Below, piece after piece: positions 1 through 64,000 of a stretch of 64,000 nucleotides of DNA (its first letter is position 1; every line of letters begins with the position of its first letter). Under the pieces are notes generated by a model. The model did no database searches and had not been told where the DNA came from. It saw only the letters and a program-made list of their open reading frames with translations. This DNA comes from Pseudomonas sp. NCCP-436. GTDB taxonomy: Bacteria > Pseudomonadota > Gammaproteobacteria > Pseudomonadales > Pseudomonadaceae. The DNA is taken from NCBI RefSeq assembly GCF_019656335.1, contig NZ_BPLZ01000006.1, positions 1-64,000 on the forward strand, written 5' to 3'. A program made the translations under genes and the position numbers.

Positions 1-286
1 GCCCTCGGTTGGCAGCAAGGGCGACAGCTACGACAACGCATTGGCCGAAACCATCAATGGTCTGTACAAGGCCGAGCTGATTTACCGCCAGCCGTGGAAG
101 AGCCGCGAAGCTGTTGAGATGGCGACCCTGAAATGGGTGCACTGGTACAGCCACCAGCGGCTGTTGAGCTCAATCGGCTATATCCCGCCAGCGGAGGCTG
201 AGGCAAACTTCCACCAGCAACAAGCAGGTCAGGCCATGGCGGCCTGACTTAAACGAAACGGCCTCCACAAAAGCCGGGGCGATTCA
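1..286 (+). mobile_element. IS3-family insertion sequence, right end only
   Basis: Only the right-hand end of the element is inside the window. The end of a DDE transposase frame (to 247) is followed by a terminal inverted repeat at about 260-286. Read from the outside it begins TGAATCGCCCCGG and runs into GGAGGCC, a form typical of Pseudomonas IS3 elements, and the top strand ends in CA as IS3 ends do. The left end and any target duplication lie outside the window. Confidence 0.8.
2..247 (+). CDS. IS3-family transposase OrfB, C-terminal part (cut by window edge)
   Basis: The frame is open from the window edge and ends at TGA 245-247. The visible 81 residues hold the end of an rve/DDE integrase core: a GDSYDNALAE block containing the presumed catalytic glutamate, then a LYKAELIY helix, a WVHWYSHQRL segment and an IGYIPPAEAE tail, all typical of the OrfB (transposase) product of IS3 elements. 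It would catalyse strand transfer of the element. The upstream part, including the first two catalytic aspartates and any frameshift with OrfA, is not visible, so I cannot say whether the element is intact. It faces ilvH tail to tail, separated by a strong hairpin. Confidence 0.85.
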   Translation, partial: PSVGSKGDSYDNALAETINGLYKAELIYRQPWKSREAVEMATLKWVHWYSHQRLLSSIGYIPPAEAEANFHQQQAGQAMAA

Positions 287-477
287 CTTCCACCTGAAAA
301 GCCCGGCGATTCTGGTGATCGGTGAAGTAGCTGCGTATGCCAACAGCCATACATTCTGGCCTGCTAAAACTGCTGCAACCAACAATCACCACGGCGGGTA
401 GATTACGTCCCGGGACATGGTGTAGTTGAGATCCAGGCGAAGCCTCGTCAGGCGCAAGAGAAAGGTCGACGTAAAAC

Positions 478-508
478 GCCAACGCCCCGAACAAGTCGGG
501 GCGTTGGC
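478..508 (-). terminator. Rho-independent terminator of ilvIH
   Basis: A perfect 13-bp inverted repeat (478-490 with 496-508, loop of 5) lies 43 nt past the ilvH stop. On the minus strand it is followed by GTTTTA. The GC-rich stem also suits termination of transcripts arriving from the insertion-sequence side. The 191 nt between the IS end (286) and this hairpin hold no gene I can support. Confidence 0.8.
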
Positions 509-551
509 CATTTCTGACAACCTGAGTCTGTAGCCGGAGCGGCCGGCAGAA

Positions 552-1043
552 TCAGATACTCAGCACCTTGTCTCCCCGGGCAATGCCGGTGACACCGCTG
601 CGCACGGTTTCCAGAATGGAGGCCGTACCGATGGCTTGCAGGAAGCTGTCCAGCTTGTCACTGGTGCCGGTAAGCTGCACGGTGTAGACGCTACTGGTCA
701 CATCCACGATCTGGCCGCGGAAGATGTCGGTAGTGCGCTTGACCTCGGCACGCTGGGCGCCGGTGGCCTTGATCTTCACCAGCATCAGTTCACGCTCGAT
801 ATGCGCGCTCTCCGACAGGTTGACCAGCTTGACCACCTCGACCAATTTGTTGAGGTTCTTGGTGATCTGCTCGATCACTTCGTCCTGCCCAATAGTAGTC
901 AGGGTCAGGCGCGATAGCGTCGGATCCTCGGTGGGAGCCACGGTGAGACTTTCGATGTTGTAGTTGCGCTGGGAGAACAGACCGACCACGCGGGACAGTG
1001 CGCCCGGCTCGTTTTCCAGCAGCAGGGAAATGATGTGTCGCAT
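552..1043 (-). CDS. ilvH: Acetolactate synthase small (regulatory) subunit
   Basis: Regulatory subunit of acetohydroxyacid synthase III, which makes 2-acetolactate or 2-aceto-2-hydroxybutyrate from pyruvate in branched-chain amino acid synthesis. The 163 residues match the family length. An ACT domain fills about residues 2-77 (start MRHIISLLLENEPGALSR, with a GALSRVVGLFSQRNYNIESL segment); this fold binds valine for feedback inhibition in characterised homologues. The C-terminal half is the usual second ACT-like domain. The ATG (1041-1043) directly follows the ilvI stop TAA (1044-1046), so the two are almost certainly translationally coupled in one operon. A strong terminator follows. The ilvC that usually comes next in Pseudomonas is not seen. 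Confidence 0.97.
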   Translation of the reverse strand: MRHIISLLLENEPGALSRVVGLFSQRNYNIESLTVAPTEDPTLSRLTLTTIGQDEVIEQITKNLNKLVEVVKLVNLSESAHIERELMLVKIKATGAQRAEVKRTTDIFRGQIVDVTSSVYTVQLTGTSDKLDSFLQAIGTASILETVRSGVTGIARGDKVLSI

Positions 1044-2768
1044 TTAGGTCCGCTCCGTCTTGCTCAGCCACATGTCACGCATCGCACCGTCCCTGATCTG
1101 CATCGGGTAGACGTGCTCGCTGGAGTCCACCGCGATGTCGAGGAATACCAGACGATCCTTCATCGCGAAGGCCTCTTCCATCTTCGGTTTGAGATCCTTC
1201 AGCTCGGTGATGCGCATGCCGACGTGGCCATAGGCCTCAGCCAGCTTGACGAAATCAGGCAGCGACTCCATGTAGGAATGCGAGTAGCGGCTGTTGTACT
1301 GCATGTCCTGCCACTGACGAACCATGCCCAGTGCGCCGTTGTTCAGGTTGACGATCTTCACCGGCAGGTCGTACTGCAGACAGGTCGACATTTCCTGAAT
1401 ATTCATCTGAATGCTGCCCTCACCGGTCACGCATGCCACATCGGCGTCCGGGAAGTTCAGCTTGATGCCCATCGCAGCGGGGAAACCGAAACCCATGGTG
1501 CCCAGGCCTCCGGAGTTGATCCAGCGATTGGGCTTGTTGAATTTGTAGTACTGCGCCGCGAACATCTGGTGCTGGCCGACATCGGAAGTGATGTAGGCAT
1601 CGCCCCTGGTCACTTCACACAGGGTCTCGATAACAGTCTGCGGCTTGATGATCGAACCATCGCCCTCGTTATAGGGGAACAGGCGACCACCACCGCGCCA
1701 CTCATCAATCTGCTTCCACCAGCTGGCCACGCTGTCCTTATTTGGAGCCTGACCAATTTCCTTAAGAATGGCGACCATCTCGGTCAGCACGCTATCGACC
1801 GGGCCAACAATCGGGATGTCGGCCTTGATGGTCTTGGAGATCGAGGCAGGGTCGATATCGACGTGGATGATCTTGGCATTCGGGCAGAACTTGGCCGCGC
1901 CATTGATCACGCGGTCATCGAAACGCGCACCAACAGCCAGGATCACGTCGGCATGGTGCATCGCCAGGTTGGCGGTGTAACTGCCGTGCATACCGAGCAT
2001 GCCGAGGAACTGGCGATCGGTTCCCGGATAGCCGCCAAGGCCCATCAGCGTATTGGTCACCGGCAGATTGAGCATCTGCGCCAGCTCGGTCAGCGGTGCC
2101 GAGGCATTGCCCATGATCACGCCGCCGCCGGAATACAGAACCGGACGCTTGGCCGACAGCAACATCTCTGCCGCTTTGCGGATTTGCCCGGAATGGCCAC
2201 GTACGGCCGGGCTATAGGAACGCAGTTTGACCTTTTTCGGATAGACGTATTCGAACTTCTGGGTCGGGTCACCCATGTCCTTGGGAATGTCAACCACCAC
2301 CGGACCGGGGCGACCAGACTCGGCAAGATAGAAGGCTTTCTTCAGCACCTCGGGAATTTCCGACGGGTGCTTGATGATGAAACTATGCTTCACGATGGGG
2401 CGGGAAATGCCGACCATGTCGGTTTCCTGGAAGGCGTCGGTGCCCACCATGCCGCTCGGCACCTGACCAGAAATCACCACCATCGGAATCGAGTCCATAT
2501 AGGCAGTGGCGATACCGGTAATGGCGTTGGTAGCTCCCGGACCGGAGGTAACCAGCACGACGCCGGCCTTGCCGGTCGCACGCGCATAGCCATCGGCCAT
2601 GTGAGTGGCTGCCTGCTCGTGACGAACCAGGATATGCGTTACCGCCGGCTCCTTGAACAGGGCATCGTAGATATGCAGGAGAGCACCGCCCGGGTACCCG
2701 TAGATGTACTTCACGCCTTCGTCTCGCAGGAAGCGGACGACCATTTCAGCGCCGGATAAAAGCTCCAC
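1044..2768 (-). CDS. ilvI: Acetolactate synthase large (catalytic) subunit
   Basis: Thiamine-diphosphate enzyme that condenses two pyruvates, or pyruvate with 2-oxobutyrate, in valine, leucine and isoleucine synthesis. The 574 residues are full length. Visible are the N-terminal TPP-binding region with the catalytic glutamate in [16 protein letters not shown], the central FAD-binding domain with [10 protein letters not shown], and the C-terminal TPP domain with a [11 protein letters not shown] metal motif. I chose GTG 2766-2768 ([10 protein letters not shown]) because AGAGGTGA lies about 6 nt upstream and Pseudomonas homologues start there as I recall. An in-frame GTG at 2775-2777 overlaps that Shine-Dalgarno and would add three residues. 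Transcription probably starts near 3023, giving a leader of about 255 nt. Confidence 0.96.
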
Positions 2769-3029
2769 GTTGTTCACCTCTTAAACGCCAGAATGCCACC
2801 CGCAACGGGCAGCCCTATGTAGGTTCTTACTGTCAGCAGACACACACGAGGATGATCGTGGATTCGGAACATCAGCTTGACGAGTAACGGAGCAGCCCAT
2901 GGTCTTGCGGGGCTGACCCTCCCAGCGCGAGGTAACGCGTTGCGGGTGTCGCGGTGCGGCGCGGGTAGCGCCTTTTTCCCCCGAGCTGAAGGACGCTTGC
3001 GGCGGACTCCACTACGGAGGAAGGGGTGA
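2769..3029 (-). promoter_or_regulatory. ilvIH untranslated leader
   Basis: The 403-nt gap between ilvI and the next gene holds the ilvI promoter and this leader. Inside it, on the minus strand, is a 32-codon ATG frame (2774-2872) in which 10 residues are Leu, Ile or Val and whose TGA overlaps the alternative GTG of ilvI. It has no convincing Shine-Dalgarno, and no terminator hairpin with a U-run lies between it and ilvI, so classical attenuation is not supported. A short GGCGC/GCGCC hairpin followed by five T is present on the opposite strand (2958-2977). Confidence 0.4.
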
Positions 3030-3058
3030 ATTGTTCGACTTCGGGGAGTTCAAGTCAA
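3030..3058 (-). promoter_or_regulatory. Sigma-70-type promoter for ilvIH
   Basis: On the minus strand TTGACT (3058-3053) and AACAAT (3035-3030) are separated by exactly 17 nt. The -35 matches 5 of 6 consensus bases and the -10 is moderate. Predicted start is near 3023. It is the best promoter between ilvI and the divergent DUF4124 gene. Confidence 0.55.
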
Positions 3059-3171
3059 GAGATGCTTAGCCTAATCTTCACGTCTCTGCTGTGACGCAGC
3101 TCAGGATGACGAGCGCCGGCTTTTGGTTATAGTAACCGCCAGCACCGCAGCTCTCGATTTAAGGAAACCGC

Positions 3172-3606
3172 ATGCGCCACATGATTCTCACTGGCACCCT
3201 GATGCTTGCCCTGAGCACGACGGCCATGGCCGGACAGATCTACAAGTGGGTGGACGAGCAAGGCGTAACTCACTTTGGCGCACAGCCTCCACAAGGTCAG
3301 CAGGCAACCACGGTAAATCCATCCATACCAGCCCCCCGCCCTACGACCAGCGAGCCGGCACCAAGCAACGAAGAGCCGCTCGACCCCGAGCAGGCGGCCA
3401 TCGATAAAAAGGTCAAGGAGCAAGTAGCTGCAGAGGAAGCCGAGCGTAAGCAGTTCTGCGAGAACGCCCGCACCAACCTGGCTCAGCTGGAGAACAACCC
3501 GCGCCTACGCATTGAGGAGGAAGGCGAAGTTCGTCGCATCGACGAGAATGAGCGTCAGCAGCGCATCGCCGACCTGAAGAAGTCCATCGCGGAACACTGC
3601 AACTGA
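3172..3606 (+). CDS. DUF4124 domain-containing periplasmic protein
   Basis: A 144-residue exported protein of unknown function. Residues 1-21 form a signal peptide ending AMA before GQIYKWVDEQGVTHFGAQPP, the diagnostic DUF4124 motif, where a short beta-hairpin is expected. A Pro/Ala-rich linker (about 50-75) and a highly charged, probably helical C-terminal half with two cysteines (in FCENA and EHCN) follow. AAGGAA about 6 nt upstream supports the ATG at 3172; a second ATG at 3181 is possible. It diverges from ilvIH and converges with the mrcB cluster. DUF4124 proteins are common in Pseudomonas envelopes, but I know of no assigned reaction. Confidence 0.85.
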   Translation: MRHMILTGTLMLALSTTAMAGQIYKWVDEQGVTHFGAQPPQGQQATTVNPSIPAPRPTTSEPAPSNEEPLDPEQAAIDKKVKEQVAAEEAERKQFCENARTNLAQLENNPRLRIEEEGEVRRIDENERQQRIADLKKSIAEHCN

Positions 3607-3614
3607 TACAGCCT

Positions 3615-3637
3615 GCGTACGTCCTCAGGACGTACGC
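3615..3637. terminator. Symmetric hairpin between convergent genes
   Basis: A perfect 10-bp inverted repeat with a 3-nt loop separates the DUF4124 gene from the convergent yqcC. The loop TCA is itself the yqcC stop codon read on the other strand. Neither side has a U-run, so it may act as a 3'-end stabiliser or a weak bidirectional terminator. Confidence 0.5.
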
Positions 3638-3954
3638 GTGATCAACCGGTCAAATTCGCCCAGCAGCGCCTGCAGCCGCTGCGTCAGGCCTGGCTGTTCG
3701 CGGTACACCACCTCGGCCATGGCCTGAATCCCCGAAACCGGCGGCAGCGGCGCAGCGCTTTCCAGCAGTTGCTTCATACGTGGCAGAAATATCCACTGCA
3801 GCCACTGCTCAAAAGTCAGAGTATCGATACAGAACGGCTCGCGACTGGCCAGCGCCTCGGCACTCGGCGCCTCCTCCTGCCACCAGCCCAGCATGCGCAG
3901 CTCACGCTCGATCAGCAGCAACTGCTCAGCCACCTGCCCACTGCGCTCATCCAT
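3625..3954 (-). CDS. YqcC family protein
   Basis: A 109-residue cytosolic protein of the YqcC (DUF446) family, whose function is unknown to me. It is a helical domain with the family segments LLIERELRMLGWW, a conserved FCIDTLTFEQWLQWIFLPRM core and a Pro-containing PLPPVSGIQAMAE stretch. In enterobacteria yqcC sits beside the truC pseudouridine synthase gene. Here it is the last gene of the mrcB cluster, and its ATG (3952-3954) overlaps the stop of the TPR lipoprotein gene by one base, indicating translational coupling. Confidence 0.85.
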   Translation of the reverse strand: MDERSGQVAEQLLLIERELRMLGWWQEEAPSAEALASREPFCIDTLTFEQWLQWIFLPRMKQLLESAAPLPPVSGIQAMAEVVYREQPGLTQRLQALLGEFDRLITRTS

Positions 3955-4649
3955 TACAGACTGACCCTGGCACGCTCACGGGCCTGCGCAGCACCAGACG
4001 GATCCCCCTGCCGCTCGCGGGCCTGAGCGATGAGGTTCCACAAGCTAGCCTGCAAAGCCGGACGACCGCTAGAGTAGGTCAGTCCACGTCGGGCCAGTTG
4101 TTCGGCCTGCGCGGCATCGCCCTGGGCCAAGCGCACCTCGGCCAGGCGGTAGAGCACCTGCGGCTCGCGCGGCGCAATGCGCTGAGCACGTTCGAGACTG
4201 GACGCCGCACCATTGAGGTCACCGCCGCCCTGCTGCTGCTGCGCGGTAGTCAGCAGCGCCAGCACCGGCCCGTCCAGTTGCTCATCGGCTGCCAACGCAC
4301 CGGAGAGCGGAATTCCGCTGGGCATGGCAGGTTGTTGCGCGCCCAAAACATCCTGCGACATCTGTGCGGGCGGGTCGAAAGTCAGGCCGCTACTGCTGTC
4401 CAACGGTTGCGGATCGGTCTGCAGTGGGCTGGAAACCACTCCCTGCGGCACCATCACCACCACCCCCGTGTCTTCTTCGATGCGTTGCGGCGCGGCAGCC
4501 GGGGCAGGCGCTAGTGCCGGGCCGGATGCACCGGGAGAAAGCGGAGTACCGGCATCAATAACCGGGATCGCCCCCTGCGGAACCGTGGTACATCCCCCCA
4601 GAACCGCCGTTGCCAGCAGGCTGGCAAACCACTTCTTGTTCACATCCAA
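3954..4649 (-). CDS. TPR-containing lipoprotein
   Basis: A 231-residue predicted lipoprotein. A signal peptide ends in the lipobox LGGC (Cys20), so the mature protein should be anchored by lipid. A Pro/Ala/Gly-rich linker to about residue 60 is followed by a region with tetratricopeptide character at about 120-225, with A/L-rich paired helices such as LNGAASSLERAQRIAPREPQVLYRLAEVRLAQGD (shown here as a position guide, residues about 143-176). It lies between mrcB (37-nt gap) and yqcC (1-nt overlap). That placement suggests a role with the PBP1b peptidoglycan synthase; in other gammaproteobacteria PBP1b has a dedicated outer-membrane lipoprotein activator (LpoB, or the TPR protein LpoP in Pseudomonas). 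I infer an LpoP-type activator but cannot prove it. Confidence 0.8.
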   Translation of the reverse strand: MDVNKKWFASLLATAVLGGCTTVPQGAIPVIDAGTPLSPGASGPALAPAPAAAPQRIEEDTGVVVMVPQGVVSSPLQTDPQPLDSSSGLTFDPPAQMSQDVLGAQQPAMPSGIPLSGALAADEQLDGPVLALLTTAQQQQGGGDLNGAASSLERAQRIAPREPQVLYRLAEVRLAQGDAAQAEQLARRGLTYSSGRPALQASLWNLIAQARERQGDPSGAAQARERARVSL

Positions 4650-4686
4650 TCCTCTTCAGGTCACACCGGGCCGCACGACCCGGCTT

Positions 4687-7005
4687 TCATTCCAACCAGC
4701 CGCGCACCCAGTCCATCACCGATTCAACCGGTGCCTGAATACCGCAGGCAGGACCGGGAGCCGGCTCGCTGCCGCGAATATAAGGCATCTGCACCGCATT
4801 CGGGCAGCCGGAGGCCGATCCCAAACCGCTCTGCCGATCGATCCAGGCCAGAGTCACATTGTCCGGCTGTGGCATCTGCAGTGGCTGCGGATCGGCCTTG
4901 CGCATAAAGCCGGCCCATACCTGCAGGGCACCGGTCGCCCCGGTCAGCGGCGTCGGCCCGTTGTCATCGCGTCCAAGCCAGACAACGGCCAGCAGATCCT
5001 GGCTGAAACCGGCAAACCAGCTATCGCGCGAATCGTTGCTGGTTCCGGTCTTGCCAGCCAGGCTCAGCGAGGCTGGCAACTGGTTGTAAACCGAGCGGCC
5101 GGTACCCTCGCGCATAGTCCGCTGCATGGCGTTCTGCACTAGGTAGATGGCTCCCGGGTCGAAACGCTGCTGGATCTGGAACGGATAGCGCCCGAGCGGC
5201 TGACCGTCGGCGGTCAGCACACTGCGAATGCCACGCAGCGGCGTATTGAAACCGCCGTTGGCCAGCGTCTGGTACATGCCCGCTACTTCCATCGGTGTCA
5301 GCGCACCGGCACCAAGCAGCATCGACGGATAGGCCGGCCACTTGCGCTCCACCCCCAACCGCTCAAGTGTCTTGAGCACCTCAGGCACGCCAATCGCCAA
5401 ACCAAGCCTGGCCGTGGAAAGGTTGTAGGACTGAGCCAGGCCCTGGTACAGGTAAATGGTGCCGTGAGCTTTGCGGTCATAGTTTTGTGGCGTCCATACC
5501 TGACCGTCCTTCCCCTTGATGGAAAAGGGCTCATCCTTCAACCAACTGGTCAGGGTGTACTGGCTCGGCCTCTCCAGCGCGGCCAGATAAACTGCCGGTT
5601 TGATCAGCGAGCCGATTGGTCGCAGCGCATCCACCGCCCGGTTAAAACCGGCAAAGCGTGGCTGGCGACTGCCGATCAGCGCTTGGATCTCGCCCGTTTC
5701 CGGGTTGGTAACCACCATTGCGGCCTGCACCTCGTCCACTCCCTTGCGCCCTTCCAGACGCTTGAGGGTCTCGGCCAGTGCCTCTTCAGCCTTGAGCTGG
5801 AGAACCGGGTCCAGGCTGGTGAAGATGCGCAGCCCCTCCTCGGTCAGATCCTGCTCCCGGTAGTCCTCGCGCAACTGACGCTTGACCAGATCAAGAAACG
5901 CCGGGAAAGAGCTGTCAGCCATACTGCCGCGCGTGGTGATGCCCAACGGCTTCTGTTTGGCCGCAGCAGCCTCTTCAGGCGTAATCGAGCCTTGCTCGGC
6001 CAGCAGATCCAGTACCAGATTGCGCCGCGCCATGGCGCGTTCAGGATTGCGACGCGGATTGTAGTAGGTCGGCCCCTTGACCATTCCTACCAGCAAGGCC
6101 ACCTGATCGAGCTTCAGTTCGGAAACCGGCTGACTGAAGAAATACTGACTGGCAAGGCCAAAACCGTGAACCGCGCGCTGACCATCCTGACCAAGGAACA
6201 CTTCATTAAGGTAGGCCTCAAGAATTTCCTGCTTGTCGTAGTGCAGCTCCAGCAACACCGCCATCATGGCTTCGGTGAGTTTGCGCAGCAGCGTACGCTC
6301 GTTGGTCAGGTAGAAATTCTTCACCAATTGCTGGGTCAGGGTACTGCCACCCTGTACCAGGCGCCCGGAAGAGGCGTTTATCCAGAGCGCCCGGGCAATG
6401 CCCTTGGGTGAAACCCCGAAGTGATCGAAAAAATCGCGATCTTCCACCGCCACCAGTGCGTCTATCAGATATGCCGGCACCTGATCCAGCTTGATCAGAA
6501 TGCGATCCTCCTGGTGCGCTGGATACAGACCACCAATCAGCAAGGGCTCCAGACGGGCCACCGCCAGATCGCGGCCATCAGCCTGGCTCAGGCCTGCCAC
6601 GTAGTCGCCGGAAAATCGCACTCGAACCCGCTGTGCCGGCTCGCCCCCCTCGTAGAACTGAAAACCGCGGCTGTGCAGCTCTACCTGATTGCCGGATACC
6701 GAAACACCTCCCGGCCCGCTCACGGCACTCTCGCGGCGATACCCCAGGGCATCGAGTTCACGCAAGAAGTCACCCTTGTCCAGCTTCTGGCCAACGAACA
6801 ATTCCAGCGGACGGGCGTAAACCTTGGCCGGCACAGTCCAGCGCTTGCCGGAGAACTTCTCCTGCACGACCGCGTCGAGATAGATGGCGAAGCCAGCCAG
6901 AACCACCAGGCCGACCAGAGCGAGCTTGCCGCCCCAGACGATCCATGGGCGAACACCGGATGAGCGAGGTTTCTTGCTTGAGCGAGAGGAGCGTTGTCGA
7001 GTCAT
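4687..7005 (-). CDS. mrcB: Penicillin-binding protein 1b, bifunctional peptidoglycan synthase
   Basis: A 772-residue class A PBP that polymerises and cross-links peptidoglycan from lipid II at the inner membrane. A basic cytoplasmic tail precedes one membrane segment (about 25-45), then a UvrB-2-like regulatory domain. The glycosyltransferase domain carries EDRDFFDHFGV (the catalytic Glu motif) and GGSTLTQQLVKN. The transpeptidase domain has the S-x-x-K motif GSLIKP, an SYN motif (QSYNLSTARLG) and KTGTSND. Together these place it in the PBP1b family at its usual length. It heads a minus-strand cluster with the TPR lipoprotein and yqcC, and diverges from the kinase gene at 7121. Confidence 0.96.
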   Translation of the reverse strand: MTRQRSSRSSKKPRSSGVRPWIVWGGKLALVGLVVLAGFAIYLDAVVQEKFSGKRWTVPAKVYARPLELFVGQKLDKGDFLRELDALGYRRESAVSGPGGVSVSGNQVELHSRGFQFYEGGEPAQRVRVRFSGDYVAGLSQADGRDLAVARLEPLLIGGLYPAHQEDRILIKLDQVPAYLIDALVAVEDRDFFDHFGVSPKGIARALWINASSGRLVQGGSTLTQQLVKNFYLTNERTLLRKLTEAMMAVLLELHYDKQEILEAYLNEVFLGQDGQRAVHGFGLASQYFFSQPVSELKLDQVALLVGMVKGPTYYNPRRNPERAMARRNLVLDLLAEQGSITPEEAAAAKQKPLGITTRGSMADSSFPAFLDLVKRQLREDYREQDLTEEGLRIFTSLDPVLQLKAEEALAETLKRLEGRKGVDEVQAAMVVTNPETGEIQALIGSRQPRFAGFNRAVDALRPIGSLIKPAVYLAALERPSQYTLTSWLKDEPFSIKGKDGQVWTPQNYDRKAHGTIYLYQGLAQSYNLSTARLGLAIGVPEVLKTLERLGVERKWPAYPSMLLGAGALTPMEVAGMYQTLANGGFNTPLRGIRSVLTADGQPLGRYPFQIQQRFDPGAIYLVQNAMQRTMREGTGRSVYNQLPASLSLAGKTGTSNDSRDSWFAGFSQDLLAVVWLGRDDNGPTPLTGATGALQVWAGFMRKADPQPLQMPQPDNVTLAWIDRQSGLGSASGCPNAVQMPYIRGSEPAPGPACGIQAPVESVMDWVRGWLE

Positions 7006-7120
7006 GGGCGAATTATACGCACTTTGAAATGAGGGTCGGCAGCGCCGCCCGAAAGGTTTGCACAGAGGCTCACAGCAGCCATAATGCCGAGTTCGAACAG
7101 TCCCAGCACAAGGATCGCAC

Positions 7121-8683
7121 GTGAGCCAAGCCCTGATTGCCGCCCTACAGAACCCGGCCCTGTATCCGCATCCCGTGGAAGGGTTTCAGGTCATTGAGAC
7201 CCACATTTCCTGGGTTTTGCTCACCGGCTCCTATGCCTACAAGATCAAGAAGCCGGCCAACTTCGGTTTTCTCGACTTCACCACCCTCGACGCCCGCCGT
7301 CATTTCTGCGAAGAAGAGCTGCGCCTCAACCAGCGCCTGACTCAGGATCTGTACCTGGAGGTAATCCCGATCGGCGGTAGCGAGAACACGCCCTGCCTGA
7401 CTGGAGACACTCCCGCCATCGAGTACGCGCTGAAAATGCGTCAGTTCCCCCAGGAGCAGCTGCTTAGCGCCCTGCAGGCCCGCGGCGAGCTGGCCGCCGC
7501 GCATATCGATGCATTGGCAGAACAGATTGCCATCTTCCACCAGCAAGCCCCGCGAGTACCGCTGGAACATCCGCTGGGCAGCGCCGAAGCCGTGATGCAG
7601 CCGGTGCTGCAGAATTTCGAACAGATTCGCCCGCTGCTCACCGACAAGGCAGACCTGCAGCAGCTCGACGCTCTGCAGGACTGGGCACAGGCCAGCTACG
7701 AGCGCTTGCTGCCGCTGCTTGCCGAACGCAAGCAGAAGGGCTTCATCCGTGAATGCCACGGCGACATCCACCTGGGTAATGCTGCGCAGATCGACGGGCG
7801 CGTGGTGCTGTTCGACTGCATCGAATTCAACGAGCCGTTCCGCCTGATCGATGTCACCGCCGACATCGCCTTCCTGGCGATGGACCTCGAGGATCGTGGC
7901 CTCAAGTCCCTGGCCAGACGCTTCATCAACAACTGGCTGGAACACACCGGCGACTACGCCGCACTGCAGTTGCTGGATTTCTACAAGGCCTACCGGGCCA
8001 TGGTGCGCGGCAAGGTCGCACTGTTCCGCCTGGGGCAGGAACAGGACCCGGTGCAACGCGCCGTCATCCTGCGCCAATATCGTAACTATGCCTCTCTGGC
8101 GGAAAGCTACAGCCGCATCCCCTCACACTTCCTGGCCATCACCCATGGGGTATCCGCTGTGGGAAAAAGTCATGTAGCCATGCGCCTGGTCGAAGCTCTC
8201 GGAGCCGTCCGTCTGCGCTCGGATGTCGAGCGCAAACGCCTGTTCGGCGCTCAGCCGGAATCCGCGCAAGGCCAGCTAGAAGGTGGCATTTATGGCACCG
8301 AGGCCAGCCTGGCGACTTACCAGCGCCTGCATCAGTTGGCCCGCGAGGCGCTGCTCGCCGGCTTCCCGGTGGTCATCGACGCAACCTACCTCAAGGCTGC
8401 ACAACGCCAGGCTGCCAGTGAAATCGCCGAAGAGACCGGCAGCCCTTTCCTGATCATCGACTGCCAGGCACCCGACGCGGTTATCTCCGGCAGACTGGAG
8501 CAACGCCAGCGCGAAGGTCTGGATCCTTCCGAGGCTACTCAGGAGGTGGTGCAGGCACAACAGGCCGGACGCGAAGCGCTCGATGCAGAGGAGCTGGCCC
8601 ACAGCAGGCGAGTTGACACTCACGACAGCGCCAGCCTGGATGCGCTACTGGAACGGATTCGCCAGCGCCTCCCGGGAATCTGA
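7121..8683 (+). CDS. Two-domain protein: aminoglycoside-phosphotransferase-like plus P-loop kinase-like
   Basis: A 520-residue fusion. The N-terminal half (about 1-330) resembles the APH/choline kinase fold, with a catalytic-loop ECHGDIHLGNAAQIDG and a metal-binding VLFDCIEFNEPFR further on. The C-terminal half (about 335-520) is a P-loop domain: the Walker A is a GVSAVGKSHVA sequence, with VRLRSDVERKR and a VVIDATYLK strand resembling small-molecule kinases. Such bifunctional proteins are widespread in proteobacteria with no known substrate; homology to aminoglycoside kinases does not imply antibiotic resistance. GTG 7121 was chosen because AAGGA lies 7 nt upstream. It diverges from mrcB. 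Confidence 0.88.
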   Translation: MSQALIAALQNPALYPHPVEGFQVIETHISWVLLTGSYAYKIKKPANFGFLDFTTLDARRHFCEEELRLNQRLTQDLYLEVIPIGGSENTPCLTGDTPAIEYALKMRQFPQEQLLSALQARGELAAAHIDALAEQIAIFHQQAPRVPLEHPLGSAEAVMQPVLQNFEQIRPLLTDKADLQQLDALQDWAQASYERLLPLLAERKQKGFIRECHGDIHLGNAAQIDGRVVLFDCIEFNEPFRLIDVTADIAFLAMDLEDRGLKSLARRFINNWLEHTGDYAALQLLDFYKAYRAMVRGKVALFRLGQEQDPVQRAVILRQYRNYASLAESYSRIPSHFLAITHGVSAVGKSHVAMRLVEALGAVRLRSDVERKRLFGAQPESAQGQLEGGIYGTEASLATYQRLHQLAREALLAGFPVVIDATYLKAAQRQAASEIAEETGSPFLIIDCQAPDAVISGRLEQRQREGLDPSEATQEVVQAQQAGREALDAEELAHSRRVDTHDSASLDALLERIRQRLPGI

Positions 8684-8765
8684 CCGGCGCTATCAACTGG
8701 CGCTCTGCCAGGCAAAGCCTGGCAGAGCTTCTATACTGCCGGTGAGCCCATCACCGGTATCAGCC

Positions 8766-9110
8766 ATGACCCAGCCACGTCAGCTCGATCATCCGCTCTA
8801 CCAATTCCTGCATAGCGAAGACATAAAGGGCTTCAATGCCCATAAGCCCGAAGATCAGGTCATCGACCTGTCTGGCGGTGACTTCCGCGGGCTCGACCTG
8901 CGCAACATGAACGCCCGCAACGTCGACTTCAGTAACGCCTACTTCCGCGGTGCGGATCTGCGCGGTCTGGATCTGCGAGAGAGCCGACTGGAGGGCGCCA
9001 GCCTGGCCCACACACAGATTTCCGGCGCCTACTTCCCCGTCGAACTAGGGGCCGACGAAATCCTCATGTCGGTCAACTTTGGTACCCGCCTGCGCTACCG
9101 CAACCGTTGA
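8766..9110 (+). CDS. Pentapeptide-repeat protein
   Basis: A 114-residue small protein with about seven consecutive pentapeptide repeats of the A(D/N)LXX type between residues 40 and 90 (for example GDFRGLDLRNMNARNVDF, then YFRGADLRGLDLRES). These fold into a right-handed quadrilateral beta-helix. Some such proteins mimic DNA and protect gyrase, but this one is short and function cannot be inferred. The frame is open upstream, but the ATG at 8766 begins the conserved region, and the upstream part overlaps the kinase gene. The next frame starts 83 nt further on. Confidence 0.8.
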   Translation: MTQPRQLDHPLYQFLHSEDIKGFNAHKPEDQVIDLSGGDFRGLDLRNMNARNVDFSNAYFRGADLRGLDLRESRLEGASLAHTQISGAYFPVELGADEILMSVNFGTRLRYRNR

Positions 9111-9193
9111 ATTACCGATATCCGGCAAACTCCAGGTTCCCGCCTGAACCCGGCCTTCGTCGAAGGAGCCGCCAGTGCCAGCAGGATGATCCG

Positions 9194-9466
9194 ATGAACG
9201 ACGAACTTCAGAACCTCCGAAACATAGGCAAAACCTCAGCCCAGTGGCTACATGCCGTAGGCATTCATAGTCTCGATGATCTGCGCCGCCACGGCGCCGT
9301 CGGAGCCTTTCTTGCCGTACATGCCCGTGGCTTCGGAGCTTCGCGGGTATTGCTCTATGCCATTGAGGGAGCTTTGCTGGACATACCCTGGACTGCACTG
9401 TCACCAGAACACAAAGCCGGACTGAATGCCAAACTGACCGCTGCCCGAAGTGACAACAGGAGCTAG
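9194..9466 (+). CDS. TfoX C-terminal-domain (helix-hairpin-helix-like) protein
   Basis: A 90-residue protein matching the C-terminal domain of TfoX/Sxy: LQNLRNIGKTSAQWLHAVGI, then LDDLRRHGAVGAFLAVH and a hydrophobic ALLDIPWTAL segment. The N-terminal TfoX domain is absent, as in many stand-alone members. The first part resembles a helix-hairpin-helix, so nucleic-acid or protein contacts are possible, but no role is established. The ATG at 9194 follows AGGA by 7-8 nt; the frame continues upstream without a better start. It lies between the pentapeptide-repeat and cAMP-binding genes on the same strand. Confidence 0.8.
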   Translation: MNDELQNLRNIGKTSAQWLHAVGIHSLDDLRRHGAVGAFLAVHARGFGASRVLLYAIEGALLDIPWTALSPEHKAGLNAKLTAARSDNRS

Positions 9467-9571
9467 CTCACAACACCATTGCACGGAGATTTACTCGGAT
9501 CGCGGCGCGGCCTATCGTTTTGGGGACGTTCGTGGTGTCAAACAGCCCAGCCCGTTCAAGGAACTACCGTC

Positions 9572-10369
9572 ATGTATCTACTCGGTGAGCAACCGGCCTA
9601 CGCCGATCAGTTGATCAGTCGCTTGCAGAGCATCCCTTGCCAACTACTGGAGGGTCTGCAGCAATCCGGGGAGACGCTGCGTCTGGAGCGAACTGAAGAT
9701 CTGGCCCGACAATTGCCGAGCAACCAGCTTTTCATCATCGAAAGCGGCCTGCTGCATGCGGTGGTCGACGAACGCCCGCTGTTCTACCTGCAGGAGGGCG
9801 ACCTGGTCGGTCTGCGCCAGGGTATCGAGCTACCCAGCTGCCGCTATAGCAGCGAAGAACCCATCAGCCTGATTCCCTACCTGCGCAGCGAGGTATTCCA
9901 GCACATCTATGCCAGCGAACAGCGCCAGGAACAGTTCATCCATTATCTTGTCGGCCATACCGCCCTGCTCTCCGACGCCCTGGCCCGCTTGAGGCAGCCA
10001 GAGATCCGCCCAGCCACAGGCTTTCAGCACTTCGCCGCCGGCGAGCCGCTGATTCACCAGGGAGATGAAGCCGACCACGTATTCATCATTATTGAAGGAC
10101 ATGCCGAAGCCTGGGTCGACGGGCAGAAGGTTGGTGACGTACAGAAGGACGAAATTTTCGGAGCAATGGCTGTGTTCACTCGGGAAAAACGCAGTGCCAC
10201 AGTTATCGCCAGCGAACCCTGTACAGTAATGGTTATTCCCAAGGATCAATTCCTCAGCCTGATGCAGAGCAACCCACGTATCGCCCACAGCCTGATCGAG
10301 AGCATGGCACGGCGAATCGACCTACTAAATAAGGAGGTTACCCAGTTGCGCATGGCCGATGAACACTGA
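9572..10369 (+). CDS. cbpA: cAMP-binding protein, CbpA-like, without DNA-binding domain
   Basis: A 265-residue protein with two cyclic-nucleotide-binding-like regions: a degenerate one at about 30-110 (LFIIESGLLHAVVDERPLF) and a canonical one at about 145-245 with GEPLIHQGDEADHVFIIIEGHAEAW, a phosphate-binding-cassette position occupied by IFGAMAVFTREKRSATVIA, and a C-terminal helix. There is no helix-turn-helix, so it is not a Crp-type regulator. In P. aeruginosa the gene next to prrF and the phu locus (PA4704) encodes CbpA, a cAMP-binding protein reported at the flagellated pole; position and architecture here agree. ATG 9572 follows AAGGA. Note that the canonical cassette sequence lacks an obvious RSA-preceding GE pair. 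Confidence 0.8.
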   Translation: MYLLGEQPAYADQLISRLQSIPCQLLEGLQQSGETLRLERTEDLARQLPSNQLFIIESGLLHAVVDERPLFYLQEGDLVGLRQGIELPSCRYSSEEPISLIPYLRSEVFQHIYASEQRQEQFIHYLVGHTALLSDALARLRQPEIRPATGFQHFAAGEPLIHQGDEADHVFIIIEGHAEAWVDGQKVGDVQKDEIFGAMAVFTREKRSATVIASEPCTVMVIPKDQFLSLMQSNPRIAHSLIESMARRIDLLNKEVTQLRMADEH

Positions 10370-10417
10370 TCTACGCCATCCCCTGATAGCAGCTGAGAAG
10401 ATTTCTCAAAAAAAGCC

Positions 10418-10449
10418 TTGACTTATAAATGAGAATAGTTATTATTAAC
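10418..10449 (+). promoter_or_regulatory. prrF promoter with overlapping Fur-box-like site
   Basis: TTGACT (10418-10423) and TATTAT (10440-10445) are spaced 16 nt apart. The 19 bases at 10431-10449 match the Fur consensus GATAATGATAATCATTATC at 13 of 19 positions by my hand alignment and cover the -10 element. Fur repression under iron sufficiency is the known control of prrF genes. Confidence 0.8.
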
Positions 10450-10451
10450 CC

Positions 10452-10564
10452 AACTGGTCGCGAGATCAGCCGATAAGCTAAAGAGACCTTCAGTCGGACT
10501 CTTCAGGTTATCTCCTCATCAGGCTAATCACGGTTATTGACCCGGCTTTTGCCGGGTCTTTTTT
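10452..10564 (+). ncRNA. prrF: PrrF iron-responsive small RNA
   Basis: About 113 nt between cbpA and the phu region. It contains the conserved PrrF core TCTCCTCATCAGGCTAATCA at 10511-10530, which pairs with target mRNAs such as sodB and haem/TCA-cycle genes in characterised Pseudomonas. The 5' part starts AACTGGTCGCGAG as in P. aeruginosa PrrF1. It ends in an 8-bp GACCCGGC/GCCGGGTC hairpin (10539-10558) followed by seven T. PrrF spares iron by repressing iron-using proteins when Fur is inactive. Only one copy is here, whereas P. aeruginosa has a tandem pair at this place; a second copy could lie elsewhere. Confidence 0.95.
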
Positions 10565-10565
10565 T
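10539..10565 (+). terminator. prrF Rho-independent terminator
   Basis: An 8-bp GC-rich stem with a TTTT loop (10539-10558) is followed by a run of seven T. It ends prrF and lies only 29 nt from the stop of the convergent SnoaL-like gene. Confidence 0.93.
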
Positions 10566-10593
10566 GCCTGTACGAAACGCCCCTTCCGCCACT

Positions 10594-11001
10594 TCACTCA
10601 TCTACCTGCGCCAGCCACTGCGGCAGGTTGAAATGCAGACTGATACGGACGATCAAACCATCGCGAATTTCGAAGAAGGCAGCCACTCGCATCCGATAGT
10701 GCTGGCCGCAGGCCTCGGGCAGTCCCTCATCGGTATCGAGGTACTCGCCGCTGACCTGGTATTCGCAGGCTCCGTAATGGCCGTGAGGATCGCTCAGGAT
10801 CACCAGTTGCTCGCAGTTTTCCCGGTAGCAGCGCAGGTACCGCTCGAGATAGGCGGCAAAGGCTTCCCGCCCCCGCTCGATAAAACCCTGGTTGGGTTCC
10901 AGGATCAAATCGTCGTGTACCAGCGCCAGGCAGGCGCGCAGATCCCGATCATTAAGGGCGTTGAAGTAGCGTTGCAGCAGGTCACGGACATCAGCGGACA
11001 T
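10594..11001 (-). CDS. Nuclear transport factor 2 / SnoaL-like protein
   Basis: A 135-residue protein of the NTF2-like cone fold. Features are a helical start (VRDLLQRYFNALNDRDL), a LVHDDLILEPNQGFIERGREAFAAYLERYL-region with the usual D...G..G.EA pattern (residues about 22-51), and beta strands ending FFEIRDGLIVRISLHFNLP. The family includes isomerases, cyclases, and proteins with no known reaction; the pocket residues seen here do not decide. The ATG at 11001 was chosen because the upstream extension overlaps the end of phuW's region and lacks similarity. It converges with prrF and lies just downstream of phuW on the same strand. Confidence 0.78.
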   Translation of the reverse strand: MSADVRDLLQRYFNALNDRDLRACLALVHDDLILEPNQGFIERGREAFAAYLERYLRCYRENCEQLVILSDPHGHYGACEYQVSGEYLDTDEGLPEACGQHYRMRVAAFFEIRDGLIVRISLHFNLPQWLAQVDE

Positions 11002-11062
11002 GACACGGGCTCCCGAGTAGCAAAGCGCGGAGAATAGCCTGCCTGTCGCCAGTAAATAGCGG

Positions 11063-11947
11063 TTAGGGTCGCAGTTTGACGCAGTGATCCTGCTCCGGCA
11101 GCGCCGCCGTGTACCAGACGTAATCGGCCATGGTCGCATCCAGCGGGCGGCCGCTTTCGGCCAGAATCAGCACCACCCCCTGATCCTGCTCGCCAAGATC
11201 CGCCAGATGCAGGGGAACCCCCAGATCCTTGCGCACATGGTAGCTCCCCGCCAGCAACAGGCCGGGCTGTGGCGCCGCCTGCAACGCCTCGGCCATGCGC
11301 CGGTCACGCTGCTGCTGAACCCCCAGCATTGCCGGCAGTTGACTCTCGGGCAACAACCCGCAGTGCGACTCAGAGATGATTTGCAGCAGCTTCGCCTTCA
11401 CCTGCTCAGCACCTGAGCGACGCCCCTGCAGTACGGGTCGCTCCCAGTAGATGCGGGTGATTTCGTGGCGTTCAAGATTGGCTGCCAGTAGCGGGTAGGG
11501 CTGACGCAACTGATGCACGACCAGCGGCCCATACTGCGACCAGTCCCACCACGCCTGCCAGGCTAGCGCGGTATACAGATCATGCGGGACATGGCCAGCC
11601 CGAGCCTGTTCCTGCACCTGCTGCACTTGCGCCTGCTGGCCAGGATCGAGCATTTCCATCAACACGCTGCCCTGCGGACGCAACCGTGACAACTCACGCA
11701 GCAGCCACAATTGCAGGGCATGGTGATCCGGATGATCGTGTCGCTCGCCCACCAGCACCCGACGGGCCGGCGCCAACCGCTCCAACAGCTGCTGCGGGCT
11801 GAGCGTCTTACCGCTGGCCAGCTCGACGATACGCCCCACATCCGCCTGTTTGTCACTCAAGGGCACCAACGGCTCCGGTGGCGGCAGAGCCAGCGAGCGA
11901 TGGCATGCCGTCAGTAGCAACAAACAACTCAGCAGCAGGATTCGCAT
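11063..11947 (-). CDS. phuW: ChaN-like lipoprotein of the haem-uptake locus (PhuW)
   Basis: A 294-residue lipoprotein: signal peptide with lipobox LTAC, then a ChaN-like domain with VLVGERHDHPDHHALQLWLL near residues 61-80 (the GE.HD.P.HH pattern of the family), VLMEMLD, AGSYHVRKDLG and a hydrophobic QGVVLILAES stretch. Campylobacter ChaN is reported as a haem-binding lipoprotein, so a haem role is plausible for this last gene of the phu cluster. The ATG at 11947 lies 13 nt after the phuV stop; the frame extends 8 codons upstream into phuV without a better signal. Gene order matches phuW of P. aeruginosa. Confidence 0.85.
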   Translation of the reverse strand: MRILLLSCLLLLTACHRSLALPPPEPLVPLSDKQADVGRIVELASGKTLSPQQLLERLAPARRVLVGERHDHPDHHALQLWLLRELSRLRPQGSVLMEMLDPGQQAQVQQVQEQARAGHVPHDLYTALAWQAWWDWSQYGPLVVHQLRQPYPLLAANLERHEITRIYWERPVLQGRRSGAEQVKAKLLQIISESHCGLLPESQLPAMLGVQQQRDRRMAEALQAAPQPGLLLAGSYHVRKDLGVPLHLADLGEQDQGVVLILAESGRPLDATMADYVWYTAALPEQDHCVKLRP

Positions 11948-11960
11948 GACGCCCCCGTTT

Positions 11961-12728
11961 TCAGCGTGCAATGATCAGCGGATGTCCCCGCTCAGGGTGG
12001 TGCTGCACCAGCACCTCCAGACCGAACACGGCTCGCAGCGACTCGGCTCGCAGCACTTCATCCGGTGTACCCAGGGCATGAGGTCTTCCCTGCTCCAGCA
12101 GCAGCAGACGGTCGCAATAGCGTGCGGCCAGGTTGAGGTCGTGAAGCACCACCAACACCGCCACACCCGATTCGGCCAGCTTGCGCACCGTCTGCAGGCA
12201 GGTGTGCTGATGCAACGGATCAAGCATTGAGGTTGGCTCATCTAGCAGTAGACTCTGCCCCTGGCCGCCTGGCCACAACTGCGCCAGCACCCGCGCCAGG
12301 TGCACGCGCTGACGTTCGCCCCCCGACAGGGCCAGATAGCTGCGCCCGGTCAGATGTCCGGCATCGGCAGCCTGCAACGCCTGTTCGACGATCTCGGCAT
12401 CGCGGGCACGACCACTGGCATGCGGCAGACGGCCCATGGCCACGACTTCCTCGACACGAAAGGCAAAGCCGAGCGTCGAACTCTGCGGCAATACCGCCAG
12501 ACGACGGGCCCTCTCCGCCCCTATCCACTCGGACAACGCCCGCTGCTCCAACAGAACCTGCCCGGAACTGGCCGACAGCTCGCCTGCCATCGCCGCCAGC
12601 AGCGTGCTCTTGCCTGCTCCATTCGGCCCCAGCACCCCCAACACCTGCCCCGGCAGTAACTGCAGGTCGATACCGCTAAGTACCAGGCTCCGGCCCCGGC
12701 GGATTTCCAATTGTTCGACCTGGAGCAT
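11961..12728 (-). CDS. phuV: Haem ABC transporter ATP-binding protein
   Basis: The 255-residue ATPase that powers haem import across the inner membrane. The Walker A is GPNGAGKS (about 35-42), the Q-loop [10 protein letters not shown], the signature LSGGERQR, Walker B LLLDEPTS with the catalytic Glu, and the switch His in VVLHDLN. These are the full set for an active FecE/HmuV-type subunit. Its start overlaps the stop of phuU by one base, consistent with a phuTUVW transcript. Function as a haem rather than cobalamin transporter rests on the neighbours phuT, phuS and phuR. Confidence 0.94.
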
Positions 12729-13768
12729 CAGTGTCTTCCCCGCATCAGCAGATAGAGAAAAAACGGCGCACCGATCAGCGCGGTGACAATCCCGATAGGC
12801 AGCTCGGCCGGAGCCAGCACCAGGCGTGCCGCCAGATCGGCCAGCAACAGCAGGCTCGCTCCTGCCAGCGCCGAGGCTGGCAATAGCAGGCGATGATCAG
12901 GACCAACCAGCAGACGCATCAGATGTGGCACCACCAGACCGATGAAGCCGATCATCCCGGCTGCAGCCACGGCTGCGCCCACTCCCAGCGCCGTGCAGAA
13001 CACCAGCTCACGCTTGAGTCGCTCGACATCGAAGCCAAGGTGCCGCGCCTCCGACTCGCCCAGCAGCAGGGCATTGAGCGCCCGAGCCCTCCGCGGCAGC
13101 CAAAGCGCCACGACCAGCGTAGCCAGCAGCAGCGGCCACAGCCGGACATAGCTGGCACCATTGAGACTACCCAGGTTCCAAAAGGTAAGAGTACGCAGAG
13201 TGGCATCGTCAGCCAGATAGGTGAACAGGCCGATGGCCGCACCGGCCAGGGCCGTGAGAGCAATACCGGCCAGCAACATGGTTGCCACGCTAGTCTGTCC
13301 ATCGCGCCGCCCCAGGCGATAGACCAGAGCCGTCACAAGCAGACCGCCGGCAAAGGCAAATGCCGACAACAGGTAGGGGGACAGCCACTCCGGCCAGCCG
13401 CCCAGCGCAGAACCACCGACGATGGCCAGCGCTGCGCCAAGCGCCGCACCGCTGGAAACCCCTACAAGACCGGGATCAGCCAGCGGATTGCGGAACAACC
13501 CCTGCATGGCTACACCACACAGCGCCAGCACCATGCCTACCGCCAACCCCAGTAGGGTGCGAGGCATGCGGATCTGCTCGAGAATCAGCTCGACCTGGCT
13601 GCCGGCCAGATCCCCTGCCAGTGGCAAGCCCAACAGGCGCGGCAACACCCGCAAGGTATCAGCCAACGGCAAGCTGACAGGCCCAAGCGCCAGAGACAAC
13701 CACAGAGCCAGCAGTAGCGTCAGACCCAGGACGATGAAAAGCGGGCGTGCCCGACTGGAAGAACTCAT
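12728..13768 (-). CDS. phuU: Haem ABC transporter permease
   Basis: A 346-residue FecCD-family permease, with about nine to ten hydrophobic membrane segments. It holds the FecCD signatures [40 protein letters not shown]-region (residues about 69-108) and the coupling region [20 protein letters not shown] (about 273-292), which contacts the ATPase. It would form a homodimer with PhuV2 and receive haem from PhuT. Its start overlaps the phuT stop by 4 nt and its end overlaps phuV by 1 nt. The protein is full length. Confidence 0.94.
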
Positions 13769-14664
13769 AGCTGGCGCCCGACCTCGACGGCAAGAGACGG
13801 GCTGGCAGGATAGAAGCCTGCGGCAAGCATCGCCAGGCCATCGGGCATGCGCGGCCCGAGACCGCCGACCAGCAGAGTCGGATCAAGCACCAGCAATCGC
13901 CCCGCACGCCCGGCACGAGTCTGCGCCAGAGCCGGGTTTTGCTGCAGCAGCGCACGCTTGGCGGCCTCCCCCTCCAGAGCACGGTCGGCAATAATCACTA
14001 CTTCCGGATCAAGCGCCAACAGCGCCTCATTGGAAAGACCGCGGAACCCCGGATGGGTAGCCAGATTACGCCCACCGGCATGCTGGATCATCCAGTCAGC
14101 GACTGTTTCCCGCCCTCCAGCCATCGGCGTACCGCCAGCATGCCCGAGCAACAGCAGGACTGCAGGCGCATCCTGCTCACGCTGAGCCTGTTCAACCCAG
14201 CGCTGCTGCTCCTGCAAACGCTCCTGATAATCGGCGAAAGCGCTCTGCGCTGCAGCCTCATCCCCCAACAGCACACCCAGTCGCTGTAGGTTGGCTTGCA
14301 GGGTATCCAGTTCGGGCCGGGCACTCAGCTGCTCAATACGCACACCGGCGGCCTTGAGTTGCTCCAGCACCGGCGGCGGCCCCATTTCCTCCGTTCCCAA
14401 TAGCAGATCCGGACGCAGAGCCAGAATCCCTTCAGCCGCCAGTTGTCGCTGGTAGCCGATACTTGGCAGCTGGGTCAAAGACTGCGGATGACGACTGGTA
14501 GTGTCGGCCCCCACCAGACGCGCCTCCCCCCCCAGTCGCACCACCCATTCGCTGAGCGCACCACCGGAACTTACCCAGCGTTGCGGCAGCGACTCGCCAG
14601 CCAGCAGCAGACCGGGAAACATCAGGGCGGCCATCAGGCCGCCCAGAATATGCGCAAGACGCAT
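13765..14664 (-). CDS. phuT: Periplasmic haem-binding protein
   Basis: A 299-residue substrate-binding protein of the FepB/HmuT type. An N-terminal signal peptide (AHILGGLMAALMFPGLLLAGE) leads to two lobes joined by a long helix. Conserved parts are RWVSSGGALSEWVVRLGG, VGADTTSRHPQSL, LRPDLLLGTEEMGPP and ALDPEVVIIAD. PhuT carries haem from the outer-membrane receptor to PhuUV; a Tyr in the loop YQRQLAAEGI region is the probable axial ligand (equivalent to Tyr71 of P. aeruginosa PhuT, from memory). ATG 14664 is preferred over the in-frame GTG at 14679 because AAGGAGAG lies 5-7 nt upstream of the ATG. Confidence 0.92.
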   Translation of the reverse strand: MRLAHILGGLMAALMFPGLLLAGESLPQRWVSSGGALSEWVVRLGGEARLVGADTTSRHPQSLTQLPSIGYQRQLAAEGILALRPDLLLGTEEMGPPPVLEQLKAAGVRIEQLSARPELDTLQANLQRLGVLLGDEAAAQSAFADYQERLQEQQRWVEQAQREQDAPAVLLLLGHAGGTPMAGGRETVADWMIQHAGGRNLATHPGFRGLSNEALLALDPEVVIIADRALEGEAAKRALLQQNPALAQTRAGRAGRLLVLDPTLLVGGLGPRMPDGLAMLAAGFYPASPSLAVEVGRQL

Positions 14665-14728
14665 GACTCTCTCCTTCACACGAGATTGACCGGCCAGGCG
14701 CTAAGCCCAGCCGGATGCACGATCAGCT

Positions 14729-15793
14729 CTACGCCGGCAGGGCCTCAACTAGCGCGCGCCAGTCATCACGCTCTGGCACGCCAGGCTTGCGCGCCCCGAA
14801 CAGTTGAATCACCAGTTCACCCTCGGCATCGAAAGCCTCAAGGCTGGTGATCACGCCGTCGCTGCTTGGCTTACGCACTCGCCACAACTCCGTAACGCCG
14901 GCGGTCTGCAGGTGAAGGTTGAACTCGGGGTCAAGCACATTGAACCAGCTATCCATCCAGCGCAGGTTCTGCACGACTCCGGTATGAATCTGAATACAGT
15001 GACGGTTGCCGACAAACACCATGATCGGCATGGCGGCAGCGGCGGCCTGCTCCATCGAAGCAGTCAGCGCCGACAGGGGAAGTTTCTCGGCCCACTGCAC
15101 ACCCGCCAGACGCAGTGCCTGGGTACGAGCCACCTCATGACGCTTGAGCAGCGCGAAGAAATGGTGCGTATCCTTCAGAGCCGCCCAGCCTTCACGCAGC
15201 GACTGCACATCAATCGCGGCGTCGTCTTTAAGCTGCGGTGCAGGTGCGGGTGCCTGCAGTTGCAGATCGGCGTCCTGCTCTCCACGGAAACGCTCGACCA
15301 ACGGCTGCCAGGCAGCCACTTCGCTGCGCTCGGTCAGAAAGACCTTGTGTACGGCAACGCCTTGCTGATCGAACACCTGAATGCTGCGCTGCAGCCCGCG
15401 ATCGGTATCTTCGGTGATGGCAAATACGCTGGCCCAGCCGGCAAGGAACAGCCGCAGGTCGATATCGGCAGAAACTACCAGCCCCATCTGACCGGAAGCC
15501 GCTACGCTCACCTCGCGATAAACACCCTTGCGCTCGTGCACACAGTGTTCATTGCGAGTCAGCACCATCACCGTACCCAGCTCACCGAGCGACGGCAGCA
15601 TCTCGGCCCAATCCGGACGCAAGCGCACGGCATCGACTGACAAGCGACTGGCCACCAGCTCAGCCTCGCTGACCCCAAGTCGAGCGGCTGCCTCACGGGC
15701 ACGCAGACGTGGCTGCTGTTGACGAAGTAGCTGCCAGGCCTGGTACAGGTCGGCAGTTGGCTGGACAGCTGTGTTGGCAGTTGCGCTGTTCAT
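14729..15793 (-). CDS. phuS: Cytoplasmic haem-trafficking protein
   Basis: A 354-residue HemS/ChuX-type protein, the same length as P. aeruginosa PhuS, made of two repeated halves. It binds incoming haem in the cytosol and delivers it to haem oxygenase. The second half shows the ligand helix KDTHHFFALLKRHEVAR, where His210/His211 are the likely haem ligands (His209 of PhuS by recollection). Other repeats are LTRNEHCVHERKGVY and FVGNRHCIQIHTGVV. The ATG at 15793 follows an AGGGGA-like Shine-Dalgarno; a 17-codon extension upstream is less likely. It heads the minus-strand arm, divergent from phuR across a Fur-like site. Confidence 0.95.
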   Translation of the reverse strand: MNSATANTAVQPTADLYQAWQLLRQQQPRLRAREAAARLGVSEAELVASRLSVDAVRLRPDWAEMLPSLGELGTVMVLTRNEHCVHERKGVYREVSVAASGQMGLVVSADIDLRLFLAGWASVFAITEDTDRGLQRSIQVFDQQGVAVHKVFLTERSEVAAWQPLVERFRGEQDADLQLQAPAPAPQLKDDAAIDVQSLREGWAALKDTHHFFALLKRHEVARTQALRLAGVQWAEKLPLSALTASMEQAAAAAMPIMVFVGNRHCIQIHTGVVQNLRWMDSWFNVLDPEFNLHLQTAGVTELWRVRKPSSDGVITSLEAFDAEGELVIQLFGARKPGVPERDDWRALVEALPA

Positions 15794-15881
15794 CAGGTCA
15801 TTCCCCTTCTTCACGGACGATTGCCGACCAGGACGACAGGCCACGTCATCTCCGGCACAGGCGAAAAAACAGAATATACAT

Positions 15882-15900
15882 GAGAAGTATTTGCATTAGC
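15882..15900. promoter_or_regulatory. Fur-box-like site between phuS and phuR
   Basis: The 19 bases here match the Fur consensus at 12 of 19 positions by hand alignment. They lie in the 186-nt divergent gap, 89 nt upstream of phuS and 80 nt upstream of phuR, where one operator could repress both arms when iron is plentiful. I could not score it against a matrix. Confidence 0.6.
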
Positions 15901-15979
15901 CATACGACATGATTAGTGTTTGCGGCAATCGCCAACCAGGCAGTCGCAGAACTGCCCACCGCAATGATGGAGTCTCTTC

Positions 15980-18193
15980 ATGCCCGCTTGCCCACCCTTT
16001 GCCCGCCGCCCATGGCTCGCTCTTCTGCTGCTGTGCCCTTCCCTGGCTCTGGCAGCCACGACGACCGAACTGCCTTACGTAGAGGTAACTGCCACCACTG
16101 ATCCGGAGGCCAAGCCCGGCACCACCAGCACAACTGCGGAAACCCTGGAGCGTCGGCAGATCCGCAGCTTTGACGATCTGTCACGACGGGCCGAACCCGG
16201 TGTGAACTTCAACCGCAACAACAACAGCATCAATATCCGTGGACTGGATCGGGATCGTGTCCTGACGACTCTGGACGGCATCCGCCTGCCCTGGCTGAAC
16301 GACGTCGTCCGCGATGTCAACGGCGGCCTGGACAGCATCGGTTTCGAAAGCCTGTCGAGCATCGATGTAGTGCGCGGAGCAAACTCCAGTCAGTTTGGCT
16401 CGGGCGCCCTGGGCGGTGCCCTGCAATTGCACACTCTGAGCCCGGATGACCTGCTCGGCGAACAAGACGACTTCGCCGGCCTGATCAAGAGCGACTACGA
16501 CAGTGCCGACCACAGCCGAGGCCTGAATGCGGCCCTTGCCGGGCGCATCAACGACACCTCCTGGCTGCTGCAGGCCGGTGGTCGCCGCGGGCACGAACTG
16601 GAAAATCGGGGCAATAACGGCGTACTCGGCACAGAACGCACAAAGAGCAACCCGGCCGACAGCGATCAGCAGAACCTGCTGTTCAAGCTCCAACAGAAGC
16701 TGAGTGACGAACATCGCCTAGGGCTGACCGCCGAATGGTTCGAGCGCGTGGAAGACTTCGACAGCCGCATCAACCAGGGCACCGCCAACTACCCGAACCA
16801 CTATGACACCCGTGAGACCAACGAGCGCCGGCGCTTCTCGGTAGACCACCAGTACCGCGCCGCCGACAACAACAGCCTGCTCGACTGGGCAGATACCATC
16901 GTCTACTGGCAGAAGCTGTACCGCGAAGATCAGGTGAAGGCCACCCGCGCCGGCACACTTGCCGGCCCGTTCGGACGCCAAAACGAGATCGAGAAGAGCC
17001 AATACGGCATTACCAGCGCCCTCGGCAAGCAATTGGGCCAGCACAATCTGAGCCTAGGCGTGGAATGGAGCCGAGTGGTAGCCGAACAGTACAGTGGTGG
17101 TTACGACGCCTGCCCGAGCAACCTGGTGCCGCCCTTCCCGCCCCGTCCGGACAGCACGCCGGCCGGCATCTACTACTCCTGCATCAACCTGCACACCAAC
17201 CAAGCGGAAATGCCGAAGACCCCGGGCACCCTCTATGGCCTGTACCTGAAGGACGAGATCAGCCTGACCGACAATCTGACCCTGACCCCCGGAATCCGCT
17301 ACGACCGTTACGAGTACCGGCCTGAAAGCGGCACTAGCGATTACGTGCTCGCTGGTGACAGCGTAATGATCACTGACAACAAGGACTCCAGTTGGTCCGG
17401 CAGCCTGCTACTGAGCTGGCAAGCCAGCGAGCTGGCCACCTTCTACGCTCAGTGGGCACAAGGTTTCCGCGCACCGGACGTGAATGAGCTTTACAGCACC
17501 TTCATCAACTCCGGGATGGGCTATGCCCGAGTCGGCAACCCCAACCTCAAGCCCGAGAAAAGCACTGGCTACGAAGTCGGCGCACGTCTGGGTGACGAGC
17601 GCGCAGGCGGTTCCATCAGCCTGTTCGACAACCATTATCGCAACTTCATTGACTCCATCACCGCCAATGAAGAGGACTATGGTTTCCAGCCCGGAGAATT
17701 TCCAACTTTCTTCGAGATCATGGAAAACCGTAGCAAGGTGCGTATCTACGGCGCCGAAGGCACTGCTCACTGGCAGTTCGCCCCGGACTGGAAAGCCTGG
17801 AGCAGCATCGCCTGGGCCGTGGGCAAGGATCGCGAAACCAATCAGCACCTGAACTCTGTCGCCCCGCTCACTGCCACTTTGGGCCTGAGCTACACCCGCC
17901 AGAATCACGGTGCCGATCTGACGCTTACCTCCGCCCGCCGTCGCGACAAGGTAGAAAACGACGACGACTTCAAAGCGCCCGGCTATGGCGTGATTGATCT
18001 GACCGGTTACTGGCAGCCGGCCGCACTGGAAGGAGTTCGCCTGCAGGCAGGCCTGTTCAACCTGTTCGACAAGAAGTACTGGAACGCCATCAACGTTCCA
18101 GGCAGCAGCAATGGCCGCACGACGCCGCAACCGGTCGACTACTACAGCGAGCCCGGCCGCTCCTTCCGAGTGTCTGCATCCTGGCAGTTCTGA
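15980..18193 (+). CDS. phuR: TonB-dependent haem/haemoglobin receptor
   Basis: A 737-residue outer-membrane receptor that takes up haem or haem-proteins using TonB energy. Residues 1-26 are a signal peptide; the TonB box is near residues 29-40 (ELPYVEVTATT); the plug domain follows (INIRGLDRDRVLTTLDGIRLPW) and ends at about residue 160. The barrel holds the haem-receptor motifs FRAPDVNEL and VGNPNLKPE and the family's conserved histidine is expected between them (YSTFINSGMGYARV); I see no His inside that short interval. The C-terminus ends in phenylalanine (WQF), as for BamA-assembled barrels. ATG 15980 follows ATGGAG by about 8 nt. Confidence 0.93.
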   Translation: MPACPPFARRPWLALLLLCPSLALAATTTELPYVEVTATTDPEAKPGTTSTTAETLERRQIRSFDDLSRRAEPGVNFNRNNNSINIRGLDRDRVLTTLDGIRLPWLNDVVRDVNGGLDSIGFESLSSIDVVRGANSSQFGSGALGGALQLHTLSPDDLLGEQDDFAGLIKSDYDSADHSRGLNAALAGRINDTSWLLQAGGRRGHELENRGNNGVLGTERTKSNPADSDQQNLLFKLQQKLSDEHRLGLTAEWFERVEDFDSRINQGTANYPNHYDTRETNERRRFSVDHQYRAADNNSLLDWADTIVYWQKLYREDQVKATRAGTLAGPFGRQNEIEKSQYGITSALGKQLGQHNLSLGVEWSRVVAEQYSGGYDACPSNLVPPFPPRPDSTPAGIYYSCINLHTNQAEMPKTPGTLYGLYLKDEISLTDNLTLTPGIRYDRYEYRPESGTSDYVLAGDSVMITDNKDSSWSGSLLLSWQASELATFYAQWAQGFRAPDVNELYSTFINSGMGYARVGNPNLKPEKSTGYEVGARLGDERAGGSISLFDNHYRNFIDSITANEEDYGFQPGEFPTFFEIMENRSKVRIYGAEGTAHWQFAPDWKAWSSIAWAVGKDRETNQHLNSVAPLTATLGLSYTRQNHGADLTLTSARRRDKVENDDDFKAPGYGVIDLTGYWQPAALEGVRLQAGLFNLFDKKYWNAINVPGSSNGRTTPQPVDYYSEPGRSFRVSASWQF

Positions 18194-18310
18194 TCCGACA
18201 TGGTGCGTCGTCCAGCGGCGCACCATGCCGAGAAGCCCGCTCCACTTGGCGCAAGGATGCGCCCCCCTTTTTCCTGCGGGATAATCACGGCATCCGCCAT
18301 GGAGACCGCG

Positions 18311-18634
18311 ATGATCCGACTGTGCTCCCCCTGCGAACTGACCGAAGGCCAGAGCCGGGGCTTTTTGCTTGAACACCTGAATCTGTTGGCCGTCCGCCGC
18401 CACGGCCAGGTACACGCTTATCTGAACCGCTGCCCACACCGAGGCATTGCGCTGGAATGGCAGCCGGACAGTTTTCTCGATGACAGCGGCAGCCTGATCC
18501 GCTGTGCCACCCATGGCGCACTGTTTCTTATAGAAAGCGGCGAATGCGTGGCCGGCCCTTGCGCCGGACAGTCACTGCAAGCCATTCCCTGCCGAGAGGA
18601 TGCCGAAGGTATCTGGATACTCCCGCCGCCCTGA
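18311..18634 (+). CDS. Small Rieske-type [2Fe-2S] protein
   Basis: A 107-residue single-domain ferredoxin-like protein. The two Rieske binding motifs are CPHRG and CATHG, separated by 20 residues, giving the Cys-His/Cys-His cluster ligands. Similar small Rieske proteins feed oxygenases or act as nitrite-reductase-type subunits, but no partner gene lies alongside. The ATG at 18311 (MIRLCSPCE) follows GGAG by 7 nt; an ATG four codons upstream is possible. It sits between phuR and the convergent sfsA. An electron-transfer role in haem or iron handling is only suggested by proximity. Confidence 0.82.
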   Translation: MIRLCSPCELTEGQSRGFLLEHLNLLAVRRHGQVHAYLNRCPHRGIALEWQPDSFLDDSGSLIRCATHGALFLIESGECVAGPCAGQSLQAIPCREDAEGIWILPPP

Positions 18635-18688
18635 TCGACCACAACCGACAAGGTTCTCCCAGCGGCACAGGCACTGCTTGTAAGAAAC

Positions 18689-19396
18689 CTAGAGCAGCAC
18701 CTCGATCCTTCGCTGCAGGTGGATTCCGCCGGGACTGATCTGCGCCGCATAAGCCAGTACCTCGACCCCGGCCGCCTTTGCCTCACGCAGCCCGGCTGCA
18801 TAGACCGGATCGATCTCCCCGGCCGCCCGTACCGCACTGATGCCCGACAGAGTCACACAGTACAACTGCACGGTTCGCACTCCGGCGCGGGCCAGCGCCG
18901 CCAACTCGCGCAGGTGCTTAGCGCCACGCTCGGTCACGGCATCGGGGAAGGCTGCCACCGATGTATCGTCGAAGCCGAGGGTGACGTTTTTTACCTCGAC
19001 ATAGGCCGCTCCCTCCGCGTACTCCAGACGAAAGTCGGCGCGACTGTTTTCCACGCCATAACGCACCTCCCGACGCAATGCGGTAAAGCCGGCCAGCTCC
19101 CGGATCACGCCGCTCCGCAACGCCTCCTCCACCAGGCCATTGGCGCGCGCAGTGTTGACGCAGGCCAGCCGCCCCTGGGGCGTTTCGCTGATCTCCCAAC
19201 TGCCGGGCAGCTTGCGCTTCGGGTCGTTGCTGCGACTGAACCACACCCTGCAGCCTTCGCTCATGCAGTTGAGCATCGAGCCGGTGTTGGCACAGTGAAT
19301 GGTCATCTGCTCTCCGCCAGCGGTCTCGATGTCGGCGAGAAAGCGTTTGTAGCGCCGCAGCAGGCGCCCTTCCTCCAGCGGCGGGTCAAACTGCAT
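18689..19396 (-). CDS. sfsA: Sugar fermentation stimulation protein homologue
   Basis: A 235-residue SfsA-family protein. It shows the N-terminal [14 protein letters not shown], the conserved CANTGSM, the nuclease-like [11 protein letters not shown] ... [10 protein letters not shown] motif (a D-[D/E]-x-K-like site) and [16 protein letters not shown]. The family is related to restriction-endonuclease-fold nucleases, and E. coli SfsA was first described as a maltose-metabolism regulator; the reaction remains uncertain. The ATG at 19396 overlaps the end of the upstream aminotransferase gene by 11 nt; a long open extension upstream is a shadow of that gene. Confidence 0.92.
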
Positions 19397-20567
19397 CGGG
19401 ATTCCAGCTCTGCAGACCACGGGCGATACGCTGAACCGCCTGTTCCAGACGCTCGACGCTCTGGGTATAGGCAAAGCGCACGTGATGGCCGGCCTGGTGA
19501 CGGCCAAAGTCCAGCCCCGGGGTGAAGGCCACGTGCTCGGTCTCGATGAAGTGCCGGCAGAAGGCAAAGGCATCGCCGCCAAAGGCGCTGATGTCGGCAT
19601 ATAAATAGAAGGCCCCCTCCGGCTCCACGGCAATGCCAAAACCCAACTCGCGCAGAGCCGGTAGCAGGAAATCACGACGGCGCTGGAATTCATGCCGACG
19701 CTGCTCGAAGATTGCCAGGCTTTCCGGTTCGAAGCAGGCCAGGGCCGCATGCTGAGCCATGGACGGAGCGCTGATGTAGAGGTTCTGCGCCAGTTTCTCC
19801 AGCTCCGGCACCGCGTTCTCTGGCGCCACCAGCCAGCCCAGGCGCCAGCCGGTCATACCGAAGTACTTGGAGAAACTGTTAAGCACAAAGGCATCGTCGT
19901 CCACCTCCAGCACACTGGGCGCGTCGCAGCCGTAGGTCAGACCGTGGTAGATCTCGTCCACTACCAGGTGGCCACCGCGCTGCCTGAGGGTACTCGACAG
20001 CGCGGCCAGTTCCTCCCGGTGCAGCAGAGTGCCAGTGGGATTGGCCGGCGAGGCTACCAGGGCACCGACGCTATCGCCGTCCCAATGCTTCTCCAGCAGT
20101 TGTGGTGTCAGTTGGTAGCGTACCTCGGGGCCTACCGGCACCAGTTTGGCCGCCCCCTCGACCAGTCGCAGGAAGTGGCGATTACACGGATATCCAGGAT
20201 CGGCCAGCAGCCAGTGTCGCCCCGGATCCACCAGCAGGCTGGATGCCAGCAATAGCGCACCGGAGCCGCCAGGGGTGATGAGAATGCGCTGAGGATCCAG
20301 CTCCACCCGATAACGCTCGGCGTAGAAACGGGCCAGCGCCTCGCGCAGCTGCGGCAGCCCACGAGCGGCGGTGTAGCGGGTATGGCCGGCAGCCAGTGCA
20401 GCCTGCCCGGCACGCACGATCGGCTCGGCAGTCGTGAAGTCCGGCTCGCCGATTTCCAGATGAATAACATCGTGACCGGCTGCCTGCAGCTCGTTGGCCC
20501 TGGCCAGAAGAGCCATCACGTGAAAGGGTTCGATGGCGCGACTGCGCCCGCTATAGAGCTGAGCCAT
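19386..20567 (-). CDS. PLP-dependent class I aminotransferase
   Basis: A 393-residue fold-type I aminotransferase. Motifs include [12 protein letters not shown] near the N-terminus, [13 protein letters not shown], the cofactor-binding [16 protein letters not shown] with its conserved Asp, and the Schiff-base lysine in [16 protein letters not shown]; the C-terminal Arg in VRFAYTQS binds the substrate carboxylate. The substrate cannot be read from sequence (aspartate- and alanine-type enzymes share these motifs). It is transcribed with sfsA, which it overlaps by 11 nt. Upstream lies a 247-nt gap before dksA on the other strand. Confidence 0.88.
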
Positions 20568-20814
20568 AATTCTGTCTTAAGAGTTGCGGAGCCCGGATTC
20601 TAACAGCCCTGCTTCGCCGCACTACAAGGCGTAGCTCCGCCATCAACGCCCTCGTCGGTATTTCTCTGCAACCCACGTGCGAGAAGCAATACAGGGGGAG
20701 TAGCGCCCCCCGAAGCGATCTGGTAAGTTCGCCCGTTCTCAGTCGCAGGGCCGGACAAATGTCTGGCAATGGAATAACCTGCGCGATGGACTTGAATGAG
20801 TGAGAGGCGCCATC

Positions 20815-21261
20815 ATGCCCACAAAAGAAAAAGCTAAAAGCACCAGCCAGCTGATTCGTGGTTTCGAGCCCTACCAAGAGAAGAAGGGCGAGGAATACAT
20901 GAGCGAGCCGATGCGCGCTCACTTCACCAGCATCCTGAACAAGTGGAAGCTGGAGCTGATGCAGGAAGTGGATCGCACCGTGAACCACATGCAGGACGAA
21001 GCAGCCAACTTCCCGGATCCGGCCGACCGCGCCAGTCAGGAAGAGGAGTTCAGCCTGGAGCTGCGCGCCCGCGACCGCGAGCGCAAGCTGATCAAGAAGA
21101 TTGACGATACCCTGCAACTGATCGAAGACAATGAGTACGGCTGGTGCGAGTCGTGCGGAGTGGAAATCGGTATCCGCCGCCTCGAAGCGCGCCCCACCGC
21201 CACCCTATGCATCGACTGCAAGACTCTGGCGGAAATCAAGGAAAAGCAGATCGGTTCCTGA
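20815..21261 (+). CDS. dksA: RNA polymerase-binding transcription factor DksA
   Basis: A 148-residue protein, the usual Pseudomonas length. It binds the RNA polymerase secondary channel and, with ppGpp, controls rRNA and amino acid promoters. Visible are the coiled-coil arms with the [14 protein letters not shown] tip (DPAD motif; the Asp residues at the tip are functionally important) and the zinc finger CESCG ... CIDCK with four cysteines. The ATG at 20815 begins [10 protein letters not shown]; an alternative in-frame start five codons upstream lacks support. It is probably monocistronic, ending in a GC-rich hairpin. Confidence 0.97.
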
Positions 21262-21270
21262 TCGGCAAAA

Positions 21271-21292
21271 ACGGGGCGCTTAGGCGCCCCGT
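21271..21292 (+). terminator. Probable dksA terminator
   Basis: A perfect 9-bp stem (21271-21279 with 21284-21292, loop TTAG) lies 9 nt after the dksA stop. The sequence after it is only modestly T-rich, so efficiency is uncertain. Confidence 0.7.
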
Positions 21293-21437
21293 TCAGTATT
21301 CGTCTGCTGCCGAGCGAGGTCTCCGCTGCGCCCGCCGGCCACGTGCAATATCCGAAAAAGCACTCGGACGCTTTAAACTGCAGGCCTGCGCCGCAACAAC
21401 AGACGCAGGATTGTATGAAGCGAACCCACAGAATCCG

Positions 21438-22322
21438 ATGAGCACCCTGTATATCGGGCGTTTCGCCCCCACGCCCAGCGGCTACCTGCACTTTGGCTCG
21501 CTGGTCGCTGCCCTGGCCTCCTATCTAGACGCCCGTGCCGCAGGCGGGCGCTGGCTGCTGCGCATGGAGGATCTCGACCCGCCACGTGAAATGCCCGGTG
21601 CCCAGGATGCGATCCTACGCACACTTGAAGCCTATGGCTTTGAATGGGACGGCGAGATAGTGCGCCAGAGCGAACGTATAGCCGATTACGTTGCGGTACT
21701 CACGCGACTCTACGACCAGGGTCTGGCCTATGCCTGCACTTGCTCACGCCGACAACTCGAGGGCTACGCCGGCATTTATCCCGGTTTCTGCCGCAACGCC
21801 TGCCACCCGCAACAGGACGCTGCCATCCGCCTGCGCGTGCCAAATCTGCAGTACCAGTTCACGGATCGCGTACAAGGCGAGTTTCGCCAGCATCTGAGCC
21901 ATGAAGTAGGCGACTTCGTGATCCGCCGTCGTGACGGACTGTTTGCCTACCAGTTGGCGGTGATACTGGATGACGCCTGGCAGGGCGTGACCGACGTGGT
22001 GCGCGGTGCCGATCTGCTTGACTCCACCCCGCGCCAGCTCTACCTGCAGGAACTACTTGGCCTGCCGCAACCGCGTTACCTGCACGTTCCCCTGCTGATC
22101 CAACCGGACGGCCACAAGCTCGGCAAGAGCTACCGCTCCCCTCCGCTCTCTGCGGATCAGGCCGGGCCACTGCTGCAACGCGCGCTACGGGCACTGGGGC
22201 AACAGCCACCACCTGAACTGCAAGGCTGCCCTCCAGGGCAACTGCTGGCCTGGGGGGTCAGCCACTGGGATGTCACTCGCATTCCGCGCCAACGAACTCT
22301 GGCAGAAGCCGAACTGCGCTAA
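21438..22322 (+). CDS. gluQRS: Glutamyl-Q tRNA(Asp) synthetase
   Basis: A 294-residue paralogue of the catalytic domain of glutamyl-tRNA synthetase. It attaches glutamate to the queuosine base at position 34 of tRNA-Asp. The class I signature is PTPSGYLHFGS; four zinc-ligand candidates fall in CTCSRRQLEGY and the later CRNAC; the KMSKS-like loop is KLGKS. There is no anticodon-binding domain, as expected. The ATG at 21438 (MSTLYIGRFAP) is used because it fits homologues; its Shine-Dalgarno is weak. It sits after dksA, a neighbour pair common to gammaproteobacteria. Confidence 0.94.
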   Translation: MSTLYIGRFAPTPSGYLHFGSLVAALASYLDARAAGGRWLLRMEDLDPPREMPGAQDAILRTLEAYGFEWDGEIVRQSERIADYVAVLTRLYDQGLAYACTCSRRQLEGYAGIYPGFCRNACHPQQDAAIRLRVPNLQYQFTDRVQGEFRQHLSHEVGDFVIRRRDGLFAYQLAVILDDAWQGVTDVVRGADLLDSTPRQLYLQELLGLPQPRYLHVPLLIQPDGHKLGKSYRSPPLSADQAGPLLQRALRALGQQPPPELQGCPPGQLLAWGVSHWDVTRIPRQRTLAEAELR

Positions 22323-22406
22323 GCGCCAGCATGTCCCAGGCAGCAGCGAGTGGCCGGATCGCCCCGGCTTCCTTTACCATCGGGGCAGCTTTGGACGAGG
22401 CATCAC

Positions 22407-22583
22407 ATGTATATCTATCGACTGGTTCTGATCCTCGTGGTGGGAATCTATCTGTTCTCACCGGCCATCATGGACTGGTGGATCGACCCTCATGGCGCCT
22501 GGTACCGGCCTTACCTCTTGTGGCTGATCCTGATCGTCGTAACCTTCATCCTGCAGAGCCAACGCGATGCTGACGAGCTATAG
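22407..22583 (+). CDS. cbrX: Small membrane protein overlapping cbrA (CbrX-like)
   Basis: A 58-residue protein with two hydrophobic segments (about 4-20 and 37-52) flanking a DWWIDPHGAWYRPY connector. Its last 17 nt overlap the start of cbrA, so ribosomes finishing it could re-initiate on cbrA. I recall that Pseudomonas has a short open frame named cbrX at this place, whose translation affects CbrA levels; the symbol is assigned on that basis and is not certain. GAGG 7 nt upstream supports ATG 22407. Confidence 0.7.
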   Translation: MYIYRLVLILVVGIYLFSPAIMDWWIDPHGAWYRPYLLWLILIVVTFILQSQRDADEL

Positions 22584-25521
22584 CCTGAGCGAGCTGATTC
22601 TGATCAGCGCCGGCTACCTGCTGATACTCTTTGGCGTGGCTTGGCTCAGCGAGCACGGCCTGATCCCACGCCGGATCATTCGCCACCCGCTGACCTACAC
22701 CTTGTCGCTGGGCGTGTATGCCAGCGCCTGGGCCTTTTACGGCACCGTCGGCCTGGCCTACCAGTACGGCTACGGTTTCCTCGCCAGCTACCTGGGAGTA
22801 TCCGGAGCCTTCCTGCTGGCCCCAGTGCTGCTCTATCCGATCCTGCGCATCACCCGAACCTACCAACTGTCATCGTTGGCCGACCTGTTCGCCTTCCGCT
22901 TCCGCAGCACCTGGGCCGGCGCGCTGACCACCCTGTTCATGCTGATCGGCGTACTGCCATTGCTGGCCCTGCAGATCCAGGCGGTGGCCGACTCCATCGG
23001 CATACTCAGCCGCGAGCCGTTACAGGAAAAAGTGGCGCTGGGCTACTGCGCACTGATCATCCTTTTCACCATCCTCTTCGGCGCCCGTCATATCGCCACC
23101 CGCGAAAAGCACGAAGGTCTGGTGTTCGCCATCGCCTTCGAGTCGCTGGTCAAGCTGGTGGCGCTCGGCAGCATTGGCCTGTACGCGCTGTACGAAGTAT
23201 TCGGCGGCCCACGCGAACTGGAACTGTGGCTGGTGCAGAATCAGGCGGCGCTATCGACCCTGCACACCCCGCTGCAGGAAGGTCCCTGGCGTACCCTGCT
23301 GCTGGTGTTCTTTGCCTCAGCCATAGTCATGCCGCACATGTACCACATGACCTTCACCGAGAATCTCAACCCCCGCGCCATGGTCAGCGCCAGTTGGGGC
23401 CTGCCGCTGTTCCTGCTGCTGATGAGCCTGGCTGTACCGCTGATCCTCTGGGCAGGTCTGAAATTGGGGGCCACTACCAATCCGGAATACTTCACCCTCG
23501 GTCTGGGTATTGCCATCAACAACGAAACCCTGGCCCTGCTCGCCTACATCGGCGGGCTTTCCGCCTCCAGCGGACTGATCATCGTCTCTACCCTGGCCCT
23601 CTCGGGAATGGTGCTGAACCACCTGGTACTGCCGCTGTACCAACCACCGGCCGAAGGCAACATCTACCGCTGGCTGAAATGGACACGGCGCACGCTGATC
23701 GTCTTCATCATCATGGCCGGTTACGGCTTCTACCTACTGCTCGGTGCCCAGCAGGATCTGGCCAACCTTGGCATCGTCGCCTTCGTCGCTACCCTACAGT
23801 TCCTGCCAGGGGTGCTCTCGGTACTGTACTGGCAGACAGCCAACCGACGCGGCTTCCTGGCCGGACTGCTGGCCGGCATTACGGTCTGGACTCTGGGCAT
23901 GCTGCTGCCACTGCTCGGCAATCTGGATGGTTTCTACTTGCCACTGCTCAACATTGTCTATGTGCTCGACGATGCCAGCTGGCACCTGGCGGCCATCGCC
24001 TCGCTAGCCGCCAACGTCTTGGCATTCACTCTGGTTTCACTGTTTACCGAGGCCAGTCCCGAGGAGAAGAGCGCCGCCGAAGCCTGTGCAGTGGACAACG
24101 TGCGCCGCCCGCAACGCCGTGAACTGGTCGCCGTATCGCCACAGGACTTTGCCGCACAACTGGCCAAACCGCTGGGCGCCAAAACGGCACAGCGCGAGGT
24201 GGAGCAGGCCCTGCGCGACCTGCACCTGCCGTTCGACGAAAGCCGTCCCTATGCCCTGCGCCGCCTGCGCGACCGTATCGAGGCCAACCTCTCGGGCCTG
24301 ATGGGACCGAGCGTGGCGCAGGACATCGTCGAGACCTTCCTGCCGTACAAATCCGGCAGCGAGGGTTACGTCACCGAGGACATTCACTTCATCGAAAGCC
24401 GGCTGGAGGACTACCAATCGCGCCTTACCGGTCTTGCCGCCGAGCTCGACGCACTGCGCCGCTACCACCGCCAGACGCTGCAGGAACTGCCCATGGGCGT
24501 CTGCTCACTGGCCAAGGATCAGGAGATTCTGATGTGGAACCGGGCAATGGAGGAACTCACCGAGATACCTGCCCAGCGCATCGTCGGCTCGCGCCTGAGC
24601 ACCCTGAGCGAGCCCTGGCAAAGCCTGCTTCAGGACTTTATCGAACGACCAGATCAGCACCTGCACAAGCAGCACCTGGAAGTTGACGGGCAGATTCGCT
24701 GGCTCAACCTGCACAAGGCCGCCATCGACGAGCCGCTGGCTCCCGGAAACAGCGGCCTGGTACTGCTGGTCGAGGATCAGACCGAGACTCAACTGCTCGA
24801 AGACAAGCTGGTGCACTCCGAACGCCTGGCCTCCATCGGCCGCCTGGCTGCCGGCGTGGCGCACGAGATCGGCAACCCCATCACTGGTATCGCCTGCCTG
24901 GCGCAGAATCTGCGCGAAGAGCGCGAGAACGATGCCGAGCTGACCGAGATCAGCGGGCAGATCCTGGAACAGACCCGGCGTGTATCACGTATCGTCCAGT
25001 CACTGATGAGCTTTGCCCACTCCGGTAGCCACCAGCGTAGCGACGAGCCAGTCTGCCTGGCCGACGTAACGCAGGATGCCATCGGCCTGCTGTCGCTGAA
25101 CAAGCGCAACTTCGACATCCAGTTCTACAACCTGTGCGCTCCCGAGCACCTGGTCTGCGGCGACCCTCAACGCCTGGCCCAGGTGCTGATCAACCTGCTT
25201 TCCAATGCCCGCGACGCCTCACCGCCCGGCGGCGCCATCCGTGTACGCAGCGAGGCCGGCGAGCACACCGTCGACCTGATCGTGGAAGATGAGGGTAGCG
25301 GCATTCCCAAGGCCATCATCGACCGCCTGTTCGAGCCCTTCTTCACCACCAAGGATCCGGGCGAAGGAACAGGTCTGGGCCTTGCGCTGGTCTATTCGAT
25401 CGTGGAAGAGCATTATGGACAGATAACCATCGACAGCCCGGCAGACCCCGAGCGCCAGTTGGGCACTCGAATTCGCGTAACCCTGCCGCGTCATGTCGAG
25501 ACGACGTCCGTAGCGATGTAA
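22567..25521 (+). CDS. cbrA: Sensor histidine kinase CbrA with transporter-like domain
   Basis: A 984-residue inner-membrane kinase. The N-terminal about 500 residues resemble SLC5/sodium-solute symporters with about 13 membrane segments, followed by the STAC-type linker, a PAS-like domain (about 635-740), the HisKA dimerisation domain with phospho-acceptor His766 in [13 protein letters not shown], and an HATPase domain with N-box [17 protein letters not shown], and [11 protein letters not shown]. It activates CbrB for use of amino acids and other carbon sources and can transport histidine in reported work. Its start overlaps the upstream small gene, and cbrB follows after 53 nt. Confidence 0.96.
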
Positions 25522-25574
25522 ACAGCGAATGCAGGTGCCTGCCGCACCTTCGTGACCGTCGAGAGACCGTATTG

Positions 25575-27002
<1,428 letters not shown>

Positions 27003-27047
27003 CTTCTGCCAGCGGTGACAGCGGGCAGACGCCGAGGTTCCACAGGA

Positions 27048-27095
27048 TGTTACCGCTTCAATATTTCGTAACAAAGGCCGGGTCTAACGGTAACG
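27048..27095 (+). promoter_or_regulatory. CbrB-binding sites upstream of crcZ
   Basis: TGTTAC (27048-27053) and GTAACA (27068-27073) form a perfect inverted pair with a 14-nt spacer, matching the CbrB recognition I recall from Pseudomonas. A third half-site, GTAACG, lies at 27090-27095. They sit 76-123 nt upstream of the sigma-54 promoter, the usual range for an NtrC-type activator. Confidence 0.85.
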
Positions 27096-27170
27096 AAAAG
27101 CCGGCCTCCGTTTCTGAACCAGCCATCCGAAGACTTACCAACCCATTGAATTTAAAGGATTTTCAAAAAC

Positions 27171-27186
27171 TGGCACGGCAACTGCT
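27171..27186 (+). promoter_or_regulatory. Sigma-54 promoter of crcZ
   Basis: The 16 bases TGGCACGGCAACTGCT carry GG at 27172-27173 and GC at 27184-27185, 10 nt apart, which is the sigma-54 spacing, with TGGCAC matching the -24 consensus exactly. Transcription should start near 27196-27197. Confidence 0.9.
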
Positions 27187-27195
27187 TTATATCTG

Positions 27196-27575
27196 GCACA
27201 ACAACAATAACAAGCAATGCCCTAGACAATAAGAACAAGACGTAACGACTCCAGAACAACAAAAACAACAATGCTAGGAGGCGCAGCTAACTGATTCTTT
27301 TGGAGAGGAGTTGCCACAGGGGTTCGCCCCGTTCGGTCAGGCCGAGAATAATAAAACTGTCCTCAGACAGCACCTGAACTGATTGAAAGCTGGCAGCATC
27401 AGCGTCCAAAGCAATCCGTTTGCTATTGACTCCCTCCCTTGGGGAGTGCCCGGCAAGCCACGGCAAACCGGGAAGGGCTCGACAAGAAAAACAACAGGCC
27501 CTCAATAACAACAAGAACAGAGCACGCACCAACTTGGGGGGGAGCTTCGGCTCCCCCAGTAGCTTCTGGCCCCCA
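27196..27575 (+). ncRNA. crcZ: CrcZ, small RNA that sequesters Hfq/Crc
   Basis: About 380 nt of non-coding RNA between cbrB and pcnB, rising from the sigma-54 promoter. It begins GCACAACAACAATAACAAGC as in P. aeruginosa CrcZ. AANAANAA (CA) motifs occur at 27200-27213 (overlapping), 27228-27238, 27255-27262, 27264-27271, 27347-27354, 27484-27491 and 27504-27517, giving at least six clusters for Hfq/Crc binding. It lifts Hfq-Crc repression of catabolic mRNAs when poor carbon sources activate CbrAB. The 3' end is placed by the hairpin at 27538-27557 and is approximate. No protein frame is convincing here. Confidence 0.93.
27538..27557 (+). terminator. Hairpin at the 3' end of crcZ
   Basis: A perfect 8-bp GGGGGAGC/GCTCCCCC stem with a TTCG tetraloop. 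There is no adjacent U-run; an alternative outer pairing TTGGGGG/CCCCCAA (27534-27540 with 27570-27576) is also possible. The remaining 260 nt to pcnB hold no gene I can support. Confidence 0.65.
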
Positions 27576-27836
27576 AATCCCCCGCCTGCCATCTCTTCCT
27601 GCACACCTCGTCCCGCCACGGTGCTAGAATCCGTAGCAAACATGCGGTTAACGTTTCGCATGCCGTTAAAATCGTCGCCAGGCGCGTCGATACAAGGCAA
27701 GGCAGCCCATGCGGCGGAGGTTCATGCACAGATTTACCTGCCCCGTCTGCAAGACTGCTCCTGAAGCTGCGCCGCCCGCACCGGCCGTTTCCAGTTGCAC
27801 GCGGCTGACCGGCCACCACATCAAACAGTGCATCCC

Positions 27837-29234
27837 ATGCTGAAAAAGCTGTTCAAGTCTCTCCGTTCCCCCCTACGCCGCGCCTCACGCCCACGCAGCA
27901 CGCCAGAGGTGCTCGGCAGCCGACAACACCCTATCAACCGCAACGAGATCAGCCGCAACGCCATCAGCGTAGTCGAGCGTCTACAGAAGGCCGGCTATCA
28001 GGCCTATCTGGTCGGCGGCTGCGTACGTGATCTGCTGCTGGACATCGACCCGAAGGATTTCGATGTCGCCACCAGCGCCACTCCCGAGCAGGTGCGCGCC
28101 GAGTTCCGCAATGCCCGGGTGATCGGCCGTCGCTTCAAGCTGGTACATGTTCACTTCGGCCGCGAGATCATCGAAGTTGCCACCTTTCGCGCCAATCACC
28201 CGCAAGGTAGCGACGAGGCCGACAGCAGCCGTGCAGCCCGCAACGAAAGCGGCCGCATTCTGCGCGACAACGTCTACGGCACGCTGGAAGACGATGCCCA
28301 GCGCCGCGACTTCACCATTAACGCGCTGTACTACGACCCGACGCAGGAACATATCCTCGACTACGCCCGCGGCATGCACGACGTGCGCAACCATCTGGTA
28401 CGCCTGATCGGCGACCCCGAGCAGCGCTATCTCGAGGATCCGGTTCGGATGCTGCGTGCAGTACGCTTCGCCGCCAAGCTGGACTTCGATATAGAGAAGC
28501 ACAGTGCCGCGCCGATCCGCCGACTGGCGCCGATGCTGCGCGACATCCCGGCGGCACGCCTGTTCGACGAAGTACTCAAGCTGTTTCTCGCCGGTTACGC
28601 CGAATACACCTTCGATCTGCTGCTCGAGCACGACCTTTTTGCCCAGTTGTTCCCGGCCAGCGGCGAAGCCCTGCAGCAGAATCCCGAATACACCGAGAAG
28701 CTGATCCGCCAGGCACTGATCAACACCGACGAACGCATCCACAGCGGCAAGTCGGTCACTCCGGCATTCCTTTTCGCCGCTCTGCTCTGGCCCGCTCTGC
28801 CGGCCCGCGTACTGCAATTGCAGGAGCGCGGCATGCCGCCAATCCCGGCAATGCAGGAAGCCGCCCACGATCTGATCACCGAGCAATGCCGGCGGATTGC
28901 CGTACCCAAGCGCTTCACCATCCCGATTCGTGAGATCTGGGACATGCAGGAACGCCTGCCACGCCGCAGCGGCAAGCGTGCCGATCTGCTACTGGAAAAC
29001 CCACGCTTCCGTGCTGGCTACGACTTCCTTCTGCTGCGCGAACTGGCTGGCGAAGACACCGGCGGACTGGGAGCCTGGTGGACTGCATACCAGGAAGCCA
29101 GTGACAGCCAGCGCCGACAGATGATCCGAGACCTGGCCGGCAAGTCCGAGGCAGGCGGCAATGCCCCACGCAAGCGCCGTCGCAGCAATGGCCGTCGCAA
29201 ACGTAGTGAGGGCGGCAGCGCCGCAGCAGAATAG
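27837..29234 (+). CDS. pcnB: Poly(A) polymerase I
   Basis: A 465-residue class II nucleotidyltransferase that adds A-tails to RNA 3' ends and so marks them for decay. The active-site head is LVGGCVRDLLL with DPKDFDVATSA carrying the metal-binding Asp pair, then RRDFTINALYYD and the RNA-binding motifs (DPVRMLRAVRFAAKLDF). The C-terminal tail (about 435-465) is very basic (KRRRSNGRRKRSEGG), typical of PcnB rather than CCA-adding enzymes. ATG 27837 starts MLKKLFKSLR. It is followed 2 nt later by folK, so the two are co-transcribed, as in other Pseudomonas. Confidence 0.94.
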   Translation: MLKKLFKSLRSPLRRASRPRSTPEVLGSRQHPINRNEISRNAISVVERLQKAGYQAYLVGGCVRDLLLDIDPKDFDVATSATPEQVRAEFRNARVIGRRFKLVHVHFGREIIEVATFRANHPQGSDEADSSRAARNESGRILRDNVYGTLEDDAQRRDFTINALYYDPTQEHILDYARGMHDVRNHLVRLIGDPEQRYLEDPVRMLRAVRFAAKLDFDIEKHSAAPIRRLAPMLRDIPAARLFDEVLKLFLAGYAEYTFDLLLEHDLFAQLFPASGEALQQNPEYTEKLIRQALINTDERIHSGKSVTPAFLFAALLWPALPARVLQLQERGMPPIPAMQEAAHDLITEQCRRIAVPKRFTIPIREIWDMQERLPRRSGKRADLLLENPRFRAGYDFLLLRELAGEDTGGLGAWWTAYQEASDSQRRQMIRDLAGKSEAGGNAPRKRRRSNGRRKRSEGGSAAAE

Positions 29235-29236
29235 CC

Positions 29237-29737
29237 ATGGAACGCGTCTATATCGGTCTGGGTAGCAACCTGGCCACACCGCGCCAGCAGTTGGCGGCCG
29301 CGTTCGAGGCCCTGGCCAACCTGCCCCACAGCCATCTGGCTGCACATTCCTCACTCTACGCCAGTGACCCGCTCGGCCCTCCTGATCAGCCGCGCTACGT
29401 CAATGCCGTAGCAGCTCTGGACACCGAGCTGACGCCCTGGCAACTGCTCGATGCCCTGCAGGGGATCGAACAGGCTCAGGGCCGAGTGCGCAAGGCCGAG
29501 CGCTGGGGACCACGCACACTGGATCTGGACATCCTGCTATTCGGTGAACGAATCATCAGTGACGAACGCCTGACAGTACCGCACTACCATATGCACGCCC
29601 GCCCCTTCGTACTCTATCCGCTGGCCGAACTCGATCCCTCACTGCGCCTGCCAAACGGCCAGTCATTGCAGGATATGCTGCAGGTCTGCCCTTTCACCGG
29701 GCTGGAGCGGCTACCGAAAGAGCCCGGGCAATCCTGA
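29237..29737 (+). CDS. folK: 2-amino-4-hydroxy-6-hydroxymethyldihydropteridine pyrophosphokinase
   Basis: A 166-residue HPPK, which transfers pyrophosphate from ATP to 6-hydroxymethyl-dihydropterin in folate synthesis. Visible are IGLGSNLATPRQQL at the start, SSLYASDPLGPPDQP, YVNAVAALDT, and the signature RWGPRTLDLDILLFG with the two Asp residues that bind magnesium. The length matches the family. It begins 2 nt after the pcnB stop. The following gap of 205 nt probably contains the promoter of panB. Confidence 0.96.
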   Translation: MERVYIGLGSNLATPRQQLAAAFEALANLPHSHLAAHSSLYASDPLGPPDQPRYVNAVAALDTELTPWQLLDALQGIEQAQGRVRKAERWGPRTLDLDILLFGERIISDERLTVPHYHMHARPFVLYPLAELDPSLRLPNGQSLQDMLQVCPFTGLERLPKEPGQS

Positions 29738-29942
29738 TACAGCCGCTCTGTCCTGGCACTCAGCCCGCCATCACGGCGGTAACGTCAGTAACAGGGCGGT
29801 AACACCCACAATTGACTTCATGCCCCCCCATCAGGACTATAGGCGTCCCGTCGCCCCGCGTCGGGCGCACCCTTATGCCAATCCAGGCCGGATTGCAGCC
29901 GACCAAGAAGCTGTATACCAGGCCTGAGCGAGGATATCTGAA

Positions 29943-30743
29943 ATGCCTGACGTTACCCTGACCACTCTGCAAAGCCTCAAGCAGAATGGTGAAAAGATCG
30001 CCATGCTGACCGCCTATGACGCCACTTTCGCCCAGGCCTGCAGCCAGGCCGGTGCTGAAGTGCTGCTGGTCGGCGACTCCCTGGGCATGGTACTGCAGGG
30101 ACACGACAGCACCCTGCCGGTGACTGTCGAGGAGATGACCTACCACACTGCCAGCGTCAAACGAGGTAACACCGGTTCACTGATCATCACTGATCTGCCA
30201 TTCATGGCCTATGCCACCAGCGAACAGACCTTACTCAACAGCGCCAGGCTGATGCAGGCTGGCGCGCACATGGTCAAGCTGGAGGGTGCCGGCTGGCTGG
30301 CAGAACCGATCCGCTTGCTGGCTGAGCGTGGCGTACCGGTTTGTGCCCACCTGGGCCTGACACCGCAGGCCGTAAACATCCTTGGCGGCTACAAGGTTCA
30401 GGGACGCCAGGAAGCCCAGGCACGTCAAATGCGGGCCGATGCCATGGCACTGGAAGAGGCCGGAGCCGCCATGCTGCTGCTCGAATGCGTCCCCACCGAA
30501 CTGGCCGCCGAAATCACCCAGGCGGTGAGAATCCCGGTCATCGGCATTGGTGCCGGGCCTCATACCGATGGTCAGGTACTGGTACTTCACGACATGCTCG
30601 GTCTGTCACTGTCGGGCCGCTCACCGAAGTTCGTCCGCAACTTCATGAGTGGTGCGAGCAGCATTCAGGCGGCTCTGAGCGCTTACGTCCAGGCTGTCAA
30701 GGACGGTAGTTTTCCCACTCCCGAGCACGGTTTCTCGGCATGA
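29943..30743 (+). CDS. panB: 3-methyl-2-oxobutanoate hydroxymethyltransferase
   Basis: A 266-residue (beta/alpha)8 enzyme that transfers a hydroxymethyl group from methylene-tetrahydrofolate to alpha-ketoisovalerate, the first step to pantoate. The motifs are [33 protein letters not shown] (the Asp-Ser metal-site segment), [20 protein letters not shown] with the catalytic Glu, and [20 protein letters not shown]. It overlaps panC by 4 nt (ATGA), so the two are translationally coupled. The upstream gap has three GTAAC-containing repeats. Confidence 0.97.
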
Positions 30744-31597
30744 ACACGGTCAAGACCCTGCGCGAGCTGCGCGCCGCCATCTCCCAGGCACGGGCCGAAG
30801 GCAAGCAGATCGGCTTCGTGCCGACTATGGGCAACCTGCACGCCGGTCACGTGTCTCTGGTGGAAATCGCCGCCCAACGCACCGACTTCGTGGTTGCCAG
30901 CATCTTCGTCAACCCGCTGCAGTTTGGTGCCGGCGAGGATCTGGACAAGTACCCGCGCACACTTGCCGCCGATCAGGAGAAGCTGCTGGCTGCCGGCTGC
31001 CACCTGCTGTTCCATCCGGATGTCAGCGAGATGTATCCCAGTGGCCTGCAGAGCCAGACCCGCGTCATCGTCAACGGTGTTTCCGAGGGCCTTTGCGGTG
31101 CCAGCCGGCCCGGCCATTTCGAAGGTGTGGCCACGGTGGTCACCAAGCTGCTCAACATGGTGCAGCCGGATCTGGCCGTATTCGGCGAGAAGGACTACCA
31201 GCAACTGGCAGTGATCCGCACCCTGGTGCGCGACCTGAATATGCCGATCCAGATTCTCGGCGCCCCCACCCAGCGCGCCGAGGATGGTCTTGCCCTGTCA
31301 TCGCGTAATGGCTATCTCAGTACCGAGCAGCGCGCCATTGCCCCCGCCTTGTACCGCAGCCTGGAAGAGATCGCGGCCGAACTGCGCCGGGGCGCACGCG
31401 ACTATACCCGGCTGATCGATGCGGCCCAGGCCCGGCAGCGCGCTGCCGGTTTCGAGCCCGACTACCTGGAAATCCGCAATGCCGTCACCCTGCAGCCGGC
31501 AGCTATCGACGACCGTCATCTGGTGATCCTCACTGCAGCCTACCTCGGCCATACCCGCCTGATCGACAATCTGCTGCTAGAGCTGCCCGCTCAGTAG
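30740..31597 (+). CDS. panC: Pantoate--beta-alanine ligase
   Basis: A 285-residue ligase joining pantoate to beta-alanine with ATP, through a pantoyl-adenylate, to make pantothenate. The class I synthetase-like motifs are [11 protein letters not shown] (HIGH-type), [29 protein letters not shown] and [10 protein letters not shown] (KMSKS-type). It starts inside the end of panB. No panD (aspartate decarboxylase, the source of beta-alanine) follows before pgi, although it does in P. aeruginosa. Confidence 0.97.
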
Positions 31598-31627
31598 CCA
31601 TTGTCAAAGCAAGCCGACTAAACTCTT

Positions 31628-31656
31628 GGGCCCGGTTCAGCCGGGCCCCTTGCTTT
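31628..31656 (+). terminator. Rho-independent terminator of panBC
   Basis: An 8-bp GGGCCCGG/CCGGGCCC stem with loop TTCAG (31628-31648) is followed by a T-rich CTTGCTTTT. It separates panC from pgi. Confidence 0.8.
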
Positions 31657-31675
31657 TCGCGGATCAGGAGTTCAG

Positions 31676-33340
31676 ATGGCGTACTACCAGCAGCCTCACG
31701 ATGTCACCGCCCTGCCCGCCTGGCAGGCACTGCATCAGCATCGCCAGGAAATGGCCAACTTCAGCATGCGCGAAGCCTTTGCCGCCGATGCCACACGCTT
31801 TCAGCGTTTCTCTCTGGACAGTTGCGGCCTGCTTCTGGACTACTCGAAGAATCTGGTCACCGAAAACAGCCTGGAGCTGCTGATCCAGCTGGCCGAGCAG
31901 GCTGGCCTGCCGCAGGCCATTCAGGCGCTGTCCCAGGGCAAGCCGGTCAATGCCTCTGAGAACCGCGCGGCTCTGCACACAGCCCTGCGCAGCCCGATTG
32001 GCCGACGCCTGGAGCTGGACGGCGTCGACATCATCCCCGAAGTGCATCGCGTGCTGTATCAGATGACCGAACTGGTCAGCCGCGTACACAGCGGCCTGTG
32101 GCGCGGCTACAGCGAAAAACCGATCACCGAGGTGGTCAACATCGGCATCGGCGGCTCCTTTCTGGGCCCACAGCTGGTTTCCGAGGCTCTTCGCCCGTTC
32201 ACCCAGCGCGGCGTGCGCTGCCACTACCTGGCCAATATCGACGGCAGCGAATTCCGCGAACTGACCGCTCGACTCAACCCGGAAACCACGCTGTTCATTG
32301 TCTCCAGCAAGTCCTTCGGTACGCTGGAAACCCTCAAGAACACCCTGGCCGCACGTGACTGGTACCTGGCCATGGGCGGCCCCGAGGACAAACTGCACCG
32401 TCACTTCATCGCCGTGACCAGCAACCGTCAGGCCGCCGTAGAGTTTGGCATTCTTGAGGAAAACATTTTCCCACTATGGGACTGGGTCGGCGGGCGCTAC
32501 TCGCTGTGGTCGGCCATCGGCCTGCCCATCGCACTGTCCATCGGCGTCTCCAACTTCAAGGAGCTGCTGGCCGGCGCCTATGCCATGGATCAGCATTTCA
32601 CACAGACACCGCTGTCCGGCAACATGCCGGTGCTGATGGCCCTGCTGGGGATCTGGTACTCGAATTTCTGGGGCGCTCAGAGCCACGCCATCCTACCTTA
32701 CGACCACTATCTACGGAACTTCACCAAGCACCTGCAGCAGTTGGACATGGAGTCCAACGGCAAGAGCGTGCGTCAGGACGGTACACCGCTAGAGATCACC
32801 ACCGGCTCGGTAATCTGGGGCGGCGTCGGCTGCAACGGCCAGCACGCCTACCACCAACTGCTGCATCAGGGCCGTCTGCTGGTGCCGGCCGACTTCATTG
32901 TCCCAGTCAACAGCTACAACCCGCTGTCCGACCATCACCAGTGGCTGTTCGCCAACTGCCTATCGCAGGCCCAGGCCCTGATGCAGGGCAAAACCCGTGA
33001 AGAAGCCGAAGCCGAACTGCGTGCCCGAGGATTGCCGGAAGAGGAAGTACAGCGCCTGGCGCCGCACAAGGTTATCCCCGGCAACCGTCCGAGCAATATC
33101 CTGGTAATGAACCGCATCGCCCCCTTCAATCTTGGTGCCCTGGTAGCACTATACGAGCACAAGGTATTCGTGCAGAGCGCCATCTGGGGCATCAATGCCT
33201 TCGACCAGTGGGGCGTGGAACTAGGCAAGGAGATGGGCAAGGAGGTCTACCAGCGGCTGACCGGCCAGGTGCAGGAACCAGCCGCCGATGCCTCCACCCA
33301 GGGCCTGATCGAGCACTTCCGTCAGCATCACCGGGGTTAG
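31676..33340 (+). CDS. pgi: Glucose-6-phosphate isomerase
   Basis: A 554-residue cytosolic isomerase that interconverts glucose-6-phosphate and fructose-6-phosphate. Signatures include [33 protein letters not shown] (phosphate binding), [20 protein letters not shown], the [19 protein letters not shown] core and YHQLLHQG with catalytic His, and [12 protein letters not shown] with the conserved Lys. In Pseudomonas it serves mainly gluconeogenesis and alginate/polysaccharide precursors because glycolysis lacks phosphofructokinase. Full length; a short promoter-sized gap follows panC's terminator. Confidence 0.97.
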
Positions 33341-33546
33341 CCACAGCTCAGAGGGAGGAGCGTGGCCTTTCACATTGATGGCCACTCTCAACCCCGTGCC
33401 CCAGACATTGGCAGAGCCAGCAACCTGCGATGGGTCAACTGACATTACGAATGCGCCACCCTCTGGCACAACCTCCCCTTGAACCAAGCACCTGCTTGGG
33501 TGCACCCTTGTGACTGTTGCGGACAAACAATTACAAGGAACCCGCC

Positions 33547-35484
33547 ATGTTCGAGATCACCCGCCATCCCGTGCCAGACGCGCTGCGCCAGCGTGCGCAT
33601 CTGGATAACGACGCCTACCTGCGGCTGTACCGACAATCCGTCGAGCAGCCCGAACAGTTCTGGGCCGAGCAGGCCAGTACCTTCCTGCACTGGTTCAAGC
33701 CCTGGGATCAGGTGCACAGCAGCGACCTCTCACAGGGCCGTGCCGAATGGTTCAAGGGCGGCCTACTCAACGTCGCCTACAACTGCATCGATCGCCACCT
33801 GGAAAAACGCGGAGAACAGATTGCCATCATCTGGGAGGGCGACAATCCAGCCGAGTCGGCACACATCACCTACAACAAGCTGCACCATAACGTCAGCCGC
33901 CTGGCCAACGTACTGAAGAGCCGCGGCGTGAAAAAGGGTGACCGGGTATGCATCTACATGCCGATGATCCCGGAAGCGGCCTACGCCATGCTCGCCTGCG
34001 CACGCATCGGCGCTGTGCATTCGGTGGTGTTCGGCGGTTTCTCCCCCGACGCCCTGCGCGACCGCATCCTCGATGCCGACTGCCGCACCGTGATCACCGC
34101 CGACGAAGGCGTGCGCGGCGGCAAGTACATCCCGCTGAAGAACAACGTCGACAAGGCCCTGCAGAGCTGCCCGAACGTGTCTACCGTGGTGGTGGTCGAA
34201 CGCACCCAGGGCGATGTGGCCTGGGTGGAGGGCCGCGACCTCTGGTATCACCAGACGCTCAAGGAAGTCGATGCCGAGTGCCCGGCCGAGCCGATGGACG
34301 CCGAAGATCCGCTGTTCATTCTCTACACCTCCGGCTCCACCGGTAAACCCAAGGGTGTGCTGCACACCACCGGCGGCTACCTGCTGGGCGCGGCCATGAC
34401 CCACAAGTACGTGTTCGACTACCACGAGGGCGACATCTACTGGTGCACCGCCGATGTCGGCTGGGTCACCGGGCACAGCTACATCGTCTACGGTCCGCTG
34501 GCCAACGGTGCCACTACGCTGATCTTCGAGGGTGTGCCGAACTATCCGGATGCCTCACGCTTCTGGCAGGTAATCGACAAACACCAGGTGAATATCTTCT
34601 ACACCGCCCCCACCGCCCTGCGCGCGCTGATGCGTGAAGGCGAAGCACCGGTGAAGCAAACCAGTCGCGCCAGCCTGCGCCTTCTAGGCTCGGTAGGCGA
34701 GCCCATCAACCCCGAGGCCTGGGAGTGGTACTACCATGTGGTCGGCGACCAGCGCTGCCCCATCGTTGACACGTGGTGGCAGACCGAGACCGGCTCCATT
34801 CTGATCACCCCGCTGCCCGGCGCCACGGATCTCAAACCTGGCTCGGCAACCCGGCCGTTCTTCGGCGTGCAGCCAGTGCTACTGGACGATCAGGGCAAGG
34901 AAATCAACGGCCCCGGCAGCGGCGTGCTGGCGATCAAGGCCAGCTGGCCAAGCCAGATCCGCAGCGTCTACGGCGATCACCAGCGCATGATCGACACCTA
35001 CTTCAAACCCTACCCTGGCTACTACTTCACTGGCGACGGTGCACGCCGCGACGAAGACGGCTACTACTGGATCACCGGGCGTGTCGACGACGTGATCAAC
35101 GTCTCCGGCCACCGCATCGGCACCGCCGAGGTGGAAAGCGCCCTGGTGCTGCACGATGCCGTGGCCGAAGCCGCCGTGGTCGGCTACCCGCATGATGTGA
35201 AGGGTCAGGGCATCTACGCCTTCGTTACCCCGGTACTCGGTGCGGAACTAAGCGACTCTCTCAAGAACGAGTTGCTGGCGCTGGTAGGCAAAGAGATCGG
35301 CAGCTTCGCCAAGCCGGAATTGATCCAGTGGGCACCAGCCCTACCGAAGACACGCTCGGGCAAGATCATGCGCCGCATCCTGCGCAAGATCGCCTGCAAC
35401 GAGCTGGAGAACATGGGCGACACCTCGACGCTGGCCGACCCCAGCGTGGTCGACAGCCTCATCGAGCATCGGCTGAATCGCTGA
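33547..35484 (+). CDS. acs: Acetyl-CoA synthetase
   Basis: A 645-residue ANL-family ligase forming acetyl-CoA from acetate, ATP and CoA via acetyl-adenylate. Motifs are [18 protein letters not shown] (P-loop), [66 protein letters not shown]-region (residues about 493-529) with its hinge Asp, and the C-terminal [14 protein letters not shown] whose lysine is the usual site of regulatory acetylation. ATG 33547 follows AAGGAA by 6 nt; ten upstream codons are open but unlikely to be used. An A-rich near-CA motif just upstream of the ribosome site is noted separately. Confidence 0.97.
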
Positions 35485-35494
35485 ACCGGCACGC

Positions 35495-35514
35495 CCCGGC
35501 CTCAACGGGCCGGG
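35495..35514 (+). terminator. Possible acs terminator hairpin
   Basis: A 7-bp CCCGGCC/GGCCGGG stem lies 11 nt after the acs stop. There is no U-run after it, so it may only mark the 3' end. Confidence 0.45.
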
Positions 35515-35554
35515 CGCACTTGTATTGCCCTGGCCTGGCGACGACACTGTGCGC

Positions 35555-36421
35555 ATGGAACGCTTGCGTCAACGCATTGAAAAACAGATACACAGCCTCA
35601 CCGGCGCCTCGCTGGGGCTGATCGACTTCGATCAGCCAAGGGGCGACCCCGGCCTGTTCGGCCCGCAAAGCATGGTGTGGAAAGTTCACGCCGACTTTAC
35701 CTCGATGATGGTTGGCGGGGTTTCCGCACTGCTGCTGCAGATGCTGCATCCGCTGGCCCTGGCCGGAGTCTGGGATCATTCCAACTTCCGCCAGGACATG
35801 ATCGGCCGCCTGCGCCGCACCAGCCTGTTCATTGCCGGCACCAGCTACGGCAGCCGCCAGGATGCCGAGCAGCTGATTCGCAAGGTACGCAATATCCACC
35901 TGCAGGTCGTCGGTCAGGCACCGGACGGCCGCCCTTATAGCGCCAGCGATCCCGAGCTGCTGACCTGGGTGCATGTTTCCGAGGTCAGCCAGTTCCTCGC
36001 CGCTCACCTGCGCTATGTCGCGCCACAGCTATCGCCGGCCGAACAGGATCGTTACTACGGGGAAGTCGCGCTGATCGCCGAGCGCCTCGGCGCACAGGAT
36101 GTACCCAAGTCGACTCAGTCTGTCGCCGACTATCTGCAGCGCATGCGCCCACAGCTGCTCTGCGACGAGCGCACCCGCGAGGTGGTGCGACTACTGTATG
36201 CCGCCCCCATGCCCAGCCTGCTGGCCCGCCCGTTCGGCAGCCTGGTCATGCATGCCGGCGTCGAACTGCTACCAGACTGGGGCAGCGACTTGCTCGGCGA
36301 GCGCCTGCCGGACTGGCGCCGGCCACTGATCCGTGCTGCCGTTCAGCGCACCGCCGTACTGGTGCGCTGGGCCATGCGCAACAGCGCAGCCCAGCGGGCA
36401 CGGCGGCGCATGGCAGCCTGA
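35555..36421 (+). CDS. DUF2236 / MpaB-like oxygenase family protein
   Basis: A 288-residue protein of the DUF2236 family. The family includes Lcp latex-clearing oxygenases and MpaB, which bind haem b, so an oxygenase role is possible. Here the key segment is MLHPLALAGVWDHSNFRQD (residues about 68-86), with WVHVSEVSQFLAAHLRY further on (about 140-156), likely holding the haem-coordinating histidines. No signal peptide is visible. I chose ATG 35555 over upstream TTG/GTG starts because the conserved part begins shortly after; its ribosome site is weak. It is read in the same direction as acs and the thiolase. Confidence 0.72.
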   Translation: MERLRQRIEKQIHSLTGASLGLIDFDQPRGDPGLFGPQSMVWKVHADFTSMMVGGVSALLLQMLHPLALAGVWDHSNFRQDMIGRLRRTSLFIAGTSYGSRQDAEQLIRKVRNIHLQVVGQAPDGRPYSASDPELLTWVHVSEVSQFLAAHLRYVAPQLSPAEQDRYYGEVALIAERLGAQDVPKSTQSVADYLQRMRPQLLCDERTREVVRLLYAAPMPSLLARPFGSLVMHAGVELLPDWGSDLLGERLPDWRRPLIRAAVQRTAVLVRWAMRNSAAQRARRRMAA

Positions 36422-36505
36422 AGTGACACACTGGCCGGCCCGATACCGGCTGTGCGACCATCAGCGGTTTCCGGTCACAGACTGAACCGTATCGAGGATC
36501 CGTAC

Positions 36506-37684
36506 ATGCAAGACGTCGTCATCGTCGCCGCCACCCGTACCGCCATCGGCAGCTTCCAGGGCAGCCTGGCCGATATTCCGGCTCCCGAGCTCGGTGCCAT
36601 CGTCATCCGCCGCCTGCTGGAGCAGACTGGCCTGGACGGTGCCCAGGTCGACGAAGTGATCCTCGGCCAGGTGCTGACCGCTGGCAGCGGGCAGAACCCG
36701 GCACGCCAGGCCGCCATCCGCGCCGGCCTGCCGCATGCCGTGCCGGCCCTGACCCTGAACAAGGTCTGCGGCTCCGGCCTCAAGGCCCTGCACCTGGCGG
36801 CCCAGGCCATCCGCTGCGGCGATGCCGAGGTGGTGATTGCCGGCGGCATGGAGAACATGAGCCAGTCCCCCTACGTACTGCCCAAGGCCCGCACTGGCCT
36901 GCGCATGGGCCACGGTCAACTGATTGACAGCATGATCCAGGATGGCCTGTGGGATGCCTTCAACGACTACCACATGGGCATCACCGCCGAGAACCTAGTG
37001 GACAAGTACGGCATCAGCCGCGAGGCGCAGGACGCCTTTGCCGCAGCCTCGCAACAGAAGGCAGTGGCGGCTATCGAGGCCGGCCGCTTCGACACCGAGA
37101 TCACTCCCGTGCTGATTCCGCAGCGCAAAGGCGATCCGATTGCGTTCACGCGTGACGAACAGCCGCGTGCCGGCACTACTGCCGAGTCCCTGGCCAAGCT
37201 CAAGCCTGCCTTCAAAAAGGATGGCAGCGTCACTGCCGGCAACGCCTCCAGCCTCAATGACGGCGCCGCCGCAGTGCTACTGATGAGCGCCGGCAAGGCT
37301 CAGAAGCTCGGCCTGCCGGTACTGGCGAAGATCGCTGCCTACGCCAACGCTGGTGTCGATCCGGCGATCATGGGCATCGGTCCGGTCTCGGCAACCCGCC
37401 GCTGCCTGGAAAAGGCCGGCTGGAGTCTGGCCGACCTCGATCTCATCGAGGCCAACGAGGCCTTTGCTGCTCAGGCTCTGGCTGTCGGCCAAGAGCTGGG
37501 CTGGGACAGTGCCAAGGTCAATGTCAATGGCGGCGCCATCGCCCTCGGCCACCCCATTGGTGCCTCGGGCTGCCGCGTGCTGGTCAGCCTGCTGCACGAA
37601 CTGATCCGTCGTGATGCGAAAAAGGGCCTGGCCACCCTCTGCATCGGCGGCGGTCAGGGCGTGGCGCTGGCCATCGAGCGCTAA
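36506..37684 (+). CDS. Acetyl-CoA C-acetyltransferase (thiolase)
   Basis: A 392-residue thiolase II that joins two acetyl-CoA, or cleaves acetoacetyl-CoA. The nucleophilic cysteine lies in [19 protein letters not shown] (about Cys88), with [14 protein letters not shown] nearby; the catalytic His is in [19 protein letters not shown] and the second Cys in [15 protein letters not shown] near the C-terminus. Both substrate loops are complete. It may belong to ketone-body or polyhydroxyalkanoate metabolism; no partner genes adjoin it, so I leave the symbol blank (atoB or phaA are both possible). ATG 36506 is preferred over an 18-codon extension. Confidence 0.93.
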
Positions 37685-37699
37685 CGCCCGAGATGACGC

Positions 37700-37734
37700 C
37701 CCCCCGCAGCGGTTCGGCATGCCGCTGCGGGGGG
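37700..37734 (+). terminator. GC-rich hairpin after the thiolase gene
   Basis: A perfect 13-bp stem (37700-37712 with 37722-37734, loop of 9) lies 16 nt after the stop. It lacks a U-run; it probably ends or stabilises the thiolase mRNA. Confidence 0.6.
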
Positions 37735-37785
37735 TGCGGCAAAATCCTGTCCCAGCGGTTAGACTTCGGTTCGATACTAGCCTGA

Positions 37786-38748
<963 letters not shown>

Positions 38749-38750
38749 AG

Positions 38751-38781
38751 CATGCCCGGCAGGACGATCCTGCCGGGCATG
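38751..38781. terminator. Bidirectional hairpin between add and the oprC cluster
   Basis: A perfect 14-bp inverted repeat with a CGA loop lies between two convergent gene ends (add stop at 38748, receptor stop at 38794). No U-run on either side, but the symmetry and position suggest a shared 3'-end signal. Confidence 0.65.
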
Positions 38782-38793
38782 GCCCCACCTGCC

Positions 38794-40878
38794 TCAGAAG
38801 TCGAAATCGACCTTGGCCCAAAGCGTACGCCCTGGTTCGTCGATGCGGGTATCGGCCGGGAAACCGAAGCCCGCATTGCCTGCCAGGTTGAGGTGCTCGG
38901 CGTATTGCTTGTCGAACAGGTTATCCACCCCGGCACTGAGCTTGACCTGCCGGCTGACGCGGTAGGCGCCGTTTAGCGAGAGCACAGCGAAACCGGCGCT
39001 TTCCCCCAGATCGCGCCCGACTACGTTGCCACGCCCCTCGGCAACGCGGCCCTGACCATCGACCGCACGCCAGAGCGCACCGATACTCCAGTCATCACGC
39101 TGGTAGCTCAGACCCAGACGCGCTTCCAGCGGCGGCATCTGCGGCAGCGCTTCACCATCCGAGCTGTTCTTGCCCCAGGCGTAAGCCAGGGTCGCATCGG
39201 CCTTCCAGTTGGAAGCGAAGGCGTAGGCCATGCCCAGCTCACCGCCCATGATGCGTGCGTCGACGTTGTCGGCCTGGGTGCCCATGCCGCGATAGTCGAA
39301 CAGGATGTAGTCACGCACCTGCCCGGCATAGGCCGATGCCCAGGCCTGCAGCTTGTCGTCCTGGTACTGGACGCCGATATCGAACTGGGTGGTCTTCTCC
39401 GGCTCGATGCCGTCGAACGCATTGAGCGCACCGGCCGGGCCGTTCAGCCCGGCGGAGAACAGCTCCCAGTAGTCCGGGAAGCGCTGCACATGACCGATTC
39501 CGACATAGAGAGTGGTCGGCGAGCTGGCCATATCGTGCTCATAGCGCACGAAACCGCTGGGCAGAGTCTCAGCGCGTGTCTCACCCGCCGTCGGATTGAC
39601 CTTGTCCATGCCCATCATGCTGCGAAAACTCTGCCGGTAATCCTTGGCCGAGGCGCGATCCACACGCACACCGGAGACCAGCCGATCACCCTCGGTCAGG
39701 CTCCAGGTAGCCTCGACAAAGGCGCCGTAATTGTGCATAAGGGCGTCCTTGCTCCAGGGGTAGCGGTCAGCGTCCGTGTAGCCCGTCATCATGCTGTAGG
39801 TGGAACGACGGCCACGGTGCTCGCTGCGCTGCGCATCGACGCCGGCGATCAGCTCGAGGTCGTGCCACTTCCAGGTTGCCGCCAGCCGGGCACCAAGGGT
39901 ACGCCGGTCGACCTGCGAGGCCATGGGCATGGCCATCATGCTGCTCGGATCGGGCACGCGCAGGCGGAAGTTGTCCATGATGTGGTCGGCGTAGTTGTAG
40001 TAGACCCTGGCCTCGACCTTATCCAACGCGCCGCCGAGGTTGCTGCGCTCGATGCGCAGGCCCAGGCTTTCGCGCCTGAACTGGGTGCCATCCATGCCGC
40101 GCCCGGAGTAGCGTGCCTCGCCATCGCCACGACCCGCACTGAGTTCGATCAGGGTGTCAGGATCCGGCGTCCAGCCCAGCGCCACGTCGGTATTCCACTT
40201 GTCCCAGCGCGAGCCGATGGTGTCGCCGTCACCGTTGTCGTAGTCATCCGAATGCGAACGGTTGGCCATCAGTCGCAGGTAGCCCTGCTCATCACCCACG
40301 GCGCCGTCGAGCAGACGATCGAAACGGCCGTTGGAGCCAGCCAGCACACTGGCATGCAGGCGTGCGCCGAGCTCGCCGAAACGCTCCGGCTCGCGCTCGA
40401 AGCGCACCACGCCAGCCGAGGCGCCGGGGCCCCAGATCACCGTCTGCGGCCCCTTGGTCACGTTCAGCAGATCATAGGTTTCCGGAGCAATATAGGAGCT
40501 GGGGGCGTCCATCCGTCCGGGGCAGGCGCCAAGCATCTGGCCGCCATCGGTGAGCAGCAGCAGGCGCGAGGCGAACATCCCGCGTAGCACAGGGTCGCTG
40601 TTGCTGCCGCCGCTGCGAATCGCCGAGAAACCGGGAATGGTCTTGAGGTAGTCGGCGGCATCACTGGCCGGCACGGGCTGGCGTGGATCCTTGGGGTCGG
40701 CCACCACGGTCAGCGGCGAGCTCTGCTGGATTGCCGTGATCACCGTGGGCGGCAGTTCGTGAACATGCTCCTCGGCATGCAACGCAGTAATGGTGCACAG
40801 GCCACAGGCGATGGCCAGGGTGGACAGGGGAAAACGAGCGCGCACGGAAACGGCGCACGGTACGAAGGAAACGGACAT
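38794..40878 (-). CDS. oprC: TonB-dependent copper receptor (OprC-like)
   Basis: A 694-residue outer-membrane receptor of the copper-receptor type. A signal peptide ends near residue 36 (ITALHA), then a TonB-box-like HELPPTVITAI segment and a plug domain with RGMFASRLLLLTDGGQMLGACPGRMDAPSSYIAPETYD-region (about 97-134). Methionine-rich loops MMAMPMASQ and MMGMDK fit copper contact, as in OprC of P. aeruginosa, where a Cys-x-x-x-Met-x-x-x-x-Met/His site is reported (here GACPGRM). The C-terminus ends with VDFDF. It is the last gene of a copper cluster. ATG 40878 starts a 36-residue export signal; a 60-codon open extension upstream is not used. Confidence 0.88.
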   Translation of the reverse strand: MSVSFVPCAVSVRARFPLSTLAIACGLCTITALHAEEHVHELPPTVITAIQQSSPLTVVADPKDPRQPVPASDAADYLKTIPGFSAIRSGGSNSDPVLRGMFASRLLLLTDGGQMLGACPGRMDAPSSYIAPETYDLLNVTKGPQTVIWGPGASAGVVRFEREPERFGELGARLHASVLAGSNGRFDRLLDGAVGDEQGYLRLMANRSHSDDYDNGDGDTIGSRWDKWNTDVALGWTPDPDTLIELSAGRGDGEARYSGRGMDGTQFRRESLGLRIERSNLGGALDKVEARVYYNYADHIMDNFRLRVPDPSSMMAMPMASQVDRRTLGARLAATWKWHDLELIAGVDAQRSEHRGRRSTYSMMTGYTDADRYPWSKDALMHNYGAFVEATWSLTEGDRLVSGVRVDRASAKDYRQSFRSMMGMDKVNPTAGETRAETLPSGFVRYEHDMASSPTTLYVGIGHVQRFPDYWELFSAGLNGPAGALNAFDGIEPEKTTQFDIGVQYQDDKLQAWASAYAGQVRDYILFDYRGMGTQADNVDARIMGGELGMAYAFASNWKADATLAYAWGKNSSDGEALPQMPPLEARLGLSYQRDDWSIGALWRAVDGQGRVAEGRGNVVGRDLGESAGFAVLSLNGAYRVSRQVKLSAGVDNLFDKQYAEHLNLAGNAGFGFPADTRIDEPGRTLWAKVDFDF

Positions 40879-40937
40879 GCGGATACCTGAATGGTCGATT
40901 TGCACAAAGGGCCAGCTAGCCCTCGCGGGAGAAGAAA

Positions 40938-41312
40938 TCAGGCGTGCATGGGAGGCGCACGTGACAGTGCGCGCGGGAAATGGGTGCAGGACAGCGGCGC
41001 AAGCGCAAGCGCGCCACCTGTTTGCCGAGAGGAGGATTGCCTCAAGGCGACGGCCCAATGGCTGTCTGCCAGAGCAGGACAGTGGGAGAACAGCGAGCAG
41101 TAGCCGCAGGCATCCACCTGCAGCACCGGCCGGCCACCATCGCGGGCAAGCTGTTCGGGATCCCCACCCTCATGGCAGGCCAGTTCGTTCAGCCAGCGCC
41201 AGTCGGCCGGCTCGGCGCGCAGTTGCGACGCCAGAGGCGCCAGCACGATCAGGACGAACGCCAGCAGCCCGAGATGGGCGGCGAAGATCCGTCTGCGCGC
41301 CGTGATCATCAT
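40938..41312 (-). CDS. DUF2946 family protein (copper cluster)
   Basis: A 124-residue predicted membrane protein. One hydrophobic segment (about 10-32) follows an Arg-rich N-terminus, and the DUF2946 motif CGYCSLFSHCP with conserved cysteines and histidine lies near residues 69-79; it is a candidate metal-binding site. Function is unknown. Its ATG overlaps the stop of the PCu(A)C chaperone gene (TGATG), so the two are translationally coupled. It lies 59 nt upstream of the oprC start, and the spacing fits one operon. Confidence 0.78.
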   Translation of the reverse strand: MMITARRRIFAAHLGLLAFVLIVLAPLASQLRAEPADWRWLNELACHEGGDPEQLARDGGRPVLQVDACGYCSLFSHCPALADSHWAVALRQSSSRQTGGALALAPLSCTHFPRALSRAPPMHA

Positions 41313-41806
41313 CAGTGCTGGTGCTTGCCTGCGTCGTGGCCGACAGCATGGTCATGGCCGGCCGGAGCCTCTTGCTGCACGGCCACCTCCACCTCGACGC
41401 TGCCGGCCTTCTCGAAGGTCAGGGTCAGCGGGAAGCGTTCACCGTTCCTGGCCTGCTGCTTCAGGTTGAACAGCATGACGTGGTAGCCCATGGGCTCGAA
41501 CTTCACCTCGCCACCGGCGGGTATGGCCACATCCTGCACCTGCTGCATCTTCATCACGCCATCTTGGTGTACGTGCTCATGCAGTTCGGCCTTTCCGGCC
41601 ACCGGGGTACTGGCACCGAGCAGGCGATCGGCCTCGCTACCCTTGTTGTGCACGACGAAATAGGCCGCGGCGGTCGGTGCCACCGGTGGCAGCGCGCGCG
41701 ACCAGGGGTGATCGATATGCAGCTGGCCGACTTCGTACTCGTGGGCCTGGGCCAGCGTTGCGGGCAGGATCAGAGCAAGGCCCAGCAGGGTTTTGCGCAG
41801 GTTCAT
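41312..41806 (-). CDS. Periplasmic copper chaperone PCu(A)C
   Basis: A 164-residue exported protein with a signal peptide cut after about residue 21 (LAQA). It matches the PCu(A)C family: the copper motif H(x)M-x(10)-M...HxM is visible as ELHEHVHQDGVMKMQQV and YHVMLFNL (position 99-101 HVM), with a further histidine-rich tail (GHDHAVGHDAGKHQH). It delivers Cu(I) in the periplasm, in other species to cytochrome oxidase or, here perhaps, to copper uptake genes. The ATG at 41806 follows GGAG; the frame begins 12 codons earlier without a better start. Confidence 0.88.
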   Translation of the reverse strand: MNLRKTLLGLALILPATLAQAHEYEVGQLHIDHPWSRALPPVAPTAAAYFVVHNKGSEADRLLGASTPVAGKAELHEHVHQDGVMKMQQVQDVAIPAGGEVKFEPMGYHVMLFNLKQQARNGERFPLTLTFEKAGSVEVEVAVQQEAPAGHDHAVGHDAGKHQH

Positions 41807-41851
41807 ATGAGTTGTCTCCGGGTTGGTATCGTTGAAAAACATGGCACGTCT

Positions 41852-43246
41852 TCAGTTGGTGAGTCGGGTTCCGGGCAGCAGGCCCAAGGAACGGTCGAGC
41901 GCCCACATCAGCAACAGCGAGGCGCCCACCAGCGGAAAGACCATGCCCAGCAGGATCATCACGCCGATGGCGGCCTTCCAGCGCGGCAGGTCATGGCGCA
42001 GCGGCGGCACACCGAGGCGACCGGCCGGACGGCGTTTCCACCAGATCACCAGGCCGCTGAGCGCGCTGAAGAGGATCAGCAGGCAGACCAGCGCCATCAG
42101 GATCTGGTTGGCCAGGCCAAACATCTTGCCTTCGTGCAGCTTCACCCCGCTCTCCACCGCCCGCGCCACCATGCCGTAGTCCGCCCAGCGCACATCGGCC
42201 AGCACCTCGCCGCTGTATTGATCCAGGTGCAGGGTGGCGTCGTTGCGCGGGTCATCGGCGAACAACGCGACGCTGTAAACGCCGCTGGCGCCCTTCGGGA
42301 AGCTGATGCTGTAGCCGCGCTGCACACCACGCGCATCGGCGCTATCAACCACCTGCTGCAGGCTGATGCGTGGCGCCGCCGGACCCTGGTCATGGTCGGC
42401 ATGGCCGCGATGCGCGGCATGCGCATCGGATGCCGGCAGCGGCGTAACCTCTACTGCCCAGGAAACGGTCTGCTCGCGGCTGCTGTTGAGGTTGCCGGCA
42501 AGCTGCCCGGACTTCGGCACGTCATCCCACATCGCCGCAGGAAACCGGTTCCAGGCACCGGCGAACTGGGCGCCCCAGAAGCCGGTCCAGGTCATCCCGG
42601 TGAGCAGCATGAACAACAGCAGCAGGGAGCCCCAGAATCCGGTTACCGCATGCAGGTCACGCCACAGCAGGCGCCCTCGGGCATGCAGGCGCGGCCAGAT
42701 TATGCCGGCCGGGTTGTTGCCGCGCGGCCACCACAGGTACAGGCCGGACACCACCAGCACGATGCCCCAGCCGGCAGCCAGTTCGATCAGCCGGTCGCCC
42801 AGGGTGCCGATCATCAGGTCGCCGTGCAGGGTGCGCGCCACGGCCTGCAGGTTCCATTGCCCGTCCTGCTCGCCGAGCAGGGTGCCGCGGTAGGGATCGA
42901 CGAACAGGTTGAGCAATCGACCATCATGCTCGATGACGAACTGCGCGCTGCGCCCTTCGCCGATCGGGGGCAGGTACTTGCTCACCGAGGCACCGGGATA
43001 CAGTTGCTCGACCAAGGCCAGCTGCTGGTCGGCGCTGACTCGCTGCTCGGCCGCCGGTACCAGCATCAGGTGCGGGTACAGCCAGGTGTCGAGCTGCGGT
43101 TTGAACAGATAGATCATCCCGGTGATCGACAACAGGATCATGAGCGGGATGACGAACAACCCGGCATAGAAATGCCAGCGCCAGGCCAGGTTGTAGAAAG
43201 ACGGTGCCGCACGAGCAGGTGCGGTGCAATCGAGGGAAGACGCCAT
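41852..43246 (-). CDS. PepSY-domain membrane protein, reductase-like
   Basis: A 464-residue inner-membrane protein of the PepSY-TM family. Five hydrophobic segments are visible: near 22-44, 175-195, 215-240, 385-405 and 430-455 (for example ALVCLLILFSALSGLVIWW). Periplasmic parts carry PepSY-like folds (residues about 60-120 and 290-350). Some relatives reduce metal or siderophore complexes, and in P. aeruginosa a PepSY gene adjoins oprC, which agrees with this cluster. ATG 43246 follows GGAGAAAG; the frame extends 12 codons upstream. Function in copper is inferred from context. Confidence 0.82.
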   Translation of the reverse strand: MASSLDCTAPARAAPSFYNLAWRWHFYAGLFVIPLMILLSITGMIYLFKPQLDTWLYPHLMLVPAAEQRVSADQQLALVEQLYPGASVSKYLPPIGEGRSAQFVIEHDGRLLNLFVDPYRGTLLGEQDGQWNLQAVARTLHGDLMIGTLGDRLIELAAGWGIVLVVSGLYLWWPRGNNPAGIIWPRLHARGRLLWRDLHAVTGFWGSLLLLFMLLTGMTWTGFWGAQFAGAWNRFPAAMWDDVPKSGQLAGNLNSSREQTVSWAVEVTPLPASDAHAAHRGHADHDQGPAAPRISLQQVVDSADARGVQRGYSISFPKGASGVYSVALFADDPRNDATLHLDQYSGEVLADVRWADYGMVARAVESGVKLHEGKMFGLANQILMALVCLLILFSALSGLVIWWKRRPAGRLGVPPLRHDLPRWKAAIGVMILLGMVFPLVGASLLLMWALDRSLGLLPGTRLTN

Positions 43247-43327
43247 GAAGCTTTCTCCAGCCCACCGCGGTCGTCGACGCACGGTCAGGCATTCGCATGA
43301 TAGGGACGCCCGGAACGGGCGGACGGA

Positions 43328-43714
43328 TCAGGCGAAAAAGGGAGAAGCGCGGGGATTGGCCGGAGGCCAGCGATAGCGGGTGATGCGCGGCAGATGCAGC
43401 GCGGGCAGCGGCCAGCCGCGCTCGCCGGCCAGCCGCCCGAACAGGCCGAAGAAGGCCGCGAGAATGATTGCGCTGAACAGGCTGGCCAGAGCGCAGTTGG
43501 AGCCGGTGGCCGGGTTAGAGGCGACGATGCCGGAGCCATCCAGATCAGCCCCTGCGCCGAAGTTGCCCTCGAACGAACAGTACTGACCGTCCAGACCGCT
43601 GAGCTGCAAGCCGGCCATCTGGCCGTGGCTGATGGCGCAGACGAACGCACTGAACAGAATGCTGAAGTACAGCACCCAGGCGGTCAGTGAGCGGTCTTTG
43701 CGGGCCAGTTTCAT
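43328..43714 (-). CDS. Second DUF2946-like membrane protein, first gene of copper cluster
   Basis: A 128-residue protein with an N-terminal hydrophobic segment (AWVLYFSILFSAFVCAI), a His-Gln-Met segment (ISHGQMAGLQL) and an internal GQYCSFEGNFG stretch, then a C-terminal hydrophobic SLFSAIILAAFFGLFGRL segment. The shape resembles DUF2946 proteins, including a Cys-Ser-Phe motif, but the assignment is less certain than for the gene at 40938. It is 81 nt upstream of the PepSY gene on the same strand and could be the first gene of the operon. A possible operator is found upstream. Confidence 0.7.
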   Translation of the reverse strand: MKLARKDRSLTAWVLYFSILFSAFVCAISHGQMAGLQLSGLDGQYCSFEGNFGAGADLDGSGIVASNPATGSNCALASLFSAIILAAFFGLFGRLAGERGWPLPALHLPRITRYRWPPANPRASPFFA

Positions 43715-43751
43715 GGAGCGTGACTCTAAACAGAGGATGGCAGCGCGACAC

Positions 43752-43768
43752 TGCGGTACGTTGCCGCA
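43752..43768 (-). promoter_or_regulatory. Inverted repeat upstream of the copper cluster
   Basis: TGCGG and CCGCA flank a 7-nt spacer, 38 nt upstream of the first gene of the cluster. The symmetry is compatible with a regulator site (for example a copper-responsive MerR or two-component regulator), but I do not recognise its consensus. Confidence 0.3.
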
Positions 43769-43811
43769 GAAGCCTGGTACGAGAGTCTAGCAGGCGCCCG
43801 GCACTTTATCG

Positions 43812-44726
43812 TCAACGCCAGGGCGCCGCGGCCAGCAGGGTCCCGCAGCGCAACTGGAGGAACTCGCGCAGCAGATGCACCGCCTTGCTCAGCTGAGCGC
43901 GGTGCGCACAGACCAGATACAGCGGCGTCGGCTCGCCCAACCAGGCGGGCAGCAGCACCTGCAGCCGCCCCTCCCGCACGTCGTCGGCCACGTCCAGCCA
44001 GGACTTGTACACCACGCCCTGCCCGGCCACGGCCCAGCGCCGGGTGACATCGGCATCGTCGCACACCCGGTTGCCGGCAACGCTCATGACCACCTCGCGC
44101 TTGCCGTCCTGAAAGCGCCAGCGGTCATGCACGCGACCGTGCAGCATGTACAGCAGGCAGTTGTGCTGGCGCAGATCCTCCACCGTATGCGGCGCGCCGT
44201 GCTTGGCCAGATAGGCCGGCGAAGCGCAAAGAACCCGGCGGTTGTCCGGCGCCACCGGCAGGGCCACCAGGCTGGAGTCTTCCGGCGCGCCATAGCGCAG
44301 GGCGATATCCACCGGCTCGCGGAACAGATCGGCGACACGGTCGGCCAGCAGCAGGCGCAGCTGCAGTTGCGGATGCTCGCCCTGGAACTCGTCCAGCCAG
44401 GACAGCAACGTGTTACGGCCGAAGTCCGAGGGTGCCGACAGCTGCAGCACGCCACGAATGCCGTCCTGGCTGCCGGCCAGTTGCTGGCGCCCCTCCTCCA
44501 GGCTCTGCAAGGCCAGGCGGGCGTGGACCAGATACAGCTCACCCTCGGGCGTCAGGCGCAGGCTGCGCGTCGAACGCGCCAGCAGGCGCACCTGCAGTTG
44601 TTGCTCGAGACGCTTGAGCGCGGCGCTGGCCACCGCCGGCGATACGTCGAGTAGCCGCGCCGCAGCCGACAGGCTGCCGGTTTCGGCAGTGCGCACGAAG
44701 AGTTGTAGGTCATCGAAACGCAGCAT
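43812..44726 (-). CDS. LysR-family transcriptional regulator
   Basis: A 304-residue LTTR. The N-terminal winged helix-turn-helix is RFDDLQLFVRTAETGSLSAAARLLDVSPAVASAALKRLE-region (about 3-42), and the effector domain starts near residue 90 (RGVLQLSAPSDFGR). It has the LTTR layout of divergent transcription from its target: the oxidoreductase gene starts 116 nt away. An inverted repeat CTTTCA-N9-TGAAAG in the gap is a candidate binding site. The ligand is unknown. ATG 44726 is chosen over a 20-codon upstream extension, whose Lys/Ile-rich sequence does not resemble LTTRs. Confidence 0.9.
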   Translation of the reverse strand: MLRFDDLQLFVRTAETGSLSAAARLLDVSPAVASAALKRLEQQLQVRLLARSTRSLRLTPEGELYLVHARLALQSLEEGRQQLAGSQDGIRGVLQLSAPSDFGRNTLLSWLDEFQGEHPQLQLRLLLADRVADLFREPVDIALRYGAPEDSSLVALPVAPDNRRVLCASPAYLAKHGAPHTVEDLRQHNCLLYMLHGRVHDRWRFQDGKREVVMSVAGNRVCDDADVTRRWAVAGQGVVYKSWLDVADDVREGRLQVLLPAWLGEPTPLYLVCAHRAQLSKAVHLLREFLQLRCGTLLAAAPWR

Positions 44727-44737
44727 GGGGCGACTCA

Positions 44738-44758
44738 CTTTCAAAATAATGATGAAAG
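44738..44758. promoter_or_regulatory. Candidate LysR operator
   Basis: CTTTCA and TGAAAG, 9 nt apart, form a perfect inverted repeat of 21 bp containing a T-N11-A core. It sits between the divergent LysR gene and the oxidoreductase, where LTTRs bind. Confidence 0.5.
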
Positions 44759-44842
44759 AGACTCTACCGGCAGGCGATTTTTTCAACCAGCAGAACGGAT
44801 GACCATGAATGCGTTGCCTGAATCCACTAGAGGAGCCCTAGC

Positions 44843-45859
44843 ATGAAAGCCGTCGCCTACTACCAATCCCTTCCGGCCGACCATCCCGAAGCCTTGCTGG
44901 ACGTGCAACTGGATGCCCCCTCCCCTGGGCCGCACGACCTGCTGGTGGAGATTCGAGCGATTTCGGTCAACCCGGTCGACACCAAGATCCGCCTGGGCGT
45001 CACCCCGGAGAACGGCGCAGCCAAGGTACTCGGCTGGGACGCTGCCGGTGTGGTCAAGGCGGTGGGCAGTGCAGTGAGCCTGTTCCACCCCGGCGACCGG
45101 GTGTTCTATGCCGGTGCCATCGACCGTGCCGGGGCCAACAGCGAGCTGCACCTGGTCGATGAACGCATCGTCGGCGCCATGCCCGCCAGCCTGTCGTTCG
45201 CCGAAGCGGCAGCGCTGCCGCTGACGGCCATCACCGCCTGGGAACTGCTGTTCGAGCGTCTGCAGATCGCCGAAGGTTCGGCCGATCAGGGCCAGAGCCT
45301 GCTGATCGTCGGTGCCGCCGGGGGTGTCGGTTCGATCCTCACTCAACTGGCGCGGCGCCTGACCGGCCTGACCGTGATCGGCACCGCCTCGCGTCCGGAA
45401 ACCCAGGCCTGGGTCCGCGAGCTGGGTGCGCATCACGTGATCGATCACAGCAAGCCGCTGAGCGAGGAACTGGCGCGCGTCGGTGTCGGCCAGGTCACCC
45501 ATGTCGCCAGCCTGACCCAGACCGATCAGCACTACGCTCAACTGATCGAGTGCCTGCTGCCGCAGGGCCGCCTGGCGCTGATCGATGACCCGCTGCAACC
45601 GCTGGACGTGATGCAGCTCAAGCGCAAGAGCCTGTCGCTGCACTGGGAACTGATGTTCACCCGCTCGCTATACCAGACCGCCGACATGATCGAGCAGCAT
45701 CGGCTGCTGCAACGGGTCTCCGAACTGGTCGACAGCGGCGTGATCAGAACCACCCTCGGTGAGCATTTCGGCCGCATCGAGGCCTCCAACCTGCGCCGCG
45801 CCCATGCACTGCTGGAAAGCGGCAAGGCGAAAGGCAAGATCGTGCTCGAAGGGTTCTGA
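44843..45859 (+). CDS. Zinc-type alcohol dehydrogenase family / quinone-oxidoreductase-like protein
   Basis: A 338-residue medium-chain dehydrogenase/reductase. The GroES-like N-terminal domain has ISVNPVDTKIRLG and LGWDAAGVV; the Rossmann domain carries LLIVGAAGGVGSILTQLARR for NAD(P)H. The cysteine/histidine ligands of the catalytic and structural zincs of alcohol dehydrogenases are not seen, so it belongs to the zinc-free quinone oxidoreductase side of the family and its substrate is unknown. AGAGGAG lies 8 nt before ATG 44843. Divergent from a LysR gene, which probably controls it. Confidence 0.88.
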   Translation: MKAVAYYQSLPADHPEALLDVQLDAPSPGPHDLLVEIRAISVNPVDTKIRLGVTPENGAAKVLGWDAAGVVKAVGSAVSLFHPGDRVFYAGAIDRAGANSELHLVDERIVGAMPASLSFAEAAALPLTAITAWELLFERLQIAEGSADQGQSLLIVGAAGGVGSILTQLARRLTGLTVIGTASRPETQAWVRELGAHHVIDHSKPLSEELARVGVGQVTHVASLTQTDQHYAQLIECLLPQGRLALIDDPLQPLDVMQLKRKSLSLHWELMFTRSLYQTADMIEQHRLLQRVSELVDSGVIRTTLGEHFGRIEASNLRRAHALLESGKAKGKIVLEGF

Positions 45860-45862
45860 AAC

Positions 45863-46501
45863 CTAATCGGCCTGGCTGCGCAACGCCGGGCTGTTGCGCA
45901 GCATGTCGAGCGCAGCATCTACCAGTGAGGCAGCCTGCCCTGCCAGATCGAAATCTGCCGCCAGCAGCCAGTGACTCTCGATGCCCTCCATGTAGGCATG
46001 CAAACAGACGGCTGCACTCCGGCAGTCCAGATCGGTCGGCAACTGCCCACGGCTCACAGCGTTGCTCAATGCCTTGGCGATGCGCTGGTCGCATTCACGA
46101 GCCAATTCCTGCATACGATCGCGCAAACCGAGTAGCTCACCACTGTATTCGCACTTGTAGCGCAGGATGTCATGGATACGGCGGCTCTGCGTATCCTCAG
46201 CCAGACGGGTGAGTGCACAGATCAGCAATTCGCGCATGCAGCCCAAAGGATCAGGCTCATCCTCGCTTTCGCTGGCACGCGCCAGTTCCTCCAGCGGCAA
46301 ACGCAGACGGTCAAGCATGGCCTGGAACAAATCGATCTTGTTCTCGAAATGCCAATAGATGGCGCCCCGGCTGACCCCTGCTACCCTTGCCACTTCTCCC
46401 AGAGAGGCTCGCGAGACGCCTTGGGCATAAAATACCTGCTCGGCAGCGTCCAGAATCTGCACTCGAGTTTCCTGCGCCTGCTCTTTGGTTCTTCTGGCCA
46501 T
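45863..46501 (-). CDS. ttgR: TetR-family repressor of the efflux operon (TtgR)
   Basis: A 212-residue TetR regulator. The N-terminal helix-turn-helix (ILDAAEQVFYAQGVSRASLGEVARVAGVSRGAIYWHFENK-region, about 17-56) is similar to TtgR of P. putida, and the ligand-binding half contains the RASESEDEPDPLGCMRELL segment also found there. TtgR releases its operator on binding antibiotics, flavonoids or other aromatic compounds. It faces away from ttgABC across 179 nt that contain a near-identical TtgR operator, which is the strongest reason for the name. Its own gene stop lies only 4 nt from the oxidoreductase stop, so the two are convergent. Confidence 0.88.
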   Translation of the reverse strand: MARRTKEQAQETRVQILDAAEQVFYAQGVSRASLGEVARVAGVSRGAIYWHFENKIDLFQAMLDRLRLPLEELARASESEDEPDPLGCMRELLICALTRLAEDTQSRRIHDILRYKCEYSGELLGLRDRMQELARECDQRIAKALSNAVSRGQLPTDLDCRSAAVCLHAYMEGIESHWLLAADFDLAGQAASLVDAALDMLRNSPALRSQAD

Positions 46502-46577
46502 CTACCTACCTGACTCCACCTGACTGTAAATTCTTGGTAAAGAGGGACATGTGTGAGTATGCAGGCATGGTTATTCA

Positions 46578-46607
46578 TTTACAAACATTCATGCATGTAA
46601 GTATATT
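46578..46607 (+). promoter_or_regulatory. TtgR operator overlapping the ttgA promoter
   Basis: TTACAA (46579-46584) and TATATT (46602-46607), 17 nt apart, form the ttgA promoter. Between them lies the TtgR-type inverted repeat: TTTACAAACATTCATG then CATGTAAGTATATTCC, almost the published ttgA operator of P. putida by my memory. TtgR bound here would block ttgABC and also its own divergent gene. Confidence 0.85.
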
Positions 46608-46680
46608 CCTCTCTGATCCCTTATCCCGCCTTTGCACTCTTAGCCCTTCGGGCCCGGATTCACTAAAACGAGGTTCTCAG

Positions 46681-47829
46681 ATGCATTCGAAGCCAGTCCT
46701 TGCCGCCTGGGTTTCTGTCGCCACGGTGCTGTTTCTCAGCCTCGCCGGCTGTAAGGAAGAAAGCACCCCACCGCCTCAGCAGACACCTCAAGTAGGCATC
46801 GTCACCCTGAAGGCACAGCCCTATACCCTGACCAGCGAAGTACCCGGGCGCACCAGCGCCTACCGCATCGCCGAGGTACGCCCACAGGTCAACGGCATTA
46901 TCCAGAAGCGCCTGTTCACCGAGGGCAGCGAGGTCAAGGCTGGTCAACAGCTGTATCAGATCGATCCGTCCAGTTACGAGGCCGCATTCAAGAGCGCTCA
47001 GGCCACACAGATCTCGGCCAAGGCCCTGGCTGATCGTTACAAGCTGCTGGTTGCCGACAAGGCCGTCAGCCAACAGGCCTACGACGAAGCTCGCGCTGCC
47101 AGCCTGCAGGCCGAGGCAGCGCTTGAGCAAGCTCGCATCGATCTGCGCTACACCCGCGTCCTGGCGCCTATTGCTGGTCGCATCGGCCGTTCCGCGGTGA
47201 CTGAAGGTGCACTGGTTAGCAACGGTCAGGCGGCCGCTCTGGCCACCATTCAGCAACTCGATCCGATCTATGTCGATGTCACCCAATCCAGCAAGGAGTT
47301 GCTGCGTCTACGCCGTGAACTGGCCGAAGGCCGCCTGCAACAGGCCGCAGACGGCTCTGCCCGGGTCACTTTGAAACTGGAAGATGGCAGTCTCTACGAG
47401 CACCCGGGCACCTTGGAATTCTCTGAGGTAGCAGTGGATGAAGGTACCGGCTCGGTCACTCTGCGCGCAGTATTCCCCAATCCCGATCATCTCTTGCTGC
47501 CGGGCATGTTCGTACACGCCCAACTGCAATCGGGCGTGCGTGAGCAGGCAATTCTTGCTCCGCAACAGGGTGTAACCCGCAACCCCCGCGGAGAACCTAC
47601 CGCCCTGGTCGTCGGCGCCGACGAGAAGGTCGAGCTGCGCGTGCTCAAGGCCGAGCGTACCGCCGGCAACAACTGGCTGATCCTCGAAGGTTTGAACGAA
47701 GGTGACCGACTGATCACCGAAGGTCTGCAATTCATCCAGCCTGGCATTAAGGTCAAGGCAGAGCCGGCGAGCAACGTGAACAACGACACCACAGCGTCAG
47801 GCGATAAGCCGACCAATGGCCAGGGCTAA
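46681..47829 (+). CDS. ttgA: Efflux RND periplasmic adaptor subunit (TtgA/MexA-type)
   Basis: A 382-residue membrane-fusion lipoprotein. The signal peptide ends in the lipobox LAGC (Cys24), which anchors it in the inner membrane. Barrel-sandwich/lipoyl half-motifs (VPGRTSAYRIAEVRPQVNGI, RYTRVLAPIAGRIGRSAV) flank an alpha-helical hairpin (about 95-165), then a beta-barrel and membrane-proximal domain. It links the RND pump TtgB to the outer-membrane channel TtgC. GAGG about 8 nt upstream supports ATG 46681. Overlap-free but closely spaced with ttgB (15 nt). Confidence 0.94.
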   Translation: MHSKPVLAAWVSVATVLFLSLAGCKEESTPPPQQTPQVGIVTLKAQPYTLTSEVPGRTSAYRIAEVRPQVNGIIQKRLFTEGSEVKAGQQLYQIDPSSYEAAFKSAQATQISAKALADRYKLLVADKAVSQQAYDEARAASLQAEAALEQARIDLRYTRVLAPIAGRIGRSAVTEGALVSNGQAAALATIQQLDPIYVDVTQSSKELLRLRRELAEGRLQQAADGSARVTLKLEDGSLYEHPGTLEFSEVAVDEGTGSVTLRAVFPNPDHLLLPGMFVHAQLQSGVREQAILAPQQGVTRNPRGEPTALVVGADEKVELRVLKAERTAGNNWLILEGLNEGDRLITEGLQFIQPGIKVKAEPASNVNNDTTASGDKPTNGQG

Positions 47830-47844
47830 ACGGAGAATCGCTGA

Positions 47845-50800
47845 ATGTCCAAGTTTTTTATCGACCGGCCGATCTTCGCCTGGGTGATTGCATTGGTGAT
47901 CATGCTGGCCGGCGGCCTGTCTATCCTCAAGTTGCCAATCAACCAGTATCCAAGCATTGCTCCACCAGCTGTGGGCATCCAGGTGAGCTACCCGGGTGCC
48001 TCGGCGCAGACGGTTCAGGACACCGTGGTACAGGTGATCGAGCAACAGCTCAACGGTATTGACGGCCTGCGCTACATCAGTTCGGAGAGCAACTCCGACG
48101 GCAGCATGTCGATCAACGTGACCTTCGAGCAAGGGGTCAACCCGGACATCGCCCAGGTGCAGGTGCAGAACAAACTGCAACTGGCCACACCGCTGCTACC
48201 GCAGGAAGTCCAGCAACAGGGTATCCGCGTAACCAAGTCGGTGAAGAACTTCCTGATGGTCATCGGCCTGGTTTCCACCGATGGTGGCATGACCAAGGAT
48301 GACCTGGCCAACTACATCGTTTCCAATCTGCAGGATCCAATCTCGCGAACCAAGGGTGTCGGTGACTTCCAGGTGTTCGGCGCTCAGTATGCCATGCGTA
48401 TTTGGCTGGATCCGGCCAAGCTCAACAGCGTCCAGCTGACTCCGGTGGATGTAAGGAGCGCGATTCAGGCGCAGAACGTACAGGTATCCTCCGGACAATT
48501 CGGCGGTCTGCCAGCGGCCCCCGGCAACCAGCTCAACGCCACCATCATCGGCAAGACCCGCCTGCAAACCCCGGAGGAATTTCGCAACATCCTGCTGAAG
48601 GTCAACAACGACGGTTCGCAGGTACGCCTAGGCGATGTCGCCAAAGTCGAGCTGGGTGGTGAGAACTACGCCATCAACGCCCTGTACAACGGCATGCCGG
48701 CTTCCGGCCTGGCGATCAAACTGGCTACCGGTGCCAATGCGCTGGATACTGCCAAAGCAGTGCGCGAAACCATCGCTTCTCTGGAACCCTTCTTCCCTCC
48801 GGGCGTGGAAGTGGTCTATCCGTACGACACCACGCCGGTAATCTCGGCCTCCATCGAAGGGGTGGTACAAACCCTGTTCGAGGCTATCATTCTGGTGTTC
48901 CTGGTGATGTTCCTGTTCCTGCAGAACCTTCGGGCCACAATCATCCCCACCCTGGCGGTACCGGTGGTACTACTTGGCACCTTCGGCGTACTGGCGGCCT
49001 TCGGCTTCTCCATCAACACCCTGACCATGTTCGCCATGGTGCTGGCCATCGGTCTGCTGGTGGATGACGCTATCGTCGTCGTGGAAAACGTCGAACGGGT
49101 GATGCGTGAGGACGGCCTGTCGCCGCGCGAAGCCACGCGCAAGTCCATGGGGCAGATCCAGGGCGCTCTGGTCGGTATCGCTCTGGTACTGTCGGCAGTG
49201 TTCCTGCCAATGGCCTTCTTCGGTGGTTCTACCGGGGTGATCTACCGGCAGTTCTCCATCACCATTGTCTCGGCCATGAGCCTCTCCGTGCTGGTGGCAC
49301 TGATCTTCACCCCGGCACTGTGCGCCACACTGCTCAAGCCCATTGACGGCGAACACCACGATGCCAAGCGTGGTTTCTTCGGCTGGTTCAATCGCACCTT
49401 CGAGCGCGGCAGCAACGCCTACCAGCACGGCGTCGCGGCCATGCTGCGGCGCAAGGCGCCGTACGTCCTGCTGTACCTGGTGATCGTCGGCGTGATGATG
49501 TGGATGTTCACCCGCATCCCCACCGCCTTCCTGCCCGAGGAGGACCAAGGCGTGCTGTTCGCCCAGGTGCAGACCCCTGCTGGTTCGAGCGCCGAGCGAA
49601 CCCAGGTGGTGGTGGACAAGATGCGTACTTACCTGCTGGAAGAGGAAAGCGATACGGTTAAATCCGTGTTCACCGTCACCGGCTTCAACTTTGCCGGTCG
49701 CGGTCAGAGCTCGGGCATGGCGTTTATCATGCTCAAGCCCTGGGCAGAGCGTCCGGGCGAGCAAAACAGCGTTGCGGCGCTAGCCCGGCGTGCGCAACAG
49801 CATTTCTTCAGTTTCCGCGACGCCCTGGTGTTCGCCTTCGCCCCCCCGGCGGTGATGGAGCTGGGCAATGCCACCGGCTTCAACCTGTTCCTTCAGGATC
49901 AGGCGGGCGTCGGTCATGAGGTACTCAACGAAGCGCGCGACAAGTTCCTGCAGCTGGCCAATGCCCATCCGGTACTGGACAGCGTGCGCGCCAACGGCCT
50001 GCGCGACGAACCGCAATACCAACTGTTGATCGACGACGAACGCGCCCGTGCCCTCGGCCTGTCGCTGGCGGATATCAACAGCACCCTGTCGATTGGCTGG
50101 GGCGCCAGCTACGTCAACGACTTCATCGACCGCGGCCGGGTGAAGAAGGTCTACCTGCAAGGTATTCCGGAATCTCGCATGACGCCGGAAGACCTGAACA
50201 AGTGGCACGTACGAAACAATGCCGGACAGATGGTTCCGTTCAGCGCCTTCGCCAGCGGCGAATGGGTCTACGGGCCGCCCAAGCTGTCACGCTACAACGG
50301 TGTCTCGGCGGTGGAGATTCTCGGTGCGCCAGCCCCCGGTTACAGCTCGGGCGACGCCATGGCCGCAGTCGAGGAAATCGCCTCACAGATGCCCGAGGGC
50401 GTGGGTTACGCCTGGACCGGCCTGTCCTATGAGGAACGCCTGTCGGGTGCCCAGGCCCCAGCGCTGTATGCCATTTCCCTGCTGGTGGTGTTCCTCTGCC
50501 TGGCAGCGCTGTACGAGAGCTGGTCGATCCCCTTCTCGGTGATGCTGGTGGTACCACTGGGGATTATCGGCGCGCTGCTGGCGACCTATGGTCGCGGCCT
50601 GTCCAACGACGTGTTCTTCCAGGTCGGCCTGCTCACCACGATTGGCCTGTCTGCGCGTAACGCGATTCTTATCGTGGAATTCGCCAAAGCCCAGTACGAA
50701 CAAGGCAGAAACCTGGCCGACGCGGCTCTGGAGGCCTGTCGTATGCGTCTGCGACCAATCGTGATGACCTCGCTGGCGTTCATTCTCGGCGTGCTGCCGC

Positions 50801-50988
50801 TGGCCATCGCCAGTGGTGCCGGCGCTGGCAGCAAGCATGCCATCGGAACCGGGGTAATCGGCGGCATGCTCAGCGCCCTGGTGCTGGCAATTTTCTGGAT
50901 CCCGTTGTTCTACGTGGTGGTCTGCTCGCTGTTCGAGAGGAAACGCCCCGAGCAGACTGGCGCAAATGAAAAGGAGGCACTGCAATGA
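47845..50988 (+). CDS. ttgB: RND efflux inner-membrane transporter (TtgB/MexB-type)
   Basis: A 1047-residue proton-driven pump of the HAE1 family, with 12 membrane segments and two large periplasmic loops. Typical HAE1 pieces are [41 protein letters not shown], the TM4 segment with paired Asp residues ([17 protein letters not shown]), [12 protein letters not shown] and the TM10-11 [20 protein letters not shown]. Substrates in P. putida include antibiotics and solvents; this is presumably a multidrug pump. ttgC starts 4 nt before its stop (ATGA), so translation is coupled. Confidence 0.95.
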
Positions 50989-52418
50989 GGCAGTCCCTGT
51001 TGTCCCTGGCCGTAGCCACCGCTCTACTTAGTGGTTGCAGCCTGATCCCTGACTATCAGCGGCCGGAAGCCCCGGTCGCAGCCGACTGGCCGCAAGGCAC
51101 AGCTTATGGCAGCGCCGCCAGCGAAGGCAGCCGCTCCGCGGCCGATCTGCAATGGCGCGAGTTCTTCCGTGATCCGGCCCTGCAGCAACTGGTACAGGTA
51201 GCGCTGGAGAACAACCGCGACCTGCGCGTCGCCGCACTGAACGTCGAGGCCTACCGCGCGCTGTACCGCATCCAGCGCGCCGACCTGCTGCCTTCGGTCT
51301 CGGCCAACGGCAGCGGCACCCGCCAGCGCCTGCCGGCGGATCTGAGCCCGACCGGCGAAGCGCAGACCAGCGGTCAATACAGCGCGACACTGGGCGTCAG
51401 TGCCTGGGAGTTGGACTTCTTCGGCCGTATCCGCAGCCTCAGCGAACAGGCCCTGCAGCAGTATCTGGCCACCGAACAGGCAGCGCGCAGCACGCAGATC
51501 AGTCTGATAGCCAGCGTGGCCAACGCCTACCTGCAGTGGCAGGCCAATCAGGCACTGCTGCAACTGACCCAGGACACCCTGAAGACCTTCGAGGAAAGCT
51601 ATCAACTGACTCAGCGCAGCTTCGACGTCGGCGTTGCCGATGCCCTGACCCTGAGCCAGGCGCGCAGCGCAGTAGACAGCGCCCGGGTAAGCCTGGCGCA
51701 GTACCAGCGCCAGACCGAACAGAGCCGCAACGCCCTTGCTCTCTTACTCGGCACTGCCGTACCTGCCGACCTGCCGCAGGGACTGGCGCTGGAAACGGAA
51801 ATTCTCGAAACGGTGCCTGCCGGCCTGCCCGCCGAGCTGCTGCAACGTCGTCCGGACTTGCTCCAGGCCGAATATCAGTTGAAGGCGGCCAACGCCAATA
51901 TCGGTGCGGCCCGCGCGGCGTTCTTCCCCAGCATCAGCCTGACCGCCAACGCCGGCACCACCAGTACCCAGCTATCCGGCCTGTTCGACAGCGGCTCCGG
52001 CACCTGGCTGTTCCAGCCACAGATCAGCTTGCCGATCTTCAACGCTGGTCGCCTGCGTGCCAACCTCGACTATGCCGAGCTGCAGAAGGACATCCGCGTG
52101 GCGCAGTACGAACAGGCGATCCAGGTAGCCTTCCAGGAAGTCGCGGATCGTCTGGCTGCTCGCACCACCTACCGTCAGCAACTGGAGGCTCAAAGCGCCC
52201 TGCTTGCCACCACCGAGACTTACTACGAGCTGGCCGAGCGACGCTACCGAACCGGCGTCGACAGCTACCTGGCACTGCTCGATGCACAGCGCCAACTGTT
52301 CACCGTGCGCCAGCAGGCGATCATCGACCGCCTGGCCCAACTCAACAGTGAAGTGGAGCTGTATAAGGCCCTCGGTGGCGGTTGGACAGACTCCACGGAG
52401 GCAGTCACGCAGGGCTAA
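50985..52418 (+). CDS. ttgC: Outer-membrane efflux channel (TtgC/OprM-type)
   Basis: A 477-residue outer-membrane lipoprotein of the OprM/TolC family. A signal peptide ends in SGC (Cys18; [17 protein letters not shown]). Two repeats of the efflux-protein domain carry long amphipathic helices that build the trimeric tunnel ([49 protein letters not shown]). It starts within ttgB and closes the ttgABC operon. It resembles MexB-OprM-type partners. A bidirectional terminator follows. Confidence 0.95.
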
Positions 52419-52437
52419 CCCCGGCCTACAGGCAACA

Positions 52438-52463
52438 AAAAAGGCTCCCGAGGGAGCCTTTTT
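52438..52463. terminator. Bidirectional terminator between ttgC and pnp
   Basis: An 8-bp AAGGCTCC/GGAGCCTT stem with loop CGAG (52441-52460) has an A-run before and a T-run after it on the top strand. It can end ttgABC on one strand and pnp on the other. Confidence 0.9.
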
Positions 52464-52477
52464 CATTTCTGCCTGAC

Positions 52478-54580
52478 TCAGACGCCAGCTGCTTCCGCTG
52501 CCGCCACATCCTTGATCGATAGCTTGATACGGCCGCGGTTGTCCACGTCCAGTACCACAACCTTCACTTCCTGGCCTTCCTGCAGTACATCCGTGACCTT
52601 CTCCACGCGCTGATCGCTCAGCATGGAGATGTGCACCAGACCGTCCTTGCCCGGCAGGATGTTGACGAACGCACCGAAGTCGACAATGCGCTCCACCTTG
52701 CCGACGTAGATCTTGCCGATCTCGGCTTCCGCAGTGATGGCCAGTACACGCTGCCTGGCAGCCTCGGCCGCTTCCTTGGTTTCGCCAAAGATCTTGATCG
52801 AGCCGTCGTCTTCGATGTCGATCGAGGCCTTGGTCTCTTCGCAGATGGCACGGATGGTGGCGCCGCCCTTGCCAATCACATCACGGATCTTGTCCTGGTC
52901 GATCTTCATCGCCAGCATGGTCGGAGCGTTGGCCGACAGTTCGCTGCGCGATTGGCTGATCACCTGGTTCATCTGACCGAGGATGTTCAGGCGGGCTTCC
53001 AGCGCCTGCTCCAGCGCCTGCTCCATGATTTCTTCGGTAATGCCCTGGATCTTGATGTCCATCTGCAGCGCGGTGACGCCCTTGGCGGTACCGGCAACCT
53101 TGAAATCCATGTCGCCCAGGTGGTCTTCGTCACCGAGGATGTCGGTCAGAACGGCAAACTTCTCGCCTTCCTTCACCAGTCCCATGGCGATACCGGCTAC
53201 CGGTGCCTTCATCGGCACACCAGCGTCCATCAGTGCCAGCGAGGCACCACAGACCGAAGCCATGGAGGACGAACCGTTGGACTCAGTGATTTCCGAGACT
53301 ACGCGAACGGTGTACGGGAACTCGTCCGCGCTCGGCAGCATGGCAGCAACACCACGACGGGCCAGGCGGCCATGGCCGATCTCGCGACGGCCGGTAGCCC
53401 CCATGCGACCACACTCGCCCACCGAGTATGGCGGGAAGTTGTAGTGCAGCATGAAGTTATCCTTCTTCTCGCCCTCAAGGGTGTCGAGAATCTGCGCGTC
53501 GCGTGCGGTGCCGAGGGTGGCAACCACCAGAGCCTGGGTTTCGCCACGGGTAAACAGCGCCGAACCATGGGTCTTGTCCAGCACGCCGACTTCGATGTGC
53601 AGCGGACGTACGGTACGGGTGTCACGGCCATCGATACGCGGCTTGCCGTTGACGATGTTCTCGCGCACGGTGCGGTATTCGATCTCGCCGAAGGCTTCCT
53701 TCACCTCACCGGCGCTCGGGCCTTCCTCGCTGGCGAAGCGGGCTACAACCTGCTCACGCAGCTCGTCCAGGCGGGCATAGCGCTCCTGCTTGACGGTGAT
53801 GGTGTAGGCCTGGGAAATGGCTTCACCGAACTCACTGCGAATGGCATCCAGCAGAGTGGTGTTCGGGGTGGGCGCAGTCCAGTCCCAGCGCGGTTTGCCG
53901 GCTTCGGCAGCCAGCTCCTCGATGGCCTTGATGGCCACCTGGAATTCCTCATGGGCAAACAGCACGGCGCCCAGCATTTGGTCTTCGGTCAGCTCCCGGG
54001 CTTCCGATTCAACCATCAGCACGGCGTCCTTGGTGCCGGCCACGACCATGTCCAGACTGGAAGCCTTGAGCTGATCGTAAGTCGGGTTCAGCAGGTAACC
54101 GGTTTCCGGGTGGAAAGCCACGCGGGCTGCACCGATCGGACCGTTGAAGGGAATCCCGGAGATGGCCAGAGCGGCCGAAGTGCCGATCATCGAGGCGATG
54201 TCCGGATCGGTCTTCTTGCTGGTGGACAGCACGGTGCAGATAACCTGCACTTCGTTCTGGAAGCCTTCCGGAAAGAGCGGACGGATCGGGCGATCGATCA
54301 GGCGTGAAGTCAGGGTTTCCTTCTCGCTCGGGCGCGCCTCACGCTTGAAGAAGCCGCCAGGAATCTTGCCTGCGGCGTAGCTCTTCTCCTGGTAGTGCAC
54401 GGACAGGGGAAAAAAGCCTTTGCTCGGATCTGCGCTCTTGGCGCCGACTACGGTGACCAGTACGGTAACGTCGTTATCGACGCTCACCAGCACGGCGCCG
54501 CTGGCCTGGCGGGCAACTCGGCCCGTCTCGAGGGTAACGGTCGACTGACCGAACTGGAATTTCTTGATTACCGGGTTCAC
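52478..54580 (-). CDS. pnp: Polyribonucleotide nucleotidyltransferase (PNPase)
   Basis: A 700-residue 3'-5' phosphorolytic exoribonuclease and part of the degradosome. It has two RNase PH-like domains (active-site [15 protein letters not shown] in the second half), a helical linker, a KH domain ([19 protein letters not shown]) and an S1 domain ([20 protein letters not shown]). GTG 54580 ([11 protein letters not shown]) is the start because AAGGAAAA lies about 5-7 nt upstream and homologues begin there; the open frame extends 16 codons further. It is the last gene of the rimP-nusA-infB-rbfA-truB-rpsO-pnp string, with a stem-loop upstream that may mediate autoregulation. Confidence 0.97.
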
Positions 54581-54662
54581 GGTGTTTTCCTTCTCTGTGT
54601 TGCCTTGGGGGAAATCTGAAGGCGGCACGGGAGTCGGACCCGATGCTTCCTTCGAAAAGCCA

Positions 54663-54729
54663 GAAGCTGGAAGCCCGCAGCGGCAAGCCGGGAACCTGTC
54701 CCCACTTGCCGCTGCGAACTCCCAGCTTC
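54663..54729 (-). other. Long interrupted hairpin between rpsO and pnp
   Basis: Two nested inverted repeats, GAAGCTGG/CCAGCTTC (54663-54670 with 54722-54729) and GCAGCGGCAAG/CTTGCCGCTGC (54677-54687 with 54705-54715), form one 67-nt stem-loop in the pnp leader. In E. coli an RNase III-cleaved stem at this position starts pnp autoregulation; the same role is inferred. It has no U-run and is not a terminator. Confidence 0.6.
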
Positions 54730-54751
54730 CAACTTGTGCAGCTCGCGTCTG

Positions 54752-55021
54752 TTAGCGACGCAGGCCCAGGCGACCGATCAGGGCGCTGTAACGAGTAGTG
54801 TCCTTACCCTTCAGGTAATCCAGCAGCTTGCGGCGCTGGTTAACCATACGGATCAGACCACGACGGCTGTGGTGATCCTTGCCGTTGGCCTTGAAGTGAC
54901 CTTGCAGCTTGTTGATGTTGGCGGTCAGCAGGGCAACCTGCACTTCCGGGCTACCGGTATCGCCTTCAGCTTGCTTGAACTCGTTAACGATCTGGGCTTT
55001 TTCTTCAACGCTGAGTGCCAT
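54752..55021 (-). CDS. rpsO: Ribosomal protein S15
   Basis: An 89-residue small-subunit protein that binds 16S rRNA and nucleates platform assembly. It has the expected length and the family core [25 protein letters not shown] plus [21 protein letters not shown] (residues about 22-81). The ATG at 55021 (MALSVEEKA) is used; a five-codon extension is unlikely. It lies between truB and pnp, as in most gammaproteobacteria. Confidence 0.98.
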
Positions 55022-55088
55022 GTTGGCTTCCTCCATTCAGGAAACTGCCGAAGCAGTCTCAATAGGCCGGGAATCACTCCCCGTGTTT

Positions 55089-55111
55089 TAAAAAGAGGCA
55101 TGACCATGCCT
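55089..55111 (-). terminator. Hairpin with U-run between truB and rpsO
   Basis: On the minus strand AGGCAT GGTC ATGCCT is followed by CTTTTTAAAA. This is a partial terminator after truB and before rpsO, so rpsO-pnp may have separate levels of expression. Confidence 0.55.
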
Positions 55112-55134
55112 ATTAACAGCCACCCTCAACTGCC

Positions 55135-55179
55135 CACTGGTGGTAACACCACCAGTGAACCTTCGGCCATTTGGCCGAA
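55135..55179 (-). other. Two further stem-loops between truB and rpsO
   Basis: A perfect 9-bp CACTGGTGG/CCACCAGTG stem (55135-55157, loop TAACA) and a TTCGGCC/GGCCGAA stem (55162-55179) stand side by side downstream of truB. They may be processing or stability elements; no U-run follows directly. Confidence 0.5.
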
Positions 55180-55216
55180 TCGTGCACGCCACCGTTGCCG
55201 GTGACGTTCGCCGGCG

Positions 55217-56137
55217 CTAGGCACCGGTATGAATCAGTCGACGCGGCGCAATCCGCCCGTCGTCGCTCACTTCACCGATCCCGATAAAGCGACCATTGTG
55301 ATCCTGCACCCGCACCATGCCAAACGCTGGTGCCTGTGGTGCCCTCACCGGCTGCCCCTGCAGCCAGTAGAAAGCGCTGTGCTCGGACAACTGCAGCAAC
55401 GGCCAGTCACACAACCCGCTGTCCACCGGCTGCAGGAAACGATCCAGCGCCTCACTGCCGCCTTCGGCGTGGGCTGCTTCCAGCGCCTCCAGAGTTACAG
55501 TGCCGGCCAGCTCGAAAGGCCCGGCCTTGGTACGCCGTAGCTCGGCGACATGCGCGCCACAGCCGAGCACCTGGCCGAGATCCTCGACCAGAGTCCGAAT
55601 GTAGGTACCCTTGCTGCAGTCGACGGCCAACCGGATCAGGTCTCCATCGAACGCCAGCAACTCCAAGCGCGCAATAGTAACAGAACGCGCTTCGCGCTCC
55701 ACTACCTCTCCGGCACGGGCCAGCTTGTAGAGCGGCTGCCCATCCTTCTTCAACGCTGAGTACATCGGCGGTATCTGCTTGATTTTCCCGCGAAAGCCGG
55801 CCAGAGCGGCTTCGATTTCCGGGCGACCGACGGTCACCGGCTGACTCCCGGTTACCTCACCCTCGGCATCACCAGTGCTGGTGGTGACCCCCAGACGGGC
55901 AACCGTCTCGTAGCCCTTGTCGGCATCAAGCAGGTATTGGGAGAACTTGGTCGCCTCGCCGAAACACAACGGCAACACGCCGGTTGCCAGTGGATCAAGG
56001 CTACCGGTATGTCCGGCTTTCTCCGCATTGAGCAGCCAACGCACCTTCTGCAGGGCACCGTTAGAGGTAAAGCCGTGAGGCTTGTCGAGCAGGATGATGC
56101 CGTCAACCTTGCGGCGAACACGTTTGACCTGAGCCAC
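55217..56137 (-). CDS. truB: tRNA pseudouridine(55) synthase
   Basis: A 306-residue enzyme that makes pseudouridine 55 in the T-arm of nearly all tRNAs. It has the N-terminal [13 protein letters not shown] segment, the catalytic motif [17 protein letters not shown] with its Asp, and a KYS-like [13 protein letters not shown] loop, then [10 protein letters not shown]. The C-terminal domain completes the TruB family length. GTG 56137 ([10 protein letters not shown]) follows AGGAG by about 6 nt. It starts directly after rbfA, whose stop is 3 nt upstream, inside the nusA-infB operon. Confidence 0.97.
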
Positions 56138-56139
56138 AC

Positions 56140-56526
56140 CTACTCCTCACCGCCGTCCTGATGCCTGCGGTCTTCCGCCACGGCCCGTTCGATCAGTGCC
56201 GACAGCTCGGCACCACGACGAATGCTGGCATCGTAGTGGAAGTGCAACTGCGGAATGCTACGTACCTTCATCAGCTTGCCCAGCAACATGCGCAGGTAGC
56301 CTGCCGCCTCACTGAGGATTTCCAGATTCAGGAGAATCTGCTCGGGATCGTCCTTGCCCATTACGGTGATAAAAACCTTGGCATGGGACAGGTCGCGGCT
56401 CACTTCCACAGCAGTGATGGTCACCAGGCCCAGACGCGGATCCTTGATCTCGCGCTGGATCAGCACCGCCAGTTCGCGTTGCATCTGGTCGCCGACCCGC
56501 TGGGTACGGCTATAGTCTTTGGCCAT
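56140..56526 (-). CDS. rbfA: Ribosome-binding factor A
   Basis: A 128-residue KH-type protein that helps mature the 30S subunit and is needed at low temperature. Family features include [20 protein letters not shown], a [22 protein letters not shown] strand-helix core and [24 protein letters not shown]. It starts MAKDYSRT and ends 3 nt before truB. Between it and infB lie 110 nt with two hairpins. Confidence 0.97.
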
Positions 56527-56547
56527 TTCTACTTACCTTTCCTTCAT

Positions 56548-56614
56548 CCGCCACTGCAGCCAGTGGCGGACGCAAAAGCAGCAAACGCCCGGCCGCGCAA
56601 AGCGGGGCCGGGCG
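56548..56614 (-). other. Two intercistronic hairpins between infB and rbfA
   Basis: CCGCCACTG/CAGTGGCGG (56548-56556 with 56561-56569) and CGCCCGGCC/GGCCGGGCG (56586-56594 with 56606-56614) are perfect 9-bp stems in the 110-nt gap. Neither has a strong U-run in the minus direction. They could be processing or partial-termination signals. Confidence 0.5.
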
Positions 56615-56636
56615 CTGCATGATCGGCATGACGCCC

Positions 56637-59123
56637 TTACAGACTGCGCGCCACCTGAACCTTCTCGAACACTTCGATCTTGTCGCCGACCTTGACGTCG
56701 TTGTAGCTCTTCACGCCGATACCGCACTCCATGCCATTGCGGACTTCGGCAACGTCGTCCTTGAAGCGGCGCAGCGATTCCAACTCGCCCTCGAAGATCA
56801 CCACGTCCTCGCGCAATACGCGGATCGGACGGTTGCGGTAGACGGTACCCTCGACGACCATGCAGCCGGCCACGGCACCGAACTTCGGCGAACGGAACAC
56901 GTCGCGCACCTCGGCGATGCCCAGGATGTTCTCGCGAACATCGCTGCCGAGCATACCTGTGAGCGCTTTCTTGACGTCCTCGATGATGTCGTAGATGACG
57001 TTGTAGTAGCGCATGTCGAGGCCTTCGGACTCGACAATCTTGCGCGCACCGGCATCGGCACGGACGTTGAAGCCGAACAGCACAGCGTTGGAGGCCAGCG
57101 CCAGGTTGGCGTCGGACTCGGTGATGCCACCAACGCCACCGCCGACCACGCGTACCTGCACCTCGTCGTTGCCGAGAGTGCTGAGCGAGCCCTGCAGGGC
57201 CTCCAGCGAACCACGAACGTCAGCCTTGAGCACGATATTGAGGGTCTTCTTCTCCTCCTGGCCCATGCTCTCGAAGATATTCTCGAGTTTGCCGGCGTGA
57301 GCCCGAGCGAGCTTGACCTCGCGGTACTTGCCCTGACGGAATAGCGCCACTTCACGCGCTTTCTTCTCGTCGGCTACCACCATCATTTCGTCACCGGCTT
57401 CCGGCGTACCGTCCAGGCCGAGGATCTCGACCGGGATAGCCGGTCCGGCTTCCTTGATCTGCTTGCCGTTCTCGTCGAGCATGGCGCGCACGCGACCATA
57501 GTTGACGCCGACCAGCACCATGTCGCCCTGACGCAGGGTGCCGTCCTGAACCAGCACGGTAGCCACCGGGCCACGGCCTTTGTCCAAGCGCGACTCAACC
57601 ACCACGCCCCGGCCCGGAGCCGACGGCGTAGCCTTCAGTTCCAGCACCTCGGCCTGCAGCAGCACGGCCTCCAGCAGTTCGTCGATACCGGTACCAACCT
57701 TGGCGGAAACATGAATGAAGGGCGCATCGCCACCCCATTCCTCGGGAATAACATCCAGAGCAGCCAGGCCGTTCTTGATGTTGTCCGGGTTGGCTTCGGG
57801 CTTATCGATCTTGTTCACCGCCACAACGATCGGCACACCAGCAGCCTTGGCGTGCTGCACGGCCTCTTGAGTCTGCGGCATCACTCCGTCGTCAGCCGCC
57901 ACCACCAGGATGACGATGTCGGTAGCCTTGGCACCGCGGGCACGCATCGCAGTGAACGCGGCGTGGCCGGGAGTGTCGAGGAAAGTGATCATGCCGCGGT
58001 CGGTCTGCACGTGGTACGCGCCGATATGCTGGGTGATGCCGCCAGCCTCACCGGAAGCCACCTTGGCACGACGAATGTAGTCGAGCAGCGAAGTCTTGCC
58101 GTGGTCGACGTGACCCATCACGGTCACAACAGGTGCACGGGATACGGCTTCACCCTCGAACTTCAAGGACTCGGCCAGTTGCTCCTCAAGCAGGTTGTCA
58201 CTGACCAGCTTGACGTTGTGACCGAACTCCTCAGCCACCAGCTGCGCGGTTTCCTGATCCAGGACCTGGTTGATCGTGACGGGCGAGCCCATCTTGAACA
58301 TGAACTTGATGACTTCGGCAGCCTTGATCGACATCTGCTGGGCCAGCTCGGCCACAGTGATGGTTTCGCCGATCACCACGTCACGCACCACCGGCCCGGC
58401 CGGAGCCTGGAAGCCGTGCTGGTTGCGCTTCTTAATTTTCGACTTGCCGCCACGGCCGCCACGACGGAAACCGTCACTTTCCTCATCCAGGCTACGTGGA
58501 GCAACACGCGGTGCCGGCACCTTCTCCTTGAGGTTCGGGCGATGGGCCTGCTTGCGCTCGCGGCGCTCGTCATCATCGCTGCGCGCCTTCTCGGGACGGC
58601 GCGGCTCTTCCTTCTTGCGCTCAGCTTCCACCACTGGCGCAGCCACAACCGGCTCGGCCGGCTCTGCCGGAGCGCTTGGCGCAGCCTGGGCAGCGGCAGC
58701 TTCTGCCTGACGGCGAGCCTCTTCTTCGGCCTGGCGGCGCTTAGCTTCCTCTTCAGCCTTCAGACGCTCGGCCTCGGCTTCGGCAGCTCGCTGCGCTTCC
58801 AGCTCGCGCTGCTTCTCAGCTTCCAGCTCTTCCGGGCTGCGCTTGACGAAGGTCTTCTTCTTGCGCACTTCCACGCTGATGGTCTTGCTACCAGCAACCC
58901 GCAGGGTACTGGTGGTCTTGCGCTGCAAGGTAATCTTGCGCGGTTCTTCAACTCGGTCGCCGTGACTGCTCTTGAGGTAGGCCAGCAGGGCCTGTTTCTC
59001 ACTGTCGGTCACTACTTGCTCGGCGCTCTTGTGGGGCAGGCCGGCTTCACGCATCTGCTGCAGCAGACGTTCTACCGGCGTACCGACCACTTGAGCCAAT
59101 TCTTTCACCGTGACTTGCGTCAT
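56637..59123 (-). CDS. infB: Translation initiation factor IF-2
   Basis: An 828-residue GTPase that places initiator tRNA on the ribosome. An IF-2N domain is followed by a long charged region rich in Ala/Glu/Lys/Arg (about 95-230). The G domain carries [12 protein letters not shown] (P-loop), DTPGHAAFT (G3) and NKIDK (G4); then the beta-barrel and C-terminal domains (C2 with fMet-tRNA contact). The start [14 protein letters not shown] is typical. It sits between nusA (27-nt gap) and rbfA. Confidence 0.98.
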
Positions 59124-59150
59124 GCATCTTTCTCCTCAGGCCGCAACCGC

Positions 59151-60632
59151 TTACTCGAACCAATGGGCTCGAGCGGCCATGATCAGCTTGCCGGCACGTT
59201 CTTCGTCGATGCCGTCGATGTCGAGCAGATCGTCGATCGACTGCTCGGCCAGGTCTTCACGGGTAATCACGCCGCGCAGCGCCAGCTCCAGAGCCAGCGC
59301 TTTGTCCATACCCTCAACTTCCAGCAGGTCATCCGCCGGATGGGCATCGGCCAACTTCTCCTCGTTGGCGATCGCCTTGGTCAGCAGACGATCCTTGGCT
59401 CGTGCACGCAGCTCGTTGACGATCTCTTCGTCAAAGCCATCAATGCTGAGCATTTCTTCCATGGGTACGTAGGCAATCTCCTCGAGACTGGTAAACCCTT
59501 CCTCAACCAGAACCTGAGCCAGTTCCTCGTCGACCTCCAGCTCGTCGATGAAGGACTGCATGATGTCGCCGGTTTCCGCCTGTTGCTTGGCCTGGATATC
59601 GGCTTCGGTCATCACATTGAGCGTCCATCCGGTCAGCTGGCTGGCCAGGCGTACGTTCTGACCGCCACGGCCGATGGCCTGCGCCAGATTGTCTTCGGCC
59701 ACGGCGATATCCATGGCGTGGGCGTCTTCGTCGACGATGATCGCCGCCACTTCGGCGGGCGACATGGCGTTGATCACGAACTGCGCCGGGTTGTCGTCCC
59801 ACAGCACGATATCAACACGCTCGCCCCCCAACTCTCCGGAGACGGCCTGAACACGCGAGCCGCGCATGCCGATGCAGGCACCCTGCGGATCGATACGCTT
59901 GTCCTTTGAGCGCACGGCGATCTTTGCGCGCGAGCCCGGATCCCGGGAAGCCGCCTTGACGTCGATAAGACCCTCGGCGATTTCCGGCACCTCAATACGG
60001 AACAGCTCGATCAGCATTTCCGGTGCGGTACGCGACAGGATCAGCTGCGGCCCGCGGTTCTCCGTACGGATTTCCTTGAGCAGGGCACGCAGACGCACGC
60101 CAACACGGAAGGTCTCGCGCGGGATGATGTCCTCGCGAGCCAGCAGTGCCTCGGCATTATTGCCCAGATCCACGATAACGCTGTCACGGGTGACCTTCTT
60201 CACGGTACCGGAGATGATCTCGCCAACACGCTCGCGATAGGCATCAACCACTTGCGCACGCTCAGCTTCGCGCACCTTCTGCACGATCACCTGCTTGGCG
60301 GTCTGCGCGGCAATGCGGCCAAACTCGATGGACTCGATTTTTTCTTCCAGAACGTCACCGATCTTGGCGCCCGCCTCAAGGGCACGCGGCATATCTTCGG
60401 TCACCTGAAAGGCCGGATCCTCGAACTCGGAGTCGTCGACTACAGTCCAGCGACGGAAAGTCTCGTAGCTGCCGTTCTGCCGGTTGATCGACACGCGCAG
60501 GTCGACCTCGTCCTCAAAACGCTTCTTGGTGGCAGTCGCCAGAGCCAGCTCCAGCGCCTCGAAAATAACGCCTGGCGGTACACCCTTCTCGTTGGATACC
60601 GACTCAACAACTAGCAGTACTTCTTTGCTCAT
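59151..60632 (-). CDS. nusA: Transcription termination/antitermination factor NusA
   Basis: A 493-residue RNA polymerase-associated factor controlling pausing, termination and antitermination. Regions in order: an N-terminal RNAP-binding domain ([19 protein letters not shown]), an S1 domain ([21 protein letters not shown]), KH1 and KH2 ([38 protein letters not shown]) and two acidic C-terminal repeats with helix-hairpin-helix pieces ([42 protein letters not shown]). The 33 codons upstream of ATG 60632 are open but not conserved. It follows rimP by 117 nt. Confidence 0.98.
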
Positions 60633-60749
60633 CGTACGCCTCGCCTTTCGCAATCCATTGGACCTGCGCAGCCCGCGCCCCTGACGCAACCTCTGCGCAA
60701 CTCGCCTGTTCCTCGCGGAACCCGCATGCACAGACGCGGGATACGCGCC

Positions 60750-61208
60750 TCAATCAAACCGGGGGATAATGTTGGCCTTGTCGATCAGATCGACCGGCAG
60801 CAGATATTCGTGGTCATCCACCTGCACCACCACGTCCTGCTCCTCCACACCACGGAGGAGACCCTGAAAATTGCGTCGTCCCTCGAACGGCGAGCGCAAC
60901 CTGATCTTCACCTGCTCGCCCGCGTGCCTGCCAAACTGTTCCAGGGTGAACAACGGCCGATCCATGCCGGGCGAAGAGACCTCAAGGGTGTATTCCGAAC
61001 TGATCGGATCCTCGACATCCAGCACACCACTGAGTTGACGACTGACGATCTCGCAATCGTCAATAAGGATGCCATCCACCTTATCTATATAAACGCGCAA
61101 CAGAGAATGGCGCCCCTGCGACAGGAACTCGATGCCCCAACATTCGTAACCGAGAGCTTCGATTACCGGGGCCAACAAGGCCTGCAACTGTTCTAGCTTG
61201 CTCGACAC
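60750..61208 (-). CDS. rimP: Ribosome maturation factor RimP
   Basis: A 152-residue protein needed for 30S assembly. It has the YhbC/RimP segments [53 protein letters not shown] and a [15 protein letters not shown] motif, ending with an SH3-like region. The start is GTG 61208 with GAGGG about 8 nt upstream. It heads the nusA-infB operon, preceded by a hairpin terminator and the initiator tRNA gene, an order conserved with the E. coli metY-rimP-nusA operon. Confidence 0.97.
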
Positions 61209-61237
61209 TTAACGGCCCTCGTGCATGCTGTGCAAAT

Positions 61238-61259
61238 AAAAAATGGGCGAAACGCCCAT
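61238..61259 (-). terminator. Hairpin terminator in the rimP leader
   Basis: ATGGGCG/CGCCCAT with loop TTT is followed by TTTTTTATTTG on the minus strand, 29 nt before rimP. It lies downstream of the tRNA gene's own terminator and could limit read-through into rimP-nusA. In E. coli the metY-nusA leader also has terminators in which NusA regulates itself; that role is inferred. Confidence 0.8.
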
Positions 61260-61437
61260 CCCTTCGATCCACCACGATCGGCGGACAGTGTATCCAGCGA
61301 AGAACCTATTACGACGCTGCCAACCGAAACCCTGCTAAAAAGACAGCAAGAGACGAGCGGGTTCAAATTCGATCGTAGCAGCCATGCACCCGCCGCTCAT
61401 CACGACAAAACCGGCACATGACCATCAAGGTTCCAAC

Positions 61438-61460
61438 AAAAAGCCCCTGAACAGGGGCTT
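61438..61460 (-). terminator. tRNA-fMet terminator
   Basis: AAGCCCCT/AGGGGCTT with loop GTTC, then TTTTTG on the minus strand, starts 8 nt after the tRNA CCA end. It ends the tRNA transcript before rimP. Confidence 0.88.
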
Positions 61461-61467
61461 CTGGAAC

Positions 61468-61544
<77 letters not shown>

Positions 61545-61561
61545 CCTAAAGCTGGGCCGGA

Positions 61562-61590
61562 ATTATACGACCCACCCCTCAAAGGGTCAA
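61562..61590 (-). promoter_or_regulatory. Sigma-70 promoter of tRNA-fMet with GC-rich discriminator
   Basis: On the minus strand TTGACC (61590-61585) and TATAAT (61567-61562) are 17 nt apart, a near-perfect consensus. The next bases are TCCGGCCC, a GC-rich discriminator of the stringently controlled type. Transcription should start near 61555, about 11 nt before the tRNA. Confidence 0.88.
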
Positions 61591-61606
61591 CCAACACTGC
61601 GACAAC

Positions 61607-61636
61607 AAGAAAGCCCGCATTATTGCGGGCTTTCTT
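61607..61636. terminator. Terminator after tRNA-Leu
   Basis: A perfect 13-bp AAGAAAGCCCGCA/TGCGGGCTTTCTT stem with loop TTAT, followed by TTG on the minus strand. It ends the secG/tRNA-Leu transcript before the tRNA-fMet promoter. Confidence 0.85.
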
Positions 61637-61641
61637 GAATA

Positions 61642-61727
61642 TGGTACCGAGGAGGGGACTCGAACCCCTACAGCCTGTGGCCACTACCACCTCAAGGTAG
61701 CGTGTCTACCAATTCCACCACCTCGGC
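61642..61727 (-). tRNA. tRNA-Leu, anticodon GAG
   Basis: An 86-nt class II tRNA. The acceptor is GCCGAGG with CCTCGGT (G1:T72 wobble), then A73 and an encoded CCA. The anticodon loop CTTGAGG gives GAG, reading CUC/CUU leucine codons. A long variable arm (TGGCCACAGGCTG-like) precedes the T-arm GGGGTTCGAGTCCCC. It starts 8 nt after the secG stop, so it is co-transcribed with secG. Confidence 0.96.
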
Positions 61728-61734
61728 AAAACTG

Positions 61735-62112
61735 TTACTGCCCTGGAACTTCCGGCACATCCGCCGAACCAGCGGCGGGCGCCTGCTCCTCGAGCACCGG
61801 AACGTCTTCGACAACCGGCTTTTGCTGAACCTCCAGAACCGCAGGATCTGGAAGACCAACTTGACTCAGCGCCTCAGCTCTTTCCTTAGCAAAGTAAGCT
61901 AAGCCCAAGCTGGTACTGAAAAAAGCTGCGGTAAGTATAGCAGTAAACTTACTCAAAAAGGTAGCAGAACCTTGGCTTCCGAATACAGTTGCCGAAGCAC
62001 CCGCACCGAACGACGCACCAGCGTCCGCCCCTTTGCCCTGCTGCAACAGCACCAGCACGACAATACCAATCGCACCTAGCAGATGCAGAACAATAATGAC
62101 TGTTTCCAGCAT
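61735..62112 (-). CDS. secG: Protein translocase subunit SecG
   Basis: A 125-residue inner-membrane protein of the SecYEG channel. Two hydrophobic segments (about 3-22 and 52-72; the first [28 protein letters not shown] is diagnostic) flank a [28 protein letters not shown] loop typical of SecG. A Pro/Glu/Ala-rich C-terminal tail follows. It lies 3 nt downstream of tpiA and 7 nt before tRNA-Leu, the conserved Pseudomonas order. Confidence 0.97.
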
Positions 62113-62115
62113 TCT

Positions 62116-62871
62116 TCACATTCCCGCAGCGCGACAGATCGCACCGAATTCATCCGCATTCAGAGAGGCCCCACCTACCAGCCCCCCATCGATATCCTGC
62201 ATACCGAACAGTTCGGCTGCGTTGGCGGCCTTCACACTGCCGCCATACAGAATTCTCAGACCCTCAGCAATCTCAGCATCCAACCGAGCTACCTGAGCAC
62301 GGATAGAAGCATGAACTGCCTGCGCCTGTTCCGGAGTAGCTGTCAGCCCAGTACCGATAGCCCAGACCGGCTCATAAGCCACCACCGCATTGTGCAGCGA
62401 CTGAACACCCAAGGCGTCCGTCACCGCCGCAAGCTGGGCCGCCACCACCGCCAGCGTGAACCCTGCCTCGCGCTGCTCACGAGTCTCGCCAACACATAGC
62501 ACCGGCGTCATACCTGTCGACTTCACCGCAGCAAACTTGCGCACAACCACCGAGTCCGACTCTCCAAGAATCAGGCGTCGCTCGGAGTGACCGACCAGCA
62601 CCAACTTGCAACCGCCATCGACCAACTGGCTTGCAGCCACCTCACCGGTCAACGCACCCTGCTCGGACTGGACAGCGCAATCCTGCGCCCCGACTCTCAG
62701 CACAGTACCGGCCAAAGCATCTGAAACCCGGGAAAGATGCAGCATCGAAGGAAACACTGCAACTTCAACCGCCTCAGGCAACTCCTGCCTGCGCAACCCT
62801 TCGATCAGCTCTGCGACACTGGCGCGGGTACCTTGCATTTTCCAGTTACCGGCGACCATGGGGCAACGCAT
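62116..62871 (-). CDS. tpiA: Triosephosphate isomerase
   Basis: A 251-residue (beta/alpha)8 enzyme interconverting dihydroxyacetone phosphate and glyceraldehyde-3-phosphate. It has the Asn-Lys motif in VAGNWKMQG, catalytic His in VGHSERR, the catalytic Glu in [11 protein letters not shown] (phosphate-gripping loop follows as [10 protein letters not shown]), and [12 protein letters not shown] with a phosphate-binding GG. Full length. It lies between glmM and secG, all on the minus strand. Confidence 0.98.
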
Positions 62872-62936
62872 GACTTACCTCATCGATCAAAGAGGGCGCA
62901 GATGTTACCCAAGAGCACCCTGCCTAGCAAGCGTAA

Positions 62937-64000
62937 TCATGCGCAGACCTGCGCAACAATTCCTGCCAATTCATCGGCATAGGCGCGCACCTGATGCTCG
63001 TCGTCACCTTCGACCATTACTCGCACCAACGGCTCGGTTCCCGACTTGCGCAGCAGCACGCGACCACGCCCGGCCATCCGCTCGGTAATTCTCGCGCTAG
63101 CCTCCTTGACCGACGGATGCTCAAGCGGGTCCGTCTCACCGGAAAAACGCACATTAACCAGCACCTGCGGACACTTGCACAGCGCGGCCCGCGCCTCAGC
63201 CAGTGTCTGTTCACGACGTTTGAGCGCCATCAACACCTGAAGCGCGGCAATTATGGCGTCGCCGGTAGTGGTGTGCTGGAAGCAAACCAGATGCCCTGAG
63301 TTCTCCCCACCAAGCAACCAGTTGCGCGCCAAAAGCTCAGCGATCACATAACGATCCCCGACCTTCGCTCTCACAAAGGGAATATTCAGCTCGACCAGCG
63401 CCAACTCCAGACCGAGATTGCTCATCAGCGTTCCAACCACACCGCCATGCAGGCAGCCGCGCTCTTGCATGTCTCGCGCAATGATGAACAGAAGCTCATC
63501 ACCGTCGACTACCGAGCCATGCTGATCCACCATCAGCACCCGGTCGGCATCACCATCGAAAGCAATACCCATGTCGGCCTGCTGCGCCACCACCTCCGCC
63601 TGTAGCGCAGCAATATGAGTCGAGCCACAGCCGTCATTGATATTAAGACCGTCCGGATGCGCAGCAATCACTCGCACCTCAGCACCCAACTCGCGAAACA
63701 CGCTGGGCGCAACCTTATAGGCTGCTCCATTGGCACAATCGACGACCAGTTTCAGCCCTTTGAAGCTGGTACCACTGGGCACACTACTCTTGCAAAACTC
63801 AATGTAGCGCCCAGAGGCGTCATTGATCCGCGACGCCTTGCCCAGGCTGGCCGAGTCGACTACGGCCATCGGCTGATCGAGCAATTCCTCGATCAGTTGC
63901 TCCACCTCGTCCGGCAACTTGGTGCCCTCGCCGGAAAAGAACTTGATACCGTTGTCGTCGTGCGGGTTGTGCGAAGCACTGATGACGATCCCAGCCTCTG
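62937..64000 (-). CDS. glmM: Phosphoglucosamine mutase (C-terminal part, cut by window edge)
   Basis: The frame runs into the end of the window, so only about 354 residues are visible. The enzyme converts glucosamine-6-phosphate to glucosamine-1-phosphate for UDP-GlcNAc synthesis. The active-site serine lies in [17 protein letters not shown] at the start of the visible part, the metal-binding loop is [14 protein letters not shown], and the sugar-binding GGENSGHLV and phosphate-binding [14 protein letters not shown] motifs follow. It probably belongs to a folP-glmM-tpiA-secG gene string, of which folP would lie outside. Confidence 0.95.

Follow-up and report, generated by a model that had tools for sequence, protein, structure and literature searches.

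CrcZ and related systems

The closest described relatives of the locus considered here are the CrcZ RNAs of P. aeruginosa and P. putida. The P. aeruginosa RNA is described as a transcript of 407 nt with six A-rich stretches; it binds Hfq at the distal face and titrates this protein (PMC4063720), and six clusters are likewise reported for CrcZ of A. vinelandii (PMC5429807). At P. putida crcZ, according to PMC6296734, activation by CbrB takes place via three independent, non-palindromic subsites (F1, R1 and R2), of which R2, written GTAACg, is the most important; the same source describes CbrB as mainly a monomer in solution and reports that IHF assists the activation. An SLC5-like domain is a described feature of CbrA (PMC7096432), and a review from 2022 presents CbrAB as unique to Pseudomonadaceae (PMC8871633). 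The locus analysed here lies in a stretch of 64,000 nucleotides (64 kb) from Pseudomonas sp. NCCP-436, referred to below as the window.

The crcZ locus of the window

The gene order at the locus is cbrA-cbrB-crcZ-pcnB, and crcZ is thus located downstream of cbrAB. The genes and the putative regulatory elements, all on the + strand, are the following:

22567..25521, +, cbrA, sensor kinase, an ORF of 984 aa with PAS, HisKA and HATPase_c domains (Pfam)
25575..27002, +, cbrB, sigma-54-dependent response regulator with Response_reg, Sigma54_activat and AAA lid domains
27048..27053, +, putative CbrB subsite F1, TGTTAC, with layout as in P. putida crcZ
27068..27073, +, putative CbrB subsite R1, GTAACA, 20 b past F1, with layout as in P. 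putida crcZ
27090..27095, +, putative CbrB subsite R2, GTAACG, 22 b past R1 and 82 b ahead of the -24 GG
27136..27148, +, putative IHF site TACCAACCCATTG, with one mismatch to WATCAANNNNTTR
27171..27186, +, sigma-54 promoter TGGCACGGCAACTGCT by its letter pattern, GG-N10-GC
27198..27593, +, CrcZ small RNA, Rfam RF01675, 307.6 bits against a gathering cut-off of 95, E 2.9e-85, model positions 1-398 of 398
about 27538..27557, +, 3' G+C-rich hairpin without a U tract, from the sequence and Rfam match and from folding
27837..29234, +, pcnB, the downstream neighbour, TIGR01942, 611.4 bits against a cut-off of 305.65

The covariance model RF01675 is covered from end to end by the match at this locus (cmscan), and this match, the gene order and the promoter layout identify the locus as crcZ with very high confidence. 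The genome contains one CrcZ copy over the gathering cut-off, with no second match at E<=10, and its crc gene is located between rph and pyrE. Along most of its length, CbrA of the window shares 42-54% identity with the gene that precedes cbrB in six loci outside Pseudomonadaceae (L035-L040, presented below), and no Pfam match to an SLC5 / sodium-solute symporter domain was obtained in it at E<=0.001.

The original prediction had proposed an inverted TGTTAC/GTAACA site, a third half-site and a -24/-12 promoter, and all of these elements are present, at 27048 and 27068, at 27090 and at 27171, respectively. The pair TGTTAC-N5-25-GTAAC occurs a single time in the window, compared with a mean of 0.06 per shuffled window (100 shuffles), and the promoter is the sole TGGCAC-N6-TGCW on either strand of the window. 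The predicted transcription start, approximately 12 b past the -12 GC, coincides with the 5' end of the Rfam match at 27198. The letters of the CbrB site were read correctly, but its description as an inverted repeat plus an additional half-site understates R2, because the P. putida subsites are independent and non-palindromic and R2 is the most important of them. The putative IHF site, absent from that prediction, was scored against the IHF consensus WATCAANNNNTTR.

At the 3' side, the elements proposed for the stretch from 27048 to 27575 are in place, but the end at 27575 is only nominal: a terminator scan detected no terminator-like site on the + strand at the 3' end of the window crcZ, and the hairpin stretch folds modestly better than shuffles (z -1.49). 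This modest value and the missing U tract make the 3' end of the RNA uncertain.

Within crcZ, an extra GTAACG (27242-27247, +) equals a CbrB half-site and belongs to a stretch conserved in the Rfam consensus; it is possibly a CbrB contact or a coincidence. Elsewhere in the window, the iron-regulated small RNA PrrF is found at 10418-10566 on the + strand (RF00444, 150.6 bits, the only PrrF match over the cut-off in the window), and a ribosomal protein S15 leader at 54965-55061 on the - strand (RF00114, 48.1 bits, cut-off 39.5).

A-rich clusters and predicted folding

The original prediction of at least six Hfq/Crc motif clusters is borne out by a count of six CA clusters, which hold 15 overlapping AANAANAA motifs. 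Shuffled sequences contain a mean of 0.59 and a maximum of three clusters, and six were reached in 0 of 2000 shuffles. The clusters, with their predicted mean unpaired probabilities, are located as follows:

27200..27213, +, CA cluster 1, 0.98
27228..27238, +, CA cluster 2, 0.89
27255..27271, +, CA cluster 3, 0.95
27347..27354, +, CA cluster 4, 0.99
27484..27494, +, CA cluster 5, 0.99
27504..27517, +, CA cluster 6, 0.77

When the RNA is folded alone, as the ensemble of one sequence, the mean unpaired probability is 0.92 within the clusters and 0.39 in the rest of the molecule; for A residues, the corresponding values are 0.93 inside and 0.63 outside the clusters. The second-densest AANAANAA spot in the window, at 61235-61640 on the + strand, presents three clusters within 400 b, adjoins two tRNA genes on the opposite strand and gives no CrcZ match; it is taken as chance.

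CrcZ within the genus

CrcZ is present in the 99 Pseudomonas genomes searched (99/99), and the window genome and 13 others among them hold a single match over the cut-off. Clusters were counted alike in 44 genus loci, namely 30 best hits, the locus of the window and 13 loci from single-copy genomes. Six clusters are found in 43 of these 44 loci and five in the remaining one, and all 44 combine a sigma-54 site with two or more CbrB half-sites. Twenty-three of the loci are negative for a cbrB-end probe and are presumed to be CrcY/CrcX, although the genome of one of them, L118, has no other copy; all 23 carry six clusters.

These counts give no support, within the genus, to the suggestion that the number of CA motifs might differ from that of P. 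aeruginosa and affect capacity, the P. aeruginosa side of this comparison being the published figure (PMC4063720). The idea that motif number sets the window CrcZ apart from the genus was therefore rejected. An additional candidate, that single-copy genomes compensate with more clusters, was also rejected: among the 14 single-copy loci, six clusters are present in 13 and five in the other, and the 30 best-hit loci all have six. The window copy is an ordinary, textbook CrcZ, whose six clusters are not special.

A probable switch across the order

The arrangement in which CbrAB and sigma-54 drive an Hfq/Crc decoy is very probably ancestral to the whole order (in the GTDB sense) and not an invention of Pseudomonadaceae. 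The decoys would have gone mostly unseen by the RNA model; their clusters appear nearly frozen at six in Pseudomonas and range from 2 to 14 elsewhere, the interval from the last half-site to the promoter seems to be conserved (about 80 b), and in one family or more (f8) the RNA has apparently left the vicinity of cbrB. This degree of confidence is based on the order of the motifs, on synteny, on controls of three kinds and on weak hits of the covariance model.

A search for CbrB in named genomes left 80 loci, most of them NtrC-type paralogs. Outside Pseudomonadaceae, CbrB at 61-67% identity was found in L035-L040, from Gilvimarinus agarilyticus, G. gilvus, a Cellvibrionaceae MAG, a Neptunomonas MAG, Halomonas maura and a gammaproteobacterial contig. 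In each of them a CbrA homolog, matching over most of its length, is located upstream of cbrB, and its domains were seen in three. L035 was left out of the downstream comparison, as its contig ends 346 b past cbrB. The five loci with enough downstream DNA all present at least two half-sites, a TGGCAY...GC promoter and four to nine CA clusters past cbrB. Of the five, a single one is listed by Rfam, and its score of 36.3 bits is below the cut-off of 95. Within a MAG labelled Pseudomonadaceae (L033), CbrB is encoded, but the 1100 b read are free of CA motifs, half-sites and strict sigma-54 sites. The carriers of the switch in the order would include Cellvibrionaceae, and also Halomonas and Neptunomonas, two genera that GTDB presumably places in the same order as Pseudomonas.

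CbrB orthologs at E<=1e-120 are encoded in 239 of 293 genomes of the order. The 1.65 kb downstream of cbrB was taken from 120 genomes, hand-chosen to spread over families; 11 regions of the window's own family and two that were short at contig ends were set aside, leaving 107. The layout was defined by three elements in order: two or more exact half-sites, a strict sigma-54 site that has these half-sites in the 300 b preceding it, and two or more CA clusters in the 650 b that follow. The full layout is present in 80 of the 107 regions outside the window's family, representing 33 of 41 families, and in 12 of 12 regions of that family (the 11 fetched and the window). The same layout is found in none of 5350 dinucleotide shuffles, none of the 107 reverse strands and none of 63 stretches downstream of NtrC-type paralogs. 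Among 252 tiles of the window, only the two that overlap the crcZ locus contain it. The paralog control comprises 63 of the 71 loci L041-L111, eight being left out, seven of them for short downstream DNA; the eighth, L105 (628 b), was tested separately and lacks both the layout and a strict sigma-54 site.

The covariance model gives a view of its own on these RNAs. In a search whose stricter filters lose weak matches, no more than 15 of the 293 order genomes score above the RF01675 cut-off; 12 of them belong to family f1 and three to f2, which is the only family outside f1 to reach it. Outside f1, 48 genomes have an Rfam match, of which 43 were compared; G111, G212, G213, G272 and G376 were left out for want of a listed CbrB coordinate. 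The best hit falls less than 700 b past cbrB, on the same strand, in 37 of the 43, with 35 hits below the threshold and two (G144 and G179) over it. That the hits fall at cbrB is an independent sign pointing to common descent. By the curated cut-off the distant RNAs, except those of f2, are outside RF01675; they would work like CrcZ, mostly at its locus, and the model probably misses most of them because little is kept beyond promoter geometry and A-rich clusters.

At the level of the class, a CbrB-like protein at E<=1e-120 was detected in 28 of 274 genomes, and all 25 cbrB loci outside the order were examined. The layout is present in none of the 25 within about 2.8 kb of cbrB (837 b and 2224 b for two contigs). 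There are two near misses: L338 has three half-sites, a sigma-54 site and one CA cluster close past cbrB, and L337 has four half-sites and a sigma-54 site with no CA cluster. They may represent another kind of CbrB target or a precursor state.

Variation in clusters, spacing and position

The 80 full cases contain between 2 and 14 CA clusters, with a median of four. Successive R sites are most often 22 b apart. From the last of them to the -24 GG, the distance is 79-83 b in the main group, and minor groups lie near 68, 90 and 103 b. With one value per family (n=33), the distance from the last R to the -24 GG gives a resultant of 0.69 at a period of 10.5 b (Rayleigh p about 1.5e-7), in a statistic where the best period is broad (10.5-12), the main peak is dominant, distances over 120 b were dropped and relatedness inflates the values; outside the main peak of 79-83 b, periods of 10.5 b and 11 b give p values of 0.02 and 0.002, respectively. 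The distances are suggestive only of a promoter spacing that might move in steps of one helical turn.

The full layout fails in 27 of the 107 regions, and eight families are without any pass (f7, f8, f10, f18, f25, f26, f42 and f43). In five of the 27 (G105, G281, G302, G247 and G107) the cassette is located elsewhere or further downstream. Four f8 genomes (G105, G259, G281 and G302; L290-L293) encode a CrcZ-like RNA away from cbrB that keeps CbrB half-sites, a GG-N10-GC promoter and three or four clusters; in G281 and G259 the base past the -12 GC breaks the strict letter rule, with GG-N10-GC kept. G247 and G107 carry the cassette about 1.8 and 2.5 kb downstream of cbrB, respectively.

Eight further failing regions, three f26 genomes among them, have the promoter and the clusters with fewer than two exact half-sites. 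In these f26 loci (L271, L275 and L276), CbrB is only 49-54% identical, and a sigma-54 site and four CA clusters accompany fewer than two exact half-sites; the binding motif of CbrB has perhaps changed in this family. The other 14 failing regions include all four f43 genomes sampled (L261, L262, L267 and L272), in which CbrB is present but the full layout is missing downstream and no protein matches Crc at E<=1e-55, a possible joint loss of the decoy layout and Crc. Ten longer stretches taken from failing cases contain no full layout.

Mechanism and alternative explanations

The window locus is almost certainly crcZ acting as a CbrB/sigma-54-driven decoy for Hfq-Crc. When preferred carbon is scarce, CbrA would activate CbrB, which, as in P. 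putida and P. aeruginosa, would bind F1, R1 and R2. A bend introduced by IHF may then help CbrB to drive the sigma-54 RNA polymerase at the -24/-12 promoter. The resulting RNA, of approximately 380-400 nt, is predicted by folding to expose six unpaired A-rich CA clusters, which would bind the distal face of Hfq, together with Crc. Sequestration of Hfq would in turn free catabolic mRNAs from Hfq-Crc repression. CbrB binding, IHF binding, induction and Hfq sequestration are carried over from the P. putida and P. aeruginosa work, and confidence that this mechanism operates in the window organism is high. The original reading of a complete switch is thus strengthened by the Rfam match, the gene neighbourhood, the promoter layout and the presence of crc in the genome, and its mechanistic part stands by analogy; it is the mechanism known from P. 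putida and P. aeruginosa, taken together with crc in the genome, that makes the switch the right reading.

Short motifs do arise by chance, as a strict sigma-54-like site alone is found in 36 of 5350 shuffled intergenic regions and in 12 of 63 paralog stretches, so that the A-rich stretches could in principle be compositional and the promoter-like letters a coincidence. The probability of this explanation is practically negligible: it is already refuted by the covariance match (E 2.9e-85) and by conservation, with six clusters reached in 0/2000 shuffles and the ordered layout found in 80/107 regions outside the family against 0/5350 shuffles. The A-rich region might instead be the 5' leader of pcnB, in which case Hfq-Crc would control the poly(A) polymerase and there would be no independent decoy. 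The presence of pcnB in the downstream stretch of 96 of 121 regions, window included, is in line with this idea, as is the 3' hairpin of the window without its U tract; nevertheless, it is very improbable, since the CrcZ of P. aeruginosa and that of P. putida are known to act as regulatory RNAs in their own right (PMC6296734, PMC4063720). The displaced RNAs of the four f8 genomes, which keep half-sites, promoter and clusters away from cbrB, and the cassettes of G247 and G107, some 1.8 and 2.5 kb past it, also argue against a leader. Additionally, of 69 full regions, 45 have a terminator-like hairpin in the interval from the second cluster to pcnB, compared with 10 of 690 shuffles (24 of the 69 lack one by that rule), which lends indirect support to the distant RNAs being independent transcripts that would sequester Hfq/Crc.

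A different question is whether, outside Pseudomonadaceae, the CbrB-driven RNAs are Hfq decoys that do not need Crc, or that regulate something other than carbon repression. Nine of the 80 full regions come from genomes without a Crc match at E<=1e-55, as would be expected if Crc were dispensable, yet the other 71 come from genomes with one (214 of the 293 order genomes have such a protein), and a divergent Crc may escape the E-value threshold. Thirty genomes were chosen by hand for a comparison with XthA: the best match has its higher score with Crc in all 30, and pyrE or rph is present in the locus in 23. Crc-free or otherwise directed decoys are, on this evidence, unlikely, and the Hfq/Crc decoy remains the preferred reading across the order.

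Significance of a probable order-wide switch

Among the literature matches listed, which are open-licence papers, there is no report of a CrcZ RNA beyond Pseudomonadaceae, and other papers could hold one. As far as the literature was searched, the order-wide switch appears undescribed, and the window CrcZ itself is of an already known kind. If the order-wide reading is true, a Pseudomonas-specific regulator becomes an order-wide one, the printed claim that CbrAB is unique to Pseudomonadaceae would have to be corrected, and a wider RNA family model would be called for. It would also predict carbon catabolite repression by Hfq, mostly together with Crc, in marine and halophilic genera, for which none is reported among the matches listed, and it would provide naturally graded decoys, from 2 up to 14 binding clusters, with which to study how decoy capacity sets regulation.

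Comparison with known systems

The window CrcZ resembles those of P. aeruginosa and P. putida in its position past cbrB, the F1, R1 and R2 subsites, the sigma-54 promoter, the six A-rich stretches and the 3' hairpin. Nothing of substance was seen to differ, and the window genome has one copy; even the letters of R2, GTAACG, are the same as those of the P. putida crcZ subsite GTAACg. With the CrcY and CrcX RNAs of P. putida, A. vinelandii and P. syringae it shares the Rfam family, the promoter type and the six clusters. Unlike the window CrcZ, CrcY and CrcX are unlinked to cbrB, and none was found in the window genome.

Another parallel is the A. baumannii sRNA99/ABUWs076, which its authors, on the basis of Hfq RIL-seq, call reminiscent of CrcZ and to which three potential A-rich motifs are ascribed; the main text of that 2025 paper does not contain CbrB or Crc as whole words (PMC12802169). 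Finally, RsmY and RsmZ of the Gac/Rsm system are, like CrcZ, described as RNAs driven by a two-component system that bind an RNA-binding regulator and inactivate it (PMC8871633). They differ from CrcZ in the protein targeted, which is RsmA. The decoy motif is likewise a different one, GGA.
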